Positions 1-39,270 of a DNA stretch of 39,270 nucleotides are shown piece after piece. The notes beneath the pieces were generated by a model. That model did no database searches. It was not told the origin of the DNA and saw nothing but the letters and a program-made list of their open reading frames with translations. The first letter of the stretch is position 1. Each line of letters starts with the position of its first letter. The translations under genes were made by a program, and so were the position numbers. This stretch comes from Methanobrevibacter sp. Lineage in GTDB: Archaea; Methanobacteriota; Methanobacteria; Methanobacteriales; Methanobacteriaceae. The stretch covers positions 1-39,270 of the forward strand of contig NZ_JAFUHT010000059.1 of the NCBI RefSeq assembly GCF_017468685.1, read 5' to 3'.

Positions 1-1194
1 TCTTTTTGCCTGCGTTCCAAAAATTATGTCGAAGAAAAATAAATAGATATTTCCAGTTATTTTTGCGAAATTCGACTGATAAATTATTTTTTCATCTCTA
101 TTTCTTGGTGTTCTCGTTATATGATGTTCTGCATGATTTTTTATGGTCATTGCAAGGTTATAAACGAATATATGTGCGTAAAAATCTTGTTCAATTATTG
201 GTCTTCGAATTCCACTGAAATCTTCGATTTCAATTAGGTTTTTTAATCTGTCGAATCCTGTTTCTACTGTCCATCTTTTATTGTATAATTCTTTTAAATC
301 TTCTGTTGTAAATTCTTCAGGTGTTAAATTTGTTGCCAGTATTTCTGGTTCGTCTTTTCCAATGTCAACAAGTGCTATGCGAATTTCTAATCTTCCCATT
401 TGCCTTGCTTTCTCTTTTAAATTTTCATCATCAAAAGCTCTCAATCGACTCTCTACTATGTTAATTTTTATGATTTCATCATTAGTCTGCATTTTATTAA
501 TTTGACGTCTAAATACATTTTTTGGAAGTCTTATTAAAAATTTTGAGTCTAAATCAATGGTTTTAACCATCAGCTCAATTGATGGATAACCTCGATCATA
601 AATTGTAATTAATTTTTTAATGTCAAATCTTTGTTTTAAGTTCTCTAAATGTTCAATTGCTAAATCTACTTCATTTGTTATTGTTTCTACTATTTTTACT
701 GTTAAAATATGTTTGGAATGTACATCTAAAAAGCATGATACTCTTGCACGAATTCTATTTTCTTTTAATAGGTTTTCATCGCCAAGCGGGAATTCATTTC
801 GAGTTAAAGTAACATTAGGAAGATCAACAATACTTCCATCACAAGCACAAATTAAATATCCTTTAAATTTTGAAAATCCTGAGAATTTACCATATAATTG
901 GTCAATAAAACATTCGTACATGTCAATGAATACTTTTGGGTCGATGAACATTCGTTGTTTTCCAATTGCTTGGCTAGAAATCGTTTTAAAATCTTTCTTC
1001 ATCATTATAGTGAAAAATCTAATCGTTTCAATATAACCCGTACAGCTTCTTTGAGAAAGAATATATGCAGTATATTCCTTTTGAGTCATTTTTCTATCTC
1101 TAATGAACCTATTCTCTTCAGTAATATATTTTTTTGATATAAAATAATCAAATAATCGAAAAAATTCTTTGACAAATCTATCAAAAGAATACAT
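1..1194 (-). CDS. IS4-type DDE transposase, C-terminus beyond window edge
   Basis: Reading the minus strand from an ATG at 1194 gives 398 codons without a stop, running off the left edge, so the gene looks intact but is cut by the window. The product would cut and join DNA ends of an insertion sequence. Three catalytic acidic residues are visible: D119 in CACDGS, D200 in YDRGYPS, and E311 in YNKRWTVETGFDRLK. The last fits the IS4-family signature Y-(2)-R-(3)-E-(6)-K exactly (Y304, R307, E311, K318). A strong GGGGGT ribosome binding site lies 6 nt before the ATG. Plus-strand reading frames over the same stretch show no family features and are shadows. No frameshift is seen in the visible part. 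Confidence 0.9.
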   Translation of the reverse strand, partial: MYSFDRFVKEFFRLFDYFISKKYITEENRFIRDRKMTQKEYTAYILSQRSCTGYIETIRFFTIMMKKDFKTISSQAIGKQRMFIDPKVFIDMYECFIDQLYGKFSGFSKFKGYLICACDGSIVDLPNVTLTRNEFPLGDENLLKENRIRARVSCFLDVHSKHILTVKIVETITNEVDLAIEHLENLKQRFDIKKLITIYDRGYPSIELMVKTIDLDSKFLIRLPKNVFRRQINKMQTNDEIIKINIVESRLRAFDDENLKEKARQMGRLEIRIALVDIGKDEPEILATNLTPEEFTTEDLKELYNKRWTVETGFDRLKNLIEIEDFSGIRRPIIEQDFYAHIFVYNLAMTIKNHAEHHITRTPRNRDEKIIYQSNFAKITGNIYLFFFDIIFGTQAKR

Positions 1195-1250
1195 GAATTC
1201 AACCCCCAAACAGTTAAATTCGTGACTAAAAAACTTTAATCACTTATATA
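1..1250 (-). mobile_element. Insertion sequence, right part (boundaries not determined)
   Basis: The transposase implies an insertion sequence whose upstream end lies somewhere right of 1194. A TATA-like stretch (about 1240-1252, read on the minus strand) could drive it. An imperfect inverted repeat, GTGACTAAA / TTTAATCAC (1222-1230 and 1235-1243, one mismatch), sits in the leader. The other end is outside the window, so terminal inverted repeats and target duplication cannot be compared. The end coordinate is a guess. Confidence 0.5.
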
Positions 1251-1450
1251 AATATTTATAATTAATAATATTTAAAATAAACTATTAACAATTATTAAAA
1301 TAAGATATAAATAAATTAAAACTATTCATTAAAGTATTAAAATAATTAACTAAAGAATTAACTAAAATAAGTAAAAATTACACATTTAACAAAAAATTAA
1401 AAATAGAAAAAATCAAAAAAAGCTTAAGTTTCTAGGAATGCTCATTAATC

Positions 1451-1464
1451 GAAAGGTTTATATA
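1451..1464 (+). promoter_or_regulatory. Archaeal BRE/TATA promoter of tRNA-Ile
   Basis: CGAAAGG followed by TTTATATA (TATA box at 1457-1464) is a strong archaeal BRE/TATA pair. Initiation about 25 nt downstream would fall near 1488-1491. That leaves a 5' leader of about 30 nt to be trimmed before the mature tRNA at 1519. Confidence 0.7.
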
Positions 1465-1485
1465 TGGTAATTAATATATGTATTA

Positions 1486-1508
1486 GTGTTGACAGTTAAC
1501 TGTCACAC
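1486..1508. repeat. Palindrome at the predicted tRNA-Ile start site
   Basis: TGACAGTTAACTGTCA (1490-1505) is a perfect 16-bp palindrome. GTG (1486-1488) and CAC (1506-1508) extend it once the unpaired T at 1489 is skipped. It covers the position where transcription should start, so it could be an operator or a hairpin in the pre-tRNA leader. The function is inferred from position only. Confidence 0.7.
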
Positions 1509-1518
1509 AATATATTAT

Positions 1519-1593
1519 AGGCTAGTGGCACAGCTTGGTTAGCGCGCTCGGCTGATAACCGGGAGGTCATGGGTTCGAATCCCATCTAGCCTA
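1519..1593 (+). tRNA. tRNA-Ile (anticodon GAT)
   Basis: The 75-nt sequence folds as a complete cloverleaf. The acceptor stem AGGCTAG/CTAGCCT has seven pairs and the discriminator base is A. The D arm has one mismatch (GCAC/GCGC). The anticodon stem is CTCGG/CCGGG with loop CTGATAA, which places anticodon GAT at 1554-1556. The T arm is ATGGG-TTCGAAT-CCCAT. The 3' CCA is not encoded. A run of eight T at 1617-1624 downstream could end transcription. Confidence 0.97.
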
Positions 1594-1708
1594 CTATAAA
1601 CTATTTTTAAAGAAACTTTTTTTTACATGACAATTTTTTCTAAATTTTTTCCAAAAATAATATATATTAAATTCTACAAATAATAACTTAAATATACAAA
1701 AAGTTGGA

Positions 1709-2224
1709 ATGATGATAAAAATGTGGGAAAAGATTAATGAAAAATTTAAAAAATACCCTGCAAGACTAAGAGTTGCAGAAAAAATGATTGAACTTGGACT
1801 ATCTTTAAATGAAGATGGTAAAATCTATTGCGGAAATTTAAAAATCAGCGATAAGGCACTTGCTACCGCAGCAGAAGTTGACAGACGTGCAATAAAATCA
1901 ACAATCGAAGTAATACGCGAAGATACAGAATTATATCAATTATTCAGCAACATCATTCCTGCCGGAACACTTCTAAAAAACATTGCTAAAAATCTGGAAT
2001 TAGGAGTTATTGAAATTGAAGTCGGATCTGAAAGTGAAGGAATCCTAGCAAGTACAGCAAACTTAATTACAAAAAAAGGAATAGGCATAAGACAAGCTTA
2101 TGCAGAAGATACCGAACTTCAACAAAGTCCAATATTAACCATAATCACCGAAGAACCAGTCAAAGGTGATTTGATAAATGAATTTTTAAAAATAAAAGGA
2201 GTTACAAGGGTGTCTATTTACTAA
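1709..2224 (+). CDS. HTH plus ACT-domain regulator (COG2150-like)
   Basis: The protein has up to 171 residues. An N-terminal helical segment resembles a helix-turn-helix (about residues 45-72, LKISDKALATAAEVDRRAIK), and an ACT-like ligand-binding domain follows (about 95-168, ending GVTRVSIY). This arrangement matches the archaeal family annotated as a predicted regulator of amino acid metabolism. ACT domains usually sense amino acids, but the ligand and targets cannot be read from sequence. Three in-frame ATGs exist at 1709, 1712 and 1721. GGAATGATGA before the third makes 1721 (MWEKINEK) a good alternative start. The stop overlaps the stop of the convergent hypC gene. Confidence 0.75.
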   Translation: MMIKMWEKINEKFKKYPARLRVAEKMIELGLSLNEDGKIYCGNLKISDKALATAAEVDRRAIKSTIEVIREDTELYQLFSNIIPAGTLLKNIAKNLELGVIEIEVGSESEGILASTANLITKKGIGIRQAYAEDTELQQSPILTIITEEPVKGDLINEFLKIKGVTRVSIY

Positions 2225-2490
2225 TTTTCACCATTCACTCTTGCTTCCCATTCTTTATCTTCTTCTTCAAGAATTTCTAATAATTCTTCCCAAGCTTCTA
2301 AAGATTCTTTAGCAGCTTCTTCAGTTAATTTTTCTATAGCAAAACCAGCATGTATTAAAACATAATCTCCAACTTCAACTTCAGGCAATAAATCCAATTT
2401 TGCTTGTTGTCTAGCTCCACCAAAATCAGCAATTAAAAAATTGTCTTCTCTGTTAATTTCTAAAACATGAGCAGGTGCTGCAATACACAT
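2221..2490 (-). CDS. hypC: HypC/HupF hydrogenase maturation chaperone
   Basis: This 89-residue protein starts MCIAAP, and the cysteine at position 2 is the invariant HypC residue that, with HypD, carries the Fe(CN)2CO group during [NiFe]-hydrogenase assembly. The small beta-barrel part (residues 1-55, with GGARQQAKLDLLPEVEVGDYVLIHAGFAIEKL-like family features) is followed by an acidic helix typical of the family's C-terminus. GGAG lies about 10 nt before the ATG. No other hyp gene is in the window, so its partners must be encoded elsewhere. The gene is convergent with the ACT regulator and shares its terminal bases. Confidence 0.93.
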   Translation of the reverse strand: MCIAAPAHVLEINREDNFLIADFGGARQQAKLDLLPEVEVGDYVLIHAGFAIEKLTEEAAKESLEAWEELLEILEEEDKEWEARVNGEN

Positions 2491-2569
2491 AACTATCTAT
2501 CTCCAAAATTTAATATATATTAATAATTAAATGTTAGTATTATATAAAACTATCTACATAGGTGTTAAG

Positions 2570-3871
2570 ATGAAAAATATTGTTATTGGATCAGGACCTG
2601 CTGGAAGGCTAGGATCATTGGAACTTGGAAAATTGGGAGAAGAAGTGACTTTAATTGAAAAAAAACATATTGCAGGAACTTGTTTAAATGAAGGATGCAT
2701 GGTTGTTTGTGCATTAACTGACATTACTAAATTTATTGATGAAAACCGACGATTCAATAGCTACGGATTTATTAAAAGCCAAATGGATGTTTCATATGAA
2801 AAAATTGTTGAAAAAATCACTGAAACACAGGAAAAACTGAGATACCTGAACCAGTTGGAAAATGAAAGTGTGGGCAATAACGTTATCTATGGCGAAGCAA
2901 AAATTGAGGGCGAACAGGTCATAGTCAATAACGAAACATATGAATGGGACAATTTACTAATTGCAACTGGTGCTCGACCTTTCATTCCAGAAGTTCCAGG
3001 TAAAGACTATGGATTGACCAATAAGGATATTTTAAAACTTGATGATGTCCCTGAAAAATTAAATATAATTGGCGGAGGAATCATTGCCTGTGAAATAGCA
3101 AATATTTATGCAACACTGGGCAGTGAAGTAAATGTTATTGTGAGAAGCACATTTTTAAAAGAGCTCAGTGAAGCCACTAAAAAATATGTTCTGGAAAATA
3201 TTATCCCAAATGTCAATGTATTGGAAAATACCTCTGTTGAAGAAGTGTTTAAAGATAAAATTTTAACAAGTGACGGTAAAGAATTAGAGGGAATTCCATT
3301 TTTTGCAACAGGAAGGGTTCCAAATAGTGAAATTGCAGAAGGTTTTGTTGAGTTGAATCCTGACAAAACAATTAAAGTTAATGAAATGATGCAAACTGAT
3401 GTTAGTAATGTATATGCTGCAGGTGATGTTACTGGAGGATATCAATTGACACCAGTAGCTAGAATGGAGGGCATCACAGCTGCAAGAAATATGGCTGGCT
3501 ATGCAAATAAAGTAAGCTACAATTGCATTCCTCAAACTTTGAGTCTGAACACTGAAGTGAGTTTTGTGAAAAATGAAAAATCAGAACTAACCGATGATGA
3601 AAAGGCAACAATTGCAATACCTGGAATTGCCGGACCTGGTGCATTCTGGAAAATACTTGAAGGAAAAACAGGCTACACTGAAGTGGAATTTGACAAGAAC
3701 AAAAATAAGATCAATAGAATTAATTCCATTTCCCCATCTTCAACAAGCGATGTTGCATATCTGTCCTATCTGATGAGAATGGATTATGATTTGGATGATT
3801 ACAGTGAATTTTTAGAAATACACCCATCAACCGATACAAACTATAAAATAATAAAAAATATGTGGCTATAA
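2570..3871 (+). CDS. Dihydrolipoamide dehydrogenase-like flavoprotein disulfide reductase
   Basis: From the ATG at 2570 (preceded by GGTG) the product has 433 residues; a longer frame from 2531 lacks a ribosome site. It has the architecture of class I pyridine-nucleotide disulfide oxidoreductases. An FAD Rossmann motif (GSGPAG, near residue 7) comes first, then the redox pair C38/C43 in GTCLNEGC, an NAD(P) motif (IIGGGIIACE) and a second FAD motif (YAAGDVTGG). The dimerisation domain ends with HPSTDTNYK. Two family positions differ from true lipoamide dehydrogenases: the usual PSK after the second cysteine reads VVC here, and the glutamate of the HPxxxE catalytic pair is missing. Substrate therefore unknown; no lipoate-dependent complex gene is nearby. 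Confidence 0.8.
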   Translation: MKNIVIGSGPAGRLGSLELGKLGEEVTLIEKKHIAGTCLNEGCMVVCALTDITKFIDENRRFNSYGFIKSQMDVSYEKIVEKITETQEKLRYLNQLENESVGNNVIYGEAKIEGEQVIVNNETYEWDNLLIATGARPFIPEVPGKDYGLTNKDILKLDDVPEKLNIIGGGIIACEIANIYATLGSEVNVIVRSTFLKELSEATKKYVLENIIPNVNVLENTSVEEVFKDKILTSDGKELEGIPFFATGRVPNSEIAEGFVELNPDKTIKVNEMMQTDVSNVYAAGDVTGGYQLTPVARMEGITAARNMAGYANKVSYNCIPQTLSLNTEVSFVKNEKSELTDDEKATIAIPGIAGPGAFWKILEGKTGYTEVEFDKNKNKINRINSISPSSTSDVAYLSYLMRMDYDLDDYSEFLEIHPSTDTNYKIIKNMWL

Positions 3872-3876
3872 TACCA

Positions 3877-4926
3877 CTATTTAACTCTTTTTAGAATATC
3901 ATCAGCCAGATTATCAGCTGCATTCAGACACTGTTCACCATAAACCAGAGCTTTTTCCTGCAATGAGTCATAGTTTTTGAATGCTTCCTGAATGCTTTCA
4001 TAAACATCATCTACACTAGATTCAATCATGGCCCCCTTAAACACTCCAGCCATGTTCTGATATCTTCCCCATTTGACACGGGCAAGAGCCACAATAGGTT
4101 TTCCATTGGTGAATGCCTCTTCCAGTGAAACACCATCATCAGTTAAAACAGTCAAGTCAGCGAACTTGAACAGGTGATTAATCCAGTCAATATAACCTGC
4201 ATAGATTATTTTATTTTCATCAATAAGTTCACCATATTCCTCTTTTAAAGGCAAACCAACCAGAACAAGATTGTACTCATCGGTTTTATCAGCAACGATG
4301 TTTATTCCATCAACCATTCCCTTAAAGATAGAAGAACCTGAAGAGAACACAATTGTTTTTTTGTTTTCATCAAAATTAGAGTATTCCTTTAGTTTTTGAA
4401 GTGCAATATCCGGATCTCCATCACCCATATTGTCTGCTAAAGGATAAAATGCCTTATCCATATTTTTAGGTAATGTTTCCCATCTGAACTTATCCAGTTC
4501 AGGCAGAATATAACAGTGATTAAATTTAGGACAAACTTTTGAATCCAAAGGTGTTGATATTAAAGAAAATGTAGGTTTGCGAGCAACTTTACCTCCAAGT
4601 GATGCGACAATAGCTCCTCCACCTAAAACTCCTACAACAAAATCAACTTTTAGTTTTTTAATGAGACTTCTAGCTTTAAATGTAGCTGTGAATAATTTAG
4701 CTGCACCTTTTAAAGCAGATAATTTAGTGGCAGAATGTCCTCCGGCATGAGGAACAGAAATCCTATGCCAAGAATATCCGTGCTTTTCAAATAAAGAGCC
4801 GTGAGCAGATGCATCAAGAGCGATTTCACATTGAACTCCCTTTTTTTCCAATGCCTTCATGGCATTTAATGCAGTCATTGCATCTCCACCTAGCCCTCTT
4901 CCTGTGACTATAAATAAACATTTCAT
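3877..4926 (-). CDS. MurG-like glycosyltransferase
   Basis: The start chosen is the ATG at 4926 (MKCLFIVTGRGLGGDAM), which follows a GTGAT ribosome site; an upstream extension to 4998 would overlap the preceding gene. The 349-residue product has two Rossmann-like halves of the GT-B fold. A glycine-rich N-terminal loop (TGRGLGGD), a mid GVLGGG loop and a C-terminal donor-site region (TDDGVSLEEAFTNGKPIVAL) recall MurG and related UDP-sugar transferases. It starts 4 nt after the MraY-like gene. This suggests a two-gene unit adding a sugar to a lipid-linked precursor, plausibly of pseudomurein. The exact acceptor is inferred. Confidence 0.75.
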   Translation of the reverse strand: MKCLFIVTGRGLGGDAMTALNAMKALEKKGVQCEIALDASAHGSLFEKHGYSWHRISVPHAGGHSATKLSALKGAAKLFTATFKARSLIKKLKVDFVVGVLGGGAIVASLGGKVARKPTFSLISTPLDSKVCPKFNHCYILPELDKFRWETLPKNMDKAFYPLADNMGDGDPDIALQKLKEYSNFDENKKTIVFSSGSSIFKGMVDGINIVADKTDEYNLVLVGLPLKEEYGELIDENKIIYAGYIDWINHLFKFADLTVLTDDGVSLEEAFTNGKPIVALARVKWGRYQNMAGVFKGAMIESSVDDVYESIQEAFKNYDSLQEKALVYGEQCLNAADNLADDILKRVK

Positions 4927-4930
4927 AAAA

Positions 4931-5896
4931 TCACATCTTCTTTTCCAATCTAGGTATCTGATTAACGTTTGGAACATATTTTCTAGGATGTCTTGCATGA
5001 GGATTATATAACAATCTTCTAAAACCTAATGAAATCAGCAACGGATTTTTAACATCATACTGTTTGTCTTTCAATATCCATTTTCTTAAAAGGTCTCCCA
5101 ATCCTCCACCAGTCAACACGTCCATAAAGTAATCTCCAAATGTAGGGTCGAGTAATCTTAATTGCTGACGGAAAAATACGGTTAAATTGTTTCTTCTGAC
5201 AAATGCAATAAGTGCTGTTGTTAAAATACCGAAGACAATAACTGACCATAATCCTCCGATTAAATAAAATGCACAGCCCAGTGCCACTCCAAAAGTGTGG
5301 TTTCCAACTTCACCCAACATGATTTTTCCTGAAAAATCAAGTGGAGAATAAGCTAAACACACAATCAATATTAATAAAGGAGTGTAAATAGCTGGAAGTT
5401 CAGCATAAGGCTGAGATCCGATTATCAGCATGACAAGAATTGTTAGAACTGACATTATCATTGTTACAATACAGGTAGATCCAGGCTGCATGTCTGAAAT
5501 GTTCAACGGTTGAACCATTAAAGCGATAAATATTGAAGATACACCCAAACCTTCCAACAATCCAACAATCATGACAAGGATTATTCCAATTCCTCTTGAC
5601 AATTGACCCCATTCAATTCCAAACGGTGATTTTTTTCTTCCAAGTACATCATCGATAAGTGCAAAAATACCAATTATTAAAATAAGATTATTGAAACTAG
5701 GCAACATGTAAAAAGACAGGATTATGAATGGAATTACACCAATTGCACGAGGGATTCCACCTCTAACATTTGGATATAAATTGCCCAAATATCCTCTTTT
5801 TCCAAGAAATCTAAAAATAATATCTAGAATTGCCGTACCTATTGCAGATACAATAAAAACAAATATTAATGCAAAAAGTATCGATGTATACATCAT
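4931..5896 (-). CDS. MraY/WecA-like prenyl-phosphate sugar transferase
   Basis: This 321-residue polytopic membrane protein has about nine to ten hydrophobic segments and resembles the GT4/MraY superfamily. That family moves a sugar phosphate from a nucleotide carrier to a polyprenyl phosphate on the cytoplasmic face. Visible motifs are RGGIPRAIG after the first membrane segment, an acidic IDDVLG loop matching the catalytic DDxxG/K motif, and GEVGNHTFG, which aligns with the GDxGS motif of MraY but has Glu in place of Asp. A basic cytoplasmic tail follows (LYNPHARHPRKY). GTGATATT precedes the ATG. Together with the MurG-like gene it is a likely part of pseudomurein precursor synthesis. Confidence 0.8.
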   Translation of the reverse strand: MMYTSILFALIFVFIVSAIGTAILDIIFRFLGKRGYLGNLYPNVRGGIPRAIGVIPFIILSFYMLPSFNNLILIIGIFALIDDVLGRKKSPFGIEWGQLSRGIGIILVMIVGLLEGLGVSSIFIALMVQPLNISDMQPGSTCIVTMIMSVLTILVMLIIGSQPYAELPAIYTPLLILIVCLAYSPLDFSGKIMLGEVGNHTFGVALGCAFYLIGGLWSVIVFGILTTALIAFVRRNNLTVFFRQQLRLLDPTFGDYFMDVLTGGGLGDLLRKWILKDKQYDVKNPLLISLGFRRLLYNPHARHPRKYVPNVNQIPRLEKKM

Positions 5897-5955
5897 AATA
5901 TCACAATTAAATTAATTTTACATATTAATTTTAATTTTTCCTTATATATAAATAT

Positions 5956-7017
5956 TTAAGCAATGACATATCTCAAAATTGCAGCCACTCCACCAAGGCT
6001 TTCCAATTGTTTTCCACCTTCATGTTCACTGCTTATAACCATCACTTCCCCTTTCATGTTCTCAACCATGTCCATGGCTTCGCCCATGTTATCGTTTGGA
6101 ACCTGACTGTCAAGAATTAGCAATTGCTCAACCGCACCAAGATTAATAGCATTTTGAGTCTCTTTTATACCATAGGCTATTTTTGATGAATTCTTACCAA
6201 TTTGTGAAAGCAGGTTATTTATTGCACCCATTTCCTGAGCCACACGATTTTCAGAGGTCAGCTTTTCAACTGTACCCTTTCTTAAAACCTCTGCAATTCC
6301 ATTTCGCCCACCCGCACCTGTAGATTCGATAATTGATATTTTTGCAAGGTCCTGATGCTTATCCTTCAGATAATCATAAAAGTCGTTTTTGACAAATCCT
6401 GGCCCTGCAATGACAATATTTTGAATTGAATCAAATTTGGTTATTGATTCTATGACTTTTTCATAAAACTGTACGATATTTTTTTGCCTGTTTTTATCAA
6501 TTATTCTTTTGCCTGAAATGTGGCCCTTAATTGGACCGTAATATTCAATACCGAACTGTCTCATCAAACCTAATGTTGCTGAATCATCTTCAAGCACTAC
6601 AATTATTGCAGATAACTTTTTAGAAGCATCAATTGCATGATTCAATCTTTTTATTGCCCATTTTGGCCATCTTGGTTTGGTGATTTTGAGAGGAGTGTTG
6701 AGTTTAACTTCCAGTGTGTGGTGAGAACCCAAAGGTATCAGGTCTTCCGGACCTCTTGTGATTACACCGGTTAATCTTAATTTACCTGTGAATAAGTGAA
6801 AAGAGATATTTTCTATATCCAATCCTAAATAGAAAGTTTTTTTAACTCCCCTATCACTTCTAAGCTTATCGCCAGTATTGTCCTGTATACGCCTTGTGGT
6901 TTTGGATGATGCATTGTCTCCAACTTCTATTATATGAGATAAATGCCACAGATCATCCAGTGTTTCCGGAACAACTTCAACAATTCCTTCCTTTTCATCT
7001 TCGTTTATAATTTTCAT
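5956..7017 (-). CDS. pelA: Pelota, mRNA surveillance / ribosome rescue factor
   Basis: The 353-residue protein begins MKIINEDEKEGIVEVVPETLDDLWHLSHII, the characteristic Sm-like N-terminal domain of archaeal Pelota. The two eRF1-like domains follow, with the conserved VIAGPGF stretch in the middle and a C-terminal domain containing LILDSQVPN. Pelota (Dom34) enters the empty A site of stalled ribosomes and, with an EF1A- or ABCE1-type partner, splits them. It lacks the GGQ peptide-release motif of eRF1, as expected. There is no clear Shine-Dalgarno, and a TATA-like element at about 7051-7059 lies so close that the transcript may be almost leaderless. It is upstream of the MraY-like gene with a gap of about 60 nt. 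Confidence 0.93.
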   Translation of the reverse strand: MKIINEDEKEGIVEVVPETLDDLWHLSHIIEVGDNASSKTTRRIQDNTGDKLRSDRGVKKTFYLGLDIENISFHLFTGKLRLTGVITRGPEDLIPLGSHHTLEVKLNTPLKITKPRWPKWAIKRLNHAIDASKKLSAIIVVLEDDSATLGLMRQFGIEYYGPIKGHISGKRIIDKNRQKNIVQFYEKVIESITKFDSIQNIVIAGPGFVKNDFYDYLKDKHQDLAKISIIESTGAGGRNGIAEVLRKGTVEKLTSENRVAQEMGAINNLLSQIGKNSSKIAYGIKETQNAINLGAVEQLLILDSQVPNDNMGEAMDMVENMKGEVMVISSEHEGGKQLESLGGVAAILRYVIA

Positions 7018-7110
7018 AATTTCATTATATGTATTAGATTTAATTCTTATTAAAATATATTGAAAAAGAATAGTTCACTTTTTGAGAAATTTAATTCCTA
7101 AAAAGCAAAC

Positions 7111-7118
7111 TTTATATA
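7111..7118 (+). promoter_or_regulatory. TATA box of the pst operon
   Basis: TTTATATA at 7111-7118 predicts initiation near 7142, directly before GGTGATAGGA and the ATG at 7154. The leader would be only about 12 nt. I found no clear repeated operator here, although TTAATTCC occurs on both sides of the box (about 7091 and 7134). Confidence 0.65.
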
Positions 7119-7153
7119 GTAGATTAAGATAAGTTAATTCCACGGTGATAGGA

Positions 7154-7942
7154 ATGAAGACAAATTATAAAATCATAACCGTACTACTCATAATATTTTC
7201 AGTACTTACAGTCAATTCCATCCAATCAACAAATGAGCCATTAAGCATTGTTGGATCAACTTCAATACAACCAGTATGCGAACAACTAGCTGAAGAATAT
7301 AAAAAGACACATGACAATGTTGATATCAATATCCAGGGTGGCGGATCAAGCCTTGGGATAAAATGTGCCAAATCAGATGTGGCAGACATAGGAATGTCTT
7401 CAAAAGAAATAGACTGTGAAAATTTAGAAGAACATGAAATTGGACGTGAAGCAATAATCGTCATAGTGAATAATGAAAATCCAATTAATGATTTATCAAC
7501 AAAACACCTTCAAAAGATATTTTCAGGAGAAATAAAAAACTGGAGAGAATTAACTAACATAAGTGGTGAAATTAATGTAATTATAAGAGAAGAAGGTTCA
7601 GGAACACTCGACTCATTTAAAAGCACCGTAATGAAAAATCAGTCATTTAAAAAAGATGCAATAATTCAAAATTCTGCAGGCAGCGTAAAACAAAGTGTCA
7701 TTCAGGACAGAAATGCAATCGGTTTTGTTTCATTTGCACACCTCGACGACAGCATAAAAAACATAAGCATTGATAAAGTATCCCCTTCAAAAGAATCAGT
7801 GATTGAAGGAACTTACAAACTTCAAAGACCATTCATATTGCTTAGCGATAAAAATTGTGACAACAAAGCAAAAGAATTTATAAATTGGACAATGAGCGAG
7901 GAATCTGATAGTGTTTTAGATAAAGAAAAAATCATAAGGTGA
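7154..7942 (+). CDS. pstS: Phosphate ABC transporter substrate-binding protein PstS
   Basis: The start is the ATG at 7154, preceded by GGTGATAGGA, rather than the GTG inside that site. The 262-residue product begins with a Sec signal (MKTNYKIITVLLIIFSVLTV) without a lipobox cysteine. Mature sequence starts near LSIVGSTSIQPVCEQLAEEY, a phosphate-binding signature also seen in GSGTLDSFK and in GGGSSLG. The protein captures phosphate outside the cell and delivers it to PstCA. It is first in a four-gene operon; its stop lies 5 nt before the pstC start. Confidence 0.93.
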   Translation: MKTNYKIITVLLIIFSVLTVNSIQSTNEPLSIVGSTSIQPVCEQLAEEYKKTHDNVDINIQGGGSSLGIKCAKSDVADIGMSSKEIDCENLEEHEIGREAIIVIVNNENPINDLSTKHLQKIFSGEIKNWRELTNISGEINVIIREEGSGTLDSFKSTVMKNQSFKKDAIIQNSAGSVKQSVIQDRNAIGFVSFAHLDDSIKNISIDKVSPSKESVIEGTYKLQRPFILLSDKNCDNKAKEFINWTMSEESDSVLDKEKIIR

Positions 7943-7947
7943 TGATT

Positions 7948-8802
7948 ATGATTAAAGAATACCTCATTGAAAAAGGATTATTTAGCATAAACACAATTCT
8001 CATAATCCTTTCATCATTAATGGTCATATTTTTATTAAATGAATCAATTCCCATAATTCAAAATTACGGAATAGGAGATTTTATCTTCGGACTTACTTGG
8101 TCGCCAGACAATAATATCTTCGGAATATTACCGATGATTGCAGGCTCTGTGATAATCACAGGACTTTCATTAGTTCTATCCATACCCCTTGCAATTTCAT
8201 GTGCAATTTTTCTTGAAGAAATCGCACCATCAAACATTAAAAAATTATTCAAACCAATAATCCAAACATTAGCCGGAATTCCCTCTGTAATTTATGGATT
8301 TTTCGGTTTAACCGTGATTGTGCCATTGATACGCAACAATTTTACAGGAAGTGGATTTTCAGTCATTACCGCTTCAATAATACTTGCAGTAATGATTCTT
8401 CCAACAATCATATCTGTCAGCCAGGATGCAATAAAAAGCGTGCCTGAAAATTATAAGGAAGCATCATTCGGACTTGGATCAACTCACTGGCAGGTGATAA
8501 GAAATATAATACTTCCAACTGCACTGCCAGGAATAGTTACTGCAATAATTTTAGGCATTGGAAGAGCAATTGGTGAGACATTAGCTGTTTTGATGCTTGT
8601 TGGAAATGTGAATATCATACCCACATCAATCTTTGAGCCTGCACGAACATTAACATCAAACATTGCTCTTGAGATGGGTTATGCAACAGGAATACATTAT
8701 AATGCATTATTTACGACAGCTACAGTATTATTTGCAATGATAATTATTTTAATGAGCATATGCTGGATGATTCAAAAAAGAGGTGTTGGCAATGCATGTT
8801 AA
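7948..8802 (+). CDS. pstC: Phosphate ABC transporter permease PstC
   Basis: The preferred start is the ATG at 7948, since AGGTGATG overlaps the earlier in-frame GTG and ATG at 7939 and 7942. The 284-residue protein has six hydrophobic segments. The cytoplasmic EAA-type loop that docks on the ATPase is at YKEASFGLGSTHWQVIRNIILP. With PstA it forms the membrane channel of the high-affinity phosphate importer. Its last 11 nt overlap the pstA start, which indicates translational coupling. Confidence 0.92.
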   Translation: MIKEYLIEKGLFSINTILIILSSLMVIFLLNESIPIIQNYGIGDFIFGLTWSPDNNIFGILPMIAGSVIITGLSLVLSIPLAISCAIFLEEIAPSNIKKLFKPIIQTLAGIPSVIYGFFGLTVIVPLIRNNFTGSGFSVITASIILAVMILPTIISVSQDAIKSVPENYKEASFGLGSTHWQVIRNIILPTALPGIVTAIILGIGRAIGETLAVLMLVGNVNIIPTSIFEPARTLTSNIALEMGYATGIHYNALFTTATVLFAMIIILMSICWMIQKRGVGNAC

Positions 8803-9625
8803 ATCAATACAAAAAATCACCAGTTTCTGGTTTAAGCTTTCAGGCGCAATAACACTTGCGATACTTATGATAATCGTAAGCTATATCCTAATAAAAGGAA
8901 TAGGTGCAATCAACCTGGAGTTCCTACTTACAAAACCAGTCGACTCCGGTCGTGAGGGAGGAATACTGCCAATGATACTGTCCAGTTTGTATCTGCTAGC
9001 AGTTACTTCTTTCATTGCAATTCCCCTTGGCGTTGGAAGTGCGCTTTACATGGCAGAATATAATAAAAACCCCAGATTAGAAGTGGTCATCAGATTCATA
9101 TCACAGGTTTTAGCGTCAGTTCCCTCAATCGTGTTTGGATTATTCGGTTTGGCATTTCTGATATTCTTTTTAAAGACGGGCTGGTCATTGCTGAGCGGAG
9201 GAGTGATTCTTTCATTGATGTCAATGCCGACAATTTATCAAGTATCTGAAGTGGCACTGAAAAGCGTGCCTGAACATTATAAAGAGGGATGCTACGGCAT
9301 GGGTGCAACAAAATGGCAGTGCATAACTTCCATCATCCTGCCAACTGCAGCAAGCGGAATATTTACCGGAATAATATTGGCTCTAACAAGAGCATTCTCA
9401 GAAGCAGCAGCCGTAATGTATCTGGTAGGTTCATCCCTTGAAATGCCCACATCACTTCTTGATACGGGACGCCCCTTACCTCTGCACCTGTATGTACTTG
9501 CAACTGAGGGAATATCAATGGAAAATGCATATGGAACCGCATTTGTCTTAATCGCAATAGTGTTAACAATCACAATACTTTCAAATCACATAATTTCAAA
9601 ATATGAAATAAAACTAGGAGTGTAG
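8792..9625 (+). CDS. pstA: Phosphate ABC transporter permease PstA
   Basis: The ATG at 8792 (MHVKSIQK) is preceded by AGGTG at 8781-8785, so an upstream GTG at 8783 is not needed. The 277-residue product has six hydrophobic segments and the EAA-type loop [22 protein letters not shown], and it is clearly paralogous to PstC. It completes the membrane part of the phosphate importer. The pstB start follows its stop by 4 nt. Confidence 0.92.
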
Positions 9626-9629
9626 TAAT

Positions 9630-10379
9630 ATGAAAATTGAAGTGAACCATTTCAATGCAGGATTCGGCAATATGGAAATTCTAAAAGACATTAATTTAAA
9701 AATTCCGCAACATAGTGTGACTGCTTTAATCGGACCGTCAGGCTGCGGCAAATCAACATTTCTCAGATCAATTAACCGGATGAATGACCTGTCCCGTGAC
9801 TTTTGCTGCAACGGAGACATTCTTATAAACTCCATGAATATATATGGCGATGAAATAGATGTTGTGGACCTTAGAAAAAATGTGGGAATGGTCTTTCAAA
9901 AGGCAAATCCATTTCCCATGTCAATTTATGATAATGTCGCATATGGGTTAAGAATACATGGAATTCATGATGATTATGAGATTTCAAAAGTCGTTGAAAG
10001 AAGCCTTAAACAGGCCGCTTTATGGGAGGAGGTTGAAGATAAGTTATTTGAATCCGCATTGAATTTATCCGGAGGCCAGCAACAGAGGCTATGTATTGCA
10101 AGAACCATTGCAGTCAATCCGGACATTATTCTGATGGATGAACCTTGCTCAGCACTTGACCCGATATCCACATTGAAAATTGAGGAACTGATAAGCGAAC
10201 TGAAAAAGGACTATACAATAGTTCTTGTGACCCACAATATGCAGCAGGCAAAAAGAAGCTCCGATTACACAGCATTCTTTTTGAATGGAGAAGTGATTGA
10301 ATCTGGTTTGACCCGAAATATCTTTCAAAACCCACAGGAGATTAAAACACAGGATTATATTATGGGAAGATTCGGATGA
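9630..10379 (+). CDS. pstB: Phosphate ABC transporter ATPase PstB
   Basis: The 249-residue ABC ATPase has Walker [10 protein letters not shown] (residues 35-43), a Q-loop in [11 protein letters not shown], the LSGGQQQR signature and Walker B with [12 protein letters not shown]. The CGKST and [16 protein letters not shown] stretches are typical of PstB. It hydrolyses ATP to drive phosphate uptake through PstCA. GGAG lies 9 nt before the ATG. No phoU follows, although phoU commonly closes pst operons; the next gene is tyrA with its own promoter. Confidence 0.95.
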
Positions 10380-10430
10380 AAAAATAATCAGACACAAAAA
10401 TTTTATAACTTTTTTCAGTTAAAAATAATA

Positions 10431-11741
10431 ATGATTAAAATGAAGATTGGAATAATTGGTGGAACAGACGGATTGGGAAAAACTTTAATATATTATTTTA
10501 GAGATGAATTTGAAGTATATATTTCCGGAACCGATCATAAAAAAGGTAGAAATGTAGCAAAAGAATTGAATGTTAATTATATTGAATCCAATGCAGGACT
10601 TGCCAATATCAGTGACATTTTAGTTGTTTCTGTTCCAATTCAATTCACATCAGAAGTGATTCGGGAAGTTGCCCCATTTATGAAAAGCGGTTCATTAATG
10701 GTTGACGTTACCTCTGTTAAAGAAGAACCTACCAAAACAATGGCTGAAGCATTGCCGGACACTGTCGAATACATTCCAACACATCCTGTATTCGGTCCCC
10801 GCACTACCGAGCTTGACAATCAGGTAATTGTTTTGACTGCTGATAAAAAGGGCAAATGGTACAGTAAAATCTACAATTACCTTTCAAATAAAAATATGAG
10901 AATCATCGAAACTACAGCAGAAAAACATGATTTTATGATGAGCATTGTACAGGTTCTGACTCACTTTTCATTTATTTCAACCGCTTCTGCAATTGAAAAG
11001 CTAAAAGTTGATTTATCTGAAAGTGAAGATTATGAAAGTCCAATTTATAATCTTATGATTGATATGATTGCACGTATTGTTGCTCAAAATCCTTATTTAA
11101 CTTATAATATCCAATCAATGAACAGTAATGGTGCAAAAATCAGAAATACTTTTGCTGATGCAGTTGTTGAGCTGAGAGATGTCATCAATAGTGGAGACAT
11201 GGACAAATTTGTTGAAATAGCCATTAAAGCTACTAAACATATGGGAGACATTAAAAATGCGCTTGGTAGAAGTGACAAGGCAATAAATGCTTTAAGTCAT
11301 GAATTTAGCTTACTGAACAAGTCAATTGGGCGTGAAGTTGGCCTTAAACATATATATTCTGGAAAGATTCATGTGGGAATATTGGAAGGCATTAAGGACA
11401 ATACCGCAATTTTGAAATCAGGAAATAAGGTTAAAAAGATAAGAATAGCAAATATTGAAGTTTTAAGCGATGAAGAATTATATGCATGGAAAATCGATAA
11501 TCTGGATAAGAAAACCGAATCCATCAGCTGCGTATTTTCAAAAAATGTTCATGTAGAAACTATCCAGAATACTGTTCTAAATATTGACAATATTATCGAT
11601 ATCAAACTAACTGATGCATATAATGGTCCGCAAATTGATAATGACTCAATCAGTTTAACTTTTGAGATTACTGCTCTTTCAAAAGAGGATATTGACAATG
11701 TTAAAAATCTTTTCACCGGATTTGGTGGAACCATCAGATAA
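10431..11741 (+). CDS. tyrA: Prephenate dehydrogenase with C-terminal regulatory domain
   Basis: The protein (436 residues from 10431) starts with an NAD(P)-binding Rossmann motif (IGIIGGTDGLG). It carries the prephenate dehydrogenase motif THPVFGP with H118, the likely catalytic histidine. It oxidatively decarboxylates prephenate (or arogenate) on the way to tyrosine. After the helical dimerisation domain (to about residue 300), an extra C-terminal region of about 130 residues ends in an alternating beta/alpha pattern that may be a small ligand-binding domain. TTTTATAA at 10401-10408 puts transcription start at or near the first ATG, and no ribosome site is seen. The mRNA is therefore probably leaderless; MKIGIIGG at 10440 is the alternative start. 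Confidence 0.88.
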   Translation: MIKMKIGIIGGTDGLGKTLIYYFRDEFEVYISGTDHKKGRNVAKELNVNYIESNAGLANISDILVVSVPIQFTSEVIREVAPFMKSGSLMVDVTSVKEEPTKTMAEALPDTVEYIPTHPVFGPRTTELDNQVIVLTADKKGKWYSKIYNYLSNKNMRIIETTAEKHDFMMSIVQVLTHFSFISTASAIEKLKVDLSESEDYESPIYNLMIDMIARIVAQNPYLTYNIQSMNSNGAKIRNTFADAVVELRDVINSGDMDKFVEIAIKATKHMGDIKNALGRSDKAINALSHEFSLLNKSIGREVGLKHIYSGKIHVGILEGIKDNTAILKSGNKVKKIRIANIEVLSDEELYAWKIDNLDKKTESISCVFSKNVHVETIQNTVLNIDNIIDIKLTDAYNGPQIDNDSISLTFEITALSKEDIDNVKNLFTGFGGTIR

Positions 11742-12050
11742 TGTTTTAAAATAAACGAACAAATATTAAAGTGTCTAAAAGTAATTAAATTTTAAAATTT
11801 AATATACTTTACTATTTTTTATTATTTTTTCATAATATTCTTTATAAATTTATTTTTAAATTATAACACAATTATACCATATTATTTAAATCAATAAACT
11901 AATTTTAAGCTGTTTTGAAAAATTGTCAAAACCGAAACCTTTATATAGTAAAACATACACAGATTACTTTGTCAATAAAGTTACAAAAAGTAACAAAAAG
12001 ATTTTGACACATTACAATTACAACATTACAGCCAAAATGGAGATGATATT
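11742..12050. other. Intergenic region between tyrA and cdc48
   Basis: No gene is seen. The left part holds a possible tyrA terminator: the perfect 20-bp A/T palindrome at 11784-11803 followed by T-rich runs at about 11814-11828. The right part holds the cdc48 promoter and a leader of about 80 nt with a small hairpin, GTTAC-AAAAA-GTAAC (11980-11994). Confidence 0.65.
11931..11947 (+). promoter_or_regulatory. BRE/TATA promoter of cdc48
   Basis: ACCGAAA (11931-11937) followed by TTTATATA (11940-11947) is one of the clearest promoters in the window. Initiation near 11970-11973 would give a leader of about 80 nt. That leader carries the hairpin at 11980-11994 and the ribosome site GGAGATGAT just before the ATG at 12051. 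Confidence 0.72.
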
Positions 12051-14255
12051 ATGGCAGAAAATGAAATCACATTAAAAGTTGCAGAAGCAATTTCACAAAA
12101 AGATGTAGGTCAAGGCGTAGCGAGACTTGATCCAAACGTCATGGATGACCTAGATATCCATGAAAGAGACCTCATCGAAATCATTGGTGAGAGAAGAACT
12201 GCTGCTATCGCTCTTCCTTCACAAACAGACATAGGTCTTGGAGTAATCAGAATCGACGGATTAGTTCGTAAAAACTCCGGAGCAACCATTGGTGGAGAAG
12301 TAACAATTAAAAAAGCACAGGCAACCGAAGCTAAAAAAGTTGTTCTTGCACCAACCGAAGACAACATCCGTGTGCAAGGAGATGTCAGAGGATTATTTGC
12401 AGGAAAAGTAATGGTTCAGGGAGACATTATCGGATCTCAAATACGTGCACCAAGACCAAGTATGGGTAGAGGGTTCAACAGCTTATTTGATGAATTAATG
12501 GACTTTACACCTGCAATGCGTGAAATCAAATTCGCAGTAGTGTCAACCAGTCCTAAGGACATTGTTATAGTTGGACCTAATACTGAAGTACAATTACATG
12601 AATCCCCAGTGGATGTAAGTAAAATCGAAGGAGTAAGCAACCTCGTGGACGTAAGCTACGAAGACATTGGCGGACTAAAAGAAGAGGTCAAAAAAGTAAG
12701 AGAAATGATTGAAATTCCTCTTAAAAGACCTGAACTCTTTGAAAAATTAGGAATTGCTCCACCAAAAGGAGTATTGATGCATGGTCCACCTGGAACAGGT
12801 AAAACCTTACTGGCTAAAGCAGTAGCCAGTGAAAGTGACGCTCATTTCATCCTTATCAACGGACCTGAAATAATGAGCAAATATGTTGGCGGATCTGAAG
12901 AAAACCTCAGAGAATACTTCGAGGAAGCAGAGGAAAACTCACCTTCAATTATATTTATTGATGAATTAGATGCAATCGCTCCAAAAAGAGAGGAAACCAA
13001 TGGAGAAGTTGAAAGAAGAACCGTTGCTCAACTTTTAACTTTAATGGATGGTCTTAAATCCCGTGGACAAGTGGTGGTTATTGGTGCAACCAACAGACCT
13101 GACTCACTTGACCCAGCACTCAGAAGACCTGGAAGATTTGACCGTGAAATCGAAATTGGAGTGCCAGACACAGAAGAGAGAAAAGAAGTGCTTGAAATAC
13201 ATACAAGAAACATGCCTCTTGCAGAGGATGTTGACCTTGACAAAATTGCAAATACCACCCACGGATTCGTGGGAGCAGATCTTGAGTCATTATGTAAAGA
13301 AGCAGCAATGAGAGTAGTCAGAAGAATACTTCCTGAAATACAAAACGATGAAGAGATTCCGAAAGAAGTGATGGAAAAAATCGTGGTAACCGGAAATGAC
13401 TTCAAAAACGCACAAAAAGAGATTCAACCTTCAGCTCTAAGAGAAGTTCTCGTTCAAATCCCGGACATCAAATGGGATGATGTAGGAGGACTTGAAGACG
13501 TAAAACAAGAGTTAAAAGAAGCTGTTGAATGGCCATTAAAACATCCTGAAACCTTCCAACGCTTAGGAATAAGGCCTCCAAAAGGAACTCTACTCTACGG
13601 AATTCCTGGAACAGGTAAAACATTGCTTGCAAAAGCAGTGGCAAGTGAAAGTGAAGCAAACTTCATTTCAGTCAAAGGCCCTGAACTCCTATCCAAATGG
13701 GTTGGAGAGTCCGAAAAAGGAGTTCGTGAAGTATTCAGAAAAGCAAAACAAGCTTCTCCAACAGTGATCTTTTTCGATGAAATCGATGCAATAGCCAGCG
13801 CACGTAGCGGAAATGACACTGACAGCGGAGTGACAAAAAGAGTTGTCAACCAGTTATTAACAGAAATGGACGGATTGGAAGAGCTTGAAGATGTGGCAAT
13901 CATTGCAGCAACCAACAGACCTGACATCCTTGATACAGGTTTGATGAGACCTGGAAGATTTGACAGACACATTGAAGTAGGTCAACCGGACGAAGAAGCA
14001 AGAAAATCAATCTTTGAAGTACATACCAAAAATATGCCACTTGCAGGAGATGTAGATCTTAAAAAACTAGCCAAAAACACTGACAGATATGTTGGAGCAG
14101 ACATTGAAGCTGTATGCAGAGAAGCAGCAATGTTGGCTTTAAGAGACAACCTTGAAGCAGAAGAAATCCCATACAAATATTTCAAAGATGCAATAGATAA
14201 GGTGAAGCCTGGAAACACACAGATACAGGAAGAACAGTTAGTTCAATACATGTAG
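12051..14255 (+). CDS. Cdc48/VAT-type AAA+ ATPase
   Basis: The 734-residue product matches archaeal Cdc48 (VAT/p97). The N-terminal double-psi barrel plus Cdc48 domain 2 covers residues 1-190. The D1 AAA module has Walker A GPPGTGKT (245-252) and Walker B IFIDELDA (D304, E305). The D2 module has Walker A GIPGTGKT (517-524) and Walker B FFDEIDA (D576, E577). Arginine-finger regions RRPGRFD and MRPGRFD are present in D1 and D2. The hexamer unfolds and extracts substrates, often for the proteasome. The D2 P-loop has Ile where Pro is usual. The C-terminus (EEQLVQYM) lacks a clear HbYX proteasome-docking end. GGAG precedes the ATG. Confidence 0.96.
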
Positions 14256-14480
14256 GGACAACATCCCTACATTTTCCTCCAATATAATGATTATATAGTT
14301 TCTAACCATATTTAGAGGAAAGGCATGGAGCCTTTCCTATAACCTCCAAAATAATGATACTAAAATTCTCTATTTTCATTTTTTAAGGGAAAGATATGGA
14401 ATCTTTCCCACCTCCATTATATTTACCAAATTTCTCTACCGAATTGGGAAGATATGGAATCTTCCCATCAACCTCTAAAA
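14252..14480 (+). repeat. Tandem hairpin array downstream of cdc48
   Basis: Four hairpins follow the cdc48 stop codon. H1 has stem GTAGGGA/TCCCTAC (14252-14270) and loop CAACA. H2 has AGGAAAGGC/GCCTTTCCT (14316-14338), H3 has GGGAAAGAT/ATCTTTCCC (14387-14409) and H4 has TGGGAAGAT/ATCTTCCCA (14445-14467). H2, H3 and H4 all have the loop ATGGA with different but fully paired stems. Each hairpin is followed within 10 nt by CCTCC or CCTCT. The A/T linkers after H1 and H2 are also alike (CCTCCAATATAATGAT and CCTCCAAAATAATGAT). A T run follows H4 at 14482-14488. The units look like diverged tandem copies; the function is unknown. Confidence 0.85.
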
Positions 14481-14494
14481 CTTTTTTTATTTTG

Positions 14495-14514
14495 ACTTAA
14501 AAATTGATTTAAGT
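14495..14514. repeat. Short inverted repeat
   Basis: ACTTAAA (14495-14501) and TTTAAGT (14508-14514) form a 7-bp stem around AATTGA. It lies between the hairpin array and the next promoter and may belong to the end of the cdc48 transcript. The meaning is uncertain. Confidence 0.4.
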
Positions 14515-14585
14515 TCATACAATTACATTCAAATCAAAATATTGCTGTCAGTTCGAGCCATACCCAATAACAGATAGTTATAACC

Positions 14586-14593
14586 TTTATATA
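14586..14593 (+). promoter_or_regulatory. TATA box of the HEPN-like gene pair
   Basis: TTTATATA at 14586-14593, preceded by ATAACC, predicts initiation near 14618. The leader to the ATG at 14693 would then be about 75 nt. This separate promoter suggests that the following two genes form their own transcript, not a tail of cdc48. Confidence 0.6.
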
Positions 14594-14692
14594 CTTCAAA
14601 CACCAATAGAATTACAGGGATAGGTTAAGTGTATTTTTTCAATTCTGAAAAAATTAAGATTTTATATGAATTTATACATAAATGGTGAAAAA

Positions 14693-15019
14693 ATGCTTAA
14701 ACATTTGATTAACGGCCCAATTATGCCCTCATGTGAAAGTGAAGTCGTGCAAAACGATGAGTTCCTATCCAAGCTTGAAAAGAAACTCATACTTCTAAGT
14801 GCCAAATACGGATTAGGTGAAGTATTATTCATAGAAAAGAATCCTCTGAATAATGATTCATTTGCTTCATTTTACATCAGAGCTCCCAAATCCTGGTCAA
14901 ATCAGAAAATTTTTGATGTGTGGGATTTGATTTCTGATGAAGTGGATGAGTTTGCTGCAAAAGAAGGTCATGACAACTTGATGGAAATCTGCAATGTGGC
15001 TGTTTCAGACAGATGCTGA
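14693..15019 (+). CDS. Small protein of unknown function, partner of the HEPN-like gene
   Basis: I do not recognise this 108-residue protein. The chosen start is the ATG at 14693 because GGTGA lies directly upstream; a frame from 14666 has no ribosome site. By eye it has an N-terminal helix (SKLEKKLILLSAKYG), two strands (EVLFIEKN and FASFYIRAP), a longer acidic helix (IFDVWDLISDEVDEFAAKEG) and a last strand (ICNVAVSDRC). It lacks the GSX10DXD motif of MNT nucleotidyltransferases, the usual partners of HEPN proteins. It ends 9 nt before the next gene, so the two are probably co-transcribed. It may bind or neutralise the downstream protein, but that is inference. Confidence 0.7.
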   Translation: MLKHLINGPIMPSCESEVVQNDEFLSKLEKKLILLSAKYGLGEVLFIEKNPLNNDSFASFYIRAPKSWSNQKIFDVWDLISDEVDEFAAKEGHDNLMEICNVAVSDRC

Positions 15020-15028
15020 GGTTGAATT

Positions 15029-15418
15029 ATGGTTCATGCATTTGTACCTCAACACATCATAGATTTAGCTGAATACTTAAAAGCAAAAGAATTTTCAGAC
15101 AAAAACTATGATTTGCAATGCATTGATCGCACTATCGTCAATAGAGCATACCTTTCAACATATCTTCATGCTCAGGAATGGATTATCAATAATGGTCCCT
15201 ACAATGACATCAAGGATTATTCAAAAAAAGATGTTGGATACCATACCGCAATCTGTATCGCCTTAACTGCATTAAACAAAAAAGCAATCAGCAAAAAATA
15301 TGCTGATTTTATAAAACTAAGAGTTGATGCAGATTACGACATCATTACCATTATTGATTCAGATGATGCTAAAAAAGCATTGGATTTAGCTTCCCAAATC
15401 CAAACTGCATTGCAATAG
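15029..15418 (+). CDS. HEPN-like domain protein
   Basis: This 129-residue, mostly helical protein fits the pattern of the HEPN superfamily by eye. Residues 38-56 read NRAYLSTYLHAQEWIINNG, like the SRAYYAxFHAA helix of HEPN proteins. A YHTAICIAL helix follows, then KYADFIKLRVDADYD (90-104), like the LRxxADY stretch, and a final DAKKALDLASQIQTAL helix. Many HEPN proteins are RNases of toxin-antitoxin or defence systems with an Rx4-6H motif. Here R39 and H47 are seven residues apart, so catalysis is doubtful. GAGGT precedes the ATG and the gene follows the 108-residue protein by 9 nt. The family assignment is tentative. Confidence 0.6.
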   Translation: MVHAFVPQHIIDLAEYLKAKEFSDKNYDLQCIDRTIVNRAYLSTYLHAQEWIINNGPYNDIKDYSKKDVGYHTAICIALTALNKKAISKKYADFIKLRVDADYDIITIIDSDDAKKALDLASQIQTALQ

Positions 15419-15474
15419 AAAATTATTTTTTTAAACCATCAGTTCAAACTGAAAACAATTTTGATTTCATATGA

Positions 15475-16131
15475 TTATTTTTTAGGCAGTGTTTGATTTT
15501 CCGGAACCAGACCAATATTTTGATAGTATTGGCGTTTATATTCAATGAATGGAAATTTAGGTCCACTCACTCCCCATTTAGGATTATAACCAAAAATATT
15601 AATATACTCTTCTAAATCAGGCCTTTCATTAATTAATGCCTGAACAACATTATACAATGCTTTTGTATCATCTATCGCACGATGAAAATTAACCTCTTCA
15701 ATTCCATAGTGTTTTACGGCATCTATCAATTTGTGAGGAAATTCTTTTCTGTCTTTTAATACTGTTACAGTATCCAGCCAATAAAGATTTTTAACTATAT
15801 CATCAGCTTCTAATGGATAATGTCTTTTAAGCAAATAATAAACAAATGATAGGTCAAATTGACAGTTATGAGCAATCATTAATGTTCCAGAAGTTAGATG
15901 ATTTTTTAAATCCTCTGCAATACTTTTTTCGCTGAATCCTTTTGTGATTAAATCTTCATCAGTAATTCCTGTGATTTCAGTTATTTTAGAAGGCAAATCT
16001 TTTCCAATGTTAATGAATTTATCATATTCCTCAATTCTGCCATCTTCAACTATCAACATTGCAAGTTCAATTATCTCATTTTCAATGAAATCCAATCCGC
16101 TTGTTTCTGTATCAAAATATATTACTTTCAT
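15475..16131 (-). CDS. DnaQ-like 3'-5' exonuclease (DEDDh)
   Basis: The 218-residue protein contains all DEDDh exonuclease residues. These are D7 and E9 in FDTETSGLD, D93 in HNCQFDLSF, and H150 and D155 in FHRAIDDTKAL. Such enzymes remove nucleotides from DNA or RNA 3' ends; this one is a stand-alone exonuclease domain without polymerase. GTGATG precedes the ATG, which lies 9 nt after the stop of the upstream gene, so the two are likely one transcript. The substrate cannot be told from sequence. Confidence 0.88.
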   Translation of the reverse strand: MKVIYFDTETSGLDFIENEIIELAMLIVEDGRIEEYDKFINIGKDLPSKITEITGITDEDLITKGFSEKSIAEDLKNHLTSGTLMIAHNCQFDLSFVYYLLKRHYPLEADDIVKNLYWLDTVTVLKDRKEFPHKLIDAVKHYGIEEVNFHRAIDDTKALYNVVQALINERPDLEEYINIFGYNPKWGVSGPKFPFIEYKRQYYQNIGLVPENQTLPKK

Positions 16132-16140
16132 AACATCACA

Positions 16141-16998
16141 TTACAATAATTTACGAGGAGAATCCTCTTTATTTCTTGGATGATTATTTGTTGATAAAGG
16201 TTTATTAATTTTTTTAAGACGAGTATCTAGCAATCTACGACCCTCATCACTTGCACAGAATATAGGTACCTTTTCACCATAATAATATAATTCATGTTCA
16301 TCTGCATATCCCCTTACGTATTTTGATGCACATGCAGTGACAATATCTGCATTTTCAAAAAGCATTTCTGCAATGTCCGGTTCAACTGCTGTTGTGTGGG
16401 CTACAAAAATATAAATATTAACATCATCATCCACAGGATAATTCCTTAATTCCTCAATCATTGTTGATGGAATTACAGTTATTGCAATGTTTTTATAACC
16501 TTTCTTTAATGCAATTTTCAGCCCTTCAAGTTGGTTTAGTTCTGCAGTTTGCGGATTTAACACAATACTGTCTTTTTGTTCCAATTTCTCTATCACTTCA
16601 GGAATTGGTGTTGTGCTGATTAATCCGGATACTCTTGCGCCGACTCCCTGAACAACACGAGGTTGAGTCATTATGACAGTTCCTGCACCGTCACATGCAC
16701 CGACAACACAATCAATGTTTCCCTCTTCAAGGTTTGTTTTAAGGATTTCTGAAACTCCAACAGTTATTGCATCATCCATTTCTATTATTCTTTGAGGAGT
16801 ACACATTCCAAAGTCTTCAATTCTGAATGTGATGTTTTTTCTGATGAATTCCTCATTTAGCTCTTCCACATTATGCATTGCATGAAACATTGGACAGTAT
16901 TTCATTTCTGTTGATGGTCCAACTTCTGTTATTTGTCCGTTTTCGATTACTACATTTACTTTTCCTAATGCTTCTATGACATGTTTATCTTTTACCAT
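16141..16998 (-). CDS. Methanogenesis marker protein 8-like (DUF2099)
   Basis: The 285-residue product (MVKDKHVIEALGKVNVVIENGQITEVGPSTEMKYCPM at the N-terminus, written here only as its opening region) resembles the family known as putative methanogenesis marker protein 8. That family is conserved in methanogens and has no firmly assigned reaction. Visible features are an N-terminal CPMFHAMH segment, a glycine-rich VVGACDGAGTVIMTQPRVVQGVGARVSGL segment, and cysteines in TACASKYVRG and FCASDEGR. It is predicted to be cytoplasmic. It heads a two-gene unit with the DnaQ-like exonuclease and is divergent from thiC. Confidence 0.7.
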   Translation of the reverse strand: MVKDKHVIEALGKVNVVIENGQITEVGPSTEMKYCPMFHAMHNVEELNEEFIRKNITFRIEDFGMCTPQRIIEMDDAITVGVSEILKTNLEEGNIDCVVGACDGAGTVIMTQPRVVQGVGARVSGLISTTPIPEVIEKLEQKDSIVLNPQTAELNQLEGLKIALKKGYKNIAITVIPSTMIEELRNYPVDDDVNIYIFVAHTTAVEPDIAEMLFENADIVTACASKYVRGYADEHELYYYGEKVPIFCASDEGRRLLDTRLKKINKPLSTNNHPRNKEDSPRKLL

Positions 16999-17153
16999 AT
17001 AACCACCGTTATATATGCTATTATTAATTATAATATAAAAAGAATATTGTTAATGAAATTTAACATCCGAAAAAATAGCTTTAAATAATGAAAAAATTCT
17101 ATATACTATGAATAAATAATATTATTAATGATTAGTCAACATGAGGGATAAAT

Positions 17154-18428
17154 TTGACTCAAAAAAGTGAAGCACAAAAAGGTAACATAACTCCTGAAAT
17201 GGAATATGTTGCACAAAAAGAAAATATTGATGTAAATAAGCTAGTTAAATTAATTGATAACGGAAAAGTTGTAATTCCAAAAAATGTCAACGGCCATTCA
17301 AAACCATGCGGAATCGGCGAAGGACTTACAACAAAAGTCAATGCCAATATCGGTTCATCATCAAAAATCGATGATATTGATTTGGAGATTGACAAGGCAA
17401 AGCTTGCTCAGGAATATGGTGCTGATGCACTGATGGACTTGTCAACAGGTTCTGATTTAAAATTATTCAGAAAGAAAATCATGGAAGCTGTGGATTTATG
17501 CATAGGTACCGTTCCGATTTATGAAGCAGGAGTTGTGACATTAAATAAGAATAAAGAAATCATTGACATGGATCCCGATGATATTTTCAAGGCAATTGAA
17601 AATCAGGCAAAGGAAGGAGTGGATTTTATGACACTCCACTGCGGAATAACCAAGGACCTTGTTGAAAAGCTTAAATCAGCAAACCGTATGATGGGAATCG
17701 TCAGCCGTGGAGGAACATTCATGGCATCATGGATCAACCACAACGGTCTGGAAAACCCATTATATGAAAACTATGACTATCTTCTGGAATTATCATATGA
17801 ATACGACATTACACTATCTCTAGGCGACGGTCTAAGACCGGGCTGTCTGGCTGATGCTAGCGATATCCCTCAAATCCAGGAACTGGTCAATCTGGGAACA
17901 TTGGTTAAAAGGGCACAGGATGCAAACGTGCAGGTCATGGTTGAAGGTCCTGGCCACATGCCGTTAAACCAGATTAAGGCCAATATGGAAATTCAAAAGA
18001 CAATATGTCACGGTGCACCATTTTACGTTTTAGGCCCACTTGTAACTGACATTGCTCCAGGTTATGACCATATTACAGGTGCAATCGGCGGAGCAATAGC
18101 TGCAACAGCAGGTGCAAGCTTTTTGTGCTATGTAACCCCCGCAGAACACCTGTCACTCCCTAGTCTTGAAGATGTAAAGGAAGGAGTGGTTGCATCCAAG
18201 ATTGCTGCTGAAGCGGCAGATGTTGCAAAAGGCCTTCCACAGGCATGGGAAAGGGAACGTGCAATGGCCCATGCCCGTAAGGAATTTGACTGGGATGAAC
18301 AATTCAATTTGGCAATTGATAAATCAAAGCCAAGAAAATATCGTGACAAATGTGAATTGGATGATGATGAAATGTGTGCAATGTGCGGAGAGTACTGTGC
18401 AGTAAAAATAGCCAAGGGAGATTTCTAA
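17154..18428 (+). CDS. thiC: Phosphomethylpyrimidine synthase ThiC
   Basis: The 424-residue radical-SAM enzyme converts aminoimidazole ribotide to hydroxymethylpyrimidine phosphate for thiamine. Family features include MTLHCGITK, SRGGTFMASW, VMVEGPGHMPLNQI and GPLVTDIAPGYDHITGAIGGA. The C-terminal cluster ligands read CAMCGEYC (C-x2-C-x3-C), one residue shorter than the C-x2-C-x4-C of E. coli ThiC. The start codon is TTG, supported by GAGGG 6 nt upstream; no in-frame ATG fits. TTTAAATAA at about 17080-17088 is a possible TATA box. No TPP-riboswitch core is visible in the leader. The stop overlaps the ligase start by 1 nt. Confidence 0.95.
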   Translation: MTQKSEAQKGNITPEMEYVAQKENIDVNKLVKLIDNGKVVIPKNVNGHSKPCGIGEGLTTKVNANIGSSSKIDDIDLEIDKAKLAQEYGADALMDLSTGSDLKLFRKKIMEAVDLCIGTVPIYEAGVVTLNKNKEIIDMDPDDIFKAIENQAKEGVDFMTLHCGITKDLVEKLKSANRMMGIVSRGGTFMASWINHNGLENPLYENYDYLLELSYEYDITLSLGDGLRPGCLADASDIPQIQELVNLGTLVKRAQDANVQVMVEGPGHMPLNQIKANMEIQKTICHGAPFYVLGPLVTDIAPGYDHITGAIGGAIAATAGASFLCYVTPAEHLSLPSLEDVKEGVVASKIAAEAADVAKGLPQAWERERAMAHARKEFDWDEQFNLAIDKSKPRKYRDKCELDDDEMCAMCGEYCAVKIAKGDF

Positions 18429-20086
18429 TGAAATATCAGGAACTGGTGGATGTCTACTCAGCACTTGAGGCAACCACCAAACGACTGGAAAAAACCGAAA
18501 TCATAGCAGAGTATCTGAAAACTTTGGATTCAGACACCATTGAAAAGGTAGGTCTTTTAATCCTAGGAGTGGTTTTTCCGGCTTGGAGCTCAGAAGAAAT
18601 CGGAATTGGCGGAAAACTTGTTGAAAGGGCAGTGGCAGAAGCTGTCGGCACAACACAGGCAGCCGTTGAGGATGCCGTTCGTGATGAAGGAGATATCGGT
18701 CTTGCATGCATCAAGTTATATGCCAAAAAGTCCCAGATGACATTTTTCTCACAACCCTTAACAATCGATTTTGTTTTCAACAGCCTTCGTAAATTGTCAC
18801 AGATTTCCGGCTCAAGGTCCACCAATCGTAAGATTGCAATCATTTTGGAATTATTAAGCCAAGCCAGCGCAACAGAAGCAAAATACTTAACAAGAACAAT
18901 TACAGAAGAGTTAAGAATTGGTGTTGGTGACGGTGTTGTTCGTGACGCAATAGCTCAGGCTTTCAATATTGACAAAGCAATTGTTGAGAGAGCTCAAATG
19001 CTTACCAACGATTTTTCAGTTGTTACAAGAACCGCCAAGGAGGAAGGTGAAGAGGGCCTTAAAAAACTTAATCTGACACCAGGAACTCCAGTAAAACCTA
19101 TGCTTGCACAACTGGCGCCTCCACTTGATGAAATATTACCAGAAATGGGTGAAGCATTGTGCGATACAAAATATGACGGCATCAGACTGCAGGTTCACAG
19201 AAATGGTGATGAAATAAAGATTTTCACACGCAGACTTGAAAACATTACCCATGCACTGCCTGAAATCGTTGAGCTCTTTAATGAGCATCTCCCACACGAA
19301 GACTACATCGTGGAAGGAGAAGTAATAGCTACACGTGATGGCAAGCCTTTGCCTTTCCAGAACGTATTGCATCGTGTGCGCAGAAAGCACAATGTGGAAG
19401 AAGCAATGGAAAATGTGCCATTAAAAGTTTATCTGTTTGATGTAATGCATTATAAGGTTCCAATGATTGATGAACCTTTAAAACTCAGACGTAAAACCTT
19501 AGAAAGCATTGTTGACACATCAGTGGATGAGATGAACTTAAGTACAATGAAATATGGTACTGCAGATAACATATCTGAAATTCAGGACCTCTTTGAATGG
19601 TCAATTAATGAGGGCCATGAAGGAATCATGATAAAGGACACCAACTCAGCATACATTCCAGGTCTTAGAGGCAAAAAGATGCTCAAATATAAGGCCGAAC
19701 CTGAAACATTGGATATGGTAGTTGTTGGTGGAATCTATGGAATTGGAAAAAGAGGAGATTTTGTCGGATCATACCTCCTGGCACTTCGTGACGAAAACAA
19801 TGAGTTCAAAACTGTGGCACTGGTCGGAACAGGCCTTGATGATGCAACACTTGAATATCTCACAGGCAAAATGAAAGAGCTTGAGATTTCAACAAAAGGA
19901 AGGGAAATTATTGTTGAACCAAAAATCGTTTTAGAAATTGCATTTTCAGAGATTGTCGAATCCCCCGAGTATGAAACAGGTTACTCCTTGAGATTCCCTG
20001 TTGTTAAGAATATACGTAAGGATAAAAGTCCTATGGATGCAGATACCGTTGAAAGATTGCTTTCAATGTATCAAACAGGAAACTAA
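18428..20086 (+). CDS. lig: ATP-dependent DNA ligase
   Basis: The start is the ATG at 18428, overlapping the thiC stop by 1 nt with GGGAG upstream; an upstream in-frame extension lies inside thiC. The 552-residue protein has the archaeal ligase I layout. An N-terminal DNA-binding domain (1-215) is followed by the adenylation domain with nucleotidyl lysine K248 in CDTKYDGIRLQ. Motifs IVEGEVIA and EGIMIKD follow, and the C-terminal OB domain has YETGYSLRFPVVKNIRKDKSP. It seals nicks in replication and repair. Coupling to thiC means the two are translated together, an odd functional pair. Confidence 0.96.
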   Translation: MKYQELVDVYSALEATTKRLEKTEIIAEYLKTLDSDTIEKVGLLILGVVFPAWSSEEIGIGGKLVERAVAEAVGTTQAAVEDAVRDEGDIGLACIKLYAKKSQMTFFSQPLTIDFVFNSLRKLSQISGSRSTNRKIAIILELLSQASATEAKYLTRTITEELRIGVGDGVVRDAIAQAFNIDKAIVERAQMLTNDFSVVTRTAKEEGEEGLKKLNLTPGTPVKPMLAQLAPPLDEILPEMGEALCDTKYDGIRLQVHRNGDEIKIFTRRLENITHALPEIVELFNEHLPHEDYIVEGEVIATRDGKPLPFQNVLHRVRRKHNVEEAMENVPLKVYLFDVMHYKVPMIDEPLKLRRKTLESIVDTSVDEMNLSTMKYGTADNISEIQDLFEWSINEGHEGIMIKDTNSAYIPGLRGKKMLKYKAEPETLDMVVVGGIYGIGKRGDFVGSYLLALRDENNEFKTVALVGTGLDDATLEYLTGKMKELEISTKGREIIVEPKIVLEIAFSEIVESPEYETGYSLRFPVVKNIRKDKSPMDADTVERLLSMYQTGN

Positions 20087-20087
20087 A

Positions 20088-20114
20088 TGAATAATACTTA
20101 AAAAGTATTATTCA
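20088..20114. terminator. Bidirectional hairpin terminator between lig and the Rpn-like gene
   Basis: TGAATAATACTT (20088-20099) and AAGTATTATTCA (20103-20114) form a perfect 12-bp stem with an AAA loop. It lies just after the lig stop (20086) and overlaps the end of the convergent gene (20108). It could end transcripts from both sides. Confidence 0.65.
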
Positions 20115-21016
20115 ATTGAATGTTCTCTTTTAAATTCCTGAAGATATTGCCTAGAACAACCTGTGAGCCTTTGAATAGACTCGTCGTCAACAGATTCATT
20201 CAGCATGTTGAGGATAATCTCATCTTTAGAAATTTTAATACCATCTTTTTTACCCTCTTTAATACCTTCTTTAATACCTTCTTTCATCCCATAATCAAAA
20301 CCTGAATTGAATTCATAGTCTCTCTCAGCTTGGATGAAAATATCTTCAACAGACATTTGCATATCTACCACCTTATTTAACATATCTTGATCCTTTTTGG
20401 ATTTAACAGAATTTTCTATCTGATAAGAAATTAATGAATCTATTATTACCCGTCTAGATTTTTCGATATAATCAATTTCATCTAGAATAGCACAGACTCT
20501 TTTCACAATTTCCTCCTTATCTGCATTTTTGACCGACAAAGCTACGAATATTAACGTCAATTCATCTTCAATAGAGATGCATTCGTTGTCTTTAACTTTG
20601 ACTTCAATATTATTTAATTTTTTGGTCAAATGCATATTCTGAAGATATCGAATTATTGGAGCAAACACTATACTTCTGCCGATTTTAATTGACTCTTCAC
20701 ATAAATCAGGATTTGCAAAACTGATAATGAAACTATCAACTATTTTACCTGTTTGGGCAGATTTCAACTTATTGTACTCCCAAATTTTTTTCAGAGTATC
20801 CTTATCTATTTTTTTAAATTCGAATTCCCAATTCTCCAATGTATCGTCATCAACAAGAACCAACTTATCAAGTCGTTTATATGAACCTTGAAGAGTTTGA
20901 ACTTCAGTTTCCATCTCCCGAATAATCTTTTTATATTCCTGAAAATATTTTTTAAAATCGTCCTTATACGTTGAAAATGAAATTTTTGATGTTTTATCAT
21001 ACAAACCCTCGATCAT
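20108..21016 (-). CDS. Rpn/PD-(D/E)XK nuclease-like protein
   Basis: The 302-residue protein resembles archaeal and bacterial Rpn-type recombination-promoting nucleases, a PD-(D/E)XK group often annotated as putative transposases. A candidate catalytic set is D50 (RLDKLVL) with E64/E66 and K68 in WEFEFKK. A helical C-terminal half ends in glycine/lysine heptad-like repeats (YGMKEGIKEGIKEGKKDGIK, about residues 238-258) and a short tail with LTGCSRQYLQEFK, typical of this family. It probably cuts DNA, but its role here is unknown. It stands alone between two convergent or divergent neighbours and has no obvious partner gene. Confidence 0.65.
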   Translation of the reverse strand: MIEGLYDKTSKISFSTYKDDFKKYFQEYKKIIREMETEVQTLQGSYKRLDKLVLVDDDTLENWEFEFKKIDKDTLKKIWEYNKLKSAQTGKIVDSFIISFANPDLCEESIKIGRSIVFAPIIRYLQNMHLTKKLNNIEVKVKDNECISIEDELTLIFVALSVKNADKEEIVKRVCAILDEIDYIEKSRRVIIDSLISYQIENSVKSKKDQDMLNKVVDMQMSVEDIFIQAERDYEFNSGFDYGMKEGIKEGIKEGKKDGIKISKDEIILNMLNESVDDESIQRLTGCSRQYLQEFKREHSIE

Positions 21017-21097
21017 AATAATCCTCTAATTAGTTATTTTAAAAGAAATATCTAATTAATAATTAAACTACAAATAATAAATACTTTATGTTTTAAA

Positions 21098-21131
21098 TAA
21101 AAGCAATTTAACAAAGTAAAAGCAATTTAAC
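21098..21131. repeat. Two direct 15-bp repeats
   Basis: TAAAAGCAATTTAAC occurs at 21098-21112 and again at 21117-21131, with starts 19 bp apart. The pair lies between the divergent Rpn-like and OB-fold genes, 40-70 bp upstream of a TATA-like element at 21170-21177. It could be a regulator site. Confidence 0.6.
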
Positions 21132-21200
21132 GAGATGAAAACAATTTTCTAAGAAAAAATTCTATCGACTATATTTACCATGAAAACCAATTGTGAAATC

Positions 21201-21599
21201 ATGGAAATTACAGATGAAAAATTATTAAGGATTGCACTGGTAACTTCTCTGATTGGAATAATTGGCCTGATAGCCTTTACACCGACTATTGAAGTTAAGG
21301 AAGTTGACATAAAAGACATAAATCGGGCAATGATTGATGAGGAAGTCCGAATCACAGGAGTGATAACTGATATTGCCCAGTCAAGTTCAAAGACAAGCTA
21401 CTTTTTAACGGTAAATGATGGAGAGGCCCAAATACAGCTCATAATCTTTGAAAATCAGGTTGCCGAGATTCAGTCAAAAAATCTTGACATTGAAAACTTC
21501 AAGAACCGTCAGGTCGAAATTGTCGGAACGGTTACACAATACAACTCCGAAATGGAATTGATTTTATCAAGCGGAGACAGCCTGAGAATTGTCAATTAA
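21201..21599 (+). CDS. Membrane-anchored OB-fold protein
   Basis: The 132-residue product has one hydrophobic segment near the N-terminus (LRIALVTSLIGIIGLIAFTP) and then an OB-fold-like beta barrel (VRITGVITDIAQSS to VEIVGTVTQYNSEMELIL). OB folds of this kind bind single-stranded nucleic acid, but without known relatives the ligand is unknown. I prefer the ATG at 21201: GTGA lies upstream, and a TATA-like TATATTTA at 21170-21177 would start transcripts close to it. A start at 21180 (MKTNCEI) is possible. The next gene is glmM-like with its own TATA boxes. Confidence 0.65.
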   Translation: MEITDEKLLRIALVTSLIGIIGLIAFTPTIEVKEVDIKDINRAMIDEEVRITGVITDIAQSSSKTSYFLTVNDGEAQIQLIIFENQVAEIQSKNLDIENFKNRQVEIVGTVTQYNSEMELILSSGDSLRIVN

Positions 21600-21665
21600 C
21601 AATACTTATTTATTAATTAAAAACTAAAAATTAATTTATATACAATTTATATAGGAAATTATAAT

Positions 21666-23030
21666 ATGTCTGATAAAAAACGATTATTTGGGACTTTTGG
21701 AGTTAGAAGAACTGCAAACGATGTTTTAACTCCAGAATTCGCATCAAGACTTGCAGCTTGTTATGGTACACAGATTAAAGGAACAGTTGCAGTCGGTGGA
21801 GATACAAGAACTTCCACAGTAATGCTAAAGCAGGCAGTTATTGCCGGTCTTTTATCAAGTGGATGTGATGTAGTCGATTTGGGAATATTGCCTACCCCTG
21901 GTGTTCAATATGCTGTTCGCAAATATTACGATGGTGGAGTAATGATTACTGCTTCACATAACCCTCCGCAATACAACGGACTTAAATTTTTAGATGAATA
22001 CGGTATTGGAATACCTGACGAAATGGATCTTGCAATCGAGAAACTGTACTTTGATGAAGAACCTGACAGAGTTCCATTTTCTGAAATAGGCCAGTTATAC
22101 CATAATGACAAAATCATAGATGAGTATGTTGACGAAGCAGTCTCTAAAGTGGATGTTGAAGCAATCAGAAAAGCCAATTTGAAGGTTGTTGTTGATTGCG
22201 GCTCAGGTGCAGGATGCTTTACAGCACCATACCTAATCCGTAAACTTGGATGTGAAGTAACAACATTAAACTCACAGGCTGACGGATTTTTCCCTGGACG
22301 TGACCCTGAACCTATTGAGGAAAACCTGCAGGAATTGATTCATGTAGTAAAAGAACTGAATGCAGATATCGGTCTTGCTCACGATGGAGATGCGGACAGG
22401 ACCATATGCATTGATGAGAAAGGAAATTTCGTTTTAGGGGATAAGACATTTACACTTGTTGAAAAGCAAATGCTTAAAGAAAACAATGGCGGAACAATTG
22501 TGACTACCGTTGCAACTTCACAGGCAATTTATGATGTTGCAGAAGAATTCAACGGCAAAGTTATATCTACTGCTGTTGGAGACTTGCTTGTTGCCCGTAA
22601 ACTCAAGGATGAAGAGGGTCTGTTTGGTGGAGAAGAAAACGGAGGACTTATTTTCCCTGACTTTGTTTATGGAAGGGATGCAGTGATGACAGTTGCCAAG
22701 ATTTTAGAGATTGTCGCTAAAGAGTCCAAACCGTTGTCCGAACTTGTTGGCGAGCTTCCGGTTTACTATGCAAGCAAAATGAAAATAGAATGTCCTGATG
22801 ATGAAAAGGAATTCGTCATGTCAAGCATTGCTGATGAGATTAAAACAACCACTGATTTTGAACTTGACTTAACTGACGGCGTTAAAATATTAAAAGAAGA
22901 TGGTTGGGTAATTATCAGACCTTCAGGAACCGAACCGATTTTCAGATGCTTTGCTGAGTCCGACTCACAAGCCAAAGCTGATGAAATGACAGATTGGGGA
23001 ATGAGCCTGATTAAAAAATACAAAAAATAA
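21666..23030 (+). CDS. Phosphoglucosamine/phosphohexose mutase, divergent paralogue
   Basis: The 454-residue alpha-D-phosphohexomutase has the active-site serine S97 in MITASHNPPQYNG, metal-binding DGDADR, the sugar-binding GGEENGG loop and the C-terminal phosphate site RPSGTEPIFR. It would interconvert sugar 6- and 1-phosphates, most likely glucosamine phosphates. The N-terminal GTSGIRG motif of GlmM is altered to GTFGVRR. A second family member in this window (28344-29681) keeps the standard motif, so the two probably differ in substrate. Two TTTATATA boxes lie at 21635-21642 and 21646-21653, so the mRNA leader is very short or absent. Confidence 0.85.
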   Translation: MSDKKRLFGTFGVRRTANDVLTPEFASRLAACYGTQIKGTVAVGGDTRTSTVMLKQAVIAGLLSSGCDVVDLGILPTPGVQYAVRKYYDGGVMITASHNPPQYNGLKFLDEYGIGIPDEMDLAIEKLYFDEEPDRVPFSEIGQLYHNDKIIDEYVDEAVSKVDVEAIRKANLKVVVDCGSGAGCFTAPYLIRKLGCEVTTLNSQADGFFPGRDPEPIEENLQELIHVVKELNADIGLAHDGDADRTICIDEKGNFVLGDKTFTLVEKQMLKENNGGTIVTTVATSQAIYDVAEEFNGKVISTAVGDLLVARKLKDEEGLFGGEENGGLIFPDFVYGRDAVMTVAKILEIVAKESKPLSELVGELPVYYASKMKIECPDDEKEFVMSSIADEIKTTTDFELDLTDGVKILKEDGWVIIRPSGTEPIFRCFAESDSQAKADEMTDWGMSLIKKYKK

Positions 23031-23059
23031 TTAAACCTAACACCATCCCATTTTTTCTT

Positions 23060-23093
23060 TTATTTTAATTGCATTTAGCATCAATTAAAATAA
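23060..23093. terminator. Bidirectional hairpin terminator
   Basis: TTATTTTAATTG (23060-23071) and CAATTAAAATAA (23082-23093) form a 12-bp stem with a 10-nt loop, followed by a T run. It lies between the convergent mutase gene (stop 23030) and the ASCH-TPR gene (stop 23194). The remaining A/T-rich spacer shows nothing else. Confidence 0.6.
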
Positions 23094-23193
23094 TTTTTTA
23101 TGAAAAAAAGTTAATTTAATAAAAGCTATTTTTAAAATAATGAATTTAATATTAAAAATAAATATTTTTTTATAATGCAATCTACATGCAATG

Positions 23194-24330
23194 CTAAAAG
23201 TATTCCAAACATTCCTCTTTTAGGAAAAATGCATCCTCATTATCAGGATTTCTAAGCAGAACTTTATTGAAACTGTCAACAGCTTCTTCAAATTTGCCCA
23301 GTTCCATCAAAACAACACCCTTATTTAATAAAAAGTCAATATTATGTTTTTCCAATGAAATCGCCTTGTTAAAACATTCCAAAGCTTCATCAAGTTTGCC
23401 TAAATCAATATAAGCATTACCCATACGATTAATTGCTGATGCGTCCATTTCAGAATCATCCAAACAAACTTCAACAGCCTTATCAAAGGATTCAATTGCC
23501 TCTTCAAGCATCCCCATATCAGTTAAAAGGTTTCCACGAGAGTTCCATACTTCAGGATTATCTCCATCGATAACAATGAGCTTGTCATAAACTTTCAGGG
23601 CATCATCATATCTTCCAAGCATTTCTAAAATAAATCCTCTCCAATACAATACGATAGGACTGCTCGGGCGATAGTTATAAGCAATGTTGCTTACTTTCAG
23701 GGCCTCATTGATATTGCCTGAATTTAAAAGAGCAATAGCCTTATTGTTTAAAATGTAAATGTTGTCAGGTTCCAATTCCAATGCCTTGTCATAACATTCA
23801 ATGGCTTCAATAAACTTGCCCAATCTCGAAAGATTATCCCCCTGTTTGTTAAGCAAGTAAACATCATGAGGGTCAAGCTTAAGTGCAGCCTCATAGCACA
23901 TTGTTGACTTGTCAAACTTACCGCTGTCAAACAGGATATCTGCCCTTTTGGTAATCATGGCCTTCTCATCAATCTTATCCCCTCGCCATTCATCAATGTG
24001 AATTTTTTCAAAGGAGATGATTTGAAACTCCTCATCAGGATCAATACGGCCACCATACATCTTTTTAAATTCTCTTAACATATCTTTAGAGTCTTTAAAA
24101 CCTTCTTCACGGGCAAGTTCATCATTATCTTTAATTTCAGAAAAAGGAATGCTTTCAACGCCAGTGACAAAAGCTTCAAAAATCTTCATCTTTTCTTTAG
24201 AAACTAAATTCCAGTAACAATATAATCTATCTCCAACTTTAAGAGGAGTTTTCCATGCTTTACGAATGGTACGGGTTTTTTTACCCGTGATTACATCAAT
24301 ATCATTACTGGAAAAAGACAAAATCGGCAT
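23194..24330 (-). CDS. ASCH domain fused to TPR repeats
   Basis: The 378-residue protein has two parts. Residues 1-112 match an ASCH (PUA-like) domain: FSSNDIDVITGKKTRTIRKAW, LKVGDRLYCYW, FSEIKDNDELAREEGF and EFQIISFEKI. ASCH domains are thought to bind RNA. Residues 125-375 hold about seven TPR units with the pattern W/L-x2-L-G-x2-Y-x2-A (such as NNKAIALLNSGNINEALK), which form protein-docking surfaces. It is last in a run with glmU, carbonic anhydrase, hisC and an nrdG-like gene and starts 11 nt after the latter. AGGAAG lies upstream of the ATG. It may be an RNA-linked adaptor; no partner is known. Confidence 0.8.
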   Translation of the reverse strand: MPILSFSSNDIDVITGKKTRTIRKAWKTPLKVGDRLYCYWNLVSKEKMKIFEAFVTGVESIPFSEIKDNDELAREEGFKDSKDMLREFKKMYGGRIDPDEEFQIISFEKIHIDEWRGDKIDEKAMITKRADILFDSGKFDKSTMCYEAALKLDPHDVYLLNKQGDNLSRLGKFIEAIECYDKALELEPDNIYILNNKAIALLNSGNINEALKVSNIAYNYRPSSPIVLYWRGFILEMLGRYDDALKVYDKLIVIDGDNPEVWNSRGNLLTDMGMLEEAIESFDKAVEVCLDDSEMDASAINRMGNAYIDLGKLDEALECFNKAISLEKHNIDFLLNKGVVLMELGKFEEAVDSFNKVLLRNPDNEDAFFLKEECLEYF

Positions 24331-24341
24331 TTCAACACTTC

Positions 24342-25046
24342 CTAAATTACCTGTTCACCAAATTCTCCTGATTTTACTTTAACAATTCCATCAAAGTAAG
24401 GTTTAATTTCACTTGCCAATTTAGCCAAATCATGAGGATTTGGAACATCCACTTTTTCCAAAGCCGGATCCAGCACATTCTTATTTCTGAACTGTTGAAT
24501 TGTATAGATTTCGGCCTCAATTTCATCAACAAGATTTATAATATCTTTTTTAGTATGCAAAGTTGGAACATAAGTTGTTCTGATTTCCAGATGGATTCCT
24601 GCCTGATTTATCAAATCCATTGATTTTTTTACTTGAAAACCAACGTTTGCTCCTGTTATTTTACGATATTTTGAAAATGTTGTCTTAACGTCAAGTGAAA
24701 CATAATCCAGCAAATCCAAATCCAATATTTTTTTAAGGTTTTCCGGATATATTCCGCTTGTATCGAGTTTTGTTTTTAAGCCGATTTCACGAACATAAGT
24801 CAATATTTCAATTACTGCGTCTGGTTGTACTAATGGTTCTCCGCCGGAAATTACAATAGCATCTAAAAAATCAGCTGATGAATCAATTTCATGTTTAATT
24901 TCTTCAAATGATTTTTCAGTATTATCTTCCAACAATTCCACGTTATGACAATATCTGCATGCCAATGGACATTTGGACATGAAAATGACCAAACTCATAT
25001 TTCCATGAAATTCAACAGAAGATATTACGCTACCGCCAATATACAT
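24342..25046 (-). CDS. nrdG: Radical SAM activase of anaerobic ribonucleotide reductase type
   Basis: The 234-residue protein has the radical-SAM cluster motif C26-x3-C30-x2-C33 in KCPLACRYCHN, and the SAM-binding GGEPL stretch follows. It resembles NrdG2-type activating proteins, which make the glycyl radical of anaerobic ribonucleoside-triphosphate reductase. That target gene is not in the window, so another glycyl-radical enzyme is possible. Its ATG overlaps the last base of the hisC stop, giving tight coupling. Confidence 0.85.
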   Translation of the reverse strand: MYIGGSVISSVEFHGNMSLVIFMSKCPLACRYCHNVELLEDNTEKSFEEIKHEIDSSADFLDAIVISGGEPLVQPDAVIEILTYVREIGLKTKLDTSGIYPENLKKILDLDLLDYVSLDVKTTFSKYRKITGANVGFQVKKSMDLINQAGIHLEIRTTYVPTLHTKKDIINLVDEIEAEIYTIQQFRNKNVLDPALEKVDVPNPHDLAKLASEIKPYFDGIVKVKSGEFGEQVI

Positions 25047-26146
25047 TAGTTTAAAACCTCTTTTAAAATTTCAATAAATTTCTTATCCTCATCCAAAGTA
25101 CAAATGCTTATTCTAATCCAATATTCATCCAAACCTTTAAAGGAAGTGCAGTCCCTTACAATTATTCCTTTTTTCATTAGTTCCAATGCAAGTTCTGCTG
25201 CAGTAAATCCTGTGTCCTTAATGCCGATTAGCATGAAGTTGGATTTTGATGGAAATACGTTCAAACCATCAATTTTGGATATTTCATCATACAGGTACTG
25301 TCTTGACTCAATACCTTTTCTAATTGACTCTTCAATATAATCCTTATCTCTGAAAGTATTGAGAGCAGCTACAAAGGACAATCTTGTAAGGGAAAATACC
25401 GGCTTTATCCTGTGCATGTATTCGATAATCTCTTCACATGCAAGCCCATAGCCAATTCTCATACCTGCCAGTCCAAGTACCTTAGACATTGTACGGATGA
25501 TAAATATATTGTCAAATTCATTTATCAAATCCTTATTTGTAACTTCAGAGTATTCGAAATAAGCCTCATCAATGACAATTAAAATATCAGGGTTTTTACC
25601 TGCAATATCAACCAATACTTCCTTATCAATCAGTGTTCCTGTAGGATTGTTCGGACTGCATAAAAAAATCATTTTTGTTTTATCGCCTATAGCTTCAAAA
25701 ATTGATTGCACATCCAATTTGTTTTCATCCAGATTCCATTTTGCATAAACAGGTTTTGCACCGTATTGCTTCAATAAGTATTCATAATACATGTAAGATG
25801 GCAAAGGTACAATGAATTCATCTCCGTCATCGATGAATGTCTTTGCAAGCACATCAATGATTTCATCAGCACCGTCACCGCCAATAATTACCTGTGAATC
25901 TTTAACACCTGAATAATCAGCAATTTCTCTAACCAGTTCATGCAATTGTGATTCAGGATATCTGTTTATTGATTTGATTTCATCCTCAATTGCCTTAACT
26001 GCCTTTGGAGACGGACCCCATGGATTTTCATTGGAACCTAATTTAATTATATCCTCTTTTTTTAGGTTAAAATCAGCAGCAATCTCATCCTGAGACCTGC
26101 CAGGAACATAAGAATCCATTTCTTCTACAATTTGTCTTGCTTTCAT
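25046..26146 (-). CDS. hisC: Histidinol-phosphate aminotransferase
   Basis: The 366-residue class I/II PLP aminotransferase matches HisC. The N-terminus reads [18 protein letters not shown], the middle CSPNNPTGT and VIDEAYFEY, and the PLP lysine K222 is in [17 protein letters not shown]. It converts imidazole-acetol phosphate and glutamate to histidinol phosphate in histidine synthesis. No other his gene is in the window. It follows the carbonic anhydrase gene by 3 nt. Confidence 0.93.
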
Positions 26147-26149
26147 ATT

Positions 26150-26632
26150 TTAATCGTCCTTATATTGTTTAGAAAGTTTTACATAATTTTCTGCATTATT
26201 TTGAATCATTTCAATTTGTTCTGGAGTAACTTCTTTAACTGCTTTTGCCGGAACGCCTAAAATCAGACTTCCTTCAGGAAATTCCTTTCCTTCACTTACA
26301 ACTGCACCTGCACCAACAATTGAGTTTTTTGAAATATGTGCACCATTCAAAACAGTTGCATTCATTCCAATCAAAACATTGTCATCCAATTTACATCCAT
26401 GAACAACCGCACCATGGCCAACTGAAACATTTTTACCTATTTCAACCGGAAAATCCTTGGTACAATGAACTACACAATTATCTTGGACATTTGAATTGTC
26501 ACCAATGGTTATTGAATCTGTATCTCCTCTAAGCACAGCTCCATGCCATATGGATACATTTTCGCCTAATTCAACATCACCAATTACTTGTGCACCTGGG
26601 CATATTACAATAGAGTCTTTATTATTTTCCAT
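26150..26632 (-). CDS. Gamma-class carbonic anhydrase-like hexapeptide protein
   Basis: The 160-residue protein is a left-handed beta-helix of hexapeptide repeats (such as VIGDVELGENVSIWHGAVLRGD). The three zinc histidines of gamma carbonic anhydrases are present at H56 (CVVHC), H73 (SVGHG) and H78 (VVHGC). It probably hydrates CO2 reversibly, useful for a CO2-reducing methanogen, although many members of this group lack measured activity. The trimer is expected to be cytoplasmic because there is no signal peptide. It sits 11 nt after glmU and 3 nt before hisC. Confidence 0.88.
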   Translation of the reverse strand: MENNKDSIVICPGAQVIGDVELGENVSIWHGAVLRGDTDSITIGDNSNVQDNCVVHCTKDFPVEIGKNVSVGHGAVVHGCKLDDNVLIGMNATVLNGAHISKNSIVGAGAVVSEGKEFPEGSLILGVPAKAVKEVTPEQIEMIQNNAENYVKLSKQYKDD

Positions 26633-26643
26633 AATATCGCCAT

Positions 26644-27927
26644 TTATTTTTGTTTTTTCTTTTTATCTTGTATAATATGATTTTGTTTTACTAATACTCT
26701 TGTATCAGAGGGTACATCATCATACAACAAAACCCCTGAACCAATAGTGGAGTTGTAACCCACTTTCACACCCGGTGAAAAGCTTGAGTTGATTCCTGTT
26801 TTTACAGCATCTCCAATGATGGATCCAAGCTTACGCCTACCACTATTTATCATTTTGTCCTTGATTTTTGTTTTTACAGGCTGGTTGTCAAAACGCAGGT
26901 TCGCAATGTTTGTTCCAGCTGCAATATTACAGTTTGAACCTATTACTGAATCACCAACATAACTTAAGTGACTGACATTGGTGTTTTCCATAATAATTGA
27001 ATTTTTAATTTCAACGGCATTTCCCACATGAACGTGATCTCCAAAGTAGGAATTGCCCCTAATATAAGAGTTAGGACCTATATCACAATTTTTACCTATG
27101 TATACGTTTCCTTCTATGTATACTCCTGCCCTTATGATACTTCCCTCATCTAAAAAGATTTCACCATGAATATGAGCTCCATCTTCAATTGTACCTTTAA
27201 TTTCTGTTTTAAGTTGGCCGATAAGTTCCTCATTAACCTCAATTAGCTCCCATGGCCTTCCAACATCAATCCAATCCTTATTGGTTTTATGTCCGATTAC
27301 CTTTTTACCGTCGTTGATTTGCAATGTTACAGAATCTGTGATTTCATATTCGCCACGTTCGGATATTTCAGTTTTATCGATTTTATCAAAGATATCCTTG
27401 TTGAAAACATAGATTCCGGCATTTACAAGGTTACTTGGAGCCTCTTCTTTTTTAGGCTTTTCCACAATGCTTTTAATGTTGCCGTCATCTATTTCAACTA
27501 CACCGAATGCAGACGGATCTTCAACTTCAGTTAAAAGCATTAATGTGTCAGGTTTTAGATAATTGTATTTTTTAATGATTTCGTTAATGATTTCATTATC
27601 CAAAATGATATCTCCGTTTAAAACCAGCAAGCTATCCTTAATAAAGTCCTTACCATAACTGATAGCATTTGCAGTACCTAAAAAGTCCTTTTGAGTTTTG
27701 TAAGTAATATTTACTCCAAAGTCACTTCCATCACCAAAGTAATCTCGAACCATTTCCTCTTTATATCTTACGATTAATAAAATATCTTTAATCCCATTAT
27801 CTCTCAATGATTCAATATTATATTGAATGATTGGCTTTCCAGCAACTGGCAACATGGTCTTAGGCTTTGTAAGTGTTAATGGCCTCATCCTTGAACCTTC
27901 ACCAGCACTTAAAATAATTGCTTTCAC
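26644..27927 (-). CDS. glmU: GlmU-like sugar-1-phosphate nucleotidyltransferase/acetyltransferase
   Basis: The 427-residue protein has an N-terminal nucleotidyltransferase domain with LSAGEGSRMRPLTLTKPK and the NGDIILD metal-site region. A C-terminal left-handed beta-helix of hexapeptides follows (from about residue 245). Archaeal proteins of this layout carry out the last two steps of UDP-N-acetylglucosamine synthesis: acetylation of glucosamine 1-phosphate and UTP transfer. The product feeds wall and glycan assembly. The start codon is GTG at 27927, preceded by GGGGATAA. It is the first gene of a five-gene minus-strand run. Confidence 0.87.
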   Translation of the reverse strand: MKAIILSAGEGSRMRPLTLTKPKTMLPVAGKPIIQYNIESLRDNGIKDILLIVRYKEEMVRDYFGDGSDFGVNITYKTQKDFLGTANAISYGKDFIKDSLLVLNGDIILDNEIINEIIKKYNYLKPDTLMLLTEVEDPSAFGVVEIDDGNIKSIVEKPKKEEAPSNLVNAGIYVFNKDIFDKIDKTEISERGEYEITDSVTLQINDGKKVIGHKTNKDWIDVGRPWELIEVNEELIGQLKTEIKGTIEDGAHIHGEIFLDEGSIIRAGVYIEGNVYIGKNCDIGPNSYIRGNSYFGDHVHVGNAVEIKNSIIMENTNVSHLSYVGDSVIGSNCNIAAGTNIANLRFDNQPVKTKIKDKMINSGRRKLGSIIGDAVKTGINSSFSPGVKVGYNSTIGSGVLLYDDVPSDTRVLVKQNHIIQDKKKKQK

Positions 27928-28013
27928 TTTTATTATCCCCTTAAAAATTATCTAATAATATTATATTTTTTGGTTCTTCACTTATAAATTAATTTTGATT
28001 ATCCGAATGAAAA

Positions 28014-28024
28014 TTATTATATAA
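28014..28024 (+). promoter_or_regulatory. TATA-like element upstream of rubredoxin
   Basis: ATTATATAATA at 28014-28024 predicts a start near 28048 and a leader of about 40 nt, which carries AAAGGAG before the ATG. On the other strand TTTATAAG (27979-27986) could serve glmU, so the two genes diverge from this 160-bp spacer. Confidence 0.5.
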
Positions 28025-28088
28025 TAGTTTTAATAAACTAAAATCATATTAGTTCTGCTAATAGCAAAAATTTAAAGGAGATAATAAA

Positions 28089-28256
28089 ATGACTGTATAT
28101 GTTTGTTTACACTGTGAATATAGATTTGACACTGAAAAAGGAGACCCTGCATACAACATTCCTGCTGGAAAAACCCCTGCAGACATGCCAGATGATTGGG
28201 TTTGCCCAGAATGCGCAGCTTTAGGTATTGACGCATTTATCGCAGAAGAAGAATAG
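28089..28256 (+). CDS. Rubredoxin
   Basis: This 55-residue protein contains the two iron-binding knuckles: C6-x2-C9 in YVCLHCEY and C39-x2-C42 in DDWVCPECAAL. The spacing, the central DPAYNIPAGKTPADMPDDWVC region and the length fit rubredoxins, small one-electron carriers with an Fe(Cys)4 centre. In anaerobes they often serve oxygen- or peroxide-reducing enzymes, none of which is next to it. The ribosome site AAAGGAG is strong. T-rich sequence (28267-28290) follows the stop and could terminate the single-gene transcript. Confidence 0.95.
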   Translation: MTVYVCLHCEYRFDTEKGDPAYNIPAGKTPADMPDDWVCPECAALGIDAFIAEEE

Positions 28257-28343
28257 ATTACCAAATATTCTTCTATTTTTTATTTTTTTAAACCATCAAA
28301 TTACTTAATTAAAAAAAGAATTTTGAAGATAATATAATATCTT

Positions 28344-29681
28344 CTATAGGTTTTCATTGATTATTTTTACACAGACATCCTTAATTTCCTCAGCGCGTTC
28401 AGCGTCACGGGATTCCAAGGTTATCCTAATGTAATCCTCTGTTCCAGACGGCCTTACAAGCACCCAACTGTCATCGGAAAATGTTAATCTTACGCCATCA
28501 AGAGGGTTGACTTCAACAATATCATCGAAAGCGTCTTCAAGTAACTCCTGCATATTCTCCATTACTTTCACTTTAGCCTCTTTTGAACAGGTTATTTTTT
28601 CACGGATGTTTGGATATTGTGGAATTTCCGCCAATAACTGAGACAATTTGCCCTTATGAGATACGATTTCAGCCATCCTCAATCCTGAAAGTATTCCGTC
28701 AGGACACATGCAAAAGTCAGGGTGCAACCATGTTCCTGAAGGCTCTCCTCCAAATGCTGCGTTTTCCTCAATTATGACCTCAGCAACGTTTACATCCCCT
28801 ACAGGTGTTCTGAACACTTTCCCTTTTACAGATTCGTCCATGCATAATCCTGCATCAACAGTGGTTACAACATCTCCATCAAATTCTTTTGATATCAGCG
28901 CTAAAAGGGAGTCGAATGGTGAAATGTTACCTTCCTCATCAACGGTGATCATTCTGTCTGCATCGCCATCGTGTGCAATACCCAAGTCCGCTCCGATAGC
29001 CACTACAGTTTTCATCAATGTCTGCAGGTTTTCGGCATTTGGCTCAGGGTTTCTTCCAGGGAAAAATCCGTCAGGCTGGGAGTTTAGAGTTGTTACTTCA
29101 CATCCTGCTTTTCTAAATACTAAAGGTGATATTTCGCTTCCAGCACCGGATGCACAGTCTATAACAACCTTAAGACCTTCATTAATGTCAACCATTCCAA
29201 CCAAATCATCAACATATTGGCCTTTAATCTCTTCATTGACACTTAATTTACCTACCTTATCCCAGGAAACAGATATGTAAGACTTTTCAGAATATATTTC
29301 TTCGATTTTTGACTCCTGAGATGAAGTGTATGCCATACCGTTCTTATTCCATAATTTTATTCCATTGTATTTTGAAGGATTATGGGATGCTGTAAGCATT
29401 ATTCCTGCATCAGCGCCAAGCTTTTCGGTAGCATATCCAACTAATGGTGTTGGAACCATTCCGATTTTAACTACATCAACTCCACTTTCCAAAAGTCCTG
29501 CAGTTATTGCCTGGTCCAACATCTTATTGGTTGTACGTGTATCATAACCAAGCACTACAGTACCTTGATTGCCCAAATAGTAAGCTAATGATTTTCCAAC
29601 GTTCAATGCCAATTCACAGGTTACCTCTGAACCTATTAATCCTCTGATTCCAGATGTTCCGAATAGTTTTTTAGCTACCAT
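28344..29681 (-). CDS. glmM: Phosphoglucosamine mutase GlmM
   Basis: The 445-residue phosphohexomutase has the canonical N-terminus KKLFGTSGIRG, active-site serine S99 in MLTASHNPSKYNG, metal site DGDADR, sugar loop GGEPSG and C-terminal RPSGTEDYIR. It likely converts glucosamine 6-phosphate to glucosamine 1-phosphate, the substrate of the GlmU-like protein encoded nearby. AGGTGAG precedes the ATG, and the gene starts 8 nt after the apgM stop, so the two share a transcript. Compare the divergent paralogue at 21666-23030. Confidence 0.9.
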   Translation of the reverse strand: MVAKKLFGTSGIRGLIGSEVTCELALNVGKSLAYYLGNQGTVVLGYDTRTTNKMLDQAITAGLLESGVDVVKIGMVPTPLVGYATEKLGADAGIMLTASHNPSKYNGIKLWNKNGMAYTSSQESKIEEIYSEKSYISVSWDKVGKLSVNEEIKGQYVDDLVGMVDINEGLKVVIDCASGAGSEISPLVFRKAGCEVTTLNSQPDGFFPGRNPEPNAENLQTLMKTVVAIGADLGIAHDGDADRMITVDEEGNISPFDSLLALISKEFDGDVVTTVDAGLCMDESVKGKVFRTPVGDVNVAEVIIEENAAFGGEPSGTWLHPDFCMCPDGILSGLRMAEIVSHKGKLSQLLAEIPQYPNIREKITCSKEAKVKVMENMQELLEDAFDDIVEVNPLDGVRLTFSDDSWVLVRPSGTEDYIRITLESRDAERAEEIKDVCVKIINENL

Positions 29682-29689
29682 TTTCTCAC

Positions 29690-30928
29690 CTAAGCACCGA
29701 ATTTATGTGCATAATTCATTAAATCCATCATGATATTCATTACGTCTGATCCTCTGATTCTGTTTAATCCTCCTTTAGCGCATGCCCTTTCGGAGAATTC
29801 ACAAACATCATCAGTTCTAACTTCAGGACCTCTGATTAAGACAGGAACAGGATCTCCAGAGTGGTTCATGACTGAAATTGGAGTTGAATGGTCAGCGGTC
29901 AAGTAAATGTAAACATCTTCAAGTTTGATTAGTTCGCTCATGACAACCTCATCAACTTTTTCGATGAATTCCTTTTTCTCCATGGTTTGACCATCATGGC
30001 CAGCCTCATCGGCTCCGTCAATGTTGATTAGGAAAAAGTCATGGTCTGAGTTTTTGACCTGATCAATGATTGTGTCACGAATATTGTCTAAATTAGTGTC
30101 GATTCCACCGGTCACATCTTCCATTTCAATAATGTCCATACCGGCAAATCTTCCGATTCCCATAATCAAACCTGTTTCCGCAATGCAGGCGGAATTGATT
30201 TCGTATTTTTCGTTTAATGATTCAACTACTGGAACTTCACCGGCACCACGTGGAATTACAATGTTTGCTGGAGGCAATCCTTCCTCAATCCTTTTGAGGT
30301 TTACAGGATGGTCTTTAACCATTTCATAAGTTTTTACAACAAGTTTGTTTAAAATGTCAGCGGTTTTAGCAGCTTCAGGAGTATCATCCAAAGCTTTAAC
30401 TTCTTTAGGTTTGTTTCCTTCAACTTTAGGGTCTGCATCGCTTACCTTATCGGATAAACCTTCTCCTCTTAAAACCAATACTGCCCTGTGGCCAGTAGAT
30501 TCTTTAAATATGATTTTAATGTCAGGATAGTCTTCAAGAACCATCTTGTTTAACTCTTCAACTATTTCCTTGGTGCCTTCCTTGATTCTTCCGGCACGCC
30601 TGTCGGTTACGATTAAATCCTCATCGGCAGTTGAGAAATTACATCTGAATGCAATGTCGCCAGGCAATACATCCACACCGACACCATTTGCCTCAAACGG
30701 CCCTCTTCCTGTGTATACATCATAAGGATTATATCCTAAGATTGATAAGTGTGCTGTATCACTTCCAGGGATGATTCCCGGAGCGATTGAATCCATAATC
30801 CCAGTAATTCCTTCTTCTGCCATCTTATCCATATTTGGAGTGTTGGCAGCTTCCAAAGGAGTTTTATTTCCTAGTTCCTTAATTGGACGGTCACCCATAC
30901 CATCCATAATTAATACAATACCTTTCAT
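29690..30928 (-). CDS. apgM: 2,3-bisphosphoglycerate-independent phosphoglycerate mutase (archaeal type)
   Basis: The 412-residue protein belongs to the alkaline-phosphatase superfamily. Metal-binding [10 protein letters not shown] is at the N-terminus. The [23 protein letters not shown] region holds the likely phospho-accepting serine. [10 protein letters not shown] and TADHSTP provide further metal ligands. It interconverts 3- and 2-phosphoglycerate in glycolysis and gluconeogenesis. AGGTGATATTTAATG gives a good start. It is first in the apgM-glmM pair, linking central carbon flow to amino-sugar synthesis. Confidence 0.94.
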
Positions 30929-31021
30929 TAAATATCACCTAATAAAATATTCATTATTAATTTTATGATTTAATAGTTAAATAATTTGTTTTAAAATAAG
31001 TTTAAAAAATTAAATTGAAAT

Positions 31022-31720
31022 TTAAATGAGTAAAATTCCGACAATTGCTCCCACAATAGTGGCGATTAAATTGACATGTTCATTGGTCATGAATCCATGA
31101 TTTTCAAACACTGCTCCCAAAATACTGTCCATAAAGCAACCTACAGTTCCGGAAACAACTGAAACAAGAATTGCTGAAACGGGACTTGGCACAATACCTA
31201 ATAAAAAGGCAGCAATACCAATTATTGCAGCTCCCACAATACCTACTGCAGTTCCTAAAACTGAAACCGCACCGTTGGTACCTGGATCCACACTTTGAAG
31301 AGTGGTGATTAACCTTGGATGTGCATCAAGCACTCCGATTTCAGATGCCAATGTATCGGAAGTAGCTGTTGCGATTGCACCGATGAATCCTCCAACAAAC
31401 GGCAGGTAATAACCCCCGAATGCTGCCATGAAACAGGCAACAACACCATTTGAGATAACGTTTTTAGAAGTTCTTCTTCCTTCAAACTCCCCTAAGGACA
31501 TCTTATATTTCTTAGAGTATTTTGTAGCGATAAGTGACATGACAAGGAAAAGCACAATCAAAACAAGCCAATTGACACCCGCTGAAAAAATAATTATGAT
31601 ACCCATAATAATCATGACAGCTGAACCGAATAAATCAAGAGATTTCCTTCTGTATGTAATGAAACCTAAAATAAATAAAAGAATTACATAAACCCAATTA
31701 ATCATTACCGCTTCAACCAT
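31022..31720 (-). CDS. DUF92/TIGR00297-family membrane protein
   Basis: The product has about six hydrophobic segments and 232 residues when started at the ATG at 31720, which follows GTGAT; a GTG at 31729 lies inside that site. Family-like stretches are EFEGRRTSKNVISNGVVACFMAAFGGYY, ATATSDTLASEIGVL and GTNGAVSVLGT. DUF92 proteins include plant VTE6, a phytyl-phosphate kinase, so a role with polyprenyl phosphates is conceivable. No archaeal function is assigned here. It appears to be a single gene with a TATA-like element at about 31758-31765. Confidence 0.82.
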   Translation of the reverse strand: MVEAVMINWVYVILLFILGFITYRRKSLDLFGSAVMIIMGIIIIFSAGVNWLVLIVLFLVMSLIATKYSKKYKMSLGEFEGRRTSKNVISNGVVACFMAAFGGYYLPFVGGFIGAIATATSDTLASEIGVLDAHPRLITTLQSVDPGTNGAVSVLGTAVGIVGAAIIGIAAFLLGIVPSPVSAILVSVVSGTVGCFMDSILGAVFENHGFMTNEHVNLIATIVGAIVGILLI

Positions 31721-32036
31721 GATTATCACATTCTTATTTAGTTAATATTTGTTTAAAATTATATAAATAAGTTTGTAAAGTTGATTGGCCAATCCGTCCA
31801 ATTATATGAATTTTCACATGCCGGACCATATTTGAAAAATAGCTTGAGAAAAACTATCAAAATAAATGAAATAACAATTAATTATATTAAAATAAATTTT
31901 GAAACCATGACAATTATAAAACAATCATTTAATTAAATTGTTTTGTGCGATTTTAATTAAAAAAAAGAACTTGATAATCTACATCAACTAATAAAAAAAG
32001 AAGAAAAAGATAGGAAGATGAACTTCCCCTTTCTAT
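31721..32036. other. Intergenic region between DUF92 gene and adhesin
   Basis: No gene is seen. Near the DUF92 start a TATA-like TTTATATAA lies on the minus strand. AAACAAT/ATTGTTT (about 31919-31942) and overlapping TTAATTAA repeats form weak A/T-rich inverted repeats. The right end carries the adhesin terminator. The middle shows nothing I can interpret. Confidence 0.55.
32001..32027 (-). terminator. Terminator of the adhesin gene
   Basis: Read on the minus strand after the adhesin stop, GGAAG-TTCAT-CTTCC (32027-32013) forms a 5-bp hairpin. It is followed by the T/C-rich run TATCTTTTTCTTCTTTTTTT. This resembles an intrinsic terminator. Confidence 0.55.
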
Positions 32037-35000
32037 TTATTTAACTTTCACTTTACCTTTGACAATGTTGGTTAAATACTTAGCAGAGTAAGCGTATTTC
32101 TTACCCTTCTTGAGTTTTTTGGTAACTTTTTTCTTGATAGTGACTTTTGCAATACCTTTGGAATTGGTTTTAGCTTTATAGGTTTTACCTTTGAATGTGA
32201 ATTTAATGATCTTACCTTTGATAGGTTTACCATTGCTCCATTTAAGTTTTGCTTTAAGCACTAATTTCTTACCTTTTTTAACTTTAACAGTCTTTTTAAC
32301 CAATTTGAGAGTTTGTTTTACAACAAGTTTGTTAGACACTTTAGTGTTTTTATATTCTGCAGTAATTGTGTATTTGCCAGGGTTTAAGTTGAGTTTAAGT
32401 CTTGCATAACCGTTTGCATCGGTTCTGCAGGAGTAGTGGATAGTGTGCACATAAATGTCAACAAACTCACCTTCGCCCACAGGTTTACCGTCATCACCAA
32501 TTGCCCTTACAGTGTAATAGGTACCGTCAACAAAGTCCATTGTAATATCCTTGTTTTCAATTAAACGTTTTACAATAGTTGTTGTAGCAGTACGTTCCTC
32601 ACCAGTTACAGGATTGATAATTGTTACATCATATTTACCAACTGCCAATTTAGAAGTGTCTAAGAAAGCAATTCCTTGACTGTCTGTTTTTACAGTGTAT
32701 GTTTTACCGTTGACAGTGAATTGAACATCAGTGTATGGAAGCACATGACCATTCTTATCTAGGAACTCTGCTTTATAATCGTATGGACTGTTCCATCCTC
32801 TAGTAATGTTTTCAGCAATTACTGATTTGAACACTTTTACAGACTTGGTAATATCCTGAGGATTATATTGGTCATTACCGCTGTAGGAGATATTCACATC
32901 ATGGGTTCCTTCGCTCACACCAGGAATTGAGATTATGTTTTCTCCACCGGTTACAGGAGCAGTTACAGTTATATTGTCTACAGTGACTGTAACGTTACCG
33001 TCTCCACCTTCAGGAACAATCACTTTAACTTTCACATCTTCTCCAACAGGCACATTGTCAACTTCAGCTCCAATATTAGGTGAAGTCTTGTTGCTTGAAA
33101 TGTGGAAGTCTTTGGATGTAGAGTTTCCTAGGTATTTTTCATCTCCAAGGTAAATCACATTAGCTGTGTAGTCTCCAGTGCCCTTGATTGGAATTGTTAC
33201 TGATTTTTCACCAGCAGTAAGGTTGATTCCATAATCTGTTCCAGCCACATTGACCACTACATAACCTGTTGCATCCTCTGGTAGGGTTACGGTTACTGTA
33301 GCTTGACCGTTAGTGGAGTTGTCCACTTCAACAGAGATTGGAGCAGGGTTTTTGTCAACTGTGAAGTCTGCAGTGGTTGCATTTGCAAGGTATGAGTCGT
33401 CACCATCATATATTGCGGTAACTGTCTTGTTGCCTGAAAGCAATCCGGTTATTTCAAATACTGCTTTGCCATCAACAGGTTTTTTGGAGTATGTTTTACC
33501 ATCAATTTCAACTGTTACATTTCCAGTGACATTTTCAGGAACATTTACAGTCACTTCAATGGTTTCACCAACTTTACCTCCAGTCACTTCAATGCTCATT
33601 GGAGTTGCATGTTTAGGAATTGTAACTTTGCCGTCTGTGGATTGGCCTTTGTGGTTTTCATCACCGGAGTATGTTGCAGTTATATCATGGGTTCCAGGAG
33701 TCTCATTAGTCAAGTCAAATGTAGCAGTTCCGTTAACAATAGGAGAAGTGTAGTTATTTCCGTCGATAGTGACTGTCACATTACCTGTAGCGTTTGCAGG
33801 AACAACGACAACTACTGTACCGTTTCCTTGGTCAATGACCTTAATGTCATCAGGGCTGGTTTCAGCAGGTTTGACTGACAGTGGAGTAGTTGTATTTGCA
33901 GGCAAGTACTTGTCATCACCATTATAGGTCACTTTAACCTCATAATCTCCAACAGGAACGCCAGGAACAATAATCTCATTTTCACCGCCGGTAATAGGAA
34001 CGGTTCTTGTGATATTTCCAATAGTTACAGTCACATTACCAGTAGCATCTTCAGGAACAGTAACCTTAATCACAGCAGGATCACCAACAGTGATGTTATC
34101 TGCGCTAGCACTGATTTCAGCATCGGATACCTTATTGACAATTACTTTAGCAGTGTCGTTTGAACTGGATAAGTACTTGTCATTTTCAAGGAGTGTTACT
34201 TTAACATCGTATGTTGCATTAGCAAGTCCATCTACTTTGAGTTGGCCTGCACCATTGGTTACATTTACACTGTAGTCTTTACCGCCAATAGTTACAACAG
34301 CAGTTCCGTTGAAGTCACTTGGACCAGCAATAACAATTGTTGCGGTTTCATCAACCTTAATCACATCACCAGTGACATTTACGCTTGATGCCACTTTATC
34401 TACTTTGAATTGAGCAGTAGTTGAGTTTGCAAGATACCAGTCATCACCGGCGTAGCTTGCAACAACTGTCTTGTTGCCTACAGTTAATCCTTCAATTTCA
34501 AAGACTGCCTTACCATCGACAGGTTTTACTGAGTAAGTTTTACCATCAATTTCAACAGTTACGTTTTCAGTTACGTTTTCTGGAACAGACACTATCACTT
34601 TAGTGATGTTTCCAACAGCACTAGCATTAACTTCAATGGAGATTGGAGTTGCATATTTTGGAATTGTCACAGTTCCGTTTGCAGCTGCAGCAGTGTAGTT
34701 TTCATCACCGGAGTATGTTGCGGTAATGTCATAGGTTCCAGGAGTCTCATTAGTCAAGTCAAATGTAGCGGTTCCGTTAACAACAGGAGAAGTGTAGTTA
34801 GTTCCGTTGATTGTAATGTTTACGTTACCAGTTGCATCTTTAGGAACAACAACCACAACAGTACCATTGCCTTGATCAATCACTTTGATGTCAGCCGGAT
34901 CGGTTTCAGCCGGTTTGACTGACAGTGGAGTAGTTGTATTTGCAGGCAAGTACTTGTCATCACCATTATAAGTCACTTTAACCTCATAATCTCCAACAGG

Positions 35001-38000
35001 AACACCAGGAACAATAATCTCATTTTCTCCACCAGCAATAGGAACAGTTCTTGTGATATTTCCAATAGTTACAGTCACATTGCCAGTAGCATCATCAGGA
35101 ACAGTAACCTTAATCACAGCAGGATCACCGACAGTAATATTATCAGCGCTTGCAGTGATTTCAGCATCAGCCACTTTATTTACAAGCAATTTAACTGTAT
35201 CGTTGACGCTTTGGAGATACTTGTCATTTTCTAAGTAAGTTACATTAATATCATATGTGCCGTTAGCGAGTCCGTCGACTTTAAGCTGACCTACACCATT
35301 TGTCAATGCTACGCTGTAGTTCATGCCGTTCACATTAACAACAGCAGTACCGTTAAAGTCACTTGGACCTGTAATGTCAATAATTGCAGTTTCATTTACA
35401 TTGATTGGGTCTACAGTTACGTTTACGCTTGAAGCACTTTTAGTTATATTGAATGAAATAGTTGAACTATTTCCATAATATTTGTCATTTTCATATACTG
35501 TAGCTGTAACTGTGTATTCACCAGCAGGCAATTTAGTAGTATCCACAACAACCTTGCCGTCAACAACTGAGTATTCTTTACCGTTGATTGTTACAACAGC
35601 GGCAGTGTTGTTTGTTAAGGTTATTTCGAATTCATCACCGACATAGTGAGTTGAAATATCATCAACTTTTACTGTTGAGTTATGTTTGATTACTGTAAAC
35701 ATTGTTGAGTTTGAAGCTTGAGTGTAGTAATCGTTTTCAGCAACTTCAGCAGTAATTGTGTAATTGCCAGCAACAGTGCCGTTGAAGCTGTATACTCCTC
35801 CAACAGGAGTTACAACAACACCGTTCACTTTGACAACCAAAGTGGAATTACTGTTGGTAGTGACAGTGAAAGTCAAGTTGTTGTCGATTTCAATAATCTT
35901 ATCAGCAGTGATAATCACAGTAGCTGTGGTTTTGTTAACAACACTGAATTCATCACTTGTTGCATTTACTGGGTTGTATTTGTCATCACCTAAGTAGTAA
36001 GCCTTAGCAGTGTAATCTCCAACCGGCAAGGTTACATTTAATTCTGCAACTTTATCAACAATAGGAACTGTGTAGTTGTGTCCGCCAACTTCAATGATGA
36101 CAGATCCGCTAGTTACATTACCCATAGTCACAGTAATTGTAGCTTCCTTACCAACAACAACATCGACACTAGGAACAACAACACTATCAATTGTAGCATT
36201 GTGTTTAATGATGTCAAACTCTTTTGTTGTAGTATTAGCATAATATTTATCGTTTTCAGCGATTGTGGCAGTGACAATGTAGTGTCCTGCAGGTAATTCC
36301 ACAGTGTTTACATTGACTTTACCATCAACAACAGGATATTCCTTACCGTTGATTGTTACAACAACAGCAGTGTTATTTGTAATTGTAATTGTGAAGTCTG
36401 ATTCAATTTCATATACTTTGCCAACATCAATAGCCACAGTTGAATTGTGCTTAATCACAGTAAATACTGTGGAGTTAGTTGCCGCAGTGTAATAATCATT
36501 TTCAGCAACCTCAGCAGTAATAGTGTAATTACCAGCAACAGTTCCGTTGAATCTGTATTTACCATCTGCACCTTTGACAACTTCAACACCATTCACTTTA
36601 ACAACCAATGTAGCGTTACTGTTAGTGACAACTGTGAAAGTTAAGTTGCTGTCAATTTCAATAATGCTGTCTGCTGTGATATTCACAGTAGCGATTGTCT
36701 TATTGATTACATGGAATGCATCGCTTACTGCACTAGTAGCATTGTACTTGTCATCACCAGGGTAGTATACTTTAGCGGTGTAGTCACCGACTGGTAATGT
36801 TACAGTTAAAGTTGCCACACCTTCTTTAATAGGTACGGTGTAGTTTAATCCATTAACTTCAATTAGGACGTTGCCGGTTTCAGCATTAGCCATTGTAACT
36901 GTAATGGTAGTATTATGACCGTCTACTGCAGTCACAGGAGTTACAACAACACTTTCGATTTCACTAGCATGTTTGTAAACAGTGAAGACGGTGGAGTTTT
37001 CAGCGGCAGTGTAATAATCGTTTTCAGCAACTTCAGCAGTGATTGTGTAGTTGCCTGCAACAGTTCCGTTGAAGCTGTAAACGCCTCCAACAGGAGTGAT
37101 TTCAACACCATTCACTTTAACAACCAAAGTAGCATTACTGTTGGTAGTAACAGTGAATGTAATGTTATTATCGATTTCAACACTAGTGTCGGCAGTGATA
37201 TTTACCCAAGCAACAGTCTTATCAACAACATAGAAAGTGTTGCTGGTAGCATTGGATGCATTATACTTGTCATCACCTAAGTAGTAAGCTTTAGCGGTGT
37301 AGTCACCAGCAGGTAAAGTCACATTCAATTTAGCAACATGATCTTTAATTGCAACTGTGTAGTTGACTCCGTTTACTTCAATAATTACACTACCGGTTTC
37401 ATTGTTAGCCATAGTGACTGTTATTGTAGTGTTTTTGCCGACTACAACACTTTCTGGAGCTGCAACCACAGTCATGTCTGATGCCTTCTTGACTATGTTG
37501 AATGTTTTTGAAGTTGCATTTGCAAAGTATTTGTCATTTTCAGCCACGCTAGCAGATACTATGTATTCACCAGCAGGCAATTTAGTTGTATCAATTATGA
37601 TATTTCCATTTGTATCAATTAAGTATGATTTACCGTTAATTGTTACATTAACAGCAGTATTATTTTCGATTGTAATATTGAAAATGTCTCCAACGTAATA
37701 TTGTAAGCCAACAGTAATATTTACGCTTGAAGCACGTTTTGTAATGTTGAATGAAATAGTTGAGCTATTTCCATAATATTTGTCATTCTCATAAACTGTA
37801 GCTGTAACAGTGTATTCGCCAGCAGGAAGTTTAGTAGTATCAACAACAACTTTACCGTCAGCAACTGGATATTCCTTACCGTTGATTGTTACAACAACAG
37901 CAGTGTTATTTGTTACATTTATTGTGAAGTTGTCTCCAACATAATGCAGTGGGATTTCATCGATGCTTACAGTTGAGTTATGTTTGATAACAGTAACTGT

Positions 38001-39270
38001 GGTTGAGTTGAATCCTTCATAGTAATCATCAGTTTCAGCAGATCTTACAATTATTGTTGCAGTTCCTGCGACAGTTGCGTTGTAAGTGTATTTGCCGTCT
38101 TTAATTTCAACAGTCACTCCGTTTACAGTCACATTCACAGGAGTTGAATTGGTTACGGTGAATGTAATGTTGTTATCCACTTCGATTATTTCAGGAGCGT
38201 TGATAATTATTGTTGGAATTTCTTTATCTTTTACAGAGAATTCATCGCTTGTTGCATTTACAGGGTTGTACTTGTCATCACCTAAGTAATATGCTTTAGC
38301 GGTGTAATCACCAACAGGCAAGGTCACATTCAATACAGCAACCTTATCAACAATAGGAACAGTGTAGTTGTGTCCACCAACTTCAATAATGACAGATCCA
38401 GAAGTCACATTACCCATAGTTACAGTTATGGTTGCATTCTTGCCAACACCGACATTTACACTTGGAACAACAATGCTTGCGATTGTAGCATTGTGTTTAA
38501 TGATGTCAAACTCTTTAGTAGTTGAGTTAGCATAATACTTATCGTTTTCAGCGATTGTAGCGGTTACAATGTAGTGTCCTGCAGGTAATTCTGCAGTGTT
38601 TACATTGACTTTGCCGTCCACAACAGGATATTCTTTACCGTTGATTATAACAACAGCCGCAGTGTTATTTGTAATTGTAATTGTGAAGCCAGATTCGATC
38701 TCATAAACTTCTCCAACAGTTATTGAAACAGTTGAATTATGCTTGATTACTGTAAACATTGTTGAATTTGAAGCCGCTGTGTAGTAATCGTTTTCAGCAA
38801 CCTCAGCAGTAATAGTGTAGTTGCCTGCAACAGTGCCGTTGAATCTGTATTTACCATCAGCACCTTTAACAACTTCAACACCATTCACTTTAACAACCAA
38901 AGTAGCATTACTATTAGTAGTAACAGTGAAAGTCAAGTTATTGTCAATTTCAATAATGCTATCTGCTGTGATATTTATCCAAGCAACAGTCTTATTAATT
39001 ACATGGAAGACATCACTTACTGCATTAGTAGCGTTGTATTTATCATCACCAGGGTAGTAAACTTTAGCAGTGTAATCATCGACAGGCAATGTTACAGTTA
39101 AAGTTGCAACACCCTCTTTAATAGGAACTGTGTAATTTAATCCATTAACTTCAATTAAGACACTGCCAGTTTCAGCATTAGCCATAGTAACTGTGATTGT
39201 AGTATTATGACCATCAACAGTAGTCACAGGAGTTACAACAACACTTTCAATCTCACTAGCATGCTTGTAA
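32037..39270 (-). CDS. Giant adhesin-like surface protein with Ig-like repeats, N-terminus beyond window
   Basis: The frame is open from the right edge to a stop at 32037, giving 2,410 visible residues; the GTG at 39227 is only an internal codon. The sequence is a chain of Ig-like beta domains of about 85-95 residues with recurring GDYTAKxYYxGDDKYN and VAENDYYTAASNST blocks. N-x-S/T sites are very frequent and I saw a single cysteine (SCRTDANG). The last three domains differ: two carry TDSQGIAFLD or TDANGYARL motifs, and the final 95 residues are lysine-rich (KKGKKLVLKAKLKW to YLTNIVKGKVKVK). It matches the adhesin-like proteins of Methanobrevibacter, thought to be exported and wall-bound. 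Ligand unknown. Confidence 0.9.
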   Translation of the reverse strand, partial: YKHASEIESVVVTPVTTVDGHNTTITVTMANAETGSVLIEVNGLNYTVPIKEGVATLTVTLPVDDYTAKVYYPGDDKYNATNAVSDVFHVINKTVAWINITADSIIEIDNNLTFTVTTNSNATLVVKVNGVEVVKGADGKYRFNGTVAGNYTITAEVAENDYYTAASNSTMFTVIKHNSTVSITVGEVYEIESGFTITITNNTAAVVIINGKEYPVVDGKVNVNTAELPAGHYIVTATIAENDKYYANSTTKEFDIIKHNATIASIVVPSVNVGVGKNATITVTMGNVTSGSVIIEVGGHNYTVPIVDKVAVLNVTLPVGDYTAKAYYLGDDKYNPVNATSDEFSVKDKEIPTIIINAPEIIEVDNNITFTVTNSTPVNVTVNGVTVEIKDGKYTYNATVAGTATIIVRSAETDDYYEGFNSTTVTVIKHNSTVSIDEIPLHYVGDNFTINVTNNTAVVVTINGKEYPVADGKVVVDTTKLPAGEYTVTATVYENDKYYGNSSTISFNITKRASSVNITVGLQYYVGDIFNITIENNTAVNVTINGKSYLIDTNGNIIIDTTKLPAGEYIVSASVAENDKYFANATSKTFNIVKKASDMTVVAAPESVVVGKNTTITVTMANNETGSVIIEVNGVNYTVAIKDHVAKLNVTLPAGDYTAKAYYLGDDKYNASNATSNTFYVVDKTVAWVNITADTSVEIDNNITFTVTTNSNATLVVKVNGVEITPVGGVYSFNGTVAGNYTITAEVAENDYYTAAENSTVFTVYKHASEIESVVVTPVTAVDGHNTTITVTMANAETGNVLIEVNGLNYTVPIKEGVATLTVTLPVGDYTAKVYYPGDDKYNATSAVSDAFHVINKTIATVNITADSIIEIDSNLTFTVVTNSNATLVVKVNGVEVVKGADGKYRFNGTVAGNYTITAEVAENDYYTAATNSTVFTVIKHNSTVAIDVGKVYEIESDFTITITNNTAVVVTINGKEYPVVDGKVNVNTVELPAGHYIVTATIAENDKYYANTTTKEFDIIKHNATIDSVVVPSVDVVVGKEATITVTMGNVTSGSVIIEVGGHNYTVPIVDKVAELNVTLPVGDYTAKAYYLGDDKYNPVNATSDEFSVVNKTTATVIITADKIIEIDNNLTFTVTTNSNSTLVVKVNGVVVTPVGGVYSFNGTVAGNYTITAEVAENDYYTQASNSTMFTVIKHNSTVKVDDISTHYVGDEFEITLTNNTAAVVTINGKEYSVVDGKVVVDTTKLPAGEYTVTATVYENDKYYGNSSTISFNITKSASSVNVTVDPINVNETAIIDITGPSDFNGTAVVNVNGMNYSVALTNGVGQLKVDGLANGTYDINVTYLENDKYLQSVNDTVKLLVNKVADAEITASADNITVGDPAVIKVTVPDDATGNVTVTIGNITRTVPIAGGENEIIVPGVPVGDYEVKVTYNGDDKYLPANTTTPLSVKPAETDPADIKVIDQGNGTVVVVVPKDATGNVNITINGTNYTSPVVNGTATFDLTNETPGTYDITATYSGDENYTAAAANGTVTIPKYATPISIEVNASAVGNITKVIVSVPENVTENVTVEIDGKTYSVKPVDGKAVFEIEGLTVGNKTVVASYAGDDWYLANSTTAQFKVDKVASSVNVTGDVIKVDETATIVIAGPSDFNGTAVVTIGGKDYSVNVTNGAGQLKVDGLANATYDVKVTLLENDKYLSSSNDTAKVIVNKVSDAEISASADNITVGDPAVIKVTVPEDATGNVTVTIGNITRTVPITGGENEIIVPGVPVGDYEVKVTYNGDDKYLPANTTTPLSVKPAETSPDDIKVIDQGNGTVVVVVPANATGNVTVTIDGNNYTSPIVNGTATFDLTNETPGTHDITATYSGDENHKGQSTDGKVTIPKHATPMSIEVTGGKVGETIEVTVNVPENVTGNVTVEIDGKTYSKKPVDGKAVFEITGLLSGNKTVTAIYDGDDSYLANATTADFTVDKNPAPISVEVDNSTNGQATVTVTLPEDATGYVVVNVAGTDYGINLTAGEKSVTIPIKGTGDYTANVIYLGDEKYLGNSTSKDFHISSNKTSPNIGAEVDNVPVGEDVKVKVIVPEGGDGNVTVTVDNITVTAPVTGGENIISIPGVSEGTHDVNISYSGNDQYNPQDITKSVKVFKSVIAENITRGWNSPYDYKAEFLDKNGHVLPYTDVQFTVNGKTYTVKTDSQGIAFLDTSKLAVGKYDVTIINPVTGEERTATTTIVKRLIENKDITMDFVDGTYYTVRAIGDDGKPVGEGEFVDIYVHTIHYSCRTDANGYARLKLNLNPGKYTITAEYKNTKVSNKLVVKQTLKLVKKTVKVKKGKKLVLKAKLKWSNGKPIKGKIIKFTFKGKTYKAKTNSKGIAKVTIKKKVTKKLKKGKKYAYSAKYLTNIVKGKVKVK
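33348..34391 (-). repeat. Four-domain repeat unit, 1,044 bp, copy 2
   Basis: This is the second copy of the 348-residue block, starting at ASSVNVTGDV and ending at FTVDKN. It is nearly identical to copy 1 in the second and third domains (ADNITVGDPAVIKVTVP and KVIDQGNGTVVVVVP) and more diverged in the first and fourth. Confidence 0.85.
34392..35435 (-). repeat. Four-domain repeat unit, 1,044 bp, copy 1
   Basis: A second repeat register lies C-terminal to the long units. GGCAAGTACT occurs at 34945 and 33901, TCAGGAACAG at 35095 and 34051, and ACGCTTGA at 35425 and 34381, all 1,044 bp (348 codons) apart. The unit holds four Ig-like domains, starting at ASSVNVTVDP and ending near FKVDK. Confidence 0.85.
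35422..36978 (-). repeat. Long tandem repeat unit, partial second copy
   Basis: This block pairs with 37720-39270. The distance is 2,292 bp over most of its length and 2,298 bp at its lower end (TTTACGCTTGAAGCAC at 35422 and 37720), so one 6-bp indel has occurred. The most changed stretch is the domain that reads NKTTATVIITADKIIEIDN here and DKEIPTIIINAPEIIEVDN in the other copy. Most other domains differ by only a few residues. Confidence 0.8.
36979..39270 (-). repeat. Long tandem repeat unit, 2,292 bp (copy nearer the N-terminus)
   Basis: Matching landmarks in the adhesin gene recur exactly 2,292 bp (764 codons) apart. Examples are TCACTAGCAT at 39253 and 36961, TATTATGA at 39203 and 36911, and CCTAAGTA at 38281 and 35989. 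This copy reaches the window edge and may continue beyond it. Similarity to the next copy is traceable from 39270 down to about 37720; the rest of the unit (about 36979-37720) holds domains not repeated in the other copy. Confidence 0.85.

Follow-up and report, generated by a model that had tools for sequence, protein, structure and literature searches.

The window, by which we mean the whole stretch of DNA that was analysed (39,270 nucleotides), is the entire contig C59 of a Methanobrevibacter genome of 2.28 Mb in 94 contigs. At its right end lies the 3' part of a giant gene of the minus strand, whose frame runs off the end of the contig, so that the start of the gene lies outside the window (Table 1). 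The encoded part consists mainly of Ig-like domains, which Pfam recognised as Big_3_5 with 433 bits in 14 stretches. The domain types A to I, with the variants b and c, are labels coined in the present analysis. In these terms, the outer (distal) array of the gene reads ABAB ABC AbC c AB ABC ABC, while the inner, wall-proximal array consists of D-E-F-G twice and is followed by H, I and the lysine-rich C-terminal region. Within this last region a Big_1 match was obtained at residues 2320-2384 with 23.7 bits, which is below the cut-off of 34.9. In the ALPs of M. ruminantium M1, a C-terminal region named M1-C, with weak homology to Big_1 (PF02369) in the last ~200 residues, is described as a proposed means of cell wall attachment (PMC2812497). 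By its sub-threshold Big_1 match, the C-terminus of our protein is a candidate for an anchor of this kind.

Table 1. Features of the giant gene and of its downstream neighbour, in window positions.
Feature	Position	Strand	Remark
ORF of 2,410 residues, 3' part of giant adhesin-like protein gene	32037..39269	-	5' end beyond contig end
Nine-domain-lag block, copy 1, domains 13-18 (A B C A b C)	37743..39269	-	
Domains 19-21 (c A B)	36978..37742	-	between both block copies
Nine-domain-lag block, copy 2, domains 22-27 (A B C A B C)	35445..36977	-	
Domain 17, type b	37989..38231	-	sole non-matching domain of the 764 block
348-codon block D-E-F-G, copy 1	34401..35444	-	
348-codon block D-E-F-G, copy 2	33357..34400	-	
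E domain of D-E-F-G copy 1	34917..35186	-	
E domain of D-E-F-G copy 2	33873..34142	-	
Single Ig-like domains H and I	32832..33356	-	adjoining the anchor
Lysine-rich C-terminal region, candidate wall anchor (M1-C-like)	32040..32831	-	weak Big_1 match
52-base end common to the end of contig C51	39219..39270	-	assembly break inside the array
DUF92 membrane protein gene	31022..31729	-	conserved downstream neighbour, synteny anchor

Two minor repeats occur elsewhere in the window. A 12-base tandem repeat of about four copies lies inside a minus-strand frame of 302 residues (20234-20292), and short AT-rich tandem repeats with periods of 21 and 23 lie upstream of a tRNA-Ile gene (1261-1402).

The probable continuation of the gene on a second contig, and its family

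The gene appears to continue on contig C51, whose last 52 bases recur, in frame, at the start of the gene strand on C59; within 3 mismatches, this string occurs in the genome at these two contig ends and at no third place. The joined C51 and C59 reading comprises ~5,725 residues with ~40 Ig-like domains, and since the contig break falls at a repeat, copies may be missing there. On the C51 part, a signal-like hydrophobic stretch (judged by eye) follows the start codon, which is codon 32 of the frame. The same part contains Chlam_PMP beta-helix-type repeats (123 bits), whose N-terminal position depends on the join of C51 and C59, as well as Big_3_5 domains (338 bits, 12 stretches). Asn and Thr account for 11.0% and 11.9% of the 5,725 residues, against 3.4-5.5% for each in three neighbouring proteins. 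Contig C51 also carries two smaller tandem ALP genes of 669 and 652 residues (G000:C51 28277-32453; L045 8277-12453), the first 12 residues of which are nearly the same, a case of local gene duplication.

Judged by its sequence, the protein is a Methanobrevibacter adhesin-like protein (ALP) of the RBH + ABD type, and it is from homology that we infer an adhesin and speak of its reach or binding. ALPs are believed to attach methanogens of the rumen and gut to partners that produce hydrogen. In subgroup IA of the ALPs, described from Methanobrevibacter and Methanosphaera, archaeal Big domains come after beta-helix domains (PMC11532034). As portrayed in that paper, its members resemble our protein in the N-terminal signal or membrane segment, the right-handed beta-helix-type repeats and the many Big-type domains of ~85-90 residues, and they are likewise very long and Asn/Thr-rich (PMC11532034). 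The treatment given there concerns repeat domains and clades, whereas multi-domain blocks and block number at an orthologous locus are the features of our gene. In the passages on ALPs of the open-licence literature (PMC11532034, PMC2812497, PMC8727293, PMC13135261, PMC5467289), neither multi-domain blocks nor a change of block number between orthologues was found.

Block repeats within the gene

A preliminary description of this DNA had placed the best self-matches of the gene at offsets of 764 and 348 codons, and both values turned out to be exact. Among all offsets from 20 to 2199 in the 2,410-residue frame, 764 ranked first and 348 second, with identities of 26.5% and 21.5% against a median over offsets of 8.3% (robust z 18.4 and 13.3, respectively). 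The self-alignment of the DNA has the corresponding peaks at 2,292 bp (rank 1, robust z 11.6) and 1,044 bp (rank 2, robust z 9.4). At offset 764, residues 1-373 match residues 765-1137 without gaps (90% identity), and over residues 420-520 the offset shifts to 766 (84% identity); at offset 348, residues 1278-1625 match residues 1626-1973 (80% identity). Expressed in domains, 764 is a lag of nine, with identities of 94, 92, 90, 93, 49 and 86% for domains 13-18 against 22-27, and 348 is a lag of four, with 69, 94, 79 and 73% for domains 28-31 against 32-35. The 764 repeat is broken by domain 17 (type b), and as this domain matches its partner at just 49% the copies are mosaics. In addition, the A/B/C array has a finer layer, formed by AB dyads and ABC triads, to which the protein offsets 429, 256 and 173 (ranks 3, 4 and 5) belong. 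The two scales had been regarded as nested; they are instead two arrays lying side by side and made of different domain families.

Three domains lie between the two copies of the 764 block. Over five of their six domains the copies are 91% identical, with dS ~0.69 and dN 0.056, the b/B pair being excluded (dS 2.07, values above ~1 being near saturation and usable as ranks only). The corresponding figures for the D-E-F-G copies are 79% identity, dS 0.68 and dN 0.144. The low dN relative to dS between the 764 copies (0.056/0.69) indicates that the copies are under constraint, and the high dS (~0.7) that they are not recent. At four-fold sites, the copies within our gene have reached 0.59-0.62 of saturation. 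The E domains of the two D-E-F-G copies have a dS of 0.28, while those of the neighbouring domains range from 0.72 to 1.43, the upper end again serving as a rank. Local gene conversion has probably homogenised this pair.

Array length and recombination at the orthologous locus

The DUF92 gene lies directly downstream of the giant gene and is present in 60 of 67 genomes of the genus at the threshold used. Its upstream side was taken in 52 of them, which together with our own genome gave 53 rows; the genomes with DUF92 outside this upstream survey are G009, G019, G026, G037, G040, G054 and G056. At least one domain match was found in 30 of the 53 rows. In genomes other than our own, G064, G023 and G049, only the last same-strand frame of at least 200 residues upstream of DUF92 was typed, so absence there may reflect a missed gene; among the rows with no domain match, G016, G022, G051 and G061 had no frame typed because the available sequence was at most 2.1 kb. 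Orthologues were mapped in two ways, by plain identity domain by domain and by class models. The latter were built from our gene, G064 (M. thaueri), G023 and G049, and the model-based domain strings are thus not independent of this choice, whereas the plain-identity mapping is.

Beside DUF92, the A/B/C-type domains number 19 in our gene, 15 in G023, 33 in G064 and 7 in G049, and the D-E-F-G blocks 2, 2, 2 and 1, respectively; the comparison is across species with one genome for each, and the counts, coming from draft assemblies, are provisional. They may be wrong in G064, where the identical repeats exceed typical short reads, and in our gene, where the array spans the contig break. The four close orthologues differ by whole units (AB, ABC, DEFG). 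According to plain identity, domains 13-27 of our gene map one-to-one onto domains 5-19 of G023. The array of G036, which is cut by a contig end, reads EFG DEFG DEFG. In species of the genus that are less closely related, nothing beyond F-G-like pairs could be recognised, and these are present one to about ten times. Genomes assembled into a single contig have block-scale lags too: a lag of 3 was seen in both G002 and G007, one of 10 in G004, and lags of both 4 and 10 in G008.

A few further observations concern this locus. The DUF92 gene has one in-frame stop in G064 (C24:119729-120430), G023 (C76:16526-17227) and G011 (C17:5135-5830), where the gene is possibly decaying or the stop is an error. 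Between DUF92 and a phosphoglycerate mutase gene, a second giant ALP gene is present in G064 (C24:100969-119562; 6,198 residues) and G023 (C76:17392-33471; 5,360 residues) and absent from that place in the window; judging by these arrangements, the spot beside DUF92 gains or loses whole genes too. Contig C206 of G019 (L046, record RGIG4352) has a length of 9.8 kb, most of which matches the window at 100% identity. It was considered as a second strain and rejected, G019 also carrying its own 80% copy of the flank. Probably C206 comes from the species of the window and contaminates the G019 MAG.

Diagnostic sites and trees mark the one D-E-F-G block of G049 as a hybrid of copy 1 and copy 2, such as unequal (deletion) crossing-over would leave. 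The sites scored were those that distinguish the two copies consistently across three species. In the F domain of the block, 10 of these have the state of copy 1, 0 that of copy 2 and 1 neither; in its G domain, 3 agree with copy 1, 20 with copy 2 and 3 with neither (Fisher p 3e-6, and p 3e-8 to 8e-6 when one parent species at a time is used). Trees placed F (0.955) and D (0.966) with copy 1 and G with copy 2 (0.996), with no resolution for E; the sites of the D part are mixed, though mostly of copy 1 (26 vs 16). As a control, copy 2 of G023 was itself found to be mixed in F (10 copy-1-like vs 11 copy-2-like sites), and with G023 as the sole reference the G domain of G049 shows no preference for copy 2 (38 vs 37 sites). 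Unequal rates in the copies can produce part of the hybrid look. In several neighbouring units of G064, some domains agree at 100% in their DNA (pairs 26/31 and 24/34), and the domains next to them stand at 84-90%; a recent unit duplication or conversion leaves this pattern, though identical stretches of such length can also be mis-assembled. The c domain of G049 was also considered as a possible c/C hybrid and second crossover product, which would explain a loss of eight domains; its first third is c-like and the rest mixed.

The preliminary description had also held that multi-domain blocks were copied as units and that the array changes length by recombination. Across species, this is supported by the domain numbers, the hybrid block and the near-identical blocks. 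A constant unit number together with high synonymous divergence had been named there as evidence to the contrary; the divergence is indeed high, but the number is not constant.

Exchange between species has also left its mark on the gene. On C51, ~2 kb of it (L044 ~2230-4030) is 97.7-100% identical to G049, with a shoulder of 91-96% on one side, whereas most of the rest is ~65-87% identical; in nucleotide identity, the tract shows recent inter-species recombination inside the gene. Furthermore, at four-fold sites the array of our gene stands at 0.53-0.60 of saturation against G023 and G064 (0.60 for G023), a level like that between its own copies. In the same species pairs, p4 of three flanking genes is 0.46-0.57 (saturation 0.632), and that of the protein's own C-terminus between species is 0.435-0.469 (saturation 0.549). 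The array is therefore less diverged between species than flanks and C-terminus, which points to more exchange or homogenisation within it. At first, the 15-domain layout shared with G023 seemed to place the duplication before the species split; given the lower synonymous divergence of the array, inter-species exchange may also account for this layout.

Both the C51 tract and the low divergence of the array would be expected if the differences in length came mainly from the exchange of whole gene segments between species, and not from recombination between copies within a gene. We regard this as possible but doubtful, as both the hybrid D-E-F-G block and the identity of adjoining units in G064 are outcomes to be expected when copies inside one gene interact. 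A frozen duplication, in which the blocks arose once in an ancestor and have diverged independently ever since, would make the shared layout a matter of inheritance and would leave no length device operating today. It agrees with dS between the copies of our gene being equal to dS between species, with the one-to-one correspondence to G023 and with positional classes that form cross-species clades in several trees. It seems unlikely to us, however, given that domain number varies among the four orthologues, that neighbouring units are identical in G064 and the E domains homogenised in our gene, and that the array is less diverged at synonymous sites than its surroundings, which suggests continuing exchange. 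An assembly artefact, by which the collapse or multiplication of repeats from short reads would render the blocks and the species differences spurious, is very improbable: it is true that the window ends inside the array at the overlap with C51, that many syntenic loci elsewhere also end at a contig end within the ALP gene and that the identical G019 contig begins inside the gene near the same point, but the 764 block copies differ at ~15% of bases, far beyond assembler invention, the joined gene has no repeated 99-mer, the 15 domains of G023 and the 7 of G049 lie inside single contigs, and block lags exist in single-contig genomes as well.

Interpretation of the block architecture

Blocks, block numbers that differ among the assemblies compared, a hybrid block, homogenisation of the E pair and inter-species exchange are what the comparison of sequences has shown. 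In our reading, which we hold to be probable, the giant ALP stalk grew and shrank by recombination, the unit being a set of two to four unlike domains (AB, ABC or DEFG). The proposed layout of the protein comprises a signal peptide, a right-handed beta-helix region, an Ig-like stalk and a probable wall-binding C-terminus. Homologous copies lying out of register would recombine, so that whole units would be gained or lost with the reading frame and the order of domain types left intact. The most likely function of the array, suggested by homology, is that of a stalk between wall anchor and beta-helix region, holding the latter away from the wall. The length of this stalk, set by the number of units, may be a trait under selection, as in the bacterial Periscope Proteins.

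One ABC unit was modelled on the basis of four window sequences, and the predicted structure is all beta (mean pLDDT 78, pTM 0.53). Among its PDB matches are Ig triplets of titin as well as SiiE and GhpA, which are adhesins of bacteria; identity is low, 8-18% in the matches listed. In titin, a multi-domain unit of dissimilar beta-sandwich Ig and FnIII domains is repeated as a block. These super-repeats resemble the blocks of our gene; titin is an animal muscle protein, and no common descent is implied.

In the Periscope Proteins (SasG, Rib, Sgo_0707), the repeat number of surface stalks is reported to be changed by homologous recombination (PMC8201768, PMC9704523). As described there, they share with our protein a stalk of repeated folded domains, by which in their case an outer functional region is projected. 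However, their neighbouring repeats are highly alike, while in our protein neighbours are ~30% identical and the recombining unit consists of two to four dissimilar domains. Identity of the Periscope type is seen between the copies of the 764 block (91%), approximately between those of DEFG (79%) and not between neighbouring domains. Moreover, the Periscope Proteins vary between strains, whereas our protein is archaeal and its variation was seen between species, with one genome each. The word archaea is absent from the main texts of PMC8201768 and PMC9704523.

Large multidomain proteins usually keep neighbouring domains below 50% identity, a rule that, in the account of PMC8201768, the Periscope Proteins break. 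The mean identity of neighbours in our protein is 30%, with none of the 37 pairs above 60%. In 40 related ALPs, picked either for their similarity to our protein or from the DUF92 side, none of the 956 pairs of neighbours reached 60% identity, while 37.5 would be expected on shuffling of the domain order and the lowest of 2,000 permutation sums was 17; 15 pairs were at least 50% identical, with 56.4 expected. A segment-based count with no domain calls, made in 45 proteins, found similarity at an offset of one domain in 2,615 of 143,204 residues and at larger offsets in 14,016 to 34,152. The former lay mostly in a protein of G028, which has too few recognised domains for the test of 40 ALPs.

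A genus-wide rule that neighbours must differ was rejected, since in single-contig genomes (nine proteins from four genomes, overlapping partly with the set of 40) 12 of 295 pairs were at least 60% identical and 9.6 were expected. One protein of G008 has 8 of its 16 neighbouring pairs at or above this level. As the single-contig control lends no support, dissimilarity of neighbours is at most a property of the subfamily to which our protein belongs. Part of it may need no selection, for a crossover between like domains leaves the order of types as it was in any case. It is thus a tentative proposal on our side that the block architecture itself is an adaptation, in which units of two to four domains vary the length of the stalk with similar domains hardly ever adjacent. 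If true, two demands would be satisfied together, that for recombinable DNA repeats and that for unlike neighbours as a safeguard against misfolding.

For genome studies, it follows from the frequent breaks of short-read methanogen assemblies inside ALP genes that the repeat counts and ends given there are not to be trusted. If archaeal stalks do change their length by multi-domain blocks, this would be a measurable and variable surface trait in methanogens. It would also offer a natural test of whether the dissimilarity of neighbours limits the growth of repeat proteins.
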